This document shows, in pieces, positions 1-64,000 of a stretch of DNA of 64,000 nt (positions are counted from its first letter, which is position 1; the number at the start of each line of letters is the position of its first letter). The notes beneath the pieces are model-generated. The model did not search any database and had not been told where the DNA came from. It was given only the letters and a program-made list of their open reading frames with translations. This DNA comes from Kiritimatiellia bacterium (GTDB taxonomy: Bacteria > Verrucomicrobiota > Kiritimatiellia > PWTM01), in contig JAOACR010000007.1 in the NCBI GenBank assembly GCA_026417735.1, positions 124,001-188,000 on the forward strand, read 5' to 3'. The translations under genes were made by a program, and so were the position numbers.

Positions 1-222
1 AGCATGGGGCGCTTTGCTCTGTTGCCGCTGGCGGCGCGGCTGCCGGAGCCGGGGGCTTGGCCTGCCGCCGCACTTGCTCGGCTCGCGCTGACGCGCGCGA
101 CGCGCCTGTTCGCCGACGGGCTCGCGTCGGGGTGGACATTTGTGCGGCCGCGCCGGCGCGCAGCGGGTGGGGAGCTGCCAGCGACACGACGGAGTGCCCC
201 CTGGGACGAAGCGGGCAAGTGA
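1..222 (+). CDS. C-terminal part of an unrecognised protein (5' end outside window)
   Basis: The reading frame is open from the first base of the window. It stops at a TGA at 220-222 whose last base is the A of the ATG of the next gene, a spacing typical of translationally coupled genes. About 73 residues are visible. They are rich in Ala, Arg and Leu, with a helical-looking stretch near AALARLALTRATRLFADG. I do not recognise a domain. The following gene is nucleotidyltransferase-like, so an antitoxin or DNA-binding partner would be a reasonable guess, but nothing in the sequence proves it. High GC makes chance open frames common, so this call rests mainly on the stop-start overlap. Confidence 0.3.
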   Translation, partial: SMGRFALLPLAARLPEPGAWPAAALARLALTRATRLFADGLASGWTFVRPRRRAAGGELPATRRSAPWDEAGK

Positions 223-748
223 TGCAGGAAGTCGCTCAGTTGCTCAACCGCATGTGCGATCAGGGCGTGATCCGTGACTACGTGCTCTATGGTGCGCTGG
301 CACACGCGCGCTCTACGGAGCCGGTCGCGACGCTGGATGCAGAGGTACTGGTGATTGTGCCGGAGGGGGAACGGCTAGTGTCTTGCGGCGCATCTGCCGG
401 TTTTGTGAGCAGGCGGGTTACCCTGCCGAAGGCGAGGCGATCCGTGTTCGCGAGTGGCCGCTCAAGTTCGTCGTGGCCTACGATGCGCTGGCGCGGGAGG
501 CTGTCAAGACCGCGGAGGAGAGCAACGTGACGGACATTCCCCTGTCCGTGGTCCGTCCCCTGCCGCTGGCGCTGCTGGCCCTACGGGTCGGCCGCCAGAG
601 AGATTGGGAGCGGGTGCGGGCATCGCTCGAGGCGGGCGCCGTCCCTGCCGATGAGATTGAATGCGTGGCGTATCGGTACAATCTGGGAGCGCAGTGGACG
701 CGGTTTCTGAAGTACCGCGACAGGTCGCGAAATTCCACAGGACATTGA
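222..748 (+). pseudogene. Nucleotidyltransferase-like protein, one frameshift
   Basis: Two frames join into one recognisable protein. Residues from the ATG at 222 read MQEVAQLLNRMCDQGVIRDY, then YGALAHARSTEPVATLDAEV, which looks like the start of a nucleotidyltransferase fold. Around 380 the homologous reading moves to another frame, continuing with RRICRFCEQAGYPAEGEAIR and running to a stop at 746-748. The combined product would be about 170 residues. By memory it resembles small nucleotidyltransferase-family proteins (AbiEii-like/MNT-like group) that often sit beside a short partner gene, as here. A single indel explains the break, so a sequencing error cannot be excluded for this one gene. 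The fold assignment is by eye. Confidence 0.5.
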
Positions 749-930
749 GGAGCTCTTCCGAAAACACGCGGATTGGCATCGCGCCCCGCTTGCGCTGCCC
801 TTCGAGGAAGAAGATCCGCATGATGGCCGGGCGCAGGACTCCTCCGCACGGTATCTTCAAATGCGGCGGACGACGGTCGGCGACAGCGGCGCCGGACACC
901 GCCAACGATCGGCCGGCGGCGTCTGGTTGA
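720..930 (+). pseudogene. Small partner protein downstream of the nucleotidyltransferase, frameshifted
   Basis: A second short coding stretch overlaps the end of the nucleotidyltransferase remnant. It reads IPQDIEELFRKHADWHRAPL and then ALPFEE in one frame. The continuation that fits best, KIRMMAGRR, lies in another frame after about position 812. The motif pattern (an acidic/basic helix followed by LPFEEKIR) is one I associate with short conserved hypothetical proteins found directly after this kind of nucleotidyltransferase. No start codon can be fixed and the 3' end fades into unrecognisable sequence near 930. Function is unknown. Confidence 0.35.
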
Positions 931-1029
931 GGAGGCCGCGGTCGCGCACGCGATGTTGTCGGCGCAACGTGCCGCCCTTCATCATCCGCTCGGCGGTTAC
1001 GAGAGGCAAGGCCCGACGAGGTTACAAAC

Positions 1030-2361
1030 GTGCATCGTGCTCTAGTTCAGCTGCTCGTTGCGCTGGGCCTCGCCGGTCGTCTCGCGGGGGGCGGCGACGA
1101 TCGTGTCGGCCGCCCATCGCCGAACGTGCGGATTGTGGTGGCGGACGATCTCGGATAGGCCGATCCGGGCTGGGAGGGGAGCAGGTTTTATGAGACGCCC
1201 GCGCTCGACTGGCTGGCCGCCGAAGGCGCGCGCGCGTCACCGTTGCCTATGCGGCCAGTCCGGTCTGCTCTCCTACCCGCGCCAGTTTGATGACCGGCCG
1301 CTGGCCATCGCGCACCTTCGTCACCGACTTTCTTGGGGCGGCGCAACCTCAGCAGTGGCACGGCAAACCGCGGCTGTGACCCGCGCGGTAAGCCGACCGG
1401 CTCGCCCGTGAGGGAGTCACGCTTGCGAAGGTGGAAAAGCGACCGCCCAAACGACCTTTTTGCGGGCAAGTGGCATGTCGGTCCGGTGGGCTAGTGCCGG
1501 AGGATCAGGGGGTTGACCACAACGTCGGCGGCATCGAGCTCGGAGAGCCGTCCGGCGGCAACAAGTATTTCTCGCCTTATGAAACCCTTGATTGTCCAAT
1601 GGTCCAGCCGGAGAGCACATCTGCCTGCGGCTGGCCGCCGAGATCGCCGAGTTCCTCGAGCGGAACGGCTCCGGATGGGCCTCGGGGCGCGGTGGGACCG
1701 AGATCATGAGCGAGACGTGCGGCTGACATCCCCTTTGCGCGGCGATGGTCGAGACCATGGGCCGCGCGGTGGGGCACGGTGTTGGCAAATCTGGACGAGC
1801 TCTGACTGAGCGGTTCGACCCTCGTGTTGTTCGCCAGCGACAACGGTTGCCTCGCCGCCCGCGAGGGTTGGCCGACCTCGAACTTCCCGCTGCGCGCTGC
1901 CAAAGGATGGCCCGACGAGGGCGGGCTTCGGGTACCCCCATCGTCCGCTGGCTCGACGTTGCGCGGGCCGGTTCGGTGATCGCTGGCCCGCTGATCACGC
2001 CAGACATCTTTGGAACCGTTTGTGAGGCGGTGGTTAGGAAGCGTAGCAGTGGCGAACAGCGTATCCCTTGCGTCGTCGCTGCGGGGTGAGTCGGCGCCGG
2101 ACCGGCCGCTGTTCTGGCACTACCCCCGTTACGGGAGTCAGGGAGGTTCGCCCGGCAACGCGGTCCGCCGCGGCGACTGGAAACTCATGGTACGGGGACG
2201 ATCGTGCGGAGTTGTACTATCTCGGGGACGGCCTCGGCGAGACTATGAATTGTGCGGCGTGTGAAGCCGAGCGCGTGCGGACGCTGCGCGAGGAGCTTGC
2301 GCGCCGGCGTGCGGCGGTCGGGGCGAAAATGCCCAGCCCCGATCCTGCGTTCAACTCCGCC
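1030..2361 (+). pseudogene. Decayed sulfatase (arylsulfatase type), copy 1
   Basis: A complete sulfatase can be pieced together from several frames. A GTG at 1030 opens a hydrophobic leader, followed by the metal-binding start PNVRIVVADDLG and an in-frame TAG at 1156-1158. A frame change then gives the formylglycine site ASPVCSPTRASLMTGR (CxPxR type). Further frames carry GPEDQG-like sequence at about 1498, NPLI and the helix LRLAAEIAEFLERNGSG, then LVLFASDNGCLA. The C-terminus reads RPLFWHYPRYGSQGGSPGNA and DDRAELYYLGDGLGET. At least four lesions are needed, so it cannot make an active enzyme. It lies directly before a second sulfatase remnant in the same direction. The family normally hydrolyses sulfate esters in the periplasm or outside the cell after Cys-to-formylglycine maturation. 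Confidence 0.85.
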
Positions 2362-3829
2362 CGGCCAAGGGGCCGCGCGGCGTCTCGGCCGGTGCAGAGG
2401 GAAGGTGCCCCCCAACCCAACTTTGTGTTGATCAATGTCGACGATCTGGGCTGGGCGGAGATCGGGCCGTTCGGCGCCGAGTATCCGATGCAGCATCTCG
2501 ATCGCAAGGCTCGCGAGGGGCGGCTGCTGCGTTCGCCCGATGCCACACCGGTTTGCTCGCCGTCTCGTGCCCCCTGATGACCGGCGGCGAGCCGAAAGGC
2601 GGGCTGCCGATTCCTCACGTGTTGTTCCCGATGGCGCGGCTCTGGCTGAATCCGGACGAGGTTTCCGCGGCAGAAGTGCTGAAGTCTGCCGGTTAGGCGA
2701 CCGCGTAGAGTGGCAAGTGGCATCTGAGAGACCAGCCGAAGTTTTTGCCCACGCGGCAGGGACTCGACGAGGACTACGGTCTGCCGTACTCCATCGACAT
2801 GGGGCCTGCGTGGGCTGGGGCAAAGAGCAAAACCGGAGAACCGCTGCCGGCGGAGGATCGCCCCCCACCATCGGTGCCCCCGCCCAAGGATGGCGTCCTC
2901 GGCGCCGAGCAAGCGTCGCTACCGCTGTTAGAAAACGAGCGGGTCGTCGCGCGTGTGCACGCAGCGGAGCGGGCCCTGCTCCTCGGTAGGTACACCGAAC
3001 GCGCGACCGAGTTCGTCCGCCGCAACGCGAATCGGCCATTCTTCTCTGTATCTGGCGCAGTCGGCGGTGCATTTTCCGCTCTCCACCGGATCCGGTCTTT
3101 GTCGGCCGTTCGGGACGCAATTTGGTCGGTGACTGGGTGCTGGAAGTGGCCGAGAACACCGACCAAATTCTCGGCGAGCTGCGATCGCGCGGGCTGGCCG
3201 CGCGCACTCTCGTCATTTTCAACGGCGACCACGGTGGTGCGCCGGAGCACGGTTCACCCAACGGCCCGCTGCGTGGGGGCAAGGGCAGCATGTGGGAGGG
3301 AGGCATGCACGTGCCGACGATCGCATGGTGGCCGGGCCGCATCCTCGCCGGCACGCGCGCCGACCCGATCTCGACGATGATGGACATCCTGCCGACCTCC
3401 GCGCGGCTGGCGGGCGCGACACTGCCGGCTTGGCGCCGGATGGACGGTGTGGACATCGGGCCGGTGTTGCGGGGTGGAACTGTCGCCTCCGCGTAGCGTG
3501 TTTCTCTACTTCCGGGCTCTTCACCTCGAAGGGGTTCGCCGTGGGCCGTGGAGCTCTTTGTGCGCAGCGGAGAGCTCGACAATTTGGCCGAAGACGTCGG
3601 GGAACGGCGGGACGTCGCGCCCCATCAGCCAGAGGTGGCACGGCAACTGCGCGCGCTCGTGGAGGCGGTGAACCGCGATCCGGGTGTTTCGGAGCTGGGA
3701 TCGGGGGTCCGGACGCTGGGACGGGCGCAGACCACGCGGCCGTGGATCGCGAACGATCCGGAACTGAGCGAGGTACGACAAGCAGATACCATCTTTTCAG
3801 CAGGGGGGGGTGCAGAATCGCGCGGATAG
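2362..3829 (+). pseudogene. Decayed sulfatase (arylsulfatase type), copy 2
   Basis: Starting about 50 bases after the C-terminal region of copy 1 and with no stop between them, the sequence reads NFVLINVDDLGWAEIG, the usual N-terminal metal site. It continues to the formylglycine motif PVCSPSRA near 2555. A stop follows at 2575-2577, and the match continues in other frames: SGKWHLRDQPKF (about 2710), RYTERATEFVRRNANRPFF (about 2990), then VIFNGDHGGAPEHGSPNGPL and RGGKGSMWEGGMHVPTIAWW. The C-terminal GPWKLFVRSGELDNLAEDVG-like reading ends at 3827-3829. The catalytic and metal residues are still recognisable, so the inactivating events are indels and nonsense changes and not erosion of the active site. 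Boundaries between copies 1 and 2 are approximate. Confidence 0.85.
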
Positions 3830-3880
3830 GTTGCAAAGTGCGGACAAGTGTGATCTAATAGTGTGTGTACGAATGGATGG

Positions 3881-3924
3881 GGCCGGTATCCGGCCTTGAC
3901 GGCGGAGGAAAAAGAGTGTTTAGT
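3881..3924 (+). promoter_or_regulatory. Candidate promoter with adjoining palindrome for the EPS cluster
   Basis: A perfect inverted repeat GGCCGG-TAT-CCGGCC occupies 3881-3895 and abuts a sigma70-like -35 hexamer TTGACG (3896-3901). A 17-base spacer leads to TTTAGT (3919-3924), which matches four of six positions of the -10 consensus. The ATG of the first EPS-cluster gene is 49 bases downstream. The palindrome touching the -35 box is placed where a repressor or activator could act. It has no T-run, so a terminator for the upstream pseudogene is less likely. Assigned by eye only. Confidence 0.45.
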
Positions 3925-3972
3925 GAGAATAGCGGGCGGCGGATTATCAGCGAGCACAAAGGAGCAGGAGCC

Positions 3973-4641
3973 ATGAGGAAGGCGAACATTGGTTGGTTGG
4001 TGGTCGCGGCGGCGGTCGCCGCATTCCGGTGGGAGACCTCGGCGCAGAACCCGCCGGCATCTCCACCCGCGCAGGCGCCGGCGCAGGCGGCGGCACAGGA
4101 ACCCGCACCGAAGCTGCTCACCCACGGGGAGCTGGCTCAACTTCTGGTTCGAAAGCTCGGGTTGTACCGGTTCGTTGCTGCGAACCCGACGGATGTCGAA
4201 TGCATGATTCTGCTGGCGCAGAACGGCGTGTTCCCATCGCCGACGCTGACACCAACTGAGCAGAACCCCGCGCCGGGCTGGAGCCTGGATCCGGCAAAAG
4301 AGGTGAGCCTCGCGGACCTCGCGGTGGTTCTGGTTCGGGCGCTGCGGCTTGAAGGACAGGTTGAAGGGGACAAGGGGGATCCGCAGAACTGGCTGAAGGT
4401 GCTGAAGGACGTCCAGGTCCCGACGGACACGGTCGGGGCGGGGCTCGCGGCGCTCTCGCCCCTTGCGGATGCGCTGCAGGCGCTCCCGCTGTTTTCAGTG
4501 ACGCCCGAGCCGCTGGCACGCCGGTATCTCCCGGAGTCTACGGCGGCTGCGCTCATCAACACGATCGCGTTCCCGGACGTGGCTGGACCGCGGCGGGTGC
4601 CGCCGCCGGGTCCGCCGCCCCGTCCGGTGACGCCGACATGA
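3973..4641 (+). CDS. Exported SLH-like protein at the head of the EPS cluster
   Basis: The ATG at 3973 has a good ribosome binding site (GGAGCAGGAG) and opens a signal peptide of about 25 residues (WLVVAAAVAAF core, ending near SAQ). An Ala/Pro/Gln-rich linker follows to about residue 50. The middle holds two related segments, LTHGELAQLLVRKLGL and VSLADLAVVLVRALRL, which look like the helix of S-layer-homology repeats. The tail is Pro-rich (PPPGPPPRPVTPT). The product is 222 residues. I do not know a characterised homologue. Its place just before a beta-barrel and polysaccharide export genes suggests a periplasmic or cell-wall-associated accessory of export. The SLH resemblance is by eye; function is inference. 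Confidence 0.6.
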   Translation: MRKANIGWLVVAAAVAAFRWETSAQNPPASPPAQAPAQAAAQEPAPKLLTHGELAQLLVRKLGLYRFVAANPTDVECMILLAQNGVFPSPTLTPTEQNPAPGWSLDPAKEVSLADLAVVLVRALRLEGQVEGDKGDPQNWLKVLKDVQVPTDTVGAGLAALSPLADALQALPLFSVTPEPLARRYLPESTAAALINTIAFPDVAGPRRVPPPGPPPRPVTPT

Positions 4642-4696
4642 GCGGCGGGCGGATGCTGTGATTGAGCATTTAAACAGGTCGGAAAGGAGCCACACG

Positions 4697-5944
4697 ATGA
4701 AGCGGATGAGCGGGTGGGGAGTTGTCGCGGCAGTTATGGCGGCCGGCGCGATCGCGATGGCGGCGGAGGGGGAACGTCCCTTCCATGTGGAGAGTTATCT
4801 GCGCTTGGGCTACGACGACAACGTCACCTACGCGGAGCAGAACAAGATTGACACGTTCTTCATCCGCGAAGAGCTGGCGCTGTCGTTCGACAAGACGTAC
4901 GAGACCGGCTTCTTGGGGCTGCGCTATCGGCCGGCACTCGATTGGTATGAGGACCTCGGTCGGGACTCGGAAACCGAGTGGACGCATGCGGTGGACGTCA
5001 ACTGGCTGCAGATGCTCGGCCGCCGGCTCTCGCTGGCCGTCGCCGAGACGTTCATCCAGTATGACCGCTCGGAAGTGGTGGACAGCGACGGTGTGCTGCG
5101 CCAGCCCAACTACGGGTACATCTACAACACGGCGGCCGGTACACTGACCGCGTTGCTGACGCCGACGTTGCGGCTGAGCGGCTCCCTGCGCCACCAGCTC
5201 TTCCGGTATGACGATCAGCTGATCGCCGACCGCGAGGACTATGACATTTGGGCGTACGGTGCGTCGCTGGGTACGCAGCTGGGCAAGGCGACGACCGTTT
5301 ATGTGGACGGCACGATCGAAGACATCGCCTACGAGGGGTCTGGCAAAACGCAGACGGTGGTGATGCCGGGCTACAACCGCCAGATCGTGGACCAGATTCC
5401 GAACCGCGACGCGGTCACGTACAACGTGGGGCTGGGTGTGGAGCGGGTGTTTAGCCCGAATTTGCTCGGCCGGGTGCGCGGTGGGTATACGTACAAGGAC
5501 ATGGAGGCCGCCAACCAGAGCGATGATGATTCGCCGTACGGCGAAGCGCAGGTGACGATCATCCCGGTGCCGACCACACGCCTGACTCTGTCGGCGGCAT
5601 ATTCGTTGTATCAGTCGGGTCTGCAGACCTTCGCGAACCAGACCCGCACGACGTTCTCCGCGAGCCTCGCACACGATCTGACTTCGCGCATCACGCTCTC
5701 GCTGCTGGGCGCGTACTATCAGTCGGACTACGATGCCGAGGACTCGGTGAATCTGGTGCCGGTCGCCGAGGTGCAGGACGGCACCGAGACGAGCTCCTCG
5801 CTCGGCGTTCGGGTGAGCTACCGGCTGGATCGGAACAACTGGATCGACCTCGGCTACTCGTACAGCAACTTTGACTCCGACTTCCGGCTGGCCGAGGGTG
5901 TGGACCGGAATCGGTACGACGTGGCGTGGAAAATCCGGCTGTAA
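4697..5944 (+). CDS. Outer-membrane beta-barrel protein of the EPS cluster
   Basis: The ATG at 4697 follows the ribosome binding site AAAGGAG and a typical signal peptide (GVVAAVMAAGAIAMA). The mature part is about 390 residues of alternating polar and aromatic strands such as FHVESYLRLGYDDNVTY, RLSGSLRHQLFRYDDQL and NWIDLGYSYSNFDSDFR, typical of the putative beta-barrel porin 2 / exopolysaccharide-associated barrel group. It has no recognisable enzyme motif. It lies between an SLH-like exported protein and the Wzz/BY-kinase, so a role as outer-membrane component of polysaccharide secretion is likely. Porin activity has not been shown for this family as far as I know. The last residue is Leu, not the classical C-terminal Phe. 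Confidence 0.75.
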   Translation: MKRMSGWGVVAAVMAAGAIAMAAEGERPFHVESYLRLGYDDNVTYAEQNKIDTFFIREELALSFDKTYETGFLGLRYRPALDWYEDLGRDSETEWTHAVDVNWLQMLGRRLSLAVAETFIQYDRSEVVDSDGVLRQPNYGYIYNTAAGTLTALLTPTLRLSGSLRHQLFRYDDQLIADREDYDIWAYGASLGTQLGKATTVYVDGTIEDIAYEGSGKTQTVVMPGYNRQIVDQIPNRDAVTYNVGLGVERVFSPNLLGRVRGGYTYKDMEAANQSDDDSPYGEAQVTIIPVPTTRLTLSAAYSLYQSGLQTFANQTRTTFSASLAHDLTSRITLSLLGAYYQSDYDAEDSVNLVPVAEVQDGTETSSSLGVRVSYRLDRNNWIDLGYSYSNFDSDFRLAEGVDRNRYDVAWKIRL

Positions 5945-6068
5945 GCGGATCGTGGTCGCCAAACGGGGTGGGATCCGCAGCGGTCCGGACGAGGGCGGCG
6001 GGGGCGCGGGCCCCCGCCGTCGCGTGCCGCGGGTGATTGCCGCCGGCGCAACGACGTAGAGGTCCGCG

Positions 6069-8204
6069 ATGGACGAGCAACCGACAGCCAGCGATTCGAG
6101 TCTTCATTTTTTTGATTACTGGCGGGTGATCCGCTCTCGCAAGGAGGTGGTGCTCGCCGTACTGCTGCTGACGGTCGTCACAGCGGTGATCTACACCTTC
6201 TCGCTCGAACCGGAATACATGGCGCAGGCGCGCATCCTTGTGCGAGAAGATGCGCTGGACCTGCCGGTCTTCGAGCGGGAGTTTCAAACCGGGTGGAACC
6301 CGTACTTTCTGCGCACGCAGTTCGAGCTCATCAAGTCCCGTCCGATCCTCTACCAGGTGGCCGCGAACCTGAACCTCGCGCAGGTTTGGGGGGAACGGTT
6401 CCGCGCCGACAAGCGACCGCTCTCGAAGGACGAAGTGTATGAACATCTGATGCGGAGTCTCGAGGTAGACCAGTCCCGCGATACCAGCCTCATCGCGATC
6501 CGCGTGCGAAGCCGTGACCCGGAGGAGGCCGCGAGGATTGCGAACGAGGTGGCCCAGGTCTATCGAGACCAGCGGTTGAACGTAAAGCGAAACGAGCTGC
6601 GTCGCGCGCTGGATGCCGTGCGCGCGGAAATGGAAAAGCAGCGGGAGCGGGTCGCGGCGAAGGAGGCGGAGGTGGAACGGCTCCGCAAGGAGCTGGGCGT
6701 CGCAGTGATCGGCTCCATGGGCCAGCCGGGCAGCGGCTTCCGCGTGGACAAGGTGCGGCTGCAGCAGTTGGAGGCCGATCGCATCGCGGCGCGGGTGGAC
6801 ATGTTGTATCGGAAGGCTCGGATGGAGCAGCTGGAGGCGATGACGCCGGAGGAGCTGATGGAGTCCGCCTCGCTGATCGTGCAAGACTCCGAGATTGCGA
6901 CGCTGCGGCGGCAACTTGTGGACACCGACGTGCAGCTGAAGCTTTTGCTGCAGACCTACGGTGAGAACCATCCGGAGGTCGTCCGCTTCCGCGCGGGTCG
7001 CGAGGAGCTGCAGCAGAAGCTCACCAACGCGCTGAACGGTTTGAAACGGGGTGTGCGGGCGGACTACGAGGTGAGCCTCGCGCGGTACGAGGCGCTCGAC
7101 CAGGAGCTGAAGGCTGCGCGCGAGGCGGACATCGCCGCGGAGGGCGAGAAGTACCTACCGTTTGCGAAGGCTGAGCGCGAGCTGGACTTGGAGCGAAACG
7201 TGCTGCAGGTGCTGGAGGCGCGCGTGCGACAGGAGGCCATCAAACTCGAGGTGCCGAGCACGCCGGTCGAGCTGGTGGATCCAGCCGAACCGCCGGTGCG
7301 GCCGGTGGGACCTCGACATCTCTTCAATATCCTGCTCGGCCTCATGATTGGTACCATCGCCGGCCTCGGGATCGCGTTCTTCATCGAGTACCTCGACACG
7401 TCCGTGAAGACGGTGGACGACGTGGAGCGGTACCTCGGCCTGCCCGTGATCGGCATCATCCCGCAAAAAGTCCGCCCGATGATTCTCGATGGTCCCGACT
7501 GCTCGTACGCGGAGGCGTACCGCGTGCTGCGGACGAATCTGTTGTTCTCAAACAAGGGCGTGCCAGGGGGCGCGTTTGCCATCGTCAGCGGTGGCGTGGG
7601 CGAGGGGAAGTCCACCACCCTCTTCAATCTGGCCTATGTGTGTGCGACGATGGGCGACAAGGTGCTGATTGTGGACTCCGATCTGCGACGGCCGGTGCAG
7701 CACACGATTCTGAACATGCCGAACCGGTTCGGCCTCACCAACGTGCTGATGCGCGACGTGCCCATCGAGGAAACGATCAAGGCGGTGCCGAACGTGCCGA
7801 ACCTTCATTTCCTTCCGAGCGGCAAGCTCCCCAGGTCCTCGGTCGGCGTACTGAACACGCAGCGGATGCGTGAGCTGATCAAAAACCTTCGCGCGCGCTA
7901 TGACTACGTGTTCTTCGATGCGCCGCCGGTGATCGGCGTCAGCGACGCCTCCATTCTCGCCAGCGAGGTGGACGGTGTACTGCTGGTGGTGCAGTACCGG
8001 AAATACCCGAGAATCATGTCGCTGCGCGCGAAGCGAATGATCGAAAATGTGGGCGGCCGCATTGTCGGGGTGGTGCTGAACAACATCAACATCCTGCGCG
8101 ACGACTATTACTACTACTACCACTCCTACTACTCGAACTATTATTATCAGCATGCGCCGCCGGCCGAGGAAGCGGCGAAGGCCGAGGCGGGGAAACCGGC
8201 CTGA
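6069..8204 (+). CDS. Polysaccharide co-polymerase with BY-type tyrosine autokinase
   Basis: This 711-residue protein joins both halves of the Wzc architecture. Residues 15-60 hold the first membrane helix and Wzz domain start (DYWRVIRSRKEVVLAV), residues 165-400 are strongly charged coiled coil, and the second helix is near 415-435 (LGLMIGTIAGLGIAFF). The cytoplasmic kinase has Walker A GVGEGKST near 510, Walker A' VLIVDSDLRRP near 532, and a final Tyr cluster near residue 679 (YYYYYHSYYSNYYY), the expected autophosphorylation tail. The family controls chain length and export of capsule or EPS through cycles of phosphorylation. It is followed 30 bases later by the Wza-type gene. No cognate phosphatase lies in the window. 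Confidence 0.93.
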   Translation: MDEQPTASDSSLHFFDYWRVIRSRKEVVLAVLLLTVVTAVIYTFSLEPEYMAQARILVREDALDLPVFEREFQTGWNPYFLRTQFELIKSRPILYQVAANLNLAQVWGERFRADKRPLSKDEVYEHLMRSLEVDQSRDTSLIAIRVRSRDPEEAARIANEVAQVYRDQRLNVKRNELRRALDAVRAEMEKQRERVAAKEAEVERLRKELGVAVIGSMGQPGSGFRVDKVRLQQLEADRIAARVDMLYRKARMEQLEAMTPEELMESASLIVQDSEIATLRRQLVDTDVQLKLLLQTYGENHPEVVRFRAGREELQQKLTNALNGLKRGVRADYEVSLARYEALDQELKAAREADIAAEGEKYLPFAKAERELDLERNVLQVLEARVRQEAIKLEVPSTPVELVDPAEPPVRPVGPRHLFNILLGLMIGTIAGLGIAFFIEYLDTSVKTVDDVERYLGLPVIGIIPQKVRPMILDGPDCSYAEAYRVLRTNLLFSNKGVPGGAFAIVSGGVGEGKSTTLFNLAYVCATMGDKVLIVDSDLRRPVQHTILNMPNRFGLTNVLMRDVPIEETIKAVPNVPNLHFLPSGKLPRSSVGVLNTQRMRELIKNLRARYDYVFFDAPPVIGVSDASILASEVDGVLLVVQYRKYPRIMSLRAKRMIENVGGRIVGVVLNNINILRDDYYYYYHSYYSNYYYQHAPPAEEAAKAEAGKPA

Positions 8205-8234
8205 GCCGGCGGGTCCGACGGAGCATCGGCAAGC

Positions 8235-8966
8235 ATGAAGCAAACAACGCAAGGTTGCCGAAGTGTGGGCATCGCGCTCGCCGCGCTCCTGTGGGCGGCC
8301 GGGTGTCACGGAGGACTGGGGCGCCGCGGGGATCTGCCGCCGTTGCGGCTGGAAGGTTCGTCGCCATTTCCTGCGGAAACCGCCGCGGTGCCGAGCGGGG
8401 CGAGCACCAACCGTACGCCGGCGGAGGGGGAGCCGGCACCGGTCACGCGCCCGGGCGAGACCACCGCCGAGATGATCCCCTCTGCAGGTGGCGCAGCCTA
8501 CCGACTACGGCCGGGTGACAGCGTCGTGGTGATTTTGCGAACCGTACAGTCCGAACAGTTCGAGATGGTCGTGGACGAAAACGGCGACATCAAGCTGCCG
8601 TACATCGGCGCGGTGCGGGCGGCGGGTCGCACCGCTCGCGAGGTCGAAGACCAGATCCAGAAGCTCTACATTGACGGAAAAATTTACCGATTCATCACCG
8701 TGAACGTGCTCGTGCCGACCCGGAGCTATTTCGTGCGCGGAGAGGTTCGCAATCCGGGGCGGTTCCCGCTGATGGGCTCGGTTCGGCTGCTCCAGGCGAT
8801 CGCCGCCGCAGGCGGATTCACGGACTTCGCCGATATCAGCGACATTCGGCTGACCCGCGGCGATAAGACCTACCGTCTGAACGGCCGCGAAATCGAGCGG
8901 AACCCGGAAAAGGACATCGAAATCGAAGCGGGCGACACGATCGTCGTCAAACGCACCTGGTATTGA
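8235..8966 (+). CDS. Polysaccharide export lipoprotein (Wza family)
   Basis: A 243-residue protein with a lipoprotein signal ending in LLWAAGC, then a low-complexity Pro/Ala/Thr linker. The poly_export domain begins near residue 85 (AYRLRPGDSVVVILRTVQSE) and includes DENGDIKLPYIGAVRAAG. An SLBB-type segment follows (RSYFVRGEVRNPGRFPL, RLLQAIAAAGGFTDFA). It forms the periplasmic and outer-membrane channel for polysaccharide in Wzy-dependent systems. Shorter than E. coli Wza, it resembles the short export proteins common in Gram-negative EPS loci with exosortase or PEP-CTERM systems. It lies between the BY-kinase and an O-antigen ligase-type protein. Confidence 0.92.
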   Translation: MKQTTQGCRSVGIALAALLWAAGCHGGLGRRGDLPPLRLEGSSPFPAETAAVPSGASTNRTPAEGEPAPVTRPGETTAEMIPSAGGAAYRLRPGDSVVVILRTVQSEQFEMVVDENGDIKLPYIGAVRAAGRTAREVEDQIQKLYIDGKIYRFITVNVLVPTRSYFVRGEVRNPGRFPLMGSVRLLQAIAAAGGFTDFADISDIRLTRGDKTYRLNGREIERNPEKDIEIEAGDTIVVKRTWY

Positions 8967-8981
8967 CCACGCCCTCCGGCG

Positions 8982-10877
8982 ATGCCTGATAGCGCCCAGG
9001 TGCCGGCTGACTGGATCCGGCGGCGTCCCGCAGCGGCGGCGACGTACGAATTGATCGCCCTCACGCTCGCGGTGCTGCCTGCGCTGCTCGGTCCGGTTCT
9101 GTTCGGGGCAGTGCGGCTGTGGTCCATTCTGCCGTTGAGCATCTCCGCCTGGCTCGCGTTTCTGCTGCTGGCGCTGCGGCCGTTGGTGTTCCGGGCAATG
9201 GTGCCATGGTCCGAACCGCCCGCAACGCTGACGGGTTTGCTCTTTCTCGCCTACGCGGTCGCGCGCATTCCGAACGCGGTGGCACCCTACGAGGCGATGC
9301 TGCGCGTTGTGATGATCGGCGCCGGCTGGGCGGCCTATGTGGTGGTGGCCAATCTGGCGGGCCGGTCCGGCCGGTGGAAGTGGGTGCTCGGCGCGTTGCT
9401 GACATTCGCGGCCCTCAATGCGGTCTACGCCTGGGCACAGCACGCACAGGGCTCGCGCGCAGTGTTGTGGATCGAGCGCGACAGCTCCTACGGAATGCGC
9501 ATGGGCGGCACCTACGTCTGCCCGAACCATTTTGCGAATTTGCTCGCGATGACCGCGGCACTGGCGACGGGTGTGCTGACCGCACCGGAGGTCGGCTGGA
9601 CGCTGAAAGTCATCGCCGCGTATGCGGCGGTATTGGTGCCTTGGCCTCTGATCCTTTCGCAGTCGCGCTCCGGGGTCGCGTGTGCGATCGGCGCGCCGTT
9701 GCTGACGGGCATGCTGGTGTCAACTCGCCGGGGCGTGAAGGCCGCGCTCGCCGCACTGCTGGCGCTGCCGGTCCTCGCGGTGGTGGTGGGAGTGGTCGTT
9801 TGGACACGGGCGGACGATCTGCGCGGGCGCCTGGAGCGCTCGCCGGAGGACCTCCAGTTGCGCGTGGAAATGTGGCGGGGCACACTCCGAATGATCCGTG
9901 ATGCGCCCGCGTTGGGACACGGTGGAGGGAGTTTTCATCTGGTCGACAGTCTTTATGTGAATCTCCATCCGGGCCGGGCCGCCGTGCATGCGCACAATGA
10001 CTATCTCCATGTCGCCGCCGAGTACGGAGTGGTCGGATTGGGACTGGCGGTGATGGCGGGCGTTGCGATGGTCGTTGGACTGTTGCGCTTGGTGCTGCGC
10101 AGCCGGCACGAACGAAGCGCGCGGTTGGCGGCCGGTGCGCTGGGCATGCTCGCGGCTGCACTGGCGCAGTCGCTGGTGGACTTCAACCTGCACATTTTCG
10201 GGAACAGCCTCACGTTGCTGGTGGCGATCGGAGCGGTCGCCTCGGTCGCGCATGCGAGCGGTGAGCTTCGCAACCGTCTGCCGCCGCCCTGGATTGCACG
10301 CGCGGTTTCACTGGTGGGCGGTGCGGTGGCGGTGCTGGCGCTGGTTGTCGCGGTGCGGGCGCTGGGTGCCCATTTCTGGGTGGCTGTCGCGGCCGAGCGC
10401 GCTCTCGCGCGCGGAGACCTGGTCGCGGCCGGTCGCGCGGCGGAACGCGCCGAGGCTTGGGATCCGCGCGCGATCGCTCCGCTGTTGACCCGGGCCGAGG
10501 TGGCGATTCAGATGGCGCGGACGGAGCCCGACGCAGCGCGCCGAGCGAAGTTGCTGGAACAGGCGGCAACGCTCTGCGAGGAGGGGCTTCGTCGGAACCC
10601 TCGCGAGCCGGGTTTTGCACATCTGCAAGCACAGGTCCTCAGCTTGCGCGGCGACGACGCGGCAGCACTGAAAGCGTTTCAGCGCCTCGTCGCGGACTAC
10701 CCCAACCGCCCATATTTCCGGGTGCGGCTCGCCGCGCAGCTTGAGCGCATGGGCCGGCTGCAGGAGGCGGCCGAAGCATTGCGAGAGGCGCTGCGGTGGA
10801 TGCCGGAGGACGAGCATGCGCGCCGTTACCTTCGCGTGCTGGAACTGCGGATCGCCGCCAGCGCCGCGCGCCCGTAA
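8982..10877 (+). CDS. O-antigen ligase/polymerase family membrane protein with TPR-like C-terminus
   Basis: The first ~460 residues contain about ten membrane helices. The large periplasmic loop has the Wzy_C/WaaL signature region: RVEMWRGTLRMIRDAPALGH, then HAHNDYLHVAAEYGVVGLG. This family transfers or polymerises undecaprenyl-linked glycans in the periplasm. From about residue 465 to the end the protein is soluble and built from helical repeats (LEQAATLCEEGLRRNPREP, AALKAFQRLVADYPNRPY), a TPR-like tail. In context it is probably the EPS polymerase, although ligase activity cannot be separated from polymerase by sequence alone. No glycosyltransferases for building the repeat unit occur beside it, so the sugar-assembly genes must lie elsewhere. 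Confidence 0.88.
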   Translation: MPDSAQVPADWIRRRPAAAATYELIALTLAVLPALLGPVLFGAVRLWSILPLSISAWLAFLLLALRPLVFRAMVPWSEPPATLTGLLFLAYAVARIPNAVAPYEAMLRVVMIGAGWAAYVVVANLAGRSGRWKWVLGALLTFAALNAVYAWAQHAQGSRAVLWIERDSSYGMRMGGTYVCPNHFANLLAMTAALATGVLTAPEVGWTLKVIAAYAAVLVPWPLILSQSRSGVACAIGAPLLTGMLVSTRRGVKAALAALLALPVLAVVVGVVVWTRADDLRGRLERSPEDLQLRVEMWRGTLRMIRDAPALGHGGGSFHLVDSLYVNLHPGRAAVHAHNDYLHVAAEYGVVGLGLAVMAGVAMVVGLLRLVLRSRHERSARLAAGALGMLAAALAQSLVDFNLHIFGNSLTLLVAIGAVASVAHASGELRNRLPPPWIARAVSLVGGAVAVLALVVAVRALGAHFWVAVAAERALARGDLVAAGRAAERAEAWDPRAIAPLLTRAEVAIQMARTEPDAARRAKLLEQAATLCEEGLRRNPREPGFAHLQAQVLSLRGDDAAALKAFQRLVADYPNRPYFRVRLAAQLERMGRLQEAAEALREALRWMPEDEHARRYLRVLELRIAASAARP

Positions 10878-11072
10878 CAGTGTCGCAACCAGCGGCTGAG
10901 GAGTGGCGAAGCACTGCGGTACGGATCGCAGACGCATTCATCATGCGAGGGGTGGAGGAGGTGACATTGTCGTGAGCGCACAGACTGCCGGTTGCCGTCC
11001 GATGGCAGAGTCAGTTGCGCCGGTGGAAGGATCATCTGTTGGGATACTTCAGGGTGCTGGACGGGGTGCTTC

Positions 11073-14000
11073 ATGAGCTGCTCGCACACTCACATAGTCG
11101 GAAAGTTCGTTACTGCGTACCGCCATGAGTTGGCGGTGACGATGACCACCGCAGCGACCCTCGTCGGAGCATGGGAACTGCCGTTGGCCGGTGGGTGGCG
11201 ACTGCGCCTTGATCCGACCGACGTGGGCGAACGTCAGCGGTGGTTTGAGCATGTTGAGGAGACCCAGCCCGTCCGGCTGCCCGGCTCGTTGGTGGAGCAG
11301 CGCATCGGCGATCCCATCGGTTTGCATACCCCATGGACGGGCACCATCGTTGATCGATCCTGGTTCACCGCGCCCGAGTTCGAAGCGGACCGACAGCCCG
11401 GCCGGATTCGCGTACCGTTCTGGCTCCAGCCGGAAGTCTGCTACGTGGGCGCTGCCTGGTACCAGCGGGAAGTGGAGATCCCTCCAGAGACGGCCGGCCG
11501 ACGACTCGAGCTGGCGCTGGAGCGTCCACACTGGTTCACCACCGTCTGGTGGGATGGGCGACGGGTCGGCGATAGCGATTCGCTCTCCACCCCGCATGTG
11601 TTCGACCTGGGCGACGCACAGCCCGGTCGCCATCGGCTGACGATCCGGGTGGATAACCGTCTCGCAATCAATGTTGGTTCCAACTCACACAGTGTCTCTG
11701 ACCACACACAGGGCAACTGGAACGGCGTGGTGGGCGACCTTCATCTGCGCGCGACTCCTCGCGCCTGGATTGAATGGGCGAGCGTCCATCCATCCGCGGC
11801 GCACCGGAGCGTGGTCGTTGAAGTCCGCCTGGCCGCGCGGCCGGACCTGGTGGGCCGTCGGGGCCGGTTGGAAGTGCGGATGGTCCCCGACGGCCCGCGG
11901 GCGCGGCTGGAGCCGGAACTCACCTCGACCGGTGCACTGGTTCACGTCGTGCTCCAACTGCCTCAGCACACGCCGCTGTGGGACGACATCTCGCCGAACT
12001 GCCATGCACTGGAGGTGGCGTGGGAGGCGCCGTCGGGCGGGAGCCAGTCGCGGCGGTTGCTGTTTGGTCTTCGGGACGTCGAGGTGCGCGACCGTGCGAT
12101 CCTCGTGAACGGGATTCCGCGGTTTCTGCGCGGTACGCTCGACTGCTGCGTTTTTCCGAAAACGGGTTATCCGCCGACCGCGCCCGCGGACTGGCGCCGA
12201 ATCATGGCGAAGATTCGCGAGTATGGCTTCAACCACGTGCGGTTCCATTCCTGGTGTCCTCCCGAGGCGGCGTTCGAGGCCGCGGACGAGGCCGGTGTGT
12301 ATTTGCACGTGGAGTGCGGCACCTGGCCCAACAGCGGCGCGACCATCGGAGACGGTGGCCCCCTGGACGCATGGGTGGAGCGGGAGGCGGAGCGCATCGT
12401 TCGGTGGTACGGCCACCACCCTTCGTTTTTGATCCTCTGCCATGGCAACGAGCCCGCCGGTCGCCGTCACGCGGCGTGGCTCGCCGACTGGGTCGAACGG
12501 TGGAAACAGCGGGATTCGCGCCGGCTATACGTGGGCGCTGCCGGCTGGCCGATCCTGACCAACGAACACGTGCATGTCACACCGAGGCCGCGCCTCCACC
12601 AGTGGGGGGAGGGGCTGAACTCCCGTCTCAATTCGAGGCCGCCCGAGACCACCAGTGACTTCCGGCGGATTGTCGCCTCGTTGCCCTCGGCGGTCATTGC
12701 GCATGAAAGCGGCCAGTGGTGCGCGTTCCCGAACTTTGATGAAATTCCGAAGTACTCGGGTCCCCTGAAGCCGAAAAACTTTGAAATCTTCCGCGATTTG
12801 CTCGCGCGCCGGCACATGGCCGACCTCGCGCGGCCGTTTCTGCTCGCGTCTGGCCGGCTGCAGACGATCTGCTACAAGGAGGAGATCGAGGCGGCGCTGC
12901 GCACGCCGGGGCTGTCCGGATTTCAGCTTCTGTCTCTGCAGGACTTCCCTGGCCAGGGGACAGCGCTGGTCGGCGTGCTGGACGCGTTTTGGGAGGAGAA
13001 AGGCTATGTGACCAGTGCGGAGTTTCGCCGGTTCTGCGGGCCGGTGGTACCGCTCGCCCGCCTTCCGCGCCGGGTTCTTGAAGCGGGAGAAGAAATGGAG
13101 GTGTCCATTGAGGTGGCGCAGTACGCCGGCCGCGAGCTGCGCGATCTCGCGGTGCGTTGGTGGTTCGGTCCGGCGGGTGGAGCCGTCAAGGCCTCGGGGC
13201 AGTTCGGTCTCGCGGTTGCGCCGGTGGGGCTGGTGACGGCCGGCGTTGCCCGCTTGAACACCGCGGCGGGACCCTCGCCGGCGCGCTGGACGCTCGAAGT
13301 CGGGCTTGGGGCCGGGGACGCATCCACAAACGAACTCGCGCGCAACTCCTGGGATGTCTGGGTGTTCCCGCCGAAGCCCGACGCCCCGCCCCCCCAAGGG
13401 CTCACGCTGGTTCGTGAACTTGATGACGCCGCAGTCGCCGCGCTCCGCCGCGGCGGCCCGGTCCTGTGGCTGGTTCCTCCGCAGGCGGTGCGGACCGATG
13501 TCGAACTGGGGTTTTCTAGCGTGTTTTGGAATACCGCCTGGACGCGCGGGCAGCCGCCCCACACGCTGGGTCTGCTTTGCGACCCCCGCCACCCCGTCTT
13601 CGCCTCGTTTCCAACGGCGGAACACTGCGATTGGCAGTGGTGGGAGCTGCTGCGTGGCGCGGCCGCAATGGTGTTGGACGACCTGCCGCCCCAGCTGCGC
13701 CCGCTCGTTCAACCGATTGACACATGGTTCCGCAGCCATCGGCTTGGTTTGCTCTTTGAAGCACGGGTCGAAGAGGGGCGTCTCGCGGTGTGTTCGATGG
13801 ACCTGGACAACGATCTGGACCGTCGCGCCGCGGCCCGGCAGTTTCGGCGGAGCCTCTTTGACTATCTGATGTCTGGTGCGTTCCAGCCGAAGGTCGACGT
13901 ACCGCTGGAACAAATTCGCGGGCTCGTGCGTCCGCCGTCGCTGGCGGAACGTTTGCGGGCGAGGATTTCCGCGGATGGCGAACAACGCGGATTTGAGGCG

Positions 14001-14366
14001 TGGCGGGCGCTGGATGGTCGTCTTTCGACCATCTGGCACTCGCCGTGGGAGCCGGCGCGAAAACCCTATCCGCATGTGCTGAGGCTCAGTTGGGCGGAGC
14101 CCACGGTCATTGCCGGTGTGCGCATCTGGCCGCGTCAGGAGGAGCGTGGTGGCGGTCATTTCGCACAGGTCCAGCTGACCGCGGACGGCGAGAACGGACC
14201 GGGAGTGTTCGTGGAGCGTTCGCCGACGAACGTGGCGCCGCTGGAGCTGCGTTTCGCGGAGCCGGTTCGCACCCGGGGGTTGACCCTCCGCTTTTTGCGT
14301 GGCCGTGGCTTGGAGCCCTACGCAGCGGTTGCCGAGATCGAGCTGCTTTCACCTGACGGGCAGTGA
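11073..14366 (+). CDS. Glycoside hydrolase family 2-type protein with C-terminal discoidin-like domain
   Basis: A 1097-residue protein. The N-terminal ~350 residues form the GH2 sugar-binding and immunoglobulin-like sandwiches (PGRHRLTIRVDNRLAINVG, GNWNGVVGDLHLRAT). The TIM barrel follows with YGFNHVRFHSWCPPEAAFE. The likely acid/base is Glu460 in CHGNEPAGR, and the likely nucleophile is Glu545 in VIAHESGQWC. The C-terminal ~140 residues (ALDGRLSTIWHSPWEP to the end) resemble an F5/8 type C discoidin-like carbohydrate-binding domain. GH2 enzymes cleave beta-galactosides, beta-glucuronides or beta-mannosides; the substrate cannot be read here. No clear signal peptide is visible from this ATG; an alternative ATG is at 11142. 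It stands alone, with no sugar transporter beside it. Confidence 0.82.
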   Translation: MSCSHTHIVGKFVTAYRHELAVTMTTAATLVGAWELPLAGGWRLRLDPTDVGERQRWFEHVEETQPVRLPGSLVEQRIGDPIGLHTPWTGTIVDRSWFTAPEFEADRQPGRIRVPFWLQPEVCYVGAAWYQREVEIPPETAGRRLELALERPHWFTTVWWDGRRVGDSDSLSTPHVFDLGDAQPGRHRLTIRVDNRLAINVGSNSHSVSDHTQGNWNGVVGDLHLRATPRAWIEWASVHPSAAHRSVVVEVRLAARPDLVGRRGRLEVRMVPDGPRARLEPELTSTGALVHVVLQLPQHTPLWDDISPNCHALEVAWEAPSGGSQSRRLLFGLRDVEVRDRAILVNGIPRFLRGTLDCCVFPKTGYPPTAPADWRRIMAKIREYGFNHVRFHSWCPPEAAFEAADEAGVYLHVECGTWPNSGATIGDGGPLDAWVEREAERIVRWYGHHPSFLILCHGNEPAGRRHAAWLADWVERWKQRDSRRLYVGAAGWPILTNEHVHVTPRPRLHQWGEGLNSRLNSRPPETTSDFRRIVASLPSAVIAHESGQWCAFPNFDEIPKYSGPLKPKNFEIFRDLLARRHMADLARPFLLASGRLQTICYKEEIEAALRTPGLSGFQLLSLQDFPGQGTALVGVLDAFWEEKGYVTSAEFRRFCGPVVPLARLPRRVLEAGEEMEVSIEVAQYAGRELRDLAVRWWFGPAGGAVKASGQFGLAVAPVGLVTAGVARLNTAAGPSPARWTLEVGLGAGDASTNELARNSWDVWVFPPKPDAPPPQGLTLVRELDDAAVAALRRGGPVLWLVPPQAVRTDVELGFSSVFWNTAWTRGQPPHTLGLLCDPRHPVFASFPTAEHCDWQWWELLRGAAAMVLDDLPPQLRPLVQPIDTWFRSHRLGLLFEARVEEGRLAVCSMDLDNDLDRRAAARQFRRSLFDYLMSGAFQPKVDVPLEQIRGLVRPPSLAERLRARISADGEQRGFEAWRALDGRLSTIWHSPWEPARKPYPHVLRLSWAEPTVIAGVRIWPRQEERGGGHFAQVQLTADGENGPGVFVERSPTNVAPLELRFAEPVRTRGLTLRFLRGRGLEPYAAVAEIELLSPDGQ

Positions 14367-14768
14367 GAAAGAGGAGGGGACGATGCGTGCAAGACCGGAG
14401 GCGGCGCACCTGCGACGGGGCAGCGCAGACCGCCTCGACCGCAGTCGCAGCGGCGGCTGAACAACCTCAGCGGACCGCCCCTCGGCGCCGGAGCTCAGCG
14501 GCCGTCCGAACGGGCGCGTCGCGGGATGTTTGACCGGAGTGGTGCGGCCGCGAGCGCCAGTTCCGATCGTTGGATGCGAGCGGATGGAGGGGCTCCAAGG
14601 ATTGGAGACGGCGTTCGGGCGCGCCCGCCCCGGGCTGAGCTGTTTGCCGCACAGAGGGGCAGCGGCGGCAGGGTGTTCGCTGCTGCTGAAGCGCGTGCGA
14701 CCGTTTTGTGTCTCGTCGGGGCAGGGTGTCCCCGCCATGCTGGGCGTTGTGGAGGCGAGGAGGCGGCG
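14367..14768. other. Intergenic stretch, no gene recognised
   Basis: About 400 bases between the GH2-type gene and the cyclophilin remnant. All frames are interrupted or give only Arg/Gly-rich translations typical of non-coding high-GC DNA. No hairpin followed by a T-run and no tRNA-like cloverleaf was noticed. It may be eroded coding sequence, but nothing in it is recognisable. Confidence 0.5.
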
Positions 14769-15469
14769 ATGAAATCGATGCGGATCGCCACGATTGCGCG
14801 GATCAGCGCGGCAGTGGTGGAGGGCAGTGGGCGAACGTCGGGGGAAGCGGCGATGGATACATCGAGCCCGCCATGGCGAGCGTCGTCGGAGCCGGAGGTG
14901 GCCAGGCTGCCGGCGGGCGCGGCGATCCGCACCAGCCCGGGAGAAATTGAGATCGAGCTCCTTCGTGAATGCACGCGGAACACCGCACGAAACTTCGCCG
15001 CATATTCTCGGGCGGGCCACTACGACGGTACGATCTTCCACAGTGTGATTCCCGGTTCGTGATTCAGGGGGAGAGGGCACACTGGCATGCGCGGGAAGCG
15101 AACCCGTCCGCCAATCCGCAATGTTGCGGCCCATGGGGTAACGAGCCGGCATGGAACGGTCGCGTGGCGCGCACGCCGGATCCGCACAGCGCGGCCGCGC
15201 AGGTGTTCACCAATCTGGCCGACAATTTGGCGCTGAACTATGGGTCCTCCACCGTCGAGGGCTACGGGTACGGCGTGTTCGCGCCAGTGGTGGGTGGCAT
15301 GGAGATCGCCGATCGCATGGCCGCACAGTCGAGGGGGTTGGTGGGGCCATACGAGGACGTTCCCGTGATGCCGGTGCAGATTCGATGCGGTGCAGCGACG
15401 GTGAGCGGGGAAGCGCGGGCGGGGCGGCTTTCGTTCGCGGCGCGCGTATGGAAGAATGCGCGTCGTTGA
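14769..15469 (+). pseudogene. Cyclophilin-type peptidyl-prolyl isomerase, frameshifted
   Basis: The first part, from an ATG at 14769, contains IRTSPGEIEIELLRE, then NTARNFAAYSRAGHYDGTIF and HSVIPGS, followed by a stop near 15062. The homologous continuation RFVIQGE begins about position 15055 in another frame. It runs through AAAQVFTNLADNLALNYGS and VEGYGYGVFAPVVGGMEIAD to a stop at 15467-15469. Cyclophilins accelerate proline isomerisation during folding; the leader-like N-terminal region suggests an exported member. Besides the frameshift, the expected QGGDPTGTG-type segment is badly altered after VIQGE, so there is more than one lesion. It lies just upstream of the sigma factor gene. Confidence 0.8.
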
Positions 15470-15510
15470 GGCAGCCGGTTCGGTTGGGACAGCCGACGGC
15501 GGAACGCAGC

Positions 15511-16512
15511 ATGAGCGACGGCGACAAGACCATTCGGATCTATCTTCAGGAGATCGGTGAGGTGCCTCTGCTTACGCCGGAGGAGGAGATTGAGCTGGCC
15601 GCCCGCATCCGCAAGGGCGATATGGAGGCACGGCAGCGCATGATCGCCGCGAACCTGCGGCTGGTCGTGAAGATCGCGCAGGACTACGCGCGGTACGGAC
15701 TGCCGCTGCTCGATCTCATTTCCGAGGGCAACATCGGGTTGGTCAAAGCGGTGGAACGGTTCGACCCGCGCAAGGGCGGGAAGTTGAGCACGTATGCGGC
15801 GTGGTGGATCAAGCAGGCGATCAAGCGGGCGCTGGCGAACCAGAGCAAGACGATCCGGTTGCCCGCGCACTTAGTGGACAAGATCTCGCGGATGCGAAAG
15901 GCGGAGCGCAAGCTCGCGGAGGAGCTTGGTCGCGATCCGACCGATGCGGAGATCGCCGCGGAAATGGGATTGGACGAGGCGACCATCACGCACTGGCAGA
16001 CGGTGGCGATTCGGCCCACTTCGCTGGATGCGCCCATTGGGGACGAAAACGGGAGCACATTTGGAGAAATCATTGGCGACGAAAGGGCGCGGACACCGGC
16101 GGAGGAGCTTCTGGATGAGCAGCTTCGTGCGCAGGCCGAGGCGTTGGTGCGCTATCTTCCGTACCGTGAGCGGGAAATTCTGAAATATCGGTTTGGCCTT
16201 CGCGGCGCGCCGGTCGAGACCCTGGAAGAAGTTGGCCGGCGGTTTCGAATCACGCGCGAGAGAGTGCGCCAGCTTCAGAACTCGGCGCTCGCGAAGCTGA
16301 GGGACTTGCTGGAGGAAAAAGTGCCGCATCCGAACTATCCGCCGCCGGATTCTCCGTTCTTCCACGACGAGCCGGCCGTTGCCGAGGCGCCGGCGACGCC
16401 GGCCAAGACGTCCAAACGGCCGAAGACGCGCCGCCGGCGATCTGTCGCGGCGAGGCCGCGGGGGCGGAAGCTGGCGCGGACGCGCGCGGCGCAGCGACGG
16501 AGGCGGCGTTGA
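15511..16512 (+). CDS. RNA polymerase sigma-70 family factor (RpoD/RpoS type)
   Basis: The 333-residue protein starts with region 1.2 ([20 protein letters not shown]). It then has region 2 ([56 protein letters not shown]), region 3 ([19 protein letters not shown]) and region 4 ([35 protein letters not shown]). Region 1.1 is missing, so it is a short primary-type or group 2 factor. After region 4 comes an unusual tail of about 65 residues, Pro-rich then strongly basic ([12 protein letters not shown], ending QRRRRR). It would recognise standard -10/-35 promoters. The stop overlaps the upstream extension of the next frame, and coaD starts 42 bases later. Confidence 0.93.
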
Positions 16513-16553
16513 ACCGGCCGGGAGGCGCGGCGGACGAGGAGCCGCGGGAGCCC

Positions 16554-17060
16554 ATGAACCGATCCGCGATTTACGCCGGCACCTTTGATCCGATCACGCT
16601 GGGACATCTGGACCTGATCGGGCGCGCGGCGGCGATTTTTCCCCGCCTGATTCTGGCGGTTGCGAAGAACCCGCCGAAACGAACACTTTTCACGCCGGAG
16701 CAGCGTGCGGCGATTGCCGCAGAGGCGGTCCGGGAACTTCCGAACGTGGAGGTGGAGCTCTTCGACGGGCTGCTGGTGGAGTTCGCGCGTCGGCGGGGCG
16801 TGCGGGTGCTGGTGCGGGGATTGCGCGCGTTTTCGGACTTTGAGTTTGAGTTTCAGATGGCGCTGACGAACCGGAAGCTGGCGCCGGACATTGAAACGCT
16901 GTTTCTGATGCCGACGGAGGAGTACAGCTATGTGAGTTCGAGCACCGTTCGGCAGATTGCGGAGCTGGGGGGAGATGTGCGCCGATTTGTTCCCCACTGT
17001 GCGTGGCTGGCACTCCAGTCTCGGTTGCCGGCCTCTCGCACCGGAGGTTCGCCGCAGTGA
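16554..17060 (+). CDS. coaD: Pantetheine-phosphate adenylyltransferase
   Basis: A 168-residue member of the nucleotidyltransferase superfamily that makes dephospho-CoA from 4'-phosphopantetheine and ATP, the fourth step of CoA synthesis. The nucleotide-binding motif [15 protein letters not shown] is at residues 8-22, and the ISSTxxR-type motif is [15 protein letters not shown] near 125. Also typical are [20 protein letters not shown] and the basic KNPPKRTLF. The ATG at 16554 follows GCGGGAG and fits the family start. Length is as expected. Its last codon overlaps the GTG of the YceD-family gene. Placing a CoA gene at the head of the fatty-acid run fits the need for CoA in acyl carrier protein activation. 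Confidence 0.95.
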
Positions 17061-17554
17061 TCATCGAAATTGCGAAAGTCTCCGCGGAGGGCTCGCTCTT
17101 CGAGGGAGAAGAGGACGGTGCGCTGCTCGAGCTGAGTGCGAACGACCTCTACACGGTGTCGGAGCCGATCCGGTATCGGCTGATTGCGCGCAAGGTGGGG
17201 CGGCGGCTGGTCGTAAGCGGCGCCGTGGAGATTCGTCTTCAGGCGCGCTGCCGACGGTGTGCTCGGTCGTTCTCGACTTTTTTGCGCGAATCGTGTTTTC
17301 TCTACGAGTACGAGACGCGCGAAGGGCAGCGGGATGTGGACGTGACTCCCGAGTTGCGGGAAGCGCTGCTGCTTCGGTTGGATCCGCATCCGCTGTGCGC
17401 GCCGGCCTGCGCCGGTTTGTGCCCGCGTTGTGGTCGGGATCTGAACAGCGGTCCCTGCGGATGTGAACCGCGCGGGTCACCCAACCAGTCGCGCTGGTCG
17501 GCGTTGGACAAGTGGAAAGCCGTGCCGCCGCCGACCGGTAAGGAGATGAGCTGA
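17057..17554 (+). CDS. YceD family (DUF177) protein
   Basis: A 165-residue protein read from a GTG at 17057 that overlaps the coaD stop. The DUF177 signature is visible as [20 protein letters not shown], followed later by the paired-Cys segment [19 protein letters not shown], which probably binds zinc. The family is widely found directly upstream of rpmF, as here, and has been linked to large-subunit rRNA or ribosome accumulation, although its mechanism is not well defined. Its stop TGA shares a base with the ATG of rpmF. Synteny and sequence agree well; only the exact start (GTG here) is uncertain. Confidence 0.9.
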
Positions 17555-17736
17555 TGGGTGTTCCGAAAAGACGGAAGTCGAAGAGCAGGAAGCAAATGCG
17601 GGTTCGGTCGCATCGGCATCCTAAGCCGCCGATGAGCCGCTGCCCAAAGTGTGGCGCGTGGGCGCAGCCGCACCGGGTTTGCGCCACCTGCGGATACTAC
17701 CGGGACCGGCAGGTCGAGACGGTCACCACGGAGTGA
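17554..17736 (+). CDS. rpmF: 50S ribosomal protein L32
   Basis: Sixty residues beginning [20 protein letters not shown], the characteristic basic N-terminus of L32. Two CxxC pairs are present (RCPKCGAW and VCATCGYY), so this is the zinc-binding form. It sits in the classical YceD-rpmF-plsX-fab order. The stop-start overlap with the preceding gene indicates translational coupling. Confidence 0.97.
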   Translation: MGVPKRRKSKSRKQMRVRSHRHPKPPMSRCPKCGAWAQPHRVCATCGYYRDRQVETVTTE

Positions 17737-17751
17737 TGCCGCCGGGCGGCT

Positions 17752-18759
17752 ATGCGGATCGCGATTGATGCGATGGGGGGGGACTATGCCCCCCGGGAGA
17801 TCGTCGCCGGCACCGCGATGGCCGCAGCGGATTTGCCGGCGGATGTGGAGGAGTTGATTCTCGTCGGGCGGGAGCCCGAAATCCTCGGGGTGATGCCGGG
17901 GGGGCGGCTGCCGCCGCGCGTGCGCATCGAGCCGGCCGGCGAAGTGATCGAGATGGGGGAGCCGGCGGCCGCGGCGGTACGGCGAAAGCGCGACTCGTCC
18001 ATCAACCGCGCGATGGAGCTGGTGAAATCCGGGGTCGCGGATGCGATGTTCTCGGCCGGCAACACGGGTGCCGTCGTCGCCTGTGCGACGCTGAAACTCA
18101 GGACGCTGCCCGGTGTGCTGCGGCCGGCGATCGCCACCTCGATGCCGGGGCCCGCCGACACGCCCTGGGTGCTGATTGATGCGGGCGCGACGCCGGACTG
18201 TTCGGCGGATCTGCTGGTCCAGTTCGCGGTGATGGGAGCGGTTTACGCGCGGGAGATCCTCGGCATCGCGGAGCCGCGGGTGGGGCTGTTGAGCATCGGC
18301 GGGGAGGAAACGAAAGGGAATGAGATCACCCGTGAGGCCTTCGCGAAACTGCGGGATTCGCCGTTGCGGTTCGAGGGCAATGTGGAGGGGCACGATTTGT
18401 TTGGGCGGCGGGTGGATGTGGTGGTGTGCGACGGTTTTGTCGGCAACGTGGTGCTAAAAACGTGCGAGAGCGTTGCGCACTTTTTCGGCCATGCGCTGAA
18501 GGAGACGCTCCTGCAAACTTGGGCCCGGCGTCTGGGGGCGCTGTTGATCCGCCGCGGGCTCGCCGAGCTGCGCCAACGGGCCGACGCCTCCTCCTACGGG
18601 GGCGCGCCGCTGCTTGGCGTGCGCGGAGTGGTGATCATCGCGCATGGCGCTTCCAACGCTCGTGCGGCGGCGAACGGAATCCGGGTGGCGATCGAATCGG
18701 TACGCCGTCGCGTGCCGGAAAAGATCGAGCGCGGCATCGGGAGTTGGGGGCGTTCGTGA
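17752..18759 (+). CDS. plsX: Phosphate acyltransferase PlsX
   Basis: A 335-residue protein beginning MRIAIDAMGGDYAPREIVAG, the hallmark N-terminus of PlsX. Other conserved stretches are FSAGNTGAVVACA, IDAGATPDCSADLLVQFAVM, GLLSIGGEETKGNE and VVCDGFVGNVVLKTCE. PlsX converts acyl-ACP to acyl-phosphate, feeding PlsY and phospholipid synthesis at the membrane. It begins 15 bases after rpmF and its stop overlaps the GTG of fabH, in the common rpmF-plsX-fabH arrangement. Length is normal and all recognisable motifs are intact. Confidence 0.96.
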   Translation: MRIAIDAMGGDYAPREIVAGTAMAAADLPADVEELILVGREPEILGVMPGGRLPPRVRIEPAGEVIEMGEPAAAAVRRKRDSSINRAMELVKSGVADAMFSAGNTGAVVACATLKLRTLPGVLRPAIATSMPGPADTPWVLIDAGATPDCSADLLVQFAVMGAVYAREILGIAEPRVGLLSIGGEETKGNEITREAFAKLRDSPLRFEGNVEGHDLFGRRVDVVVCDGFVGNVVLKTCESVAHFFGHALKETLLQTWARRLGALLIRRGLAELRQRADASSYGGAPLLGVRGVVIIAHGASNARAAANGIRVAIESVRRRVPEKIERGIGSWGRS

Positions 18760-19793
18760 AGGGCGTGGCCGCATCGCCTCCGGGCGCGGGCGCGATGCTG
18801 CGCCCCGTCGCGATTGCCGGCGTGGGTTCCTATGTGCCTGCGCGGGTGATGACGAATCACGACCTCGAGCGGATCGTGAACACCACCCATGAATGGATCG
18901 TGACGCGAACCGGCATGCGGGAACGCCGGATTGCGGCAGACCACGAGGCCACCTCCGATCTGGCTTCTGTTGCGGGCCGGCGTGCGCTGGAGGCGGCGGG
19001 TGTCGTGCCGGCCGATGTGGACATGATCGTGGTCGCGACGATCACGCCGGACTATCCGTTTCCGAACACGGCCTGTCTGGTGCAGCGCCGGCTCGGGGCC
19101 GAGCGGGCGTTCTGCATGGGATTGGAGGCCGCCTGTTCCGGTTTTCTGTACGCGATGGAGACCGCGCGATGGCACATCGCCGCCGGGGCGGTGGAGACCG
19201 CGCTGGTGATTGGCGCAGAAAAGATGAGCGCAGTGCTCGACTGGAGTGACCGCTCCACCTGCGTTCTGTTTGGTGATGGCGCGGGCGCGGCGGTGCTGCG
19301 GCCGGCCCCGCCCGGCCGCCGCGGCATCCTCTCCTCCGTGCTGGGGTCGGACGGGTCGCTGTCGGAACTGCTGATGGTGCCGGCGGGTGGCTCCCGGCGG
19401 CCGACGACCGCGGAGACGGTCGCGGCGCGTGAGCATTATCTGCGCATGCGTGGCCGGGAGGTGTTTCGTCACGCGGTCACGCACATGGCCGATGCTGCGC
19501 TCGCGGCGCTGAAGCGGGCGGGTCTGACAATGGCGGACATCCGCTGGGTGATTCCCCACCAGGCGAACCTGCGGATCATTGCGGCGATCGGAGAGAAGCT
19601 GCACTGCGGGGCCGAGCGATTCATCGTGAATGTGGAGAAGTACGGCAACACCTCCGCGGCGTCGATCGGGCTGGCGCTGGACGAGGCGGTGCGCGACGGG
19701 CGGATTCGCGATGGCGACCTTGTGCTGATGGTTGCGTTTGGCGCCGGCTTCACGTGGGGGGCGACCGTGATGGAGTGGACTAGCCGCACATGA
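18756..19793 (+). CDS. fabH: 3-oxoacyl-ACP synthase III
   Basis: A 345-residue condensing enzyme that starts fatty acid synthesis from acetyl-CoA (or another short acyl-CoA) and malonyl-ACP. The active-site Cys lies in GLEAACSGFLYAM, the His in WVIPHQANLRII and the Asn in EKYGNTSAASIGLAL. The start is chosen at the GTG at 18756, which overlaps the plsX stop and follows GGGAGTTGGGGG. An ATG at 18795 (MLRPVAIAGVGSYVP) is also plausible and matches the usual family length more closely. The end overlaps fabD. Confidence 0.95.
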   Translation: MKGVAASPPGAGAMLRPVAIAGVGSYVPARVMTNHDLERIVNTTHEWIVTRTGMRERRIAADHEATSDLASVAGRRALEAAGVVPADVDMIVVATITPDYPFPNTACLVQRRLGAERAFCMGLEAACSGFLYAMETARWHIAAGAVETALVIGAEKMSAVLDWSDRSTCVLFGDGAGAAVLRPAPPGRRGILSSVLGSDGSLSELLMVPAGGSRRPTTAETVAAREHYLRMRGREVFRHAVTHMADAALAALKRAGLTMADIRWVIPHQANLRIIAAIGEKLHCGAERFIVNVEKYGNTSAASIGLALDEAVRDGRIRDGDLVLMVAFGAGFTWGATVMEWTSRT

Positions 19794-20731
19794 ACACCCC
19801 GACGACGGCGGCGGTGTTCCCTGGGCAGGGGGCACAATGCGTTGGAATGGGAGCGGACCTGGCGGCGCGGTACCCGGCGGCCGCGGCGCGGTTTGAGGAG
19901 GCGTCGGCGGTGCTGGGGTTGGACTTGCGCCGCTTGTGCGCGGAGGGACCGGTGGAGGAACTGACGCGCTCCGACCGCGCGCAGCCGGCGATTTTCGTGG
20001 TCAGCGCGATCTGTGCGGAGGCGCTCGCCGAGGAGGTGTCGCGGCCAAACTGGGCGGCCGCGGCCGGCCTCAGCTCCGGAGAGTGGACGGCGCTGTGGCT
20101 GGCCGGTGCGCTCTCGTTCGAAGACACCGTTCGCGTGCTGGCCGCGCGGGGCCGCTTCATGCAGGAGGCGTGCGAGACGAATCCCGGCGGCATGGTGAGC
20201 GTGATCGGTCTGCCAGAGGAGACGCTCCAAGAAATTGCGGCGGCGAGCGGGGCGGAGATCGCGAACCTGAACTCGCCGGAGCAGACGGTGCTCTCGGGCC
20301 GGCGGGAGGCCGTCGAGGCCGCCGCGCGTCTGGCGGCCGAGCGTGGCGCCCGCCGGGTCGTTCCGCTGAACGTCGCCGGAGCATTTCATTCGTCTCTGAT
20401 GGCGCCCGCGGCCCGCCGGCTGGCGGAACTGCTGGCTGGTGTGCCGATCCGGTCACCCCGCTTTCCGGTGTTGTCCAATGTGACCGGGCAGCCGCACGGA
20501 ACGCCCGAGGAGATCCGTGCCCGAATGGTGGAGCAAGTCACCTCGCCGGTTCGGTGGGTGGACTGTGTTCAAACGATGCGCGCGATGGGTGTTTCCCGGT
20601 TCATTGAGGCCGGCCCCGGCCGCGTGCTGTCGGGCCTGATTCGACGCATTGACAGGGATGCGGAAATCCATAACATCTGCGACTCCCCAACGTTGGATGC
20701 GGTGGTCCGGACGCTTGCCGGCGCCGGTTGA
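19790..20731 (+). CDS. fabD: Malonyl-CoA:ACP transacylase
   Basis: A 313-residue transacylase that loads malonate onto acyl carrier protein. It begins with the family motif AAVFPGQGAQCVGMGADLA. The nucleophile elbow reads GLSSGEWTALWLAG, so the usual GHSLGE is replaced with Leu before and Ser after the catalytic Ser. The catalytic His is in VAGAFHSSLMAPA and the C-terminal segment FIEAGPGRVLSGLI is typical. The His-to-Leu change in the elbow is seen in some PVC and related FabD proteins as far as I recall, so the enzyme is probably active. It overlaps fabH by four bases; fabG follows after 49 bases. Confidence 0.94.
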   Translation: MNTPTTAAVFPGQGAQCVGMGADLAARYPAAAARFEEASAVLGLDLRRLCAEGPVEELTRSDRAQPAIFVVSAICAEALAEEVSRPNWAAAAGLSSGEWTALWLAGALSFEDTVRVLAARGRFMQEACETNPGGMVSVIGLPEETLQEIAAASGAEIANLNSPEQTVLSGRREAVEAAARLAAERGARRVVPLNVAGAFHSSLMAPAARRLAELLAGVPIRSPRFPVLSNVTGQPHGTPEEIRARMVEQVTSPVRWVDCVQTMRAMGVSRFIEAGPGRVLSGLIRRIDRDAEIHNICDSPTLDAVVRTLAGAG

Positions 20732-20780
20732 TTCCGCGAGGGCGTGAGGGGCGTGGTGGCGCGCAGGTAGGTGACCACCG

Positions 20781-21527
20781 ATGGCGGATCTGAGCGGAAA
20801 AACAGCGCTGGTGACCGGGGCCGCCCGCGGAATCGGGCGGGCGATCGCGCTGCGTCTGGCCGAAGCCGGCGCCGACGTCGCGGTGTGCGATCTGGAAACC
20901 GGCTGGCTGGAGGAAACGGCGGCCGGGATCCGGCAGGCCGGTCGCCGCGTCGAGGTCTTTGCGTGCGACGTCAGTCGGGCCGACCAGGTCGAGGCGGGGG
21001 TGAACGCAGTCGCGAAGGCATGGGGCCGGCTCGATGTGCTGGTCAACAACGCCGGGATTACCCGCGACACGTTTCTCGCGCGCATGTCCGAGGCCGACTG
21101 GGACGCGGTGCTCAACGTGAACCTTAAGGGGGCGTTCCTGTTCACCAAGGCGGCGAGTCGTTGGATGTTGAAGCAGCGTTCCGGTTCGATCGTGAACATC
21201 GCTTCCGTGATCGGCATCATCGGCAACGCCGGTCAAGCCAACTATGCGGCGTCGAAAGGGGGGCTCATCGCGTTCACTCGCACGGTCGCCCGCGAACTTG
21301 CCTCTCGGAACGTGCGGGCGAACGCGGTCGCGCCGGGCTTTATTCGGACCGCGATGACTGATAAACTCCCGGAGGAGTTGAGAACCCGAATGTTGAGCGC
21401 GATACCGCTGGCGCGGTTCGGCGAGCCCGATGATGTGGCGCGCGTGGTTCTGTTTCTGGCCAGCGACGATTCGGCCTACGTGACGGGCCAGGTGATTTCC
21501 GTGTGCGGGGGGATGGTGATGGCCTGA
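20781..21527 (+). CDS. fabG: 3-oxoacyl-ACP reductase
   Basis: A 248-residue short-chain dehydrogenase that reduces 3-oxoacyl-ACP with NADPH. The nucleotide-binding motif is [20 protein letters not shown], followed by [17 protein letters not shown], the catalytic Ser in [14 protein letters not shown] and the YxxxK pair in [12 protein letters not shown]. The C-terminal [16 protein letters not shown] is the classic FabG ending. Its position between fabD and acpP supports the assignment over other SDR enzymes. Confidence 0.96.
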
Positions 21528-21558
21528 CCCGCCACGAGCCGAGGAAGGAGAACCGAAC

Positions 21559-21795
21559 ATGTCACTCGAAGACAAGGTCCGGGATCTGATCGCTGAACAG
21601 CTCGGCGTGAACAAGGAACAGGTCACGCCCGAGGCGTCGTTTATTGAAGACCTGGGTGCCGATTCCCTCGACACCGTGGAGCTGGTGATGGCGTTCGAGG
21701 AAGCGTTTGGAGTTGAGATTCCGGATGAGGATGCCGAAAAGCTCACCACGGTGGGCGCGGTGTTGAACTACTTGAAGGAGAAAGGGTTCAACTGA
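21559..21795 (+). CDS. acpP: Acyl carrier protein
   Basis: Seventy-eight residues, acidic, with the 4'-phosphopantetheine attachment site at Ser36 in [17 protein letters not shown]. The C-terminus ([20 protein letters not shown]) is typical. A strong ribosome binding site (AGGAAGGAG) precedes the ATG, as expected for an abundant protein. It carries growing acyl chains among the neighbouring Fab enzymes. Confidence 0.97.
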
Positions 21796-21844
21796 ACAAG
21801 TTTCGCCGCCGGCCGATCTTCACATACCGGATGACGAGGGGCAC

Positions 21845-23089
21845 GTGTCCGACCGCCGCAGGGCTGTGATCACCGGCCTCGGATGGGTCACCCCCCTGGG
21901 GTGCGACATCGAGGGTGTGTGGTCGCGCATGCTCCGGGGCGAGTCCGGTATTGGCCCGATCACCAAGTTCGACGCTTCCGCGTTTGACTCCCGCATCGCC
22001 GGTGAGGTCCGTGGGTTCGACATTGACCGCTTCATCCCGAAGAAGGATCAGCGGCGCATGGACCCGTTCTGCCACTATGGCATGGCGGCCGCGAAGCTCG
22101 CCGTCGAGGATGCGGGTCTTGACTGGAGCCGCGAGGACCTGACCCGTGCCGGTGCGCTGATGAGCAGCGGCATCGGCGGGCTGTACATCCTCTTCCAGCA
22201 GACGAAGGTGTTCTACGACCGGGGGCCATCCCGGTTTTCGCCGTTCATGATCCCGCAGATGATCACGAACATCTTGCCGGGGCTGATCGCGATCGAATTT
22301 GGGTTGCGGGGGCCGAATTTCGCGATTGTTTCCGCTTGCGCAACCGGCACCCATTCGCTCGGCGAGGCGATGAGGATGATCCGGGATGGTCGGGCGGACG
22401 TGATCATTGCCGGCGGCAGCGAGGCGGCAGTCATGGAGTTGGGGGTGGGGGGGTTTTGCGCGATGCGGGCGCTGAGTACCCGCAACGACGACCCGCCGCG
22501 GGCAAGCCGTCCGTTTGACCGCGATCGGGACGGATTTGTGATTGGCGAGGGCGCCGGCGCGCTGGTGGTCGAGGAGTATGAGCACGCACGGCGGCGGGGG
22601 GCGCGCATCTACTGCGAACTGGCCGGCTACGGCGCCACCTGCGATGCGTTTCACATCACGGCTCCCGACGAGCAGGGCGAAGGCGCCGCGCGGGCCATGC
22701 GGCTGGCGCTGGCCGACGCCGGCATCGGCGCGGACATGGTGGACTACATCAATGCGCACGGCACCAGCACCGAGCTGAACGACCGTTGCGAAACCATGGC
22801 GATCAAAGCGGCGCTCGGCGAGAGCGCCGCGCGCCGAGTCGCAATCAGCTCAACCAAGTCCATGATCGGCCACTTGCTGGGCGCCGCGGGCGGCGTGGAA
22901 TCGATCGTGTGCGCGCTGGCGATACATCGGGGCGTCGTGCCGCCAACGATCAATTACACGACGCCCGACCCCGCTTGTGATCTCGATTACGTGCCCAACG
23001 AGGCGCGTCCGATGCGGGTGCGGGCGTGTTTGAAAAACTCGCTCGGATTTGGCGGACACAACGCAACGCTTTGCTTCACCGCAGTGTAG
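21845..23089 (+). CDS. fabF: 3-oxoacyl-ACP synthase II
   Basis: A 414-residue elongating condensing enzyme starting from GTG at 21845 ([19 protein letters not shown]). The catalytic Cys is in [19 protein letters not shown], the two His in [13 protein letters not shown] and [15 protein letters not shown], and the Lys in SSTKSM. The C-terminal [15 protein letters not shown] is diagnostic. It performs chain elongation with malonyl-ACP and closes the fatty-acid run. A GC-rich stem-loop lies just after the stop codon. Confidence 0.96.
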
Positions 23090-23098
23090 CGGGGCGGC

Positions 23099-23123
23099 GA
23101 TGTCCGGCCGGGCGCCGGGCATC
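23099..23123 (+). terminator. Stem-loop after fabF, weak terminator candidate
   Basis: Arms GATGTCCGGC (23099-23108) and GCCGGGCATC (23114-23123) pair over ten positions with one G-U, around a five-base loop. It starts ten bases after the fabF stop. There is no T-run after it, so it may act as an RNA 3' end stabiliser or be Rho-linked and not a true intrinsic terminator. Confidence 0.35.
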
Positions 23124-23243
23124 CGTCTGCGCGAACTGTGAAAGGCCGTGCGGCTGCCGACGTGCCGTGCGGCGGAGGGATCGGCGACACCCTGGCCGCC
23201 CTTTGGCGAGGGCCGTAGGGCCGGGGCAGAAATGGAGAGCGCG

Positions 23244-23606
23244 ATGAGAATGGACCTGCGGCAGATGCCGCTCCACGAACTGGCCCGCCTGTTGCGCGAC
23301 ATCGCGAATGAGCTACAAGCGAGGGGGAATGGAGGAGGGCGCGGAAATTCGATCTATAACCGGGCCACCGGCTACGGCGCCTACACTGGCAACTACGGAA
23401 ACGCCTATCCCGGGGGGGGATATGGCGCTCCGTCGCGGTTTGGCAACGAGTTCCGACCGCACAGCGGCAATAAGCGCCGTCGGCACCACCGCCATCGGCA
23501 CTCCGCACCGGGCGAGGACCGTCGCCCGGTCGAGCCGCCCGCCCTGGTGGATGATTTGCCACCCCCGTCCGCTCCGCCGCCAGCGGACCCTGCGAATCCC
23601 GCATGA
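23244..23606 (+). CDS. Small low-complexity hypothetical protein
   Basis: From the ATG at 23244 (with GGAGAG about six bases upstream) a 120-residue protein can be read. It has an amphipathic N-terminal helix (LRQMPLHELARLLRDIANEL), then a Gly/Asn/Tyr-rich middle (GYGAYTGNYGNAYPGGGYG), a His/Arg-rich basic segment (KRRRHHRHRHSAPGED) and a Pro-rich tail. No signal peptide or domain is recognised. The ordered helix followed by a sticky, disordered region resembles small RNA- or DNA-associated proteins, but that is speculation. An ATG at 23232 would add four residues. Confidence 0.45.
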   Translation: MRMDLRQMPLHELARLLRDIANELQARGNGGGRGNSIYNRATGYGAYTGNYGNAYPGGGYGAPSRFGNEFRPHSGNKRRRHHRHRHSAPGEDRRPVEPPALVDDLPPPSAPPPADPANPA

Positions 23607-24247
23607 CGTGAGAGCTGCGCCTGCGGCTGCGGGGGGGCGCGGACCGGCATTCCGCGGCTGTGTGCGGGTCATCCGAAGGATGGCGTGCGGTACAGGAAGC
23701 AGCCGGAGAGCGCAGACCTTGGCGAGGCGTTTCCGCGGGGACTTATCGGGGTGGCCCTTTTGCCGGTGGATCACATTTCCGTGCGTGCTGATTCAGTCCC
23801 TCTGCCCGATTCGGCCGGCGTCCGCACGGCGGACGAGGTTCTCCACGGCAATCAGCAGGGCCGGGCCTGAGTTCAAGCGGCGGCGGGCGGCCTGACGATC
23901 GAACGAACGCCGGGTGGAGCAGCAGCCCGGTGTGTAATCCTGTGCCGCAGACGAACATGGCGCAGCGGTCCAGCTGGAGCCTCCGCATCCCGCCGCCGTT
24001 GTCTCCGATGAAATGCGGCTGCCGCCGGCCGTCCGCATGTTCCCAATGTCGAGAGGCCTGCGGAGTGCATCCGTTGACGCTGAGCGGAGTCGCGGCCCAC
24101 TTGCCCGCTCGGGGGGCGGCTCGGCTGGGAACGAACGACGCGACGCGAAACGTACGGTTTGCTCGCCGAATCGCAATCCGAAGTTAACCGGCCGCGGCGA
24201 CGATGGGATTGGGGCGCGGATGCGTCCCCTCGCTGAAGGTGACCGCG
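23607..24247. other. Intergenic stretch of 640 bases, no gene recognised
   Basis: Several frames stay open on both strands, but their translations are Arg/Pro/Ser-rich shadows with no motif and no convincing ribosome binding site. No tRNA, CRISPR repeat or T-tailed hairpin was noticed. It could be an eroded gene, given how many are decaying in this window, but I cannot identify one. Confidence 0.45.
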
Positions 24248-26632
24248 ATGACACCGCACAACTCCGAGCGCGCTGACCTGCATTTACACAGCCGGGCGTC
24301 CGACCGGCCGAGCGAATGGTTTCTGCGGCGCATCGGTGCCCCGGAGAGCTTCCTGGCGCCGGCAGAGGCGTACCGCCGCTGCCGCGAGCGCGGGATGGAT
24401 TTCGTCACGTTGACCGATCACAACACTCTCGACGGCGTCCTCGAGATCGCGGACCGGCCGGGGGTGTTTCTTTCGGTGGAGGCGACCAGCTACTTTCCCG
24501 AGGACGGCGCGAAACTGCACGTGCTGATCTGGGGCCTCTCCGAAGCGCAGTTTGCGACGGTGCAGTCACTTCGGCCCAGCGTTTACGAGCTGTGCGCCTG
24601 GCTGCGGAGGGAACGGCTACCCCACGCGGTCGCGCACCCACTGTTCCGCGTGGATGGTCGGCTCACCGCGGACCATGTGGAGCGGCTGCTGGTGCTGTTC
24701 GATACGTTCGAGGGTGTGAACGGGTCCCGGGATCCTCGCGCCGGCGTGGTGTTTCAGGCGATCCTCGCCGCGCTGACGACCGAGGATCTGGCGAGGTTTG
24801 CGGAGCGGCATCGCATCGCGAACCCGCTGCTGGCGCCCGAACGCAAACGCTGCACCGGCGGTAGCGACGATCACAGCGGTCTGTACCTTGCGGAAGCGTG
24901 GACGACGACGCCGCCCGCTGTGACCGTTGCCGAGTTTCTTGACCACCTGCGAGCGGGTCGGCATGAGCCGGGCGGCCGTGCCGGCAGCAGTCTGCGGCTC
25001 ACGCACAGCGTGCTGCATATTGCCGCGGAGTTTCTGCGCGCGAAATTTCCCGCGCTCGCCGGGGAGCGCAGCCTGCTCGGTGCCGTCCTCGCTCGCGTCG
25101 GCGGCGTGGAGCGACCCGCACCGGGTCCCAACCGGCTGCGTCGGGCGGTCGCTGCAGTGGTCCGCCGCGTTCGGCACCGTCGGCTGCCGCCGGCGGAGCG
25201 TCAGTTCGCGGAGGAGCTGTTCGCGCTCGCGGAAACCCCGCCGCCCGACGCCGGGGTCGAAGACAGCGACCCGGAAACGATTGCGTTCCGCCGCGCGACC
25301 CGCGTCGCGCACCGGCTGGCACTGGTGTTTGCGGAGCGCTTCTTCGAGCGGTTGCGGGCCGGCCGCATCCTCGACGCGATCGAGGCGGGGGCCTCACTGG
25401 GCCCGCTCGCGCTGGCGGCCGCTCCGTACCTGACCGCGGTCGCCGCGCAACACAAGGATGAAGCGTTTCTGCAGTCGCTCGCCGACCGAATCCCGGGTGC
25501 GGCTGCGCATCGTCGTCGCAGCCGGTACACTGCCTGGCTCACCGACACGCTCACCGATCTGAATGGTGTTGCGCGCACCGTTCGGTCGCTGGCGGCGCTC
25601 GCGCACCGCGAGGGCCGCGAGGTTGTCGTGGTTACCTGCCAGCGCGAGGTGCCCGCGGCGGACTATCCGCTCAAGGTGTTTGAGCCGATGGGCGAGTTCA
25701 CGCTGCCGGAATATCCTCAGCAGCCGCTCCGCATCCCGCCGGTGCTGGATGTGATTGAGTTTCTGGAGCGCGAGCGTGTTGACCACGTGCTGATTTCCAC
25801 ACCGGGCCCCGTCGGCCTTTGCGGCCTGTGGGCGGCGCGGCTGCTCGCGCTGCGGCAGACCGGCATCTACCACACCGACTTTCCCGACTACATCCGGTTG
25901 TGGACCGACGACGAGTTGATGCGCGATCTGGCCGTTCGCTATATGCGCTGGTTCTATAGCGGCCTCGATCGTGTCTATGTTCCCAGCCGGGCGACCCTCG
26001 AGCAGTTGGTGGCGATGGGGCTGGACCCGCAGCGTCTGACGCTGATGCCCCGCGGCATTGACTTGGACCAGTTCAGTCCGAGCCGACGCAATCCTGACCT
26101 GTGGAAGAGGTACGGCGTCAACGGCGGTACGAAGTTCCTGTACGTCGGGCGCATCGCACGTGAAAAGAATCTCGAGCTGCTCGTTGAGGCGTATCGGCGT
26201 CTTGCGCGCTCACGGCGGGACGTCGCGCTAGTGCTGGTGGGCGATGGGCCGGAACTGGAGCCGATGCGGCGCCGGTACGCGAACGAACCGGGCATCGTGT
26301 GGACCGGCGCGCTGTATGGGGAGGAGCTGGCGTGCGCATACGCGAGCGCGGACGTGTTCGTGTTTCCGAGTCTCACGGACACCTTCGGCAACGCGGTGAT
26401 TGAGGCTCACGCATCGGGGCTGCCCGCGATCGTTGCGGGCCGGGGCGGGCCGCCGGAGATCGTCCGGTCGCATGGGTCCGGCATCATCGTGGAACGCGAC
26501 GACCCCGATGCTTGGAGCGAGGCGATGAAGTGCCTGCTCGACGATCTCGCGTGGCGGGATCGGCTGCGGGAGGCGGCGCTTGCGCGGGCGAGGGAGGGCG
26601 ATTGGCGCCGCGCGCTGGTGCTGTTCGACTGA
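24248..26632 (+). CDS. PHP-domain phosphoesterase fused to family 4 glycosyltransferase
   Basis: A 794-residue two-part enzyme. Residues 1-280 form a PHP metal-dependent phosphoesterase with the metal ligands in ADLHLHSRASDR, LTDHNTLDG, HAVAHPLFR and GGSDDHSGLYLAEA. A roughly 130-residue helical linker follows. From about residue 420 comes a GT-B glycosyltransferase of the GT4/mannosyltransferase type: TDTLTDLNGVARTVRSLA at the acceptor side, FLYVGRIAREKNLELLVEAY, and the donor-binding SLTDTFGNAVIEAHASGLP. The GT half resembles enzymes that glycosylate diacylglycerol or phosphatidylinositol-like lipids. The start at 24248 follows GAAGGTG. A fused phosphoesterase and transferase suggests dephosphorylation coupled to sugar transfer, which is inference. 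Confidence 0.88.
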   Translation: MTPHNSERADLHLHSRASDRPSEWFLRRIGAPESFLAPAEAYRRCRERGMDFVTLTDHNTLDGVLEIADRPGVFLSVEATSYFPEDGAKLHVLIWGLSEAQFATVQSLRPSVYELCAWLRRERLPHAVAHPLFRVDGRLTADHVERLLVLFDTFEGVNGSRDPRAGVVFQAILAALTTEDLARFAERHRIANPLLAPERKRCTGGSDDHSGLYLAEAWTTTPPAVTVAEFLDHLRAGRHEPGGRAGSSLRLTHSVLHIAAEFLRAKFPALAGERSLLGAVLARVGGVERPAPGPNRLRRAVAAVVRRVRHRRLPPAERQFAEELFALAETPPPDAGVEDSDPETIAFRRATRVAHRLALVFAERFFERLRAGRILDAIEAGASLGPLALAAAPYLTAVAAQHKDEAFLQSLADRIPGAAAHRRRSRYTAWLTDTLTDLNGVARTVRSLAALAHREGREVVVVTCQREVPAADYPLKVFEPMGEFTLPEYPQQPLRIPPVLDVIEFLERERVDHVLISTPGPVGLCGLWAARLLALRQTGIYHTDFPDYIRLWTDDELMRDLAVRYMRWFYSGLDRVYVPSRATLEQLVAMGLDPQRLTLMPRGIDLDQFSPSRRNPDLWKRYGVNGGTKFLYVGRIAREKNLELLVEAYRRLARSRRDVALVLVGDGPELEPMRRRYANEPGIVWTGALYGEELACAYASADVFVFPSLTDTFGNAVIEAHASGLPAIVAGRGGPPEIVRSHGSGIIVERDDPDAWSEAMKCLLDDLAWRDRLREAALARAREGDWRRALVLFD

Positions 26633-26739
26633 GCCGGTCCCCGCCGGTGTGCGGCAGGTGTGGGAGCCGATTGCGAGGGTGGGCGGGCGGCTTGTTCCTG
26701 CGCCGAACCTGCGATACATCGCCTGGTGGAGACTCGCCG

Positions 26740-27945
26740 GTGAACGCGGTGGCGTTTGTCGCGCTAGTGGCGGCCGCCTTTGCAGCTGCGAGGGTGGCGG
26801 CCGGCGAGAGGGTGCGGGAGCTGGCGGTGCCGGGCGCGCGGGATCCGGTCGTCGTGTACGTGCCGGACGGTCGCCCGCCCACTCCGGGGTGGCCGGCGGT
26901 GTTTTTCTATCACGGCATGAACGGCCGGCCGACGGTGGCGCCACTGCTCGCGCAGCCGGCCGCATCGAACGCCCTGCTCATAGGGATGGCTTACGCGCAG
27001 CCGGAGGCGGTGGCTCGCAGTCGGGCGGAACACGAAGCGTGGCTTGCGGCGGAGCGCGCGCTGCTGGCCGAGGTGCGGCGCCGGGTCGCCGCGCTCGCAC
27101 CGTTGGCTCCCGCCGCGCTCTACCTGGGCGGCGTGAGCATGGGTGGCTGGACCGCCGCCGCGTTGCACGACCGCCGTCCGGCGGACCACGCTGGGCTCAT
27201 CGTGCTCCTTGCCGGGCGGCGTTCGGGCGATCCGTCGCCGCCGGCCGGCGCGTTCAAGGGTCAGCGTGTCTACCTTGGAGCCGGCGAGCACGATCCCAAC
27301 CTTGCGGCGGCCCGGCGTGCGGCCGCGTACTACCGGTTGCTGGGGGCCAGCGTCACCTTCGAGATGTATCTCGGCGAGGGCCACGAGGTGCCGGATTCGG
27401 CGCCACGGCTCAACGCGTGGCTGGCGGCGGAGTTCCTCTACCGCCAGCATGGCGGGGAGGGAGTGCATCCAGAGGTTGCGGCGTGGTGGGCGGACGCGCG
27501 TCGTGCGCTCGCCGCAGAAGCTGATCCGCAGCGCAGTGCGCAGCTTGTTGAGGCGATCCGCGAAGATCCCCGCTTCGGGCTCTGCGGCGTTGCGGCGGAG
27601 GTCGAACTGCGGCAGGTGGCTCGGGCGCTGGAGCGCAATCCCTGGGTCCGCGACCGCTGGCGTGCGGAGGACGAACTTGAACGGTGGTTGGCGGCGGAGT
27701 GGGCTGCCGTATCGCTGGACGCGTTCCGTGCGGTTCGCGACGGGTTGAGCGCGCTCGCCCAACATTACCCCGGAGCACCGGCCACGCGCTTTGCGGTGAT
27801 CGAGCGAGAGGCGCTGGACCGGTTGCTAGCGCAAAGCCGCACCGTGAGCGTCACCTCGGCGCCCGCTCGGGCACCCACGCCACTGCTGCGCCTGCCCGGC
27901 GCGCCGCCCCGCGACCGGCGAGTGCCACCGCTGCGTCGCCGCTGA
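26740..27945 (+). CDS. Exported alpha/beta-hydrolase
   Basis: A 401-residue protein read from GTG at 26740 (GGTGGAGA upstream), with a signal peptide (VAFVALVAAAFAAARVAAG). The hydrolase core shows the oxyanion region PAVFFYHGMNGRP, the nucleophile Ser133 in LGGVSMGGWTAAAL, a likely acid in GAGEHDPN and the His in YLGEGHEVPD. The last 190 residues are helical and Arg/Ala-rich, not recognised, and end in a basic tail. It resembles secreted esterase or dienelactone-hydrolase-like proteins in PVC genomes. The substrate is unknown. It is separated by 107 bases from the glycosyltransferase gene. Confidence 0.75.
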   Translation: MNAVAFVALVAAAFAAARVAAGERVRELAVPGARDPVVVYVPDGRPPTPGWPAVFFYHGMNGRPTVAPLLAQPAASNALLIGMAYAQPEAVARSRAEHEAWLAAERALLAEVRRRVAALAPLAPAALYLGGVSMGGWTAAALHDRRPADHAGLIVLLAGRRSGDPSPPAGAFKGQRVYLGAGEHDPNLAAARRAAAYYRLLGASVTFEMYLGEGHEVPDSAPRLNAWLAAEFLYRQHGGEGVHPEVAAWWADARRALAAEADPQRSAQLVEAIREDPRFGLCGVAAEVELRQVARALERNPWVRDRWRAEDELERWLAAEWAAVSLDAFRAVRDGLSALAQHYPGAPATRFAVIEREALDRLLAQSRTVSVTSAPARAPTPLLRLPGAPPRDRRVPPLRRR

Positions 27946-28011
27946 GGCGGAGCCGGCGTAGACGGATCTGACATCGGCGGGGTGGTGCGGCTCGTCGCGC
28001 AGAGGCCGTCA

Positions 28012-28058
28012 TTGACAATCTATTGATGAATAACGGTTTGGAAAAATTGGATTGTCAA
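28012..28058. promoter_or_regulatory. AT-rich island with perfect 9-base inverted repeat upstream of the MoxR operon
   Basis: TTGACAATC at 28012-28020 is mirrored exactly by GATTGTCAA at 28050-28058, with 29 bases between. The island continues to about 28110 and is clearly lower in GC than all surrounding DNA. Each arm also carries a -35-like hexamer (TTGACA or, read on the other strand, TTGACA again), so the repeat could be two divergent -35 boxes or a bipartite operator. It lies 100 bases upstream of the moxR start and is the natural place for that operon's promoter. Confidence 0.5.
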
Positions 28059-28160
28059 ACTCCCGGTTTTTTGGCAAACTAAATCGAACGTTATGGGGTT
28101 TGAACACGTCAAATGGGCGGTGCACTCCTTCTGACAAAGGGTGTATCCGGTGCCTTTTGG

Positions 28161-29150
28161 ATGAGCGGCGGAATCAGTTGGATTAACGAACAGGTTAGGG
28201 CGCAGTCGGGGCTTGTGGAGCGGCTGCGCGCGGAAATCGCGAAAGTCATCATCGGCCAACAGCATTTGGTGGACCGAATGTTGATTGCGCTGTTGGCCGA
28301 TGGCCACATTTTGGTGGAGGGCGTACCGGGGCTGGCGAAAACGCTGGCTGTCCGGACACTGGCGGCGGCGCTCAACACGAAATTTCAGCGGATTCAGTTC
28401 ACACCGGACCTGCTGCCCGCGGATCTGATCGGTACGCAGATTTACAACCCTCGAGACGGCACATTTAGCGTTCGGCTCGGTCCGATCTTTGCGAACATTG
28501 TGCTCGCGGACGAGATCAACCGTGCGCCCGCAAAGGTGCAGAGCGCGCTGCTCGAGGCAATGCAGGAACGGCAGGTGACGATTGCGGGTCAGGCACATCC
28601 GCTGCCAGAGCCTTTTCTGGTGCTCGCGACACAGAATCCAATCGAGCAGGAAGGAACGTATCCGCTGCCCGAAGCGCAGGTGGACCGTTTCATGTTGAAG
28701 GTGCGGGTGGGGTATCCCACCCGCGAGGAGGAGCGGCGCATCGTTGAGGCGGAAGCGCGTACACGGAAGGTTCGCGACGTGCGGCCGGTCGTTGACCCGG
28801 CGGCGATTCTGGCTGCCCGGGCGGTGGTGGACGAAATCTACGTGGACGAGAAGATCCGCGAGTATGTGCTCGATATTGTCACCGCGACGCGCGACCCTGC
28901 CGCGTTCAAGCTCGACCTTGCACCGTTCATCCGGTACGGCGCCTCGCCGCGCGCGACGATCTATCTCACGCTCGCCGCGCGAGCGCGCGCGTTCCTCGAG
29001 GGGCGCGGGTATGTGACACCGCAGGATGTGAAGAGTGTGGCGCCCGACGTGCTGCGCCACCGCATACTGCCGACGTATGAGGCTGAGGCCGAGGAGATCA
29101 CGCCCGATGCGTTGATCAACCGGGTCCTCAGCGAACTGCCGGTGCCGTAG
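28161..29150 (+). CDS. MoxR family AAA+ ATPase
   Basis: A 329-residue ATPase with Walker A GVPGLAKT, Walker B IVLADEINRAPAKVQSALLE and sensor 1 LATQNPIEQEGTYPLPEAQ, all characteristic of MoxR. The C-terminal helical lid is complete (FIRYGASPRATIYLTLAARA). MoxR proteins act as chaperone-like ATPases, usually with von Willebrand A (VWA) partners, in assembly or quality control of envelope or enzyme complexes. The gene opens a run of DUF58 and Bat genes, its usual company. The ATG at 28161 was chosen over the upstream one at 28113 because conserved sequence begins only after it. Confidence 0.93.
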   Translation: MSGGISWINEQVRAQSGLVERLRAEIAKVIIGQQHLVDRMLIALLADGHILVEGVPGLAKTLAVRTLAAALNTKFQRIQFTPDLLPADLIGTQIYNPRDGTFSVRLGPIFANIVLADEINRAPAKVQSALLEAMQERQVTIAGQAHPLPEPFLVLATQNPIEQEGTYPLPEAQVDRFMLKVRVGYPTREEERRIVEAEARTRKVRDVRPVVDPAAILAARAVVDEIYVDEKIREYVLDIVTATRDPAAFKLDLAPFIRYGASPRATIYLTLAARARAFLEGRGYVTPQDVKSVAPDVLRHRILPTYEAEAEEITPDALINRVLSELPVP

Positions 29151-29178
29151 CGGCGCCGGTGCGACGAAGGAGGACGAC

Positions 29179-29616
29179 GTGTACGAGATCTCCGATTTGC
29201 CGAAAGCGGCCGACCGTTTCATCGCCCGCATTCGCGATCTGGTGGAGGTGTTGCCCCGCGACGATCTGGCGGGCCAGGCGCTGAGCGTGGAGCTGGAGGC
29301 CGCGCACCGGCGTTTCGTCGAGACGTGGAACAGCATCGGCGGGCTGCCGTGTCGTGATCCCCGTCTCTGGCAGCAGCTGGAGCAGGCCGCGGACCGCTGT
29401 CTGCATCTGATCGAGCTCCTCTGGAGAACTCAGATGCTGCATCCCCCGAGAGTGCTGCAGATTCTTGCGCACGGTCGGGCTTTCGCGGACGCGCTGGCGC
29501 AGCGCCGTCCGGCCGCGCGCCGCGGCGCGGTGACGGCGTCGGCGCCGTCCGGCCGCGCGACCGCCCGCCGGAGCGTGCCGCGGCGTGCCGCGCGCGCGGC
29601 CCGCGCGGTGCGATGA
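29179..29616 (+). CDS. Unrecognised helical protein between moxR and DUF58 gene
   Basis: A 145-residue protein read from GTG at 29179, preceded by the strong site AAGGAGG, and overlapping the next gene in ATGA, so translation is well supported. The N-terminal 100 residues are predicted helical by eye (LPKAADRFIARIRDLVEVLP, WQQLEQAADRCLHLIELLWR). The last 40 residues are a basic, Ala/Arg-rich tail. No signal peptide or membrane helix is visible. I do not recognise the family. Its fixed place inside a MoxR/Bat operon suggests a cytoplasmic adaptor of the ATPase, which is inference. Confidence 0.7.
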   Translation: MYEISDLPKAADRFIARIRDLVEVLPRDDLAGQALSVELEAAHRRFVETWNSIGGLPCRDPRLWQQLEQAADRCLHLIELLWRTQMLHPPRVLQILAHGRAFADALAQRRPAARRGAVTASAPSGRATARRSVPRRAARAARAVR

Positions 29617-30497
29617 TCCCGCAGGAGCTGCTGCGCAAGGTCCGGCGCATCGAGCTGCGGTCGCGCCGGTTGGTGAACGAGGTCTTTGCGGGCAGCTACC
29701 ACAGCGTTTTCAAAGGCCGCGGCATCGAGTTCGACGAGGTCCGCGAGTACACCATCGGCGATGATGTGCGCACGATCGACTGGAACGTGACCGCCCGCAT
29801 GGGCCAGCCGTTCGTGAAGAAGTACGTCGAGGAACGGGAGCTGACGGTGGTGCTGGTCGCAGATGTCAGCGCGTCGAACCGGTTCGGCAGCCGCGCGCAG
29901 CTGAAGAGCGACCTGATTGCGGAGATCGCGGCGGTGCTCGCGTTTTCCGCGATCCGCAACAACGACCGCGTGGGGGTGCTGCTCTTTTCCAACCAGGTCG
30001 AGCGGTTTGTGCCGCCGCGCAAGGGCGTAGCCCACGGTCTTCGTGTGATTCGGGAGGTGCTGGCGGCCGAGCCGGAACAGCGGGGTACGGACGTGGGGCC
30101 GGCCGTGGAGTTCCTGAACCACGCCCTGCACCGGCGGGCGGTGGTGTTTCTGTTGAGCGATTTCCTCTTTCCCGAGCCGCGGCGGCGTGCGCTGGCGGTC
30201 GCCGCGCGTCGACACGACCTGATCGCGGTGATCGTCCAAGACCGGCGTGAGCTGGCCTGGCCGCGCGCCGGCGTGGTGGAGTGGTGGGATGTGGAGTCCG
30301 GGCTTTGCCGACTGGTGGACACCTCCAACGCCCGTGTGCGCCGGCAGCTCACCGAGGCCGCGACCGCACACCGGCGGGCGTGGCTGGACCGGCTGCGTGC
30401 GGTCGGCGCCGACGCGATTGAAGTCACCACGGGGGAACCCTACGACCGGGCGTTGGTGCGTTTCTTCCGCGAGCGTGAGCGCCGGCAGCGTCTCTGA
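29613..30497 (+). CDS. DUF58 domain protein
   Basis: A 294-residue protein with the DUF58 signature SVFKGRGIEFDEVREYTIG followed by DDVRTIDWNVTARMG. A VWA-like core follows (VVLVADVSASNRFG, VGVLLFSNQVERFVPP, FLLSDFLFPEP). DUF58 proteins accompany MoxR ATPases in most bacteria and are thought to be their substrate-binding or assembly partners at the membrane. The metal-site motif DVSAS retains the DxSxS pattern. It overlaps the preceding small gene and is followed after two bases by a lipoprotein-like gene, consistent with one operon. Confidence 0.92.
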   Translation: MIPQELLRKVRRIELRSRRLVNEVFAGSYHSVFKGRGIEFDEVREYTIGDDVRTIDWNVTARMGQPFVKKYVEERELTVVLVADVSASNRFGSRAQLKSDLIAEIAAVLAFSAIRNNDRVGVLLFSNQVERFVPPRKGVAHGLRVIREVLAAEPEQRGTDVGPAVEFLNHALHRRAVVFLLSDFLFPEPRRRALAVAARRHDLIAVIVQDRRELAWPRAGVVEWWDVESGLCRLVDTSNARVRRQLTEAATAHRRAWLDRLRAVGADAIEVTTGEPYDRALVRFFRERERRQRL

Positions 30498-30499
30498 CG

Positions 30500-31483
30500 A
30501 TGGTTGGTTTTTCCGCGATGGTTGCGGCTTGCCGCAGTCGTCCAGCCGCCTTCGTGCTGCTGTTGATGGCGGGATGCGCTGACCCCACGCCGAGGCCGGC
30601 ACGATGGAGGGAGACGAACGGGCCGGTGCGCGTTGAGGTCGAATGGCCGACCAATCAGTTCGGTGTGGGAGAACCGGCCCGGGTGCGGCTGTGGGTGGAC
30701 CACCCCGTGGGAGGAACGCCGGCGGTGGTCGAACCGGCGGGTGCGAGCAATCAGGTGATCGTGCTGGAACGGCAGGTGCGTCCGGGCCGGCGGCGGGGAG
30801 AACGGGCGGTTCACGAGTGGCGGTGGCGCGTGACCTCGTTTGAGTTTGGGCGTCACGCGCTGTGGACCGGTTTTCCCGTCGTTGTGGCGGCTGAAGGCCG
30901 GGTCGAGTTCCCGGTGTGTCCCGCCGCGATTGACGTGGTGCCAGTCCGGGACGCCCGTCAGAGCGACTGGGGGCCGCTGAAGGGGCCGGCCGTCTGGCCG
31001 GGCAGATTTCCGCGGTGGCTGTGGGTGTTCGGTTTGATCGCCGCCCTCGCTGCTGCGCTCGGCTGGGGAACCGCACGGCTTCTTCGACGGCCCCCACCGC
31101 CCCCGCCGCCGCCTCCGCCGCCCGATCGTGTGGCGCTGGCCGCGCTGGAGCGACTGCGTGCATCTGGTGCGATGGAGGCTGGGCAGACGGAATATGTGTA
31201 CGTGGAGCTCTCCCGCATCGTGCGCGCATATCTGGAGGCGCGGTTCGGGTTGCATGCGCCCGAACGCACCACGGAGGAGTTTCTCCGCGAGGCGGCGGAG
31301 TCTGGCGCGTTGGCCGCGACACATCAGGCCTGCCTGAAGAACTTTTTGACCGCCTGTGACTTGGTGAAATTCGCTCGGGAGCGGCCAGGGGCAGACGAGA
31401 TGCTCTCCGCCTTCGAGACGGCGCGGCAGTTTGTCGAGGAGACGGCGCCGGCCGCGGGGGCGGCGCAGGAGCAGCCGCGGTGA
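30500..31483 (+). CDS. Membrane-anchored Bat-operon protein (DUF4381-like)
   Basis: A 327-residue protein with a lipoprotein-type leader ending in LLLMAGC. A beta-rich periplasmic domain of about 140 residues follows (VRVEVEWPTNQFGVGEPARV). Next are a membrane helix near residues 172-195 (WLWVFGLIAALAAALGWG), an eleven-proline run after RLLRR, and a cytoplasmic helical domain (YVYVELSRIVRAYLEARFGL, CLKNFLTACDLVKFARERP). The helical part resembles DUF4381/BatD C-terminal domains found in these operons. It is translationally tied to its neighbours. Likely a structural link between the envelope and the MoxR ATPase; that role is inferred from context. Confidence 0.75.
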   Translation: MVGFSAMVAACRSRPAAFVLLLMAGCADPTPRPARWRETNGPVRVEVEWPTNQFGVGEPARVRLWVDHPVGGTPAVVEPAGASNQVIVLERQVRPGRRRGERAVHEWRWRVTSFEFGRHALWTGFPVVVAAEGRVEFPVCPAAIDVVPVRDARQSDWGPLKGPAVWPGRFPRWLWVFGLIAALAAALGWGTARLLRRPPPPPPPPPPPDRVALAALERLRASGAMEAGQTEYVYVELSRIVRAYLEARFGLHAPERTTEEFLREAAESGALAATHQACLKNFLTACDLVKFARERPGADEMLSAFETARQFVEETAPAAGAAQEQPR

Positions 31484-32475
31484 CGTTTCACGATCCATGG
31501 TGGCTGCTGGCGTTGACGCTGGTACCGGCCGCGGTGTGGTTCTGCGCGCGACCGGCCGCGCGTGGGCGGGTATGGTTTTCGGACGGGGCGGCGCTCGCGC
31601 GGCTGCCGGCGACGCCGGCGACGCGGGTGGCAGCGCTGCTTCCGCTGCTGCACGGTGCGGGTCTCGGGTGTTTGATTGTTGCGCTTGCGCGGCCGCAGCG
31701 GGGACTCGAAGACAGCGTCGTGCGCACCGATGCGGTGGACATCGTGCTGGTTGCGGACGTGTCGCCCTCGATGGCGGCCGAGGACTTCTCCACGCGCCAA
31801 CGGCGAATGAACCGGCTCGACGCCGCCAAGCGGGTGATGGACGAGTTTGTGCGGGCGCGGGCGAACGACCGCCTCGGCCTGGTTGTCTTTGCGGGCTGGC
31901 CGTACACCGCCGCACCGCTGACGGTGGACCACGCCTGGTTGCGACAGCGGATTGCGGAACTGCGCGTCGGGATGGTCGGCGACGGTACCGCGATCGGCTC
32001 GGCGCTGGCCGCCGCGGTGAACCGGCTTCGGGAAAGCCGCGCGAAGAGTCGCGTTGTGGTGCTGCTGACCGACGGCATGAACAACGCCGGCTCGATATCG
32101 CCGGACGACGCCGCGCTGGCGGCCGCGGCGCTTGGGGTGAAGGTGTACACAGTCGGCGCCGGCACGCGCGGCACTGCCCCAGTGCCGGTGCAGACGCCGT
32201 TTGGCGTACAGTACGTGCCCCAGGCGGTGGAGATTGACGAGGCGCTGCTGCAGCGCATCGCCGCGGAGACGGGGGGGCAGTATTTTCGGGCCACGGATCT
32301 CGCCTCGCTGGAGGAGGTGTATCGGCAAATCGACCGGATGGAGAAGACGCCGATCGAGAGTCGTCGCTATCTTCGATATGAGGAGCGCTTCAGCGGTTGG
32401 GCGGTCGCGTCGGCGCTGCTGTTGCTGCTGGAGACGGTGCTAGGGCTTTCGCGGTTTGGGAGGCTGCCGCCGTGA
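31480..32475 (+). CDS. batA: VWA-domain protein of BatA type
   Basis: A 331-residue membrane protein read from GTG at 31480, overlapping the gene before it. It begins with FHDPWWLLALTLVPAAVW, the usual BatA N-terminal helix, then a second helix. The VWA domain has the metal-ion motif VADVSPSMAAEDF, the Thr region GDGTAIGSALAAAVNRL and the Asp region LLTDGMNNAG. A C-terminal helix (WAVASALLLLLETVLG) completes the two-anchor topology. Bat proteins were named for aerotolerance in Bacteroides, but their exact partner is unsettled. It overlaps the BatB gene by four bases. Confidence 0.9.
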   Translation: MTFHDPWWLLALTLVPAAVWFCARPAARGRVWFSDGAALARLPATPATRVAALLPLLHGAGLGCLIVALARPQRGLEDSVVRTDAVDIVLVADVSPSMAAEDFSTRQRRMNRLDAAKRVMDEFVRARANDRLGLVVFAGWPYTAAPLTVDHAWLRQRIAELRVGMVGDGTAIGSALAAAVNRLRESRAKSRVVVLLTDGMNNAGSISPDDAALAAAALGVKVYTVGAGTRGTAPVPVQTPFGVQYVPQAVEIDEALLQRIAAETGGQYFRATDLASLEEVYRQIDRMEKTPIESRRYLRYEERFSGWAVASALLLLLETVLGLSRFGRLPP

Positions 32476-34298
32476 TCGCATGGGGGCGGCCGGGGCTGTT
32501 GTGGCTACTGCCCGTCTGCGTACTGCTGGCGCGGGTGGCATGGTGGATGCTGCGCCGCCGCGAGCGGGCGCTCGCCGAGCTGATCGAGCCCGCTCTATGG
32601 CCCGCTGTGGTCCCGCGTCATGATCGCCGCCGCGTCTGCCGGCGGCTGGCGCTTCGGTTTTCGGCGCTGGCGCTGATCGGCGTTGCACTGGCGCGGCCGC
32701 AGTGGGGGGAGCGCGAAGAGGTTGCTCGGCGGCGGGGGTTGCAGATTGTCGTTGCGTTGGATGTTTCGAAAAGCATGCTGGCGACGGATCTGAAACCGTC
32801 CCGCCTGCAACAGGCGAAGTGGGGTGTGCGGGATTTGGTGGCGCGGCTTCGCGGCGACCGAATCGGCCTGGTTGCGTTTGCGGGCAACGCGTTTGTGCAG
32901 TGCCCGCTGACTTCTGACTATGGCGCGTTTTTGATCCTGCTCGACGATGTGTCCACCGACACCATCCCTCGCGGCGGCACCGCGGTCGGCGCGGCAATCC
33001 GCACCGCGCTGGCTGCGTTCGATGCGGAGGCCGGCGGGGACCGGGTGCTGATGCTGGTCACCGACGGGGAGAGCCACGAGGATGATCCGCTGGAGACGCT
33101 CGACGAGCTGCGCGCCCGGGGAGTGCGGGTGTATGCGGTCGGCGTTGGGTCTCCGGAGGGCGAGCTGATCCCGCTGCCGGATGGAGGTTTTCTGAAAGAT
33201 CGCGCCGGCCGTGTGGTGAAGGCAGGGCTCCGCGAAGACGTGCTCACAAAACTCGCCGCGGGCAGCGGCGGCGCGTATGTGCGTGCGGCGCCGGGCGACT
33301 TCGGTCTGGACCGGCTCTACGAGGAGCATGTGAGCCGGCTTCAGCGCGCGGAGCAGGAAGCCCGGCTACTGCGCACCGGTGAGGAGCGGTTTTCGCTCTT
33401 CCTCGCCGCGGCAGCCTTGATGCTGATCCTGGAAGTGGTGCTCCGCGGCACACCGCCGGCGGTGCGGGCGGGGGGTGCGGCCGCGTTGCTCCTGCTCTCC
33501 ACGGTCGGGGCGCCGGCGGCGGGGGGTGGGGCCCGGGAGCGCATGGAGGAAGGTCTCCGTCACTTCCGCGCCAATCGTTGGCACGAGGCCGCCGCCGCGT
33601 TCGATGCTGCCGCGAAGGCGGCGCCGGCCGAGCGGCTCGATGCGGCCGCCGCCCGTCTTAACGAGTCGCTCGCCCGGTTGCGTGCGGGCGAGAGCGCCGC
33701 GGCGGAGACCGCGCTGGAGCACGCGATGCGGACCGCCGACCGTTCGCTGTTGGCCGATGCACTCTATAACCGTGGCTGGATGCGCGCGCAGCGGGCATCC
33801 GCGGCCCGAGAGGGCGGTCGTTTGCCGGAGGCGCAGACGAACGCGGCGATGGCACTCACCGATTTTCGGGACGTGTTGCTGCTGCGCCCCTCTGACCACG
33901 ACGCACGGGTCAACTACGAGCTCGCGCGCGAATTGCTGGCTGAGATTACACGGCAAATCACGAACGCGCCGTCGCCGACGCAGCCCGAGCCCAGCAGCTC
34001 GCCGGCCGGCGCACCGCAAGAGTCCGCTCAGCCGGCCGAATCCGGCAACGAGATGCCTCCCCAGTCCACGCCGCAGCCCCGCTCTGAGGACGCCAGCCAG
34101 CCGGCCGACGCCGCACCGCAACCGGCGGAGGCGAGCGGCGAGAGTGGGCCGCAGACGATGCCGGCGCAACGGCGCCGAGGCCGGATGACGCCGGAAGAGG
34201 CCGAGATGCTGCTGGATCAGATCAAGGCGGAGGAGGCGGCGATTCGCTGGAAGACACGTTCTCGCGCTCCTCCAGTACCAGTGGAGAAAGACTGGTAA
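32472..34298 (+). CDS. BatB-type VWA protein fused to a BatC-like TPR tail
   Basis: A 608-residue protein from GTG at 32472. Residues 1-320 are BatB: membrane helices, the metal motif VALDVSKSMLATDLKPSR, then RGGTAVGAAIRTALAAFDAE and LMLVTDGESHEDDPLE, with a further helix near residue 320. After about residue 360 the protein becomes TPR-like (GLRHFRANRWHEAAAAFDAA, ALYNRGWMRAQRASAAR, RPSDHDARVNYELARELLA), matching BatC, which is normally a separate gene. A Pro/Ser/Gln-rich linker and the basic end motif EEAEMLLDQIKAEEAAIRW close it. The fusion fits BatB and BatC acting together. No frameshift is seen. Confidence 0.88.
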   Translation: MIAWGRPGLLWLLPVCVLLARVAWWMLRRRERALAELIEPALWPAVVPRHDRRRVCRRLALRFSALALIGVALARPQWGEREEVARRRGLQIVVALDVSKSMLATDLKPSRLQQAKWGVRDLVARLRGDRIGLVAFAGNAFVQCPLTSDYGAFLILLDDVSTDTIPRGGTAVGAAIRTALAAFDAEAGGDRVLMLVTDGESHEDDPLETLDELRARGVRVYAVGVGSPEGELIPLPDGGFLKDRAGRVVKAGLREDVLTKLAAGSGGAYVRAAPGDFGLDRLYEEHVSRLQRAEQEARLLRTGEERFSLFLAAAALMLILEVVLRGTPPAVRAGGAAALLLLSTVGAPAAGGGARERMEEGLRHFRANRWHEAAAAFDAAAKAAPAERLDAAAARLNESLARLRAGESAAAETALEHAMRTADRSLLADALYNRGWMRAQRASAAREGGRLPEAQTNAAMALTDFRDVLLLRPSDHDARVNYELARELLAEITRQITNAPSPTQPEPSSSPAGAPQESAQPAESGNEMPPQSTPQPRSEDASQPADAAPQPAEASGESGPQTMPAQRRRGRMTPEEAEMLLDQIKAEEAAIRWKTRSRAPPVPVEKDW

Positions 34299-34335
34299 GC
34301 GGCGGGCGGGCGCTCTTTCCGGGTTGCTCGGAGTG

Positions 34336-34454
34336 CGGGAAAAATTTAGCAAATTTCTTGCAATTGCCCTCTTGCGCGAGCGGGATCGATTTGCGATCGT
34401 ATGGGCCAGAAGCTGGGGCGCTCTGCGGGGCGCTGCAGTTTTGAGGAGAGAGGT
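34336..34454 (+). promoter_or_regulatory. AT-rich promoter region of the PEP-CTERM gene
   Basis: The stretch after the BatB/C gene turns AT-rich and carries AAATTTAGCAAATTT (34342-34356), the palindrome GCAATTGC (34360-34367) and the inverted repeat GATCG-atttg-CGATC (34384-34398). The site GAGGAGAGAGGT precedes the ATG. No convincing -35/-10 pair could be fixed by eye, but the composition change and the repeats mark a regulatory region separate from the bat operon. Confidence 0.4.
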
Positions 34455-35231
34455 ATGAGCCGGAAGGTCGTATTGGGGCTGGTTGCGCTCGCGTGGGCGG
34501 CGCGCGCGCAGATCATCAACATCAACAACGCGACGTCGTTCTCATACTCCCAGAATTTCAACACGCTCGCCAGCAGCGGAAGCGGGAACTCCTGGACGGA
34601 TAACTCGACCATTCCCGGCTGGTGGTGGGATTCAAACAACGCGGCCCGGAACCCCGATAGCTACGGCTACATCGCCGATCCGGGAACGGACACGACGGGT
34701 GCAGGTCACAGCTACGGGGCGTCGGGCAGCAGCGAACGCGCGATCGGCGCACTCTCCTCCTCGGGAACCGACATCAGTATCGGTGTGCAGTTTGTCAACG
34801 GGTCGGGCAGCCCGATTTCGCTCGCGAACATTCTGATCAGCTATGTGGGCGAGCAGTGGCGACGGCAAACCGCCGCGCAGACGTTGACCTTCAGCTACCA
34901 GATCTCCTCGTCTCCGATCGCGAACACCTTGAGCGGGACGTGGACTCCTCAGACGGCGCTCAACTTCACGGGGCCGCAAGTGGGCTCGGCAGGTGCGATT
35001 GACGGTAACAGCCCGGCGAACCAGGTGTCCTTCTCGAGTGTGCCGCTGGCGTCGTCCGGCTCGCTGGGCAGTGGCCAGTATCTGATGCTGCGCTGGTACA
35101 AGACGGGGACCTCCTCGCCGGGGCTGGCGGTGGACGACTTCCAGCTGGCGGTGGTGCCGGAGCCCGGGTCTGTCGCGATGCTGGCGCTGGGCGCGACGTT
35201 GGTCAAAGCACTACGCCGGCGGCGGCGTTAA
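34455..35231 (+). CDS. PEP-CTERM sorting-domain surface protein
   Basis: A 258-residue exported protein with a signal peptide (VVLGLVALAWAARA) and a Ser/Asn/Gly-rich beta-structured body (SFSYSQNFNTLASSGSGNSW, AVDDFQLAVVPEPGS). The C-terminus has the complete PEP-CTERM signal: VPEPGS, a hydrophobic helix (VAMLALGATLVKAL) and the basic end RRRRR. Such proteins are cut and anchored or released by an exosortase, usually in EPS-producing bacteria, which fits the EPS cluster nearby. No exosortase gene is in the window. The body resembles ExeM-like or PEP-CTERM lectin-like proteins, but no enzymatic motif is visible. It has its own upstream AT-rich region and a terminator, so it is expressed apart from the flanking bat genes. 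Confidence 0.92.
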   Translation: MSRKVVLGLVALAWAARAQIININNATSFSYSQNFNTLASSGSGNSWTDNSTIPGWWWDSNNAARNPDSYGYIADPGTDTTGAGHSYGASGSSERAIGALSSSGTDISIGVQFVNGSGSPISLANILISYVGEQWRRQTAAQTLTFSYQISSSPIANTLSGTWTPQTALNFTGPQVGSAGAIDGNSPANQVSFSSVPLASSGSLGSGQYLMLRWYKTGTSSPGLAVDDFQLAVVPEPGSVAMLALGATLVKALRRRRR

Positions 35232-35259
35232 GCTCTCACTCCGCTGTGCGCCGGACGCG

Positions 35260-35294
35260 ACGCCGCCCTCGCGAAGGGGCGGCGTTGCTGTTTT
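35260..35294 (+). terminator. Intrinsic terminator of the PEP-CTERM gene
   Basis: A perfect nine-base stem ACGCCGCCC (35260-35268) and GGGCGGCGT (35277-35285) with an eight-base loop, followed by TGCTGTTTT. It lies 28 bases after the stop codon. The T-rich tail makes it a good Rho-independent terminator by eye. Confidence 0.8.
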
Positions 35295-35384
35295 GAGGGA
35301 GTCGGGGGAGGCTGCGGCACGAGGGAGGCGCGGCGCTTGCGTCTCGAACGCAGCCGCCGCATCGTGGTCCAACTCACGGTGGCG

Positions 35385-37184
35385 ATGTTCCGGGGGCGGA
35401 TCAAGATTGGGCTGGGTAGTTGTGTGGCGGCCGCCGCGCTGATGCTCGCGCTCCGCGAGCCGGTGGTCGCGGGCGAGCCGGCCGTGCTCTTCGACGTTCA
35501 GCCGCGCGTGCTGGCGGTCGGAGAGACCGCGTTGGCGACGATCATGCTGCGCAATCTGGATGGTGCGGACGCCCCCTCGCCGCCCTCGACGGACGCCTTT
35601 CGAGTCGAGCCTGCAGGCGTGGAGCACCGGTTGCAGATGAGCGGCGGGGCGGCGGATCGGTGGGTCGTTCACAAGTTTGCGTTGACCGCGCTAAAAGCCG
35701 GCGAGCACACGATCGGGCCGTTGCGAGTGGCGGCGGGGGGGCGCGTCTGGGAGCTTCCGGCGGTGCGGCTGAGTGTGGCGCCGGCGGCCGCTGGCGCCGG
35801 TGCGGGAGTGGAGGCTCGCGCGATGGCACGCCTCCGACTGAACAAATCGTCGGTGTATGTGCACGAGCCGTTTACGATTGAGATTGACCTGCTCAGCCAC
35901 GGCGTCGAACTGGACCGGCAGGTGGAGCTGCAGAACATGCCGACCGCCGGTCTGAAGATCGGGCCGTTTGCGGAACTGCCGTTGCGCCGCGAAATCGTGG
36001 AGGGGGAGGTGTTCGATGTGCGGACGTTCCGAGCGGAGGCACGCGCGCTGAACTCTGGAGAGTTGCCTCTGCAACCGGTGCTGAGTGCGCAGGCGATCGT
36101 GCGGCGTGGCCGCCGGTCCAGTGATCCGCTGTTCGGCCCGTTTGAGGATTTCTTCGTGGGCACGCCCTTTGAGCGCGTGGAGCGCCGCCCTGTGGTGTTG
36201 CCGGCCGCGCCGGTGACGCTGACGGTCCGGCCGCTGCCGCTGGAAGGTCGGCCGGAGTCGTTCAGTGGTGCGGTCGGGGCGTGCACGTGGGATGTGGAGG
36301 TGCGTCCGATGGAGGTGAACGCGGGCGAACCGGTGACGATCACGATGACGATCCGGGGTGACGCGAACCTCGACACCGTCCGCGCGCCGACGGTGCGGCT
36401 AGGGCCGGAATTCCGGGTGTATGAACCGCGTCTGGTGTCGCGGCCGGGTCGGGACGAGAGGGAGCGCGTATTCGAGCAGATCGTGATTCCGCGCGACGAG
36501 ACCGCCCGCGAGATTCCCGCGCTGGCGTTCGCCTATTTTGATCCCATCGAAGGGAAGTACCGCGAGTTGGTGCGGGGGCCTTTTCCGCTGGTTGTCCGGC
36601 CCCAGACCAACGGTGCCGCCGCGCTGCGGGTGAGTGTGCCGGTTGGGGGAGCGACTGGACCGCAGGTGGTTTCGGAAGGGACGGAGATCGCTTATTTGAA
36701 GAGCGTGCCGGTGCGCCCGCGACGGGGGCTTCAGCCCTCGCCGGTGGGCGTCGCGTTGAACGTGGTTGCGCCTCCGCTGCTGGCGGCCGCGGTGCTCGGT
36801 TGGGTTCGGCGGCGCGAGCGGATCGCATCGGATCCGGCGCTCGCGCGACGCGCGCGCGCGCCCCGGGCGGCGCGGGCGGCGGTCCGGCGGATGCGCGAAG
36901 CCGTGGGAGGAAACGCGAGAGAGTTTTACGACGCGATGTGGAGCGCGCTGACCAGTTACTTTGGCGACCGGTTGAACCTACCACCTGGCGATGTGGACGC
37001 GGAGCGGGTGCTCGCCGCATTCGGACCGGCGATCGAGGAACCTGTGCGGCGGGCCATTGCGGAGCTGTTCGCGCAGTGTGCGTCGGCGCGGTTTGGGGGG
37101 GGAGAGGCGCCGGCGTCGGTGCGGCGGGAGCAGCTCGACCGGCTGCTCGGGGTGCTCGCGCGTTGCGAGCGGGTGCGGCGGTGA
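35385..37184 (+). CDS. batD: BatD-type oxygen-tolerance family protein
   Basis: A 599-residue protein with a signal peptide (CVAAAALMLALREPVVAG). Repeated immunoglobulin-like beta domains follow (LFDVQPRVLAVGETALATIM, LNKSSVYVHEPFTIEIDLL, VRPMEVNAGEPVTITMTIRG), a membrane helix near residue 465 (NVVAPPLLAAAVLGWV) and a cytoplasmic helical domain (AREFYDAMWSALTSYFGDRL). This is the BatD layout. It presumably reaches into the periplasm and couples to the BatA/BatB VWA proteins. A TTG at 35337 would give a longer form; the ATG at 35385 better fits the signal peptide. The stop overlaps the GTG of the next gene. Confidence 0.9.
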   Translation: MFRGRIKIGLGSCVAAAALMLALREPVVAGEPAVLFDVQPRVLAVGETALATIMLRNLDGADAPSPPSTDAFRVEPAGVEHRLQMSGGAADRWVVHKFALTALKAGEHTIGPLRVAAGGRVWELPAVRLSVAPAAAGAGAGVEARAMARLRLNKSSVYVHEPFTIEIDLLSHGVELDRQVELQNMPTAGLKIGPFAELPLRREIVEGEVFDVRTFRAEARALNSGELPLQPVLSAQAIVRRGRRSSDPLFGPFEDFFVGTPFERVERRPVVLPAAPVTLTVRPLPLEGRPESFSGAVGACTWDVEVRPMEVNAGEPVTITMTIRGDANLDTVRAPTVRLGPEFRVYEPRLVSRPGRDERERVFEQIVIPRDETAREIPALAFAYFDPIEGKYRELVRGPFPLVVRPQTNGAAALRVSVPVGGATGPQVVSEGTEIAYLKSVPVRPRRGLQPSPVGVALNVVAPPLLAAAVLGWVRRRERIASDPALARRARAPRAARAAVRRMREAVGGNAREFYDAMWSALTSYFGDRLNLPPGDVDAERVLAAFGPAIEEPVRRAIAELFAQCASARFGGGEAPASVRREQLDRLLGVLARCERVRR

Positions 37185-37993
37185 GGGTGGCCGCACACAC
37201 GGCGATGGCGGTGCTGGCGCTGTGGTTTGCCGCGGTCGCAGCGGGGGCGGAGCCGAGGTGGCCGGAGGCGGCGGCGGCCTACGATGGGGGGCGGTATGCC
37301 GAGGCGGCGGCGATATGGGAGCGGGCGCTGCGGGAGGGAGCGGACGACGCGGCGCTCTGGTTCAACGTCGGCAACGCGCGGTTCCGCCTCGGCCGGTTGG
37401 GTGCGGCGGTTGCTGCGTTCCGTCGTGCATGGCGGCTGGCACCGCGCGATCCGCAGATTCTGGGGAACCTCCGGTTGGCGATGGAGGCGGGCGGTGCGTC
37501 GCCGCCCCGCCGGCGCTGGTACGAAGAGATGCTGGAGCGCCTGTCCGTGGACGAAGCGCGATGGTTGGGGCAGGCCGGCTGGTGGGCGTTGTGGGGGCTG
37601 CTGACGGCGGCGCGGGCGGTGGGCGCGAGCGCGGCGGCGCCATGGCTGCGGCGGGCGGCGGTGGTGGCGGCGTGCGCGGCGGCGCTGGGGGGGGCGGCCG
37701 TCTGGCACGGTCGGCGGCTCGACGCGGAGCACGTCGTGGTGGCAGCGGGCCGCAGCGCGCAGTTTGCGCCGCTCGACACTGCGCGTGCCCATTTCACGTT
37801 GCCGCTCGGGTCGGTCGTGGAGGTGGTGGAAGTTCGCGGGGAGTGGCGGCGAATCCGGCTCGACGGACGCGATGGATGGGTGCGCGCGGACGCGCTGTTG
37901 CCGGTGGCCGACGCCGCCTCGGCGGAGGGTGGGGCGCTGCGGCTGCGTGCGGAGGAGACCTCGCCCGAACCGGCGGGTCGCGGCGCGGATTGA
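37181..37993 (+). CDS. BatE-type protein with TPR and SH3 domains
   Basis: A 270-residue protein read from GTG at 37181, coupled to batD. A signal-like helix (MAVLALWFAAVAAGAE) precedes two TPR-like units (YDGGRYAEAAAIWERALREG, FNVGNARFRLGRLGAAVAA). Two further membrane helices lie near residues 127-175, and a C-terminal bacterial SH3 domain follows (LPLGSVVEVVEVRGEWRRIR, DGRDGWVRADALLP). This matches BatE of the Bacteroides-type operon, where TPR parts assemble partner proteins and SH3 domains bind peptides or cell wall. The tail is Ala/Glu-rich. Confidence 0.85.
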   Translation: MRVAAHTAMAVLALWFAAVAAGAEPRWPEAAAAYDGGRYAEAAAIWERALREGADDAALWFNVGNARFRLGRLGAAVAAFRRAWRLAPRDPQILGNLRLAMEAGGASPPRRRWYEEMLERLSVDEARWLGQAGWWALWGLLTAARAVGASAAAPWLRRAAVVAACAAALGGAAVWHGRRLDAEHVVVAAGRSAQFAPLDTARAHFTLPLGSVVEVVEVRGEWRRIRLDGRDGWVRADALLPVADAASAEGGALRLRAEETSPEPAGRGAD

Positions 37994-38067
37994 CCTGATG
38001 CTGGGGGTGGACTATTTCGATGCGGGGGGCCACGGTGGCCCGCCAGTGAACCGGAGGCCGCAGCGGG

Positions 38068-38907
38068 GTGAGCGAACGGGGCCGGTCAGAACGGGTGGAG
38101 GAGCTGGGTGACATTGCACCGGCCCCCCGCCCGAAGCTGAAGCGAAAGTTCTACGAGCGCGAGCTGGCGCGGCTGCAGCGCGAGCTGGTGCGCTGGCAGG
38201 ATTGGATCAAGTACAAGGCGCTGCGCGTGGTGCTCGTCTTCGAGGGCCGTGACGCGGCGGGCAAGGGCGGGGCGATCAAGCGGATCACGGAGTGTCTGAA
38301 CCCGCGGGGCTGCACGGTGGTCGCGTTGCCGAAGCCCACCGAGCGCGAGCGCACTCAGTGGTACTTCCAGCGGTATGTCGCGCATCTGCCCGCCGCGGGC
38401 GAAATCGTGATCTTCGACCGGTCCTGGTACAACCGCGCCGGCGTCGAGCGCGTAATGGGATTTTGTACGAAGGCGGAGGTGGAGGAGTTTTTCCGCTCCT
38501 GTCCCGAGTTCGAGCGGATGCTGGTCCGTTCCGGCATCCGACTGATCAAGTACTGGTTTTCGGTTAGCCTCGAGGAGCAGGAGCGGCGGTTTCAGGCGCG
38601 GCTGCGCGACCCAACGAAGCGCTGGAAGCTCAGCCCGATTGATCTGGCCGCGCGGATGAAGTGGGAGGAATACTCGCGGGCGAAGGACGAGATGTTCCGT
38701 TATACCGACATTCCGGAGGCGCGCTGGCACGTGGTGGAGGCGGACGACAAACGGCGGGCGCGGCTGAACTGCATCCGGCATCTGCTCGAGCAGATTCCGT
38801 ACCGGTCGGTGCCGCGTCCGCGGATCCGGCTGCCGCCGCGGCCGCCGCCGCGCGGCTATCGACGCGCGCCGAAGTACACTCAACTGTTCGTGCCGGACCG
38901 CTACTGA
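38068..38907 (+). CDS. ppk2: Polyphosphate kinase 2
   Basis: A 279-residue PPK2 with Walker A VFEGRDAAGKGGAIKRI, lid residues LPKPTERERTQWYFQRYV and Walker B IVIFDRSWYNRAGVERVMG. The C-terminal YKTQLF-like signature reads APKYTQLFVPDRY. The enzyme transfers phosphate between polyphosphate and nucleoside di- or monophosphates; subclass cannot be set by eye. It starts at GTG 38068 after CCGGAGG. The gene is 83 bases upstream of speA in the same direction. Confidence 0.93.
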   Translation: MSERGRSERVEELGDIAPAPRPKLKRKFYERELARLQRELVRWQDWIKYKALRVVLVFEGRDAAGKGGAIKRITECLNPRGCTVVALPKPTERERTQWYFQRYVAHLPAAGEIVIFDRSWYNRAGVERVMGFCTKAEVEEFFRSCPEFERMLVRSGIRLIKYWFSVSLEEQERRFQARLRDPTKRWKLSPIDLAARMKWEEYSRAKDEMFRYTDIPEARWHVVEADDKRRARLNCIRHLLEQIPYRSVPRPRIRLPPRPPPRGYRRAPKYTQLFVPDRY

Positions 38908-38989
38908 TGGAGGCGTCTTGCCAGCCGCCGCCGCGCAGCTACCATGCGCGGAGTTTTTGGCGGTGCGAGCGGGAGAGCAGACCACGAGG

Positions 38990-40903
38990 ATGAATACCGA
39001 CGTTCTCGCGCGGTGGACGACGGAACAGGCGGCGGAGCTCTACGGCATTCGTCATTGGGGGCGGGGCTACTTCGAGATTTCGCCCGAGGGCGAGGTGTTG
39101 GTTCGACCGGAACGCCGGCCGGACGCACCGGCGGTCAGTTTGATGGACATCGTCTCGGGACTGCGCGACCGCGGGCTCTCGCTGCCGGTGCTGGTGCGGT
39201 TTGAGGATATTTTGCGGTCGCGCATCGACCTGCTGAACACGAGCTTCCAGCACGCGATCCGGGAGGCTGGCTACCGCGGCGTGTACCGCGGCGTCTATCC
39301 GATCAAGGTGAACCAGCAGCAGCAGGTGATCGAGCGGATCGCGGAGTTCGGTCGCGCCTGGCACTACGGGTTCGAGGCTGGCAGCAAGGCCGAGCTGATC
39401 GCGGCGCTGGCCTATCTGGACGATCCAGAGGCGCTGATCGTGTGCAACGGCTACAAGGACGAGGAGTTTGCGGACCTCGCGCTGTATGGGCGCAAGCTCG
39501 GTCTGCAGACGGTGTTGGTGCTCGACAGGCCGGAAGAGCTGCCGCTGGTGATCGAGCGGGCACGGCGCGCGGGCGTGCGGCCGGTGCTCGGCGTGCGCGC
39601 AAAGCTCTCCACGCGCGGCAGTGGCCACTGGACCGACTCCGCGGGCGACCGCGGCATGTTCGGGCTGACGATCTCCCAGGTCATCGAAGTGGTGGACCGG
39701 CTACGCGCGGCCGGTCTGCTCGACTGCCTTCGAATGCTGCACTTCCACATCGGATCCCAGATTCCGAACATCCGCATCATCCAGAACGCCTGCCGCGAGG
39801 CCTCACGGCTGTATGCGGGCCTCGTCGCGGAGGGCGCGCCGATGGGCTATCTGAACGTCGGCGGCGGCCTGGCGGTGGACTACGACGGTTCGCACACCAG
39901 CTTTGCCTGCAGCAGCAACTACACGATGCAGGAGTACGCGGACGACATCGTCGAGTGGGTCGGCCGCGCCATGGATGAGAGCGGCGTGGAGCATCCGACG
40001 CTCGTCAGCGAGTCCGGCCGCGCGGTCGTCGCGCACCACTCGGTGCTGCTGTTCAACGTGCTCGGCGTCACGCGGTTCGAGGCGACGCCACCGCCGGACC
40101 GGCTGCCCGAGGGTGCGCCGGAGGCGCTTGCGAATCTCCACGAAGTGCTGCGCTCGCTGAACGTGAAGAACGTGCAGGAGTGCTATCACGACGCGGTGTT
40201 CTACCGGGACGAGATTCGCGCATTGTTCGAGCACGGCCTGACCGATCTGCGTACCCGCGCGCTTGCGGACCGCATCTTTTGGAGCGTGATGGTCCGCATC
40301 AACGAGCTGCTGGGCGAGTGCACGTATGTGCCGGAGGAGCTGCGCGGCATCCCCACCGCGCTCGCGGACGTCTACCACGCGAACTTCAGCGTGTTCCAGT
40401 CCCTGCCGGACGTGTGGGCGATTGACCAGCTGTTCCCGATCATGCCGGTCCATCGGCTGAACGAGCGGCCGACCCGGCTGGGCACGATCTCGGACATCAC
40501 CTGCGATTGCGACGGAAAGATCACGCGCTTTGTGGACCTGCACGACGTGCGCACCGCGCTGCCGCTGCACGAGCTTGACGGCCGGGAGTACGTGCTGGGT
40601 GTGTTTCTGGCCGGTGCCTATCAGGAGACGCTCGGGGATCTCCACAACCTCTTCGGCGACACAAACGTTGCGAACATCCGCGTCGGCGAGGGGAACCGCA
40701 TCGAGTACGTTCGAGAGTTCGATGGTGACACCGTCGCCGACGTGCTCTCGTACGTGGAGTACAACCCGGCAGAAATGGTCGAGCGGGTGCGGGCCACCGC
40801 GGAGCGCGCGGTGCGCAACGGCTGGATCAGCGCGCAGGAGCGTCGCGAGATCATGGACGCGTACGAGGCGGGTCTGCGCGGCTACACGTACTTCGAGCGT
40901 TGA
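38990..40903 (+). CDS. speA: Biosynthetic arginine decarboxylase
   Basis: A 637-residue PLP enzyme of fold III that makes agmatine from arginine for polyamine synthesis. The PLP-binding Lys is in RGVYPIKVNQQQQVIER. The family segments LRMLHFHIGSQIPNIRI, GYLNVGGGLAVDYDGS and the active-site Cys region NVQECYHDAVFYRDE are all present. The length matches E. coli SpeA, including the C-terminal helical domain. The ATG at 38990 begins MNTDVLARWTTEQAAELYGI, the usual start. It ends 30 bases before the converging tcdA gene. Confidence 0.96.
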   Translation: MNTDVLARWTTEQAAELYGIRHWGRGYFEISPEGEVLVRPERRPDAPAVSLMDIVSGLRDRGLSLPVLVRFEDILRSRIDLLNTSFQHAIREAGYRGVYRGVYPIKVNQQQQVIERIAEFGRAWHYGFEAGSKAELIAALAYLDDPEALIVCNGYKDEEFADLALYGRKLGLQTVLVLDRPEELPLVIERARRAGVRPVLGVRAKLSTRGSGHWTDSAGDRGMFGLTISQVIEVVDRLRAAGLLDCLRMLHFHIGSQIPNIRIIQNACREASRLYAGLVAEGAPMGYLNVGGGLAVDYDGSHTSFACSSNYTMQEYADDIVEWVGRAMDESGVEHPTLVSESGRAVVAHHSVLLFNVLGVTRFEATPPPDRLPEGAPEALANLHEVLRSLNVKNVQECYHDAVFYRDEIRALFEHGLTDLRTRALADRIFWSVMVRINELLGECTYVPEELRGIPTALADVYHANFSVFQSLPDVWAIDQLFPIMPVHRLNERPTRLGTISDITCDCDGKITRFVDLHDVRTALPLHELDGREYVLGVFLAGAYQETLGDLHNLFGDTNVANIRVGEGNRIEYVREFDGDTVADVLSYVEYNPAEMVERVRATAERAVRNGWISAQERREIMDAYEAGLRGYTYFER

Positions 40904-40932
40904 GCGCCGCAAGGGCGGTGGCCCGGTCGCGA

Positions 40933-41742
40933 TCAGCCGGCGGCGCCGTCGCGTGACCGGTCAGTGGCGCTGCGCGCGTCGGCCAGGTGCAGGATCACCT
41001 CGTTGGCGGCGATCAGGCCGAACATGCCGGTGAGGGTCGGCAGACTGCCGAGCGCGCGGCGCGGGCGGCCGCGGCGGAACGCAAACTCCGGAGGCGGCGG
41101 GTCGGCGGCGGCCAGCGCGCGCCGCGGTGCCGGCTCCAGCGAGTACACGCAGCGGATGCCGCGCTCGATGCCGAGCGCCCGAAGCCGGCGGCGCACCCAT
41201 CGAGCGAGCGGACAGCGCTCGGTCGCTGAGATATCCGCGACGCGAATGGCGAGGGGGTCGGTGCGGGTGGCCGCGCCCATCGCGGAGACGGTCCACACAC
41301 CCACGCGATGCGCGGTGGCAAGCAGGGCGACCTTCGGGCCAAGGCTGTCGATCGCGTCCACCAGCGCGTCCGGCGGCTCCCGGAAGAGCGTGCCGACGGT
41401 GTCGGCGGCGATGAAGAGTCGCGACGTCTCCACCGTGCACTGGGGATGAATGTCGCGGACGCGCTCCGCGGCGACTTCCACCTTTGGCCGGCCAAGGGTG
41501 GAGGTGAGCGCGAAGAGCTGCCGGTTTAGGTTGCTTGGCTGGACGACGTCGAAATCCACCAGTCGCAGCCGTCCGATGCCGGCGCGCGCGAGCGCCTCGA
41601 CCGCGTAGGAACCGACCGCGCCAAGACCGGCGACGAGCACCGTCGCGCGGCGCAGCCGCTCCATCGCGGCCGGTCCCAGCAGCGCGAGCGTTCGGGAAAA
41701 GCACGCATCGGCGGACATGGGCGGCGGAGGATTCGGGGTCAT
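40933..41742 (-). CDS. tcdA: tRNA threonylcarbamoyladenosine dehydratase (ThiF family)
   Basis: A 269-residue E1-like enzyme. Motifs include the nucleotide-binding GLGAVGSYAVEALARAGIG, RLRLVDFDVVQPSNLNRQL with the catalytic Asp/Asn-Arg region, and the later DALVDAIDSLGPKVALLA and PLARWVRRRLRALGIERGI. TcdA converts t6A at position 37 of ANN-decoding tRNAs to the cyclic form in an ATP-dependent step. Start at the ATG overlapping the stop of tatD, indicating coupling. The Cys pair typical of some relatives is absent, which fits TcdA and not MoeB. Confidence 0.9.
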   Translation of the reverse strand: MTPNPPPPMSADACFSRTLALLGPAAMERLRRATVLVAGLGAVGSYAVEALARAGIGRLRLVDFDVVQPSNLNRQLFALTSTLGRPKVEVAAERVRDIHPQCTVETSRLFIAADTVGTLFREPPDALVDAIDSLGPKVALLATAHRVGVWTVSAMGAATRTDPLAIRVADISATERCPLARWVRRRLRALGIERGIRCVYSLEPAPRRALAAADPPPPEFAFRRGRPRRALGSLPTLTGMFGLIAANEVILHLADARSATDRSRDGAAG

Positions 41743-42554
41743 TCGCCGTTGAAACAGCGGTGCGCGTTTGCGGCAAGACGCGCCGCCCACTCCTCGGTCG
41801 TGCCACCTCGTAGCTCGGCGATGCGCTCGACCACGCGGGGCAGGTTCGCCGGCTCGTTGGGGAGCTGGGGGGACGGCGTCGCCTCCCGCCAGGGTGGCAA
41901 GTCGGGTGCATCGGTTTCTGCGAGCAGCCGGTCCGGTGGCGCCAAGACGACGGCGGCGGGACCTCGACGGTTTCGCGGCCACGTCAGAGTGCCGGAAAAG
42001 GAAAAGTACGCGCCCAGCGCTGCCAGCGAGCGCACCTGCTCAGCGCCACCGCCGTAGGAGTGGAGCACAAAACCGTGCGCGAAGGGCGCTAGCGATTCAA
42101 GCCGGGCTCGCATCAGATCCCACGCGCGGCGGCAGTGCACAGTGAACGGCCGTTGGAGATCGATCGCAAGGCGCACTTGCCTCTCGAACAGGTCCAGCTG
42201 GAGCTCTATCGGGCCGGCCGCCCCGGCGCGGTCCAGACCGATTTCGCCGACGGAGGCCCGCGGATCGGCCTCTAGACGCCGCCGGAGCTCGTCGTGCCAG
42301 CCGGGCGCCGCGCGGTTGACATACAGCGGGTGGACGCCATACGCGGGCAACACCATTTCGGGAAACCGTTCGGCGAGCGCGGCGACGGCCGGCCAGTCGT
42401 CCGGTGAAGTGCCGTTCACGACGATCCGGGCAACTCCCGCCGCCCGCGCACGGGCAAGGATCTCTGAGTGGCGGCCGTCGAAGACCGCATCCTGCAGGTG
42501 CGCGTGGCAGTCCCAGAGACCGTCCCAACGGGGCAAGATGCGGGCCAGATCCAT
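41739..42554 (-). CDS. TatD family metal-dependent hydrolase
   Basis: A 271-residue protein of the amidohydrolase fold. Metal ligands appear in WDCHAHLQDAVF, SVGEIGLDRAG, FTVHCRRAWDLM, GFVLHSYGGG and LLAETDAPDLP. TatD enzymes are magnesium-dependent DNases or phosphodiesterases linked to DNA repair or quality control; the substrate here is not known. The ATG at 42554 gives the common start MDLARILPRWDG. It is paired with tcdA on the minus strand. It is somewhat divergent from E. coli TatD but has all the expected metal positions. Confidence 0.88.
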   Translation of the reverse strand: MDLARILPRWDGLWDCHAHLQDAVFDGRHSEILARARAAGVARIVVNGTSPDDWPAVAALAERFPEMVLPAYGVHPLYVNRAAPGWHDELRRRLEADPRASVGEIGLDRAGAAGPIELQLDLFERQVRLAIDLQRPFTVHCRRAWDLMRARLESLAPFAHGFVLHSYGGGAEQVRSLAALGAYFSFSGTLTWPRNRRGPAAVVLAPPDRLLAETDAPDLPPWREATPSPQLPNEPANLPRVVERIAELRGGTTEEWAARLAANAHRCFNGE

Positions 42555-42643
42555 GGGGTCATTGTCCGTGGCGCTCCGCGTCGCCGCAAGCGGGCGATGC
42601 TTGACGCCGCAGCGCACGCGGGATGGAATGCGGCGGTTCGACG

Positions 42644-43918
42644 ATGAAACGCGATTGGAGCCGGAGAGAGTGGCTGGCGTGCGTGGCGGGAGTGGGGGCG
42701 GGCACGGGCGTGCTCCGCGCCGCGACGCCGAAGGACGAGGAGGAGTGTCACGCGCCGGTGCGGCCGATCACGCGCGGCCCAGGGTTTCATTGGTTTGGTT
42801 ACTACGACAAGGAGCAGTTTTCCACCGATGGCCGGCTGGTGCTGGGCAATCGGGTGACGTTCGAGCATCGCTCGCCGACCGCAGAGGACCGCATCGAGCT
42901 CGGGATGGTGGATCTGCAGGACGGCGACCGATGGGTGCGCCTCGGCTCGACGCGGGCGTGGAACTGGCAGCAGGGGTGCATGCTGCAGTGGCGGCCCGGG
43001 CACCCGGATGAGGTGATTTGGAACGACCGCGAGGGCGATGACTTCGTCGCGCGGATTCGAAATGTCCGCACCGGCGCGGAGCGGGTTATCGGATCGCCGG
43101 TCTACGCCATCTCGCCCGACGGTCGGTGGGCGGTGGCGCCGGACTTCCGCCGGTTGCATGACGTGCGTCCCGGTTACGGATACGCGGGAGTGCCGGATCC
43201 GCGCGCGGACGTTTCCGCGCCAGACGACACCGGCATCTGGCGCGTTGAACTGGAGACGGGCCGCTCCACATTGATCCTCTCCTTTGCGGCGATGGTCGCC
43301 TGGGATCCGCCGCCGGGCGGGTTCCCGGCGTCCGCGAAGCACTGGGCCAATCATCTTCTCGTTTCGCCGGACGGCGCTCGCTTCGCGTTCTTGCACCGGT
43401 GGCGCTCGCCGGCGGAGGGCACGTCGTGGAAGACGCGGATGATCACCGCCTCGGCCGAGGGGCGCGACCTCCATGTGCTGATCCCGAACGGAAAGGTGTC
43501 GCACTTCGTCTGGAGGGATCCGCTTCACATTCTGGCGTATGCGGGAGTGGGCGACGAGGCGAGGCAGTGGGCGTTCCAAGTGTTTCAAGATCGTACGCGC
43601 GAGGCGGCACCGGTGGCCGGGATGCTGAAGGTCGACGGCCACTGTACCTATCTGCCGGGACGGCGGAACGAGTGGATTCTTTGCGACACGTACCCAGACC
43701 GCCGGCGCGGACGCGAACAGGCCCTCTATGTGGTCCACGTCCCCAGCGGCCGCCGGCTTGTGTTGGGTCGGTTTCCTTCCCCGGAGGTGTACGAGGGCGA
43801 GTGGCGTTGCGATCTTCATCCGCGCAGCAGCCGTGACGGACGCCGGGTCTGCATCGACTCTGCGCACGGAGGGGACGGGCGCCAGATGTATTTGATCGAG
43901 CTCGCCGGGATTGTGTGA
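42644..43918 (+). CDS. Tat-exported beta-propeller-like protein of unknown function
   Basis: A 424-residue protein with a twin-arginine leader (WSRREWLACVAGVGAGTGV). The body alternates short beta-repeats with phrases such as RGPGFHWFGYYDKEQFSTDG, YAISPDGRWAVAPDF and HLLVSPDGARFAFLHRW. This is a WD40/TolB-like propeller pattern similar to uncharacterised proteins and oligogalacturonate-lyase-like folds in PVC bacteria. The segment CTYLPGRRNEWILCDTYPD is strongly reminiscent of that family. No catalytic residues can be assigned. It sits alone between divergent and convergent minus-strand genes. Confidence 0.7.
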   Translation: MKRDWSRREWLACVAGVGAGTGVLRAATPKDEEECHAPVRPITRGPGFHWFGYYDKEQFSTDGRLVLGNRVTFEHRSPTAEDRIELGMVDLQDGDRWVRLGSTRAWNWQQGCMLQWRPGHPDEVIWNDREGDDFVARIRNVRTGAERVIGSPVYAISPDGRWAVAPDFRRLHDVRPGYGYAGVPDPRADVSAPDDTGIWRVELETGRSTLILSFAAMVAWDPPPGGFPASAKHWANHLLVSPDGARFAFLHRWRSPAEGTSWKTRMITASAEGRDLHVLIPNGKVSHFVWRDPLHILAYAGVGDEARQWAFQVFQDRTREAAPVAGMLKVDGHCTYLPGRRNEWILCDTYPDRRRGREQALYVVHVPSGRRLVLGRFPSPEVYEGEWRCDLHPRSSRDGRRVCIDSAHGGDGRQMYLIELAGIV

Positions 43919-43977
43919 GGTTCCCCGCGGCGCCGATCGGAATCAGGAGTGGGGGGAGGGTCGGCGTTCGGTCGCGT

Positions 43978-44922
43978 TCAGCGGGATTGACCGTGTTCCG
44001 CTGGAGCCCGGGCGAGGGCGTCCAACGCGGTCGCCAGCGCGAGGCGAGCGGCGATTTCGAGGCTGCGCGGCGAGAGCCGGTCGAGCGTATCTTGCGGTGT
44101 GTGCCAGTAGTCGTTCCGGCCGGGAGCGGAGCCATATTCGAAATCAATCAGGTCGACCGCGGGCATCCCGGCTTCGAGAAAGGGGACGTGGTCGTCGAGG
44201 ATTGGCCCCGGCGCGAGCCGGAGCAGATCGCGCACGCCGAGCCGCTCAGCAGCGCGCATCAGTGCGCCGGCCAGTTCAGGCGAACTGTTGCGGGGGAGTG
44301 TGAAGCCCAGGTCACGGTCGCCGACCATGTCCACGATGATCACCGCGCGCACGCGCCGGTGGAGGCGTTCGCGCACAAGGCGGGCGGCGAGTCGCCGGCT
44401 TCCGTGCAGTCCATCGGCCGGGCCGTAGGCGACGCGGCACTCTTCGCCGTCGAAAAACACCAGCCACGGCTCGCACGGCCATCGCCACGCGGCGCCGGCG
44501 CGCGCGATCTCGAGCAGCACACCGACGCCCGAGCCGGAGTCGTTCGCGCCCTGAAACCCGGGAATGCCGTCCTTTGTGTCGTAGTGCGCACCGAAGATGA
44601 CAATGTCGGGCTTCGCGCCGGGTCGCCGGCCCACGATGTTGCGGAAAGTCGTCGGGCGGCCGGCCGCGGGTTCGGTGAACTGGTCCACTTCCACGGTCCA
44701 GCCGAGCGCCTCGAGGCGGTCGCGGAGCCAGGCGGCGGCGCGTGCGGCGCCGTCGGTGCCAGCGGCTTTGGGGCCGAGCGCGACGAAGGCGGCGGTCTCC
44801 GCGAACGCGCGCGCGCCGTCCAGCGCGGCCGGTTCCGGGGGCGGGCCGCGCCGCGCGCAGCCGGCCACCGTGATCGCCGCGAGCGCGAACGACGCGATCG
44901 GGCGAGCAGGCTTTCTCAGCAC
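43978..44922 (-). CDS. M28-type zinc peptidase / glutaminyl-peptide cyclotransferase-like lipoprotein
   Basis: A 314-residue protein with a lipoprotein leader ending ALAAITVAGC. The zinc-site motifs are IVIFGAHYDTKDGIP, QGANDSGSGVGVLLEIAR, LVFFDGEECRVAYG and IDFEYGSAPGRNDYWHTPQD. The set, plus GLHGSRRLA and VDMVGDRDL, is closest to bacterial glutaminyl cyclases, which form N-terminal pyroglutamate, but M28 aminopeptidase activity is possible. It acts in the periplasm. It starts close to the stop of the MATE gene, so the two are likely co-transcribed. Confidence 0.85.
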   Translation of the reverse strand: MLRKPARPIASFALAAITVAGCARRGPPPEPAALDGARAFAETAAFVALGPKAAGTDGAARAAAWLRDRLEALGWTVEVDQFTEPAAGRPTTFRNIVGRRPGAKPDIVIFGAHYDTKDGIPGFQGANDSGSGVGVLLEIARAGAAWRWPCEPWLVFFDGEECRVAYGPADGLHGSRRLAARLVRERLHRRVRAVIIVDMVGDRDLGFTLPRNSSPELAGALMRAAERLGVRDLLRLAPGPILDDHVPFLEAGMPAVDLIDFEYGSAPGRNDYWHTPQDTLDRLSPRSLEIAARLALATALDALARAPAEHGQSR

Positions 44923-46331
44923 GGCGCGACTCCGTCTGGCGTGGCGCCGTCATGCGGCAGCACCCGGATCGAGCTCCAACGCCCGCCGAGAAATCGTGCG
45001 ATATATCCGACGCCCATCACCAGAATGTACACGCAACACCAAAGCCATGCGGCCATCAAGCCGCCGCCGAACACACCGACGATCACCAGCAATCCACCGA
45101 CAAACACGCCGTAGGCCATCAGCAGCGAGAAGGTCATCACGAAGCGGGTGTCGCCGGCGCCCTTCAATGCGCCCGCGATCGCAAGGTCCGCCGCGTCGCC
45201 AGTGCTCCAGACCGCCAGCATTGTGAGCAGCCGCCGTGCGATCGGTGCGACCGCCGCGTGGGGCACCGCGCCGCGGCCGCGGTCGGTGAATACGGCGATG
45301 TACATCTCCGGCGCCAGCACGTAGGAGAGACCGACCGCCCCCATGTAGCCGGCGGCCATGGCGAGTGCGTTCCAGCCGGCCCGGCGGGCGAGGTCCGGGC
45401 GGCCGCGGCCCTGGTACTGGCCCACGACGATGGTGGCGGCCTGTCCGATGGCGAGCGTCGGCATGAACGCGAGCGAGTTGATGGCGAGCGCGATGTTGCT
45501 GGCGGCGTGCTCCGCGGCACCGAACCGCCCGGTGAGGAGCACGAAGAACGTGAACGAGGTCAGGTCCAGCCACATGTGCAGGCCCGCGGGTACGCCGAAC
45601 CGGAGCAGCCGCCCCAGCAGGCGGAGGTCCGGCCGGAGTGCGCGGTGGGTGTGGTAGTCTCGGAGATGGGCGGGCGAAAAAAAGCGGGCGGCGAGCACGC
45701 CCGCGCTGACAAAACCAGAGATCACGGTGGCGATCGCTGCGCCGTGGATGCCCATCGCGGGCAAACCGAACCGACCGAAGATCAGCACCCAGTCGAGGCC
45801 GATGTTGAGCAGATTGCTGCTGAGATGCGCCCACATCGTGGTGCGAGTGTCACCGCGGCCGCTGAAGAAACCGGCGAAGGCGTGCGTGAGGAGCGGACCG
45901 AGGCCGCCGGCGATCAGCACGTCGAAATAGGCCAGTTCCAGCGGCAACACGTCCGCGCCGTGGCCGCTGCGCCGGAGGATCGCATGGCCGAGCGGCCGTG
46001 TCAGCCACAACAGCGGCCAGAGCGCCAGTGCCAGCAGGACCGCCTGACCGGCGGCCCGCGCGCAGAGCCGTCGGTCGCCGGCGCCGTGCGCGTGCGCGAC
46101 GAGGGTACCCCCGTAGGCGACCAGACCGATCAGGCCGCTCATCATCGTGAAGGCGAGGATCCCCGCCGGTAGCGCGGCGCGGATCGCGGCATCGCTGTGG
46201 CCGGCGAGAAACAGACGGTCGAAGAACTGCATCAACGCCAGCGAGAGGGTTCCGACCGCCAAGGGGGCGGCGACGCGCGCAATCTCAAGCAGGCCGGCGG
46301 GCCGGTGCAGAAGATCGCGGGGCTCCTTCAT
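44916..46331 (-). CDS. MATE family efflux transporter
   Basis: A 471-residue integral membrane protein with about twelve helices and the two-fold MATE repeat: IARVAAPLAVGTLSLALMQF in the first half and LRFGVPAGLHMWLDLTSFTF in the second. Typical motifs are FFSGRGDTRTTMWAHLSSNL and DAADLAIAGALKGAGDTRF. These transporters export cationic compounds using sodium or proton gradients. The start at the ATG complementary to 46329-46331 (MKEPRDLLHRPAGLLEIARV) fits the family. A 316-base region separates it from the divergent lyase gene. Confidence 0.93.
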   Translation of the reverse strand: MKEPRDLLHRPAGLLEIARVAAPLAVGTLSLALMQFFDRLFLAGHSDAAIRAALPAGILAFTMMSGLIGLVAYGGTLVAHAHGAGDRRLCARAAGQAVLLALALWPLLWLTRPLGHAILRRSGHGADVLPLELAYFDVLIAGGLGPLLTHAFAGFFSGRGDTRTTMWAHLSSNLLNIGLDWVLIFGRFGLPAMGIHGAAIATVISGFVSAGVLAARFFSPAHLRDYHTHRALRPDLRLLGRLLRFGVPAGLHMWLDLTSFTFFVLLTGRFGAAEHAASNIALAINSLAFMPTLAIGQAATIVVGQYQGRGRPDLARRAGWNALAMAAGYMGAVGLSYVLAPEMYIAVFTDRGRGAVPHAAVAPIARRLLTMLAVWSTGDAADLAIAGALKGAGDTRFVMTFSLLMAYGVFVGGLLVIVGVFGGGLMAAWLWCCVYILVMGVGYIARFLGGRWSSIRVLPHDGATPDGVAPC

Positions 46332-46647
46332 GGGTGGGTCATCCTCTGCGTTCGGCGGGCGGGTGGCAAGACGCGAGGCGACGTGCGCTGGGCGGTCCAA
46401 CGGTTGGAGCTCGATGCGGCGGTGTGATCCAAAGATTGGAGCGAATCGCGTGAGGTCGCCACACTCTGGATGGCGCCGTGTCATCGGTGCTCCCTGGAAA
46501 CCGGCGGGCACCGGAGGCCGGGTGCCCGGTGTGACCGTTTGTGGGCGACCCACAGGTGGCCCGGGAGAACTGCGCATCGCGTCGCCAGGGGCGAAGGGGC
46601 GGGAGGGGGGGGTCGCGAGGCTGGATGGGCTGTGGTAGGTTGGCGAT
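46332..46647. other. Divergent intergenic region
   Basis: About 316 bases separate the minus-strand MATE gene from the plus-strand lyase gene, so promoters for both must lie here. No convincing -35/-10 pair was found by eye. A short perfect hairpin, GGGCACC and GGTGCCC around position 46520, is visible without a T-run. No open frame here looks like a gene. Confidence 0.4.
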
Positions 46648-48054
46648 ATGCTGCGGGAAGAAATCGCCAATCCGGCGTGGCGGATCGAGCGAGATGCGCT
46701 GGGTGAACTGCCGGTGCCGGCCGATGTGCTCTGGGGCATCCACACCGCTCGTGCGATCCGGAACTTTCCGTTGTCCGGTCGCCGAGTTCACCCCGGCATT
46801 GTTCGGGGTCTCGCGCTAGTGAAAAAGGCGGCCGCGCTCGCCCACCGCGAGCTTGGCGATCTCGATGCCGTGGTTGCGGACGCGATTGCGGCGGCGTGTG
46901 ACGAGATTGCGGAGGGCCGTTGGGCGGACCAGTTCCCTGTGGACGCGCTGCAGGGAGGGGCGGGCACCTCGCTGAACATGAACATGAACGAAGTGCTCGC
47001 GAACCTGGCGCTGGAGCGGCTCGGTCGACCGAGGGGCGACTACGCGACGGTGCATCCGATCGAGCACGTGAACCTGCACCAGTCCACCAACGACGTGGTA
47101 CCGACCGCGGTACGGTTGGCAGCCATCGCAGCGGCCCGCTCGCTGAGCGCTGCGTTTGAGGCGGTGCAGGGCGCTGCGCAGGACCGGGAGCGGGCGTTCG
47201 CCGGCATTGTAGCGATCGGGCGCACGGAGTGGCAGGAGGCGGTGCCGGTGGTGCTGGGCGCGGAGTTCGGTGCGTATGCGGACGCGTTTGCGCGCGACCG
47301 CTGGCGGGCGTTCAAGAGCGAGGAACGGCTGCGGGTCATTAACCTCGGCGGCACTGCGGTGGGCACGGGGCTCGGCGCGCCGCGGGACTACGTGTTTCTC
47401 GTTGTGGAACGTTTGCGGGAGCTCACCGGCTACGGGCTGACGCGCGCGGAGAACGGCATGGACGGCACGTCGAACGTGGACAGCCTCGTCGAGACCGCCG
47501 GCATGATCGCCGCGGGTGCCGCGAATCTGGGCAAGATGGCGCGCGATTTGCGCATTCGTCATTTCGCTGGCGAGCTGCGGCTGCCGCCGCGGCAGGTGGG
47601 GTCGTCGCTGATGCCGGGGAAGGTGAACCCGGTCATTCCGGAGGCGGTGATTTCCGCGGCGACGCGCGCGGCGGCGCTCTGCGGCCTGGTGGGGGAATAT
47701 GCGGCGCAGGGGTCGGAGCGGATCAACGAGTTCATGCCGGCGCTCGCGGACGCGTGGTTGGAGGCGGCGGATCTGGTCGGGGCGGCGGCGCGGGTGATGG
47801 CGACGCACGTCCGGGAGATCGAGGCGGACGAGGCCGAGTGTCGCCGCCGACTGGACCGCAGTCCGGCGCTGGTCGCGGCGCTGGTGCCGGCGCTCGGTTA
47901 CCGTCGTGCAGAGGAGTTGGCGCTGGAACTGCGGCGGGAGGGTGTCGCGGACGTGCGAGCGGCATTGATCGCGCGGCTGGGCGAGGCGACGGTGGCGGAG
48001 GCGCTATCGCCCGCGCGCCTGCTGGCGCCCGCCGGCCGCCGGTCGAGCGAATGA
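46648..48054 (+). CDS. Fumarase/aspartase superfamily lyase (aspartate ammonia-lyase type)
   Basis: A 468-residue enzyme of the class II fumarase/aspartase superfamily. Conserved parts are ERDALGELPVPADVLWGIHT, QGGAGTSLNMNMNEVLANLA, HPIEHVNLHQSTNDVVPTAV, GTAVGTGLGAP and the signature GSSLMPGKVNPVIPEAV. It would interconvert fumarate with either malate or aspartate plus ammonia; fumarase and aspartase cannot be separated by these motifs. An aspartase-like gene is a known neighbour of [FeFe]-hydrogenase maturation genes in several anaerobes, and it overlaps hydF here by four bases, so aspartase is favoured. Confidence 0.85.
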   Translation: MLREEIANPAWRIERDALGELPVPADVLWGIHTARAIRNFPLSGRRVHPGIVRGLALVKKAAALAHRELGDLDAVVADAIAAACDEIAEGRWADQFPVDALQGGAGTSLNMNMNEVLANLALERLGRPRGDYATVHPIEHVNLHQSTNDVVPTAVRLAAIAAARSLSAAFEAVQGAAQDRERAFAGIVAIGRTEWQEAVPVVLGAEFGAYADAFARDRWRAFKSEERLRVINLGGTAVGTGLGAPRDYVFLVVERLRELTGYGLTRAENGMDGTSNVDSLVETAGMIAAGAANLGKMARDLRIRHFAGELRLPPRQVGSSLMPGKVNPVIPEAVISAATRAAALCGLVGEYAAQGSERINEFMPALADAWLEAADLVGAAARVMATHVREIEADEAECRRRLDRSPALVAALVPALGYRRAEELALELRREGVADVRAALIARLGEATVAEALSPARLLAPAGRRSSE

Positions 48055-49298
48055 GTGGGGTGCCCACAGGTCTGCGGCTGCAGATCGGAGTGTTCGGCCG
48101 CGCGAACGTCGGCAAGTCGAGCCTCGTGAACTGGATCGCGGGCCAGCCGGTTTCCATCGTCTCGCCGCTGCCCGGCACGACCACCGACGTGGTCGCCAAG
48201 CCGATCGAGCTGCTGCCGCTGGGACCGGTCACGCTGCTGGACACCGGCGGACTCGACGACCGCTCGGAGCTCGGCGCGCTGCGCATCGAGCGAGCGCGGA
48301 AGGTGCTCGACCGGGCGGAGGTGGTGCTGCTGGTGGTGGAGTCGGAGGTCTGGACGGGGTTCGAGGAGGAGGTCGTCGCGGAGTCGCGCGCGCGGGCGCT
48401 GCCGGTGGTCGCGGTGGTGAACAAGTCCGACGTTCGCGCGCCGTCGGCGGCGTTTGTGGCGGAGCTGCGGCGACGGTGCGCGGCAGTGGTGGTGCTCAGT
48501 GCGGTCCGCACGGAGGACCGCGATGAGCGGCTGGAGGAGCTGAAGCGGGCGATCGAGCGGGCGCTGCCGCCAGAGCGAACGCGCACGCCACCGCTTTTGG
48601 GAGACTTGGTGCCGCCGGGTGGGCTGGCGGTGCTGGTGGTGCCGATCGATCTGCAGGCGCCGAAGGGACGGCTGATCCTACCGCAGGTGCAGGCGCTTCG
48701 GGATCTGCTCGACCATGACGCGGCGGGGCTGGTGGTGAAGGAACGGGAATACGCCGCGCTGCTGCGCCGGCTGGCCAGCGCGCCGGATCTGGTGGTGTGC
48801 GATTCGCAAGTGGTGATGAAGGTCGTCGCGGACACGCCGCCGGAGGTGCGCTGTACCACGTTTTCCATTCTCTTCACGCGACTGAAGGGCGATCTGGCCG
48901 CCGCGGTCCGCGGAGTGCGCGCGGTGGATCGGCTGAAGGACGGCGATCGCGTGCTGATCGCGGAGGCCTGCAGCCATCATGCGCTGGAGGACGACATCGG
49001 GCGGGTGAAGATTCCCCGCTGGCTGCGGCAGTATACCGGTCGCGATTTGCGGATCGAGGTGGTTGCCGGGCGTGACTACCCCCAGGACCTCGGCGGTGTG
49101 CGGTTGATCATCCACTGCGGCGCTTGCATGCTGACCCGGCGTGAGATGTTGAACCGTCTTGACCGGGCTGTGCGGGAGCGGATCGCGATCACGAACTACG
49201 GCGTCTGCATTGCGCATCTGCACGGGGTGCTGGAGCGGGTGCTCTCGCCCTTTCCGGAGCTGCGCGCGGACTACGCGGCTGCGGCCGGCGGCGAGTGA
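48051..49298 (+). CDS. hydF: [FeFe]-hydrogenase maturation GTPase HydF
   Basis: A 415-residue scaffold on which the H-cluster diiron subsite is assembled before transfer to the hydrogenase. The N-terminal GTPase has G1 FGRANVGKSSLVNWIAG, G3 LLDTGGLDD and G4 VVNKSD. The C-terminal iron-sulfur domain has EACSHH (Cys307, His309, His310) and HCGAC (His355, Cys356, Cys359), the arrangement of HydF cluster ligands. It implies an [FeFe]-hydrogenase in this organism. Its partners hydE and hydG are not in the window. ATG overlaps the stop of the lyase gene. Confidence 0.95.
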   Translation: MSGVPTGLRLQIGVFGRANVGKSSLVNWIAGQPVSIVSPLPGTTTDVVAKPIELLPLGPVTLLDTGGLDDRSELGALRIERARKVLDRAEVVLLVVESEVWTGFEEEVVAESRARALPVVAVVNKSDVRAPSAAFVAELRRRCAAVVVLSAVRTEDRDERLEELKRAIERALPPERTRTPPLLGDLVPPGGLAVLVVPIDLQAPKGRLILPQVQALRDLLDHDAAGLVVKEREYAALLRRLASAPDLVVCDSQVVMKVVADTPPEVRCTTFSILFTRLKGDLAAAVRGVRAVDRLKDGDRVLIAEACSHHALEDDIGRVKIPRWLRQYTGRDLRIEVVAGRDYPQDLGGVRLIIHCGACMLTRREMLNRLDRAVRERIAITNYGVCIAHLHGVLERVLSPFPELRADYAAAAGGE

Positions 49299-49401
49299 AC
49301 CGCGGGGTGGGCCGGGCGCGCCGGAAGGAAGGGGCGGCCGGAGGGGAAGCGGCGATGAGGTGGACGACGACGAGCCGGCGGACGTGGGGGCACTGGTGGC
49401 G

Positions 49402-50882
49402 ATGTGGTTCGCGGTCCGCACGAACGCCGCGCCAGCGCCGCCGCACGTGCTATTGATTCTGGCGGACGATTTGAAACCCGCGCTGGGCTGCTACGGCGAT
49501 CTGGCCGCGGTGACACCGCACGTGGAGTTCCTCGCGGCCCGTGGGCGACGGTTCGAGCGGGCGTACTGTCACGCGGCGCTCTGCGCGCCATCGCGGTTCC
49601 ACCTGATGCTCAGCGCGCACTCGACCTCGAGGGGGCTCTACGGGCTGGGGCGCAGGCTGCGATCGCTGTTTCCGGGCGCGGTGACGCGGCCGCAGCACTT
49701 TGCGCGGTACGGCCGTTATCGGACCAAGTCGCTCGGCAAGGTGTTTCACGTCGGGCATGGCAACGAAGGCGGTCCGGCCTCGTTCAGCGTTCCGCCGCTG
49801 CACGATCGCCTGATCGAGTACGTGGACAGCGCGACGGCGGCCAGCCTGCTGACGCGGGAGGCGGCGCTTTTTGAAAACCGCGAGCGCTCTCGCATCGGTG
49901 AGCTGCCTCGAGGGCCGGCCTGGGAGGCGCCGGACGTGCCGGACGAGGCCCATGCCGACGCCCGCATTGCGGCCGAAGCGGTGCGGTGGTGGGAGGTGGC
50001 GGCAGAGCGGGCGCGACGCGACCGCACGCGCGCGTTTCTCGCCGTCGGGCTCGTGCGTCCACACCTGCCGTTCGCGTTGCCTCGTCGCTACTGGCAAATG
50101 GTGGACCCGACGAAGCTGCCGCGCCCCACCACGCACGCGCTGCTGCGCGGTGCGCCCGCGATTGCGGGCCGGCCGTCAGGCGAGATCGAGAACTACGAAC
50201 CGATCGGCACCGACGTTGGCGTCACCCCGGAGGCGGAACAATGACGGATCCACGGGTCCTGCGCGAGCATTGCGTTTGTGGACGCGCACATCGGTCGCGT
50301 GCTGGCCGCGGTGGAGCGGGCGGGGCTTGCGGCGGAAACGGTCATCGTGCTTTGGGGCGAGAATGGCGTTCACTCGGTGGTCACGGCTTTTCGACGAAGC
50401 ACACCAATTACGAGCAAGACGCGGGCGTTCTGGTGATCATCGTCGGGCCGGGGGTCACGCGGCCGGGCACCGTGACGCGGCAGACGACGGGGGCGGTGGA
50501 CCGATTTGTGAGGCTGGGCGAGATATCGGGGTTGCCGTTGCCGCGCGGTCCGCAGCCGCGCGACGGTGTGAGCCTGCTGCCGGTGCTGCGTGATCCGTGC
50601 GCCCGGGTGCGCGATCACATGCTGCACGTGTTCCTGCGCGGGCCAGTGCTCGGACGTGCGATCCGCACCGAGCGCCACCGGCTGGTCGAGTGGCGACGGG
50701 TGGAAGATCCGCCCGCGCAAGCGGAGCTGGAGCGCTACGATCTGGAGGGGGAGCCGGGGCAAACCGAAAATCTGGCCGACGCCCGACCCGAGTTGGTTCG
50801 GGAGCTGCGGCGGATCCTTGAGCGCTATCCGGCCTTGGGGCACGCCGGGTGTCGCCGCGACCGGCGAATCCGCCGGACGTGA
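49402..50882 (+). pseudogene. Decayed sulfatase (iduronate-2-sulfatase-like), copy 3
   Basis: From an ATG at 49402 the protein reads PHVLLILADDLKPALGCYGD and the formylglycine motif HAALCAPSRFHLM, then RPHLPFALPRRYWQMVD, matching choline- or iduronate-type sulfatases. A TGA at 50242-50244 interrupts it; the same frame continues with AFVDAHIGRVLAAVERAGLA and VIVLWGENGVHS. A frame change near 50372 brings HGFSTKHTNYEQDAGVLVII and the rest to 50882. Where active members have a metal-binding Asp-His or Asp-Asn pair after the strand, this one has ENG, a further sign of decay. Only two lesions block reading, so it is the least damaged of the four copies. The next remnant is a GH43-like gene. Confidence 0.87.
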
Positions 50883-51907
50883 TTGCCGCTACGCTGCGAA
50901 ACCACGACCGCGCCGTGCTGACCAAGGAAGGGGGGATCCGGGACCCCGACATCACGCGCGGCCCGGACGGGTGGTGGTATTGACCGGCACCATCTTCCGT
51001 CCCGGCGACCCGCTCGAGCAGCGAGATCCGTACAGCCGCGGGCTGTTGGACGAGTCGGGCGCCGGCTGGCAGGTGCAGGTGTGGCGCAGCCGCGATTTGA
51101 TCGCCTGGGAGACGCTCGGCGCGGTGTATGCGTTGACCGACGGCGTTGGGTTTGCGGAGCAGCGCGATGCGTTCGAAGCGGCGCCGCGGGAGAGCTGGCG
51201 GCGGTGGGCGCCGGAGCTGCATTGGGTGAATGAGCGGTGGGCGCTGGTGTTTACGAGTCCGCATCCGGTGCGCGGTGCGGACCTCGCGCTCAGCGCGGGC
51301 GCGGAGCTGCGCGGTCCTTGGCACCATCCGATCGGCTTTGCGATCGGTCAGCGGCATGATCCATTTCTGTTTCGCGATGACGATGGCGTAGGGTGGCTGG
51401 TCTGGGGCGCGACACAAATCGCTCCGCTGCGGCCGGACTGGCGCGGGTTCGCCTCGCCGCCGGCGCCGATCGGACCGGGCGGCGGCAAACCGCGACTTGG
51501 TCACGAAGGGTGCATGATCCGCAAAATCTTCGGCCGATACGTGTTGTTCGGCACGGGCTGGTCCACCGGCCACAACCTGTGCTTCGCGGTCGTGAAGCGA
51601 CTCACCGGCCTGTACGGGCCCCGGGCGGCTGGTCGGACGTTTCCTCGACCATGAAACACCATTTCAGGACGCGTGGGGACGCTGGTGGTGCACCGCGTTT
51701 TTCACTGCGGACGTGCCGCCGCTGTCGCCGGAAGGGATCGAGCTGCGCGATCTTTCCGACACCGCGCAGACGATCAATCCGCAGGGGGTTACGATTGTGC
51801 CGTTGGAGGTGCGCGCTCGAAAACGCCGACGTGTGGATTCGCGCAAAGCCATCCGCGTACCGCACCCGGGCCCTAACGGGACGGCTGCGGCGCTCGCGGA
51901 CGGGTGA
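50883..51907 (+). pseudogene. Decayed GH43-like glycoside hydrolase
   Basis: The N-terminus reads GGIRDPDITRGPDGWWY, a typical first strand of five-bladed propeller glycosidases, and is then broken by a missing base at about 50985. The next frame gives LTGTIFRPGDPLEQRDPYSR, VWRSRDLIAWETLGAVYALT, WAPELHWVNERWALVFTSPH and RHDPFLFRDDDGVGWLVWGA. A second shift near 51640 continues with FQDAWGRWWCTAFFTADVPP and INPQGVTIVPLEVR, and a third follows near 51825. The assignment to the GH43/GH117-like group comes from the overall pattern. No signal peptide can be placed. It follows sulfatase copy 3, so the two were probably part of one glycan-use locus. Confidence 0.75.
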
Positions 51908-51985
51908 GACGGCGCCGGCATGCCCTGCGGCCTGCTTGCACCGGGGAGCGATTGGCGCGAGCATCGCCACCACACGGAGGTACAC

Positions 51986-52681
51986 ATGAAGACGACATTC
52001 TGGTTTCCCTCGTTTGTGACGATGGCGGCCGTCACGTTGGGTGCCGGCGCGCAGCAGCCGGTTCGGCCGCCACCGCCGATGCGCCCGCGCGTGGAGTTTC
52101 GGGCGACGACGCTGCCGAACTCGCCCGCCGAAGCGAAAGTGCTTGAGGTACTCGAGGATGTGTTTCGCAACCAGCGGCGCGGCAGCATGAGCGTGCCGCC
52201 GGACGACGGGCGGATCCTGCGTTTGCTCACCGAGGCGATCGGGGCGAAGCATGTGGTCGAGATCGGCACGTCAGTGGGCTACTCAGGACTGTGGATTGCG
52301 CTGGGGTTGCAGTCCACCGGCGGTCGGCTGACAACGTTCGAGATTGACGCTGGCCGGGCGGCGCGCGCGAGGGAGAACTTTGCTCGGGCGGGCGTATCGA
52401 ACATTGTGACGCTGATCGAGGGCGATGCGCATGAGACTGTGAAGCGCTTGCGGGATCCGATCGATCTGCTGTTTCTCGATGCGGACAAGGAGGGCTACAT
52501 TGACTATTTGGAGAAGCTGCTGCCGCTGGTTCGCCCCGGAGGACTGATCGTCGCGCACAACATGGACGAGCGGATGGCGCATCCACCCTACGTGCAGGCG
52601 ATCACGACGAACCCCGCGCTGGAGACGGTGTTCATCAATCTGACGACATCCGGCATCGGGATCACGATGAAGAAGCGCTGA
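51986..52681 (+). CDS. Exported class I O-methyltransferase
   Basis: A 231-residue SAM-dependent methyltransferase of the caffeoyl-CoA/catechol type: VVEIGTSVGYSGLWIALGLQ for SAM binding, FEIDAGRAARARENFARAG, then DLLFLDADKEGYIDYLEKLL with metal-binding Asp residues. Unlike most of the family it starts with a leader (WFPSFVTMAAVTLGAGAQQ), so it may be exported or membrane-tethered. A strong ribosome binding site (ACGGAGG) sits before ATG 51986. The permease gene starts one base after its stop. The substrate is unknown. Confidence 0.85.
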   Translation: MKTTFWFPSFVTMAAVTLGAGAQQPVRPPPPMRPRVEFRATTLPNSPAEAKVLEVLEDVFRNQRRGSMSVPPDDGRILRLLTEAIGAKHVVEIGTSVGYSGLWIALGLQSTGGRLTTFEIDAGRAARARENFARAGVSNIVTLIEGDAHETVKRLRDPIDLLFLDADKEGYIDYLEKLLPLVRPGGLIVAHNMDERMAHPPYVQAITTNPALETVFINLTTSGIGITMKKR

Positions 52682-52682
52682 G

Positions 52683-54023
52683 ATGCCGGCACCGACGCGC
52701 CGAGAGCTGTCGCCGGCCGACGCGGCGGCGCTGATCGTGGGTGTGATTATTGGCGTCGGCATCTTCCAGGTGGCGCCGGATGTGGCGCGCGGTACCCCCA
52801 GCGGCGCGGCGATGCTGGGGCTGTGGGTGGCGGGCGCGGCGCTGTCGTGGTGCGGCGCCACGGTGTATGCGCAGCTGGCGGCCGCGCTTCCGGAGGCGGC
52901 GGGCGGCGACTACGCCTACCTGACGCGGGCGTACGGACGGTGGGCGGGGTTTTTGTTTGCGTGGCTGCTGACGGTGGTGGTGCGGCCGGGCGACATTGCG
53001 GTGATGGCGTTCGCGTTTGCGACGTACGCCTCGGCGCTGGCGCGCGGGCTGTGGCCGGGAAGTGACGTGCCGCCGTCGGTGTTGGCGGCGGGAGCGATTG
53101 GGCTGCTGACGGCGGTGCATGCGGCCGGAGTGCGGGCCGGCGTACGGGCGCAGAACGTGCTCACCGCGGTGAAGGTGCTGGGGCTGATCGCGGTGGCGGT
53201 GCTCGCCTGGGCGGCGCCGCCGGTGCGCGAGGTTACTTCCGCGGCGCCGCGGCTGCCGACCGCGGTGGCGCTGATTCTGGTGCTGTTCACGTACGGGGGC
53301 TGGAACGAGATCGCGTACGTCGCCGCCGAAGTGCGCGAGCCGGCGCGATCGGTGCCGCGGGCGCTGGCGGGGGGGCTGGGGGGTGTCGCAGCGCTCTACG
53401 TGTTGGCCAACGCCGGCTTCTTGCGGGCGCTGGGCGGGCACGCGGGCGTCGCGACCGCGGAGGCGGTCGCCGCGGCCGCGGTCGAGCGCGCACGGCCCGG
53501 TGCGGGTGGATGGGTGTCCGCCCTGATCGCGGTGTCCGCGCTGGGCGCGGTGCACGGGCTGATTTTTACCGGCGCGCGCATCCCGGCGGCCGCCGGCGGT
53601 GACCATGCGCTGCTGGCGCCGCTGGCTAGGTGGTCGCCGCGCACCCACACGCCGGTCCGGGCGCTCCTGCTGCAAGGGGCGATGGCACTGGGGTTGGTAC
53701 TGGTGCTGGGTTCATTTGTCGAAGTGCTGCTGTACACGGCGGTGCCGGTATACTCGTTCCAACTGGCGACCGCGCTCGCGTTGCCGCGGCTGCGACGGCG
53801 GGAGCCGACGCGCTGGGCGGCGGTTCCGCGCTGGGGGCATCCGTGGACCACCGCCACGTTCGCCGCCGCATGTGCGTTTCTGATCTGGCGCGCGGCGCTG
53901 TATCGGCCATGGACGGCGCTGGGCGCCGTCGCGATCGCGGCGCTCGGTGTGCCCGCATGGCGCTGGTCCGAGCGCCGGCGAGCGTCGCCAATAGCGAGCA
54001 CGGGCGGGGGGAATGCGCCATGA
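52683..54023 (+). CDS. APC superfamily amino acid permease
   Basis: A 446-residue membrane transporter with about twelve helices. The first helix carries the APC motif ALIVGVIIGVGIFQVAPDVA, and further typical stretches are LPEAAGGDYAYLTRAYGRW and FTYGGWNEIAYVAAEVREPA. Such proteins import amino acids or related compounds by sodium or proton coupling. It begins one base after the methyltransferase stop and its end overlaps the beginning of sulfatase copy 4. The C-terminal tail is short and polar. Confidence 0.9.
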   Translation: MPAPTRRELSPADAAALIVGVIIGVGIFQVAPDVARGTPSGAAMLGLWVAGAALSWCGATVYAQLAAALPEAAGGDYAYLTRAYGRWAGFLFAWLLTVVVRPGDIAVMAFAFATYASALARGLWPGSDVPPSVLAAGAIGLLTAVHAAGVRAGVRAQNVLTAVKVLGLIAVAVLAWAAPPVREVTSAAPRLPTAVALILVLFTYGGWNEIAYVAAEVREPARSVPRALAGGLGGVAALYVLANAGFLRALGGHAGVATAEAVAAAAVERARPGAGGWVSALIAVSALGAVHGLIFTGARIPAAAGGDHALLAPLARWSPRTHTPVRALLLQGAMALGLVLVLGSFVEVLLYTAVPVYSFQLATALALPRLRRREPTRWAAVPRWGHPWTTATFAAACAFLIWRAALYRPWTALGAVAIAALGVPAWRWSERRRASPIASTGGGNAP

Positions 54024-55870
54024 ACAGACGCCGCGAGGCGCGCGGCGGTGGAGCCGGCGCGCGTTTCTCGGGTGCATGGGCGCGATAGGCGCGGCGCGCG
54101 CATGGCCGCAGGCCGGTCTGGACCCCCGCGCGCGGCCGAATCTGCTGTGGATCACCTGTGAGGACATGTCGCCGTGGCTCGGGTTCTGCGGCGACCCGTA
54201 TGCGCGCACGCCGGATCTCGACTGGCTGGCTCGGGAGAACGTGCACTCCACGCGGCCCTTCGCGACCGCACCGGTCTCTGCGCGCGCCCGCTTCACAACC
54301 ATCTCAGGCTGTACGCCCACACGGCGGGCACCTGTCCTCTGCGCTCCGCCAATCCGGCACCGTGCACCGCCCGCCTGTTCCCCGAACTGCTGCGCGGCCG
54401 GCGATCACTGCACGAACAACGTGAAGGCGGACTACAACAGCGCGTAGGAGCCGGAATCGGTCCGCACGGCGTGGGACGAGTGCAGCGGTTGGGCCGACTG
54501 GCGGTCCCGCCCCTCTCGGTCGGCCGTTTTTTGCGGTGATCCATCTCACGGAAACGCATCAGGGGCCCACCAACGTCGCGCCGCGGGAGGAACTTGAGCG
54601 GACGATCGGTGCGCGGCTGGCGCCGTTGGAACGGCACGATCCGGCGTCGGCCCGCGTGCCGCCGTTCTATCCAGCATCGCGATTCGCCGCGGGTACGCGC
54701 GGAGCTCGCGCGCATGTACGACTGCATCACGGCGATGAATCGTCGGGTGAGGGAGATTTTGGATCGGCTCGGCCGCAACGGCCTCGCGGACTCGACGATC
54801 GTGATCTTTGATTCGGATCACAGGCAAGGTGTCCCACGGGGTAAACGGATGCTGTACGACACAGGGCTGCAGGTGCCGCTCCTGGTTCGTATTCCGCCGC
54901 TGAGCCCCTACGGGGGTGCCGCCCCCGTGCAACCCGCACGGGTCGCCGTTTCTCGGCCCGCACGCCAGTGTAGGCCGGGCCGCGGCGTTCGGTGTGCGGG
55001 ACTGTGTGGACGAGGCTTTGGATCTCAGCCGCTCGGTGCGCGACCGCCGATGGTTGTCCGTTCGCGATTACATGCCGCAAACCTGTGTGGCCGGCGCCGG
55101 TGGGGTATTGGGATCAGGCGGAGTTGCGCCGGGAAATTTGCAGCTCGCCCAAACGGGGGGAACGGCACACTCCTGGACCGCGCCTCGGAAGGCTCCTGAG
55201 GAGCTCTATGACTGCGAGGTGGACCCCTGGCAGTTGCCAAATCTCGCGAACGACCCCGACCGCGTCCCCACGCTGCAACGTCTACGCGCGATGCTGCAGG
55301 ACCATTTGCGGCAGATTCGAGAGCGGGGGTTTATGCCCGAGTGGCGGCTCGGTCTGCTTGCGGCAGGAGGGGTGGCGCCGGGGGGAGAGGGCGGCCGATC
55401 CGGCGACCGGGCCGTTCGAACGCGTGCTGGAGACCGCAGAGGGCTCCGGGCGGCCGGAGGCGGAGCGGATGGTGATCGAGCGGCTGCGGGACGTGGATCC
55501 CGCCGTGCGATGGTGGGCAGTTGTGGGGCTTCGCTCGACTGGGTCACGGGCGGAGGCAGTCCGAGCGCAACTGAGCCGCCTGCTGCGGGATTGTGCGCCA
55601 GTGCGCCTCGAGGCGGCGGCCGCGCTGGTGGAGGGATGGGGGGTCGCCGAGGCTCTGGGTATGCTGGCCGATGGAGTGGTCGCGGATGACCTGCGGGAAG
55701 CGCTGCATGCGGCGCGCCTGTTGCAACTGCTGGGAAGGGCCGCCGTCCCCGCCGCGGACGCGATGAAAGCCGCGCTGGAGCAGGCCCAAGGGCGCGGCAC
55801 CTGGCCGATGTACCTGCGCTTTGCGCTCGAGCCGGCGCTCGCCGCGCTGGGCGCACGGCCGGCTGGCTGA
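54013..55870 (+). pseudogene. Decayed sulfatase with HEAT-like C-terminal tail, copy 4
   Basis: A Tat leader (RRWSRRAFLGCMGAIGAA) from ATG 54013 precedes RPNLLWITCEDMSPWLGFCG, a heparan-N-sulfatase-like start. The catalytic site reads ATAPVSARARFTTISG, where the expected Cys is Ser and the Pro is Arg, so even this motif is lost. Later pieces in other frames are NNVKADYNSA, EELERTIGARLAPLERHDPA, MYDCITAMNRRVREILDRLG, VIFDSDHRQGVPRGKRMLYD and EELYDCEVDPWQLPNLANDP. From about 55420 a helical repeat tail remains (ERVLETAEGSGRPEAERMVI, VDPAVRWWAVVGLRSTG), ending at 55870. At least four frame changes are required. Confidence 0.85.
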
Positions 55871-56166
55871 CCGGCGGCCCGGAAGATTCGCAAGTCCGAT
55901 CCCGTTGCGCTGGAACGGCGGGCGACTTCCGCGTGCATCGAGCACACGGTTTCATTGCAAATCGCTCAGCCCTGCCAAACACAGTTCGAACGGAAAAAAG
56001 TCCGACCACTCACCACCCCGCAACAGGCGCCGCGCACAGTCAGCCGCGTCGGACCGGGCATGGGCCCAGCACCAGCCGGGAGCACCGAAGAGGGGCTGCT
56101 GAGCTGGCGGTTGCGCCGGGCGGCGCAGCCGGGTCCGCGGGCGACGGAACGAGGTGAGGAGAAGCG

Positions 56167-57969
56167 ATGAGGACGAACCTACGAGCTTTGATGGTGGGCA
56201 CAGCGGTGGCGGCGGCGGGCGCCGCGGACGCCGCGACGATCATCGTGTCCAACGACATCACAACGGACGTGACGTGGACGTCGAACAACGAGTACATTGT
56301 GCGCGGCCCGATCTTTGTGCGCGACGGCGCGATTCTCACCGTACAGGCCGGCACGCTGATCCGCGGCACGAACCCCGCGCCGCAGCAGCCCGGCACGCTG
56401 GTGGTGGCGCGGGGCTCGAAGATCCGGATGCTCGGCACGCGCGAGGCGCCGATCGTGATGACCGCGATGGGCGACAACCATTTCGTGCCGCCGGCCTACA
56501 CCAACGGGACTCCGCCGTGGAACAACCCCTACAATGGCATCACGAAGCAGTGGGGCGGTCTGATCCTGCTCGGGCGCACGTACATCGCCACCGCGGCGGC
56601 GGAGCCGACGTACTACTCGCCGCATCCCTCGATTGACTATCAGATCGAGGGGCTGCAGCCCTACGGCGTCTACGGCCGGTATGGTGGTGGCGACGATGAC
56701 GACGACAGCGGCGAAGTGCGCTTCGTGCAGATCCGCTACGGCGCGTTCGTGCTGGGCGCCAACAACGAGGTGAACGGCCTCACCTGCGGCGCGGTGGGTC
56801 GGGCGACGAAGCTTCATCACATCGAGGTGTTCAACAACGCGGACGATGCGTTCGAGTTCTTCGGCGGTACCTGCAACCTGAAGTACCTCGTCGCTTGGGC
56901 GGACGGCGACGACGGCATCGACTGGGATGAGGGTTACCGCGGCAAGATCCAGTTTGTGCTGCGCGTGCAGGGCGTGCTGGCGACCACCAGCGAGCGTTCG
57001 GACAAGGGCGCGGAGATGGATGGTGCCTTCGATCAGCCGGGGCCGCAGCCGCCTTCCGTTCCGACGGTGTACAACGCGACGCTGATCGGCCATGGCCGGT
57101 TCACGAACCGGCGGGCGAATACCGCGTTCCACTTCCGCGACGGTTCGGGCGGCCGGTGGTACAACTCGCTGATCATGGACTTCGGTGGCGCCTGCGCGCT
57201 GATCGAAGGCGATCCGGGCGATGGTTACCCCCACGACTCCGCCGACCTCACGCAACAGAACTACGTGAAGAACCAGTGGTACACCCACGACGGCGGCGGC
57301 CGGCGGCTGGAGATCGCGAACTGCGTGTTCTGGTACATGGGCACGAACGTCGCGTTCGGTTGCCCCGTCAACACGAACCAGCTCGCGACAACGTGGGGCG
57401 CCAGCGGTACGGACGGCAACCTCGCGCACTACTCGTACCCGCTCTTCACCGACTCGACGCTGAGCAACACCTATTTGGCGAACCTCAGCGACCTGCCGGT
57501 TCGCAGCTTTGTCCGAGCGACGAACAACCCCGTCGTGATCAGCGGCACGACGCATCTGCCGGTCGAGTTTCTCGATCCGACGCTGCCGACGAACAGCCCG
57601 TTGCTGAATGCCGGTCGGTTGCCCCCGTCCGACGGCTTCTTCACGCCGGTGCGCATGATCGGCGCGTTCGGCACACGGAACTGGGCGGACTGGACACTGG
57701 TGAACCGGTTCGGGCTGATTGAAAGCGATCAGTACGGCGAGTACTCCGATCCTGAAATCAACGACGCCTTCGTCAGCATGACGATCCAGTTCCCGACCGT
57801 CGTGGGCGCCACCTACACAGTTCAGTACACCACGAACGAGAACACGATGGGCTGGGTGAACCTCGCGACGGGCATCAGCGGCACGGGTCAGAACTACAAG
57901 TACACGGACCAGCGGCCGATCACCGAGCCCCGGATTTACCGCGTGCTGTCGAGCCAGCTTGCGCCATAG
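56167..57969 (+). CDS. Exported right-handed beta-helix protein
   Basis: A 600-residue secreted protein with a signal peptide (ALMVGTAVAAAGAADA) after the site GAGGAGAAG. The body shows parallel beta-helix rungs: IVRGPIFVRDGAILTVQAGT, TKLHHIEVFNNADDAFEFFG and NLKYLVAWADGDDGIDWDEG, the last with Asp/Glu residues that could bind calcium or line a cleft. A five-Asp run (GGDDDDDSGEV) and a C-terminal VVGATYTVQYTTNENTMGW beta domain are also present. I recognise it as a member of uncharacterised beta-helix proteins that occur beside TonB-dependent receptors in marine gammaproteobacteria and PVC bacteria. A strong terminator follows. No enzyme activity is assigned. Confidence 0.8.
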   Translation: MRTNLRALMVGTAVAAAGAADAATIIVSNDITTDVTWTSNNEYIVRGPIFVRDGAILTVQAGTLIRGTNPAPQQPGTLVVARGSKIRMLGTREAPIVMTAMGDNHFVPPAYTNGTPPWNNPYNGITKQWGGLILLGRTYIATAAAEPTYYSPHPSIDYQIEGLQPYGVYGRYGGGDDDDDSGEVRFVQIRYGAFVLGANNEVNGLTCGAVGRATKLHHIEVFNNADDAFEFFGGTCNLKYLVAWADGDDGIDWDEGYRGKIQFVLRVQGVLATTSERSDKGAEMDGAFDQPGPQPPSVPTVYNATLIGHGRFTNRRANTAFHFRDGSGGRWYNSLIMDFGGACALIEGDPGDGYPHDSADLTQQNYVKNQWYTHDGGGRRLEIANCVFWYMGTNVAFGCPVNTNQLATTWGASGTDGNLAHYSYPLFTDSTLSNTYLANLSDLPVRSFVRATNNPVVISGTTHLPVEFLDPTLPTNSPLLNAGRLPPSDGFFTPVRMIGAFGTRNWADWTLVNRFGLIESDQYGEYSDPEINDAFVSMTIQFPTVVGATYTVQYTTNENTMGWVNLATGISGTGQNYKYTDQRPITEPRIYRVLSSQLAP

Positions 57970-57997
57970 GTCCGGTCTCTCTCCCGGACGCACTGTG

Positions 57998-58030
57998 GAC
58001 GGGGGGTCCGAAGGGGCCCCCCGTCTTGCT
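57998..58030 (+). terminator. Intrinsic terminator after the beta-helix gene
   Basis: A perfect nine-base stem GACGGGGGG (57998-58006) and CCCCCCGTC (58017-58025) with a ten-base loop, followed by TTGCTT. It lies 28 bases after the stop. The tail is short in T, but position and stem strength support a terminator. Confidence 0.7.
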
Positions 58031-58565
58031 TGGCGAGCAGTGCGGAGGCATGCACGCCTCTCGTCGGGAGCTCCAGTTGCGGCATCGGCGTGCGGGCGAG
58101 CCCACGGGCGTGCACAGGAGTGGTCGCCGTACAGAGGGGCGAGAGGGAGCCAGTCTGTACCGTCGGAGGGAGAAGCTGGTCCGGCAGAGGCCGTTCAGGC
58201 CGAATTCTGATCGGGCACTGGTTTCCAATCGTCGGAGGCGTTTGGCTCCGGCTCTTCCAAGGGCTGGACACGCACGGGTGGCGGCTCCTTTCGACCGCGA
58301 CCTCGGGACGGCTCTCATTCTGCGACCCGGTCACGCCGCGCCGGGGCGTCGCGGGGTCGCCTTGCGCGACTCGACTGTCGCGGGGCCGCCGGTGTGGAAG
58401 GTCTGCGCGGCGGGGTGGAGTTTCGCGACGTCGCCCGGCTGACGGTATTGCGACGGGAAGCAGGCGGTGACTTTCATGTTCCGACGCCACTGGCTCCGTC
58501 GTGCCATCATGGAATTGTAAAACGATCCTTGCAGAGTCCTGACAGAGGAAGGGGATTCTGAGCGC
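58031..58565. other. Intergenic stretch of about 535 bases, no gene recognised
   Basis: Between the terminator and the next gene all frames on both strands give only Arg/Pro-rich shadow translations. A less GC-rich patch near 58470-58540 (GGAATTGTAAAACG) may contain the promoter of the TonB-receptor run. No tRNA or repeat was noticed. Confidence 0.4.
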
Positions 58566-59756
58566 ATGTCCGGGTCTTTCCCTGCTTGTTCGATGGTGCC
58601 GGTGTATTTTCGCGCGGCGCTCGTCTCGGTCTGGGTGGCGTCGGCGGGCTGCGAGCGTGGTGGGGAGGGGCCTTCGGCGCGGGCGCTCGAGTCGGCGTGG
58701 ACGTTTGCCAGTGCGATCACGAATGATGCGGCGGACCGGGCGAAGTACCGCGAACGGGTCGTCCGCGGATGGATGGAGCTCGGCGAGCTGCGCCGGGCGG
58801 AGGCGCTCGCGCGGCAGGTCGGCGACTGGCGCTCGGTGGTGTTACTGGCGGACCTGGCGGCGGAGCACGCCCGGCGGGGGCAGGCCCGCGAGGCGGCACG
58901 ACTGCTGGCGGAGGCGGAGGAGCAGGTGGCGAACGTGCGGGGCTGGCCGCTGGACCGGGTGCGTGCACATCTGGCGCGCGCACGGGCGTATGCGGGGGAC
59001 GTTGGGCCCGCGAAGGTGTTGCGCGAGCGCTATGACCACGATCCGGACATCCGCGGTCGGCTGCACGGGAGCGCGGTGATTGCGCTGGTGGCGGCCGGCC
59101 GCTGGGAGGAGGCCGTCGCGGTGGCGAAAGAGCGGCCGCAGAACGCGCGGGTCGAGGACGCCGTGGAGCTCACGGCGGCGCTGCGCGATGCGGCGGCACT
59201 GCCGGTGGAGGCGCCCGAGCGGCGGCGGCAACTGCTGGAGCTGGCATGGGGGACGGCGGGTGAAATTCCGGGATGGAAGTCGGTGGAGGCGCGGCTGGAC
59301 ATTCTCGAGGCGATGGTGGCGGTGGGCGTGCCGGCCGCGGAGATTGCGGAACGACTTGCACCGATCAGCGACGGCTGGCTGGGGATGACGGCCGGAGGGG
59401 AGGTTCGTTTGATCGTACTCGGTCGCATTGCGGAGCTGTGGGGACGAGTGGGTGAGGCGGCACGGGTGCGTCGGATCGCGGAGGTCGTGGGCGCAGAGAT
59501 CGGAAGGGAGCTGCAGCCAATCGACCAGCCGGCTCTCTGGGCGCGGCTCGCATCGGCAGCGGCACTGGCCGGCGACGAGCCGCTGGCGGTGGAGCTGTTT
59601 GATCGTGCGATCCGGGGGACGGTGGAGCTGGCGAATCTGCGTCCGCGCGCGATGGCGGCGGTGGAGACTGCGCTGGCGGTGGTGAGGGGTCGGATGGATC
59701 CGGCGAAGATTGGTGAGTCATGGGCCCGGCTGCGCACCTCGATCCATGGCGGCTAG
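58566..59756 (+). CDS. Repeat-rich putative lipoprotein upstream of the TonB receptor
   Basis: A 396-residue protein with a leader ending WVASAGCERGGEG, a plausible lipoprotein site. The rest is all-helical with TPR-like or Sel1-like units, for example LRRAEALARQVGDWRSVVL, LADLAAEHARRGQAREAARL and SAVIALVAAGRWEEAVAVA. No catalytic motif is seen. Its stop overlaps the start of the TonB-dependent receptor by eleven bases, so the two are made together. Likely a periplasmic protein-protein interaction partner of the receptor or its energiser. An ATG at 58593 is an alternative start. Confidence 0.7.
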   Translation: MSGSFPACSMVPVYFRAALVSVWVASAGCERGGEGPSARALESAWTFASAITNDAADRAKYRERVVRGWMELGELRRAEALARQVGDWRSVVLLADLAAEHARRGQAREAARLLAEAEEQVANVRGWPLDRVRAHLARARAYAGDVGPAKVLRERYDHDPDIRGRLHGSAVIALVAAGRWEEAVAVAKERPQNARVEDAVELTAALRDAAALPVEAPERRRQLLELAWGTAGEIPGWKSVEARLDILEAMVAVGVPAAEIAERLAPISDGWLGMTAGGEVRLIVLGRIAELWGRVGEAARVRRIAEVVGAEIGRELQPIDQPALWARLASAAALAGDEPLAVELFDRAIRGTVELANLRPRAMAAVETALAVVRGRMDPAKIGESWARLRTSIHGG

Positions 59757-62700
59757 GCGGACACTGCGGGAGCTTATGGCTCTGCTTGCGTCATTGACCG
59801 TCGCCATTGCGAGGGGACAGAGCACCGCTCCTCGCGGGGGCATTCGCGGGGTGGTGTACGACGCCGACTTCGCGGGGCCGGTGCCGCAGGCGGCGATACG
59901 TCTGCTCGAGTCGCCGCGGGAGACCTTCTCCGACCGCGACGGCGGATTTGTGATCACGGATCTGCCGCCGGGCGCCTATACGGTGGTGGTCTCGAAGCCC
60001 GGCTTTGTTCGGCAGGTGGTGACCGGCGTGGTGGTGATGCCGGGCGCAATGGCGGACGTGACGGTGCAGCTGCGCGGCGAGGTGGTGGAGATGGAGGAGT
60101 TCGTCGTCCGCGACCTCGATCTGCAGGACACCGCGACCGAGGCGGGCATGCTGACGTTGCGGCAGGAAAGCCTGACGATGCAGGACACGATCAGCCGCGA
60201 AATTATGAGCCGCGCCGGCGCCAGCGACGTCGCCGGTGCGCTGCGGTTGGTGGTGGGCGCGACGGTGGTGGAGGGCAAGTACGCGACGGTGCGCGGGCTG
60301 GGAGACCGTTACGTTGGCGCGACGGTCAACGGCCTGCGCGTGCCCAGCGCCGACCCGAAGCGGCGGGCAGTGCATCTGGACGTGTTTCCCGCCGGCACGG
60401 TGGAGGGCCTCAGCGTCTTCAAGACCTTCACGCCGGACCTACCGGGGGACTTCACCGGTGGCGGGGTGGACATTCGCACCGTGCGCGTGCCGGAGGAGCC
60501 ATTCGCACGGGTGGGTTTCTCGCGCGAGGTGAACCAGCGGGTCAGCGGCAAGCCCGGCTACATCACCTACGAGGGCGGCGGCATCAACCGGTGGGGACGT
60601 CACCGCGGTGCGCGCGACATGGTCGAGGGCATGGCGACGATGGAGAAGGATGGGCTGGCGGACCGGGGGGTCGCGTCGTACCACCAGGAAAAGCCTCGGT
60701 CGCCCCGCGACCATGATCGTGTTCATCTCGAGCTGGATCGCATCGTGCGCGGGGTCGCGCCGGCGATGGGCATTCAGCGCACGCGCGTGCCGGACGGCAA
60801 CCACGGGTACGACGTCGCGCTCGGCACGCGGTTCGGGCTGGGCGGCAACTGGCAGATGGGCGCGCTGGCGGCGCTGACCTACTCGAAGAAGTACTGGCTG
60901 CACGTCGGTCCGGACAATGTGCTGCGGATGCAGGGCGGCGGGCCGGACCCGCGGGAGCTGACGTACTTTCGCCGTGAGGTGGGCACGGAGGAGTTGAAGT
61001 GGAGCGAACTGCTCACGCTCGGCCTGGAGCGCGACGATGCCCATCGGCTCAGCTTCACCGCGATGCGGAACCGGGCGGTGACGGACCGGGCCGCGTTTCG
61101 CGAACAGTTTCACGACACGAACACGCCGGTCTGGACTCAGATTCAGAGCATTCACTACACGGAGCGCCCGATCGACATTCTGCAGTTCACCGGCGAGCAC
61201 AAATGGGGGGAGCGCCCCGAGGGTGGGCGGGGATGGGAGCTGGGCTGGGGGGTTGGCCGGAACACCGCCGAGCAGGAGGAGCCCGACGTGCGGATGTTCC
61301 GGAACGTGGTGCACCCTCGCGGTGGAGGAATCTACGAGTTTCAGCCGCGGCAGGACGGTGCCTCCGGCGCGGACGAGGAGAGCAGTACCCGCATCTGGCG
61401 CAACACGCGCGAGATCAACTCCCAGTACGGCCTTCGGCTCGGCATTCCCCTGGGCTGGCGGGTGCCGGACTGGGACGTCTCGTTCATGGGGTTTGGCGAT
61501 CCGAACGCGGAATGGCCGAAGGAGGACATCCGGCTGAACATCGGGTTGGGCAAGGACTGGACGCGTCGTCACTACCGGCAGAATTCGTTTTTCTACATGA
61601 TGGGGGCGCAGATGCCGCCGGTGTATACCGGCCCAGTCCGCAGCGACTTTCCACCGGGGCCGGCGGGTCGCCGGGCCTTTGAGGCGGCGCGCGCCGCGTG
61701 GTTTGCGAGCCCGGCCGGGCAAGCCTACCTGAAGGGCCTCGAGGACACCGCGCGCGACAACGCGCTGCGCACGCTGCGGACCAATACGCTCGACGTGCTG
61801 TGGACCGACGTGTTCACCGCGCCCGACCGGATCGGCATTGGCGACTACAAAAACAGCCTTCGTTGGCATCTGCTGCCGAAGTTCTACGACGTCGACTACG
61901 AGGGTCTCCAACACTTTCAGTCCGGCTTCTGGAGTCTCGAGGTGCCAGTCAGCCGCCAGCTTCGCCTGATCGGGGGCATGCGGCTGGAGACGACCGAGAT
62001 GCGGGTGGACCCCACGATCGACTCGGAGACGATTGATCCGCAGCGCGCCTTTTTGGTGCCGGTACCGCACTACATCACCAACGCGGCCGGTGAGATCTCG
62101 TATTACTACCAGATCGAGGGAGTACCGAAAGAGAAGGCCGCTGCCGAGATCAGCCAGAGTGACTGGTTGCGGTCGTGGGGGGCGATCTGGGACATCGCGC
62201 CGGGGATGACGCTGCGGCTGAACTGGAGCCAGACCATCGCGCGCCCGACGTTCCTCGAGATCGCGCCCGTGATCACTCCGGACTACATCGAGGGGGACTC
62301 CTTCATCGGCAACCGGGATCTGCGCATTTCGCACATCGTGAACCGGGACCTTCGCTGGGAGTGGATTCAAGGACCGGACGACGTGCTCGCGTTCAGCGTC
62401 TTCGACAAGGACGTCACCGACCCCATTGAGAAGGAAACGTTCGGGTATCTCTCGGAGTCCTACACGCTGGCGATCAACTATCCGCGCGGGCGCGTCGAGG
62501 GCTTCGAGGTGGAGGCGCGGCGGCGGATGGAGTTTCTGCCGCCGCCGTTCGATGCGCTGCGGGTAGGGGTCAACTACGCGCGGCTTCGCTCCTGGGTGGA
62601 GATGCCGGAGCGGCTGGTGAACGCGTTCACACCCTACGGGCTGCCGCCGCGCGAGCGCCGGCCGATGGAGGGGCAGCCGGAATACCTTTTCAATTTCCAG

Positions 62701-63012
62701 CTGCTCTACGACATCGAGCGCTGGGGGACGTCCTTCGGGTGGTTCTACACGATCCGCGGCGACATGTTGAAGAGCGGCGCGGCGATCGGCGAGAGCGGGG
62801 CGACACCCGACATCATGCTGCTGAAACAGCCGTCGGTCGGCATCAGCATTTCGCAGAAGATCGGCTCGCGCGTGAAGGTCACGTTCCGCGCGCAAAACCT
62901 TTTGGATCCACCCGTCCGCGAGGTGTACCGAATCCCGGGCCAGGAGGACGTGATGCGCCGGCAATACCGCGAGGGCGTGCGTTATTCGATCGGGTTCAGC
63001 GCGGAGTTTTGA
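59746..63012 (+). CDS. Large TonB-dependent receptor with carboxypeptidase-like N-terminal domain
   Basis: A 1088-residue outer-membrane receptor. A signal peptide (LMALLASLTVAIARGQ) is followed by a carboxypeptidase regulatory-like domain (GGIRGVVYDADFAGPVPQAA, GGFVITDLPPGAYTVVVSKP). Next come a spacer MEEFVVRDLDLQDTATEAG, a plug domain (TISREIMSRAGASDVAGALR, YATVRGLGDRYVGATVNGLR) and a long beta-barrel that ends YSIGFSAEF with the terminal Phe required for outer-membrane insertion. The ligand is unknown. It is encoded with DUF3450 and a probable ExbB-type component, not with a siderophore or cobalamin locus. No heme or siderophore signature is visible. Confidence 0.92.
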   Translation: MAARRTLRELMALLASLTVAIARGQSTAPRGGIRGVVYDADFAGPVPQAAIRLLESPRETFSDRDGGFVITDLPPGAYTVVVSKPGFVRQVVTGVVVMPGAMADVTVQLRGEVVEMEEFVVRDLDLQDTATEAGMLTLRQESLTMQDTISREIMSRAGASDVAGALRLVVGATVVEGKYATVRGLGDRYVGATVNGLRVPSADPKRRAVHLDVFPAGTVEGLSVFKTFTPDLPGDFTGGGVDIRTVRVPEEPFARVGFSREVNQRVSGKPGYITYEGGGINRWGRHRGARDMVEGMATMEKDGLADRGVASYHQEKPRSPRDHDRVHLELDRIVRGVAPAMGIQRTRVPDGNHGYDVALGTRFGLGGNWQMGALAALTYSKKYWLHVGPDNVLRMQGGGPDPRELTYFRREVGTEELKWSELLTLGLERDDAHRLSFTAMRNRAVTDRAAFREQFHDTNTPVWTQIQSIHYTERPIDILQFTGEHKWGERPEGGRGWELGWGVGRNTAEQEEPDVRMFRNVVHPRGGGIYEFQPRQDGASGADEESSTRIWRNTREINSQYGLRLGIPLGWRVPDWDVSFMGFGDPNAEWPKEDIRLNIGLGKDWTRRHYRQNSFFYMMGAQMPPVYTGPVRSDFPPGPAGRRAFEAARAAWFASPAGQAYLKGLEDTARDNALRTLRTNTLDVLWTDVFTAPDRIGIGDYKNSLRWHLLPKFYDVDYEGLQHFQSGFWSLEVPVSRQLRLIGGMRLETTEMRVDPTIDSETIDPQRAFLVPVPHYITNAAGEISYYYQIEGVPKEKAAAEISQSDWLRSWGAIWDIAPGMTLRLNWSQTIARPTFLEIAPVITPDYIEGDSFIGNRDLRISHIVNRDLRWEWIQGPDDVLAFSVFDKDVTDPIEKETFGYLSESYTLAINYPRGRVEGFEVEARRRMEFLPPPFDALRVGVNYARLRSWVEMPERLVNAFTPYGLPPRERRPMEGQPEYLFNFQLLYDIERWGTSFGWFYTIRGDMLKSGAAIGESGATPDIMLLKQPSVGISISQKIGSRVKVTFRAQNLLDPPVREVYRIPGQEDVMRRQYREGVRYSIGFSAEF

Positions 63013-63015
63013 ACG

Positions 63016-63807
63016 ATGCGACGGTGGCGGCGATGGCTGGGAGTGGCGGCGGTGCTCGGCATGCCGGCGGCGCCGGTGCCAGCACTGACGGCGGTGACCA
63101 ACTCGCCCCCCGATGCGGAGGCGGAGGGGCGCGCCGCGATTGAGAAGTGGGTGGAAACGCGGCGTCTGCTCTCGCGGGAGACCCAGGAGTGGCGCGTCGC
63201 GCGGGAGATCCTCGAGGGCCGTGCGGAGCTGCTCTCGCGCGAGGTGGAGACGATCGAGGCGCAAATCCGGCAAACCACGAACGAGATCGGCGAGCTGGAC
63301 GTGAAGCTGGCGGAGTCCCGCGCGCAGCGGGAGCGACTGGTGGCCGCGACGGCGGGGCTGGACGAGAGCATCGCGAGGCTGGAGCGGCGGGTCGTCGGCC
63401 TACTGGAGCGCATGCCCGCGCCGCTGCGCGAACGGGTGCAGCCGTTGAGCCAGCGCATTCCGGCACCGGAGGCCGCTTCACCACCGCCGCTGGCGGAGCG
63501 CTTCCAGAACGTGATCGGCGTGCTGAACGAGTTGCAGAAGGCGGCGCGAGAGATTCTGGTGACCAGCGAGGTGCGGACGCTCGATGGGGGCGAGCGCATC
63601 GAGGTGACGGTGCTCTACATCGGGCTGGCGCAGGCGTACTTCGTGAATCCGGCCGGCACCGTCGCCGGGGTCGGGCGTCCCGGCCCGAAGGGGTGGACCT
63701 GGGAACGCGACGACCAGCTGGCGGCGGCGGTGCAGGCGGCGATTGCGGTGTATCGCAATGAGCGGCCGGCGGAGTACGTGCGGCTGCCGGTGGTGATGGA
63801 TGACTGA
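63016..63807 (+). CDS. DUF3450 periplasmic coiled-coil protein
   Basis: A 263-residue protein with a signal peptide (WLGVAAVLGMPAAPVPALTA). A long coiled coil at about residues 45-135 follows (EILEGRAELLSREVETIEAQ, AQRERLVAATAGLDESIARL), then a small globular end (EVTVLYIGLAQAYFVNPAGT, AAIAVYRNERPAEYVRLPVV). DUF3450 genes stand directly before the TtpC/ExbB-like gene of Vibrio TonB2-type systems, which fits the position here, three bases after the receptor. Its molecular task is not defined. Confidence 0.85.
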   Translation: MRRWRRWLGVAAVLGMPAAPVPALTAVTNSPPDAEAEGRAAIEKWVETRRLLSRETQEWRVAREILEGRAELLSREVETIEAQIRQTTNEIGELDVKLAESRAQRERLVAATAGLDESIARLERRVVGLLERMPAPLRERVQPLSQRIPAPEAASPPPLAERFQNVIGVLNELQKAAREILVTSEVRTLDGGERIEVTVLYIGLAQAYFVNPAGTVAGVGRPGPKGWTWERDDQLAAAVQAAIAVYRNERPAEYVRLPVVMDD

Positions 63808-64000
63808 GGTGCGTACGGTTTGCGGAGCGATGGGGCGGGCGGTGCGGCTCGGCGTGGCGCTGATGCTGGCGATGCCCGCGTTCGGACAGTTTCCCCCGCT
63901 GCGCGAGGCCCGGCCTGGGCGGCAGATACCGGCCGTCCCGAAGCCGGCGAAGTCGCAGCGGCGGCCCACCGCGGCGGTTTCGACCTCCGCCCCGCCGGCG
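63800..64000 (+). CDS. N-terminal part of an exported protein, probably TtpC/ExbB-type (3' end outside window)
   Basis: From ATG 63800, overlapping the DUF3450 stop by eight bases, 67 residues are visible up to the window edge. They form a signal peptide (AVRLGVALMLAMPAFGQF) and a Pro/Lys/Arg-rich start of a periplasmic region. In related clusters the gene after DUF3450 encodes a MotA/TolQ/ExbB-family proton channel with a long exported N-terminus (TtpC). That identity is inferred from order only, since the channel helices lie outside the window. Confidence 0.5.
   Translation, partial: MTEVRTVCGAMGRAVRLGVALMLAMPAFGQFPPLREARPGRQIPAVPKPAKSQRRPTAAVSTSAPPA

Follow-up and report, generated by a model that had tools for sequence, protein, structure and literature searches.

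Organization of the bat locus

The window, that is the whole 64-kb stretch of DNA analysed in this study, belongs to a genome (G000) with a 3.09-Mb assembly in 24 contigs. It holds a run of genes in the order moxR, a small ORF, a DUF58 gene, a presumed DUF4381-like gene, batA, batB with a batC-like tail, a PEP-CTERM gene, batD and batE. The features discussed below are:

28052..28094, + strand: promoter-like leader of moxR, TTGTCA-N17-CAAACT-AAATCGAAC (putative promoter)
28113..29150, + strand: moxR, AAA+ ATPase (PF07726 AAA_3, 222.5 bits)
29179-29616: small ORF in the interval between moxR and the DUF58 gene, without Pfam match
29613..30497, + strand: DUF58 gene (PF01882, 249 bits)
start at 30500: gene without Pfam match, presumed to be DUF4381-like
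31480..32475, + strand: batA, VWA protein (PF00092, PF07584)
32472..34298, + strand: batB with a batC-like tail, ending in PVEKDW (PF13519, 78 bits)
34336..34385, + strand: AT-rich leader (52% AT), putative promoter region of the inserted gene
34455..35231, + strand: PEP-CTERM gene (258 aa; TIGR02595 above cut-off; a 77% identical gene follows batC in G001)
35257..35294, + strand: putative intrinsic terminator of the inserted gene (hairpin 35257-35288)
35334..35372, + strand: conserved batD leader element, candidate batDE promoter (-35 TTGCGT at 35337-35342; -10 CATCGT at 35360-35365)
35385..37184, + strand: batD (PF13584, 47.7 bits; ATG at 35385)
37181..37993, + strand: batE, TPR and SH3 domains (PF13432, PF06347)

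By Pfam content and synteny, with MoxR, DUF58, the VWA proteins BatA and BatB, BatD and the TPR protein BatE in order, the locus is a Bat (Bacteroides aerotolerance) operon that follows the usual moxR-batABCDE arrangement. It differs from that arrangement in two respects, namely that BatB and a BatC-like tail share one frame and that a foreign gene with a terminator is located between batC and batD. The BatC-like tail gave no Pfam TPR match; judged by eye, however, the same type of tail is kept upstream of batD in relatives. The small ORF at 29179-29616 is kept at 67-70% in G002, G003 and G006. The first-pass annotation had described a PEP-CTERM gene between batB/C and batD, preceded by an AT-rich stretch and followed by a terminator, and all three parts were recovered here as the ORF 34455-35231, the 52% AT leader and the hairpin at 35257-35288.

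The PEP-CTERM gene and its product

The PEP-CTERM ORF could have a longer start, with an in-frame ATG at 34401. Its product consists of a putative N-terminal signal peptide, MSRKVVLGLVALAWAARA, recognised by eye, a mature domain and a C-terminal VVPEP-TM-RRRRR sequence, and this end, with its PEP motif, transmembrane helix and basic cluster, scores 20.7 bits with TIGR02595 (cut-off 16); the Pfam profile PF07589 gave 19.5, narrowly below its cut-off of 20.7. An exosortase is encoded in the same genome (PF09721 at C9:342567-343385, E 4e-52, 178 bits against a cut-off of 25.7), and 16 PEP-CTERM matches lie above the NCBIfam cut-off, which the same profile search also exceeds in 2 of 14 control genomes. 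A paralogue of the gene, 36% identical, is present on contig C21. The PEP-CTERM/exosortase system described by Haft et al. (2006, PMC1569441) likewise combines a C-terminal PEP-TM-basic signal, present in many copies per genome, with a co-present exosortase; compared with that description, the gene studied here is set within a bat operon and no sigma-54 leader was found for it.

An AlphaFold model of the protein has a mean pLDDT of 42 and is therefore too poor for a fold search, and no homologue of solved structure was detected at E values up to 1. A literature search, which most subscription papers lay outside, found no paper with both 'PEP-CTERM' and 'MoxR'. Elsewhere in the genome, contigs C1, C9 and C18 (L086, L089, L091, L094) contain several very long PEP-CTERM open frames of 1449-2876 aa, whose C-terminal ends are mutually alike.

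Leader and terminator of the PEP-CTERM gene

At 52% AT against 32% window-wide, the segment 34336-34385 is among the top 0.7% of 50-mers. A promoter scan found no sigma-70 consensus promoter in the leader region, and a promoter shared with the G001 gene was rejected after comparison of the two leaders gave no conserved block. It has been reported that pepA of Aquincola tertiaricarbonis is an RpoN-dependent PEP-CTERM gene (PMC9850573), and pepA resembles the present case in that its transcription is under control separate from that of the gene downstream of it. The gene studied here might likewise be under sigma-54/PrsR control as part of a PEP-CTERM regulon, which would be consistent with the presence of rpoN in the genome and with the sequence TAGCAAATTTCTTGCA, which resembles a -24/-12 promoter at 9 of 12 scored positions. 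However, 23.5% of shuffles score as high. When the motif TGGCACG-N4-TTGCW was sought before this gene and its paralogues (11 of the 16 PEP-CTERM places; the other five, with no clear start or at a contig edge, were omitted), none of the 11 leaders stood out above shuffles, the lowest shuffle fraction being 17.5%, and the candidate was rejected. Unlike in A. tertiaricarbonis, a sigma-54 -24/-12 promoter is thus unsupported, and we would give hardly any weight to sigma-54 control.

Downstream of the gene, a 13-pair stem (35257-35288) is followed by TGTTTTGA with a run of 4 T, as in an intrinsic (Rho-independent) terminator. A permissive scan of 33800-36000 gave one site where 1.7 were expected in shuffles, that is, chance level. 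When the scan was tightened to stems of 12 or more pairs, with 9 or more G-C, and to 4 or more T in 8, a threshold set after the hit was known, this hairpin was the sole site on both strands of the window, and 10 block-shuffled windows gave 0 sites on the + strand. The fold of 35250-35300 has a z of -3.4 (1 of 200 shuffles as good), and that of the longer segment 35229-35330 a z of -1.1 (37 of 200). As the T-tract is short, termination may be leaky and read-through possible. The only Rfam match, to sraL, was below threshold (18 bits against 39, E 0.23) and was taken as chance.

Gene order in related genomes

For comparison, 58 genomes including G000 were searched with BatD (query starting at 35388, one codon past the ATG). 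A match was found in 53, and 30, again including G000, gave loci; the gene order was thus read at 29 relative loci, over up to 1.5 kb upstream in each, with the 23 other matched genomes outside this reading. In 24 of the 29, from 11 families, batC, recognised by eye from its ...DW end, is the next gene before batD, with gaps ranging from an overlap to 247 nt. Three of the remaining five loci are cut by contig ends (L029, L044, L048), the locus of G001 is split and G007 has another ORF upstream. No homologue of the PEP-CTERM gene was detected upstream of batD at any of the 29 loci (tblastn at 1e-3). The congeners G002 and G003 have an intact batC-batD junction without the gene, and the only other place where it adjoins batC is in the congener G001. 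It had been proposed that the gene may be a late insertion, and that the same order in distant genera would argue against this; such conservation was not found in the 29 loci. A late insertion is supported, since none of the 24 readable junctions, congeners included, contains the gene. As a difference in gene order the insertion is real, and among the loci read it is confined to G000 and G001.

In G001, batC and then the PEP-CTERM gene lie at C9:18.3-21.2 kb, while batD-batE-PPK2-speA occupy roughly the 54-59 kb interval of that contig, approximately 40 kb away. The break point is between the PEP-CTERM gene and the batD leader element, and it is flanked by the REP-like sequence GGGGACAGGCAC, with 7 copies in the 1.5 kb upstream of batD and 2 within 0.5 kb after the PEP-CTERM gene. 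A repeat-mediated rearrangement is plausible in G001, although with 460 copies of this sequence in that genome their presence at the break may be coincidental. Copy numbers in other genomes are 30 in G002, 1 in G000 and 0 in G007, and the G001 copies (L049 7909-8480, L102 8980-9300) reflect a large lineage-specific repeat expansion.

In G007, which represents another genus of the family, batD-batE are also apart from moxR-batC (L109 from 3339; L043/L055): the gene after batC is an opposite-strand ORF, and batD occupies a different contig, on which the preceding 7 kb or more consist of non-bat sequence. Since neither the PEP-CTERM gene nor the repeat is present in G007, this separation happened without them. 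Two contigs assigned to different genera, G008:C42 (L057) and G005:C149 (L054), have near-equal sizes (14525 and 14519) and near-identical bat matches; G008 has another batD on C15, and the two contigs are possibly mixed bins.

Distribution of the PEP-CTERM gene

Matches to the PEP-CTERM protein occur in 16 of the 58 genomes, and at least 60% identity over most of the length is reached, besides G000, only in G001, G005 and G008; a 67% match in G014 covers only the 27-residue sorting signal. In a collection of 84,980 species genomes, two narrow peptide patterns retrieved three loci only, on contigs equal in length to those of G001, G005 and G008. The G005 and G008 orthologues, 63-65% identical, lie directly after a VTT-domain gene and away from bat. 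Among nine family members the gene is patchy at the 60% level (G000, G001, G005, G008), which fits either transfer or loss. The ratio of the G005 to the G001 distance is 1.79 for the PEP-CTERM protein and 1.59-4.45 for seven bat-locus genes, with the 1.59 of BatBC based on a partial match; the PEP-CTERM value is the second lowest and no outlier among bat-locus genes. The distances thus do not mark the gene as transferred, and it may have come by horizontal transfer or have been relocated within the genome. BatD of G000 is 72% identical to that of G001 and 61% to that of G002, so the insertion would most simply be dated after the split from G002.

A conserved element upstream of batD

The batD leader element comprises 39 nt, located 13-51 nt before the ATG at 35385, with the pattern TTGCRT-N17-CAKYGT-GGTCSAA. 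It is matched at 34 of 39 positions in G001, 28 in G002 and 26 in G006 (0 of 300 shuffles in each case), where it starts 48-55 nt before the nominal batD start. It was not detected in the 24 other leaders (best 20/39), including that of the congener G003 (18/39, not significant); for L033 and L046, 7 and 6 of 300 shuffles were as good, which is weak among 24 tests. The next best match within the window is 25/39, and the genome has one exact match to the pattern, its two 3-mismatch matches equalling the number in the reversed control. In G002, where the PEP-CTERM gene is absent, the element directly follows the batC stop, and it is therefore independent of that gene.

Since the element is out of frame with batD in G001 and is separated from it by an in-frame TGA in G002, it is probably non-coding; in G000 and G006 it is open and in frame, without a stop, and could there be part of a longer batD start. 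By codon position, the differences from G000 are 4/0/1 in G001, 4/2/5 in G002 and 5/5/3 in G006. Compared with the sigma-70 consensus (-35 TTGACA, -10 TATAAT), each hexamer agrees at 3 of 6 positions, and a promoter scan of the region found none. The 17-nt spacing of the hexamers is kept in G000, G001, G002 and G006. The leader of moxR is conserved with G001 at 25 of 30 nt (28065-28094; 0 of 200 shuffles), with the common pattern TTG-N20-CAAWCT-AAATCGAAC.

The element is most likely a batDE promoter that predates the insertion. An independent promoter would not be without precedent, as independent promoters within the bat cluster of Leptospira biflexa have been proposed from qRT-PCR on deletion mutants (PMC3557215); whereas that proposal came from expression measurements, ours is based on sequence conservation alone and places the candidate before batD, behind an insertion. 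The first-pass annotation had held that batD-batE must be expressed from another promoter. The conserved element and the separate position of batDE in G001 and G007 indirectly favour such a promoter; the word 'must' is too strong, given the short T-tract of the terminator.

Interpretation of the locus

We consider it likely that a PEP-CTERM unit was inserted between batC and batD, upstream of an older batDE promoter, leaving the two halves of the operon decoupled and separable, and that sorting of the PEP-CTERM protein is independent of Bat. According to this model, a unit of leader, gene and terminator would have entered the batC/batD gap in the common ancestor of G000 and G001 and landed just 5' of the existing promoter-like element. 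Because of this position, batDE would have kept its expression from its own element even though the new terminator severed transcription from moxR-batC, and the decoupled halves could then separate physically, as in G001. Export of the PEP-CTERM protein would presumably depend on its signal peptide, and sorting on the exosortase of the genome. The promoter role of the element, a working terminator, the direction of change and the fate of the protein are what we infer from these comparisons.

The 39-nt element could instead bind a regulator or act as an RNA leader for batD, with read-through of a leaky terminator supplying the transcript, and its weak hexamers, the short T-tract and the extension of conservation beyond the putative -10 into GGTCSAA would all be consistent with this. 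The constant 17-nt spacing in four genomes and the comparable conserved leader at moxR in G000 and G001 speak for a promoter instead, and in G001 the 9 kb between the contig end and batD hold no bat gene from which read-through could come. We therefore regard a regulatory or RNA leader role as rather unlikely.

More far-reaching alternatives tie the PEP-CTERM protein to Bat function. As the gene stayed with MoxR-BatABC in G001 when batDE separated, it may have been recruited to these proteins; Bat and exosortase sorting would then share an exported protein as their target, and batDE would form a separately regulated half-system with its own element. A link between exosortase sorting and Bat had been suggested before, and it is not upheld by the orthologues of G005 and G008 beside a VTT-domain gene or by the bat junctions of relatives, which are without the gene; we give recruitment little credence. 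Its position beside batC in two species and its remaining with moxR-batC in G001 could also mean that the gene belonged to the batC-batD region ancestrally, works with Bat and was repeatedly lost. However, it is missing from each of the 24 readable junctions (11 families, among 29 loci), and the G005 and G008 orthologues are away from bat, so that an ancestral position merits very little credence.

With insertion upstream of an older batDE promoter as the preferred explanation, these congeners would offer a readable series of operon break-up, from the intact junction (G002, G003) through a cassette with terminator (G000) to physical separation (G001). The conserved element before batD would explain why the first step, the insertion, was tolerated, and it provides a specific candidate location for the batDE promoter. 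That batDE lies apart in G001 and G007, two lineages of one family, suggests that the two Bat halves need not be co-transcribed. What we describe would thus be an ordinary but unusually legible case of operon disintegration.
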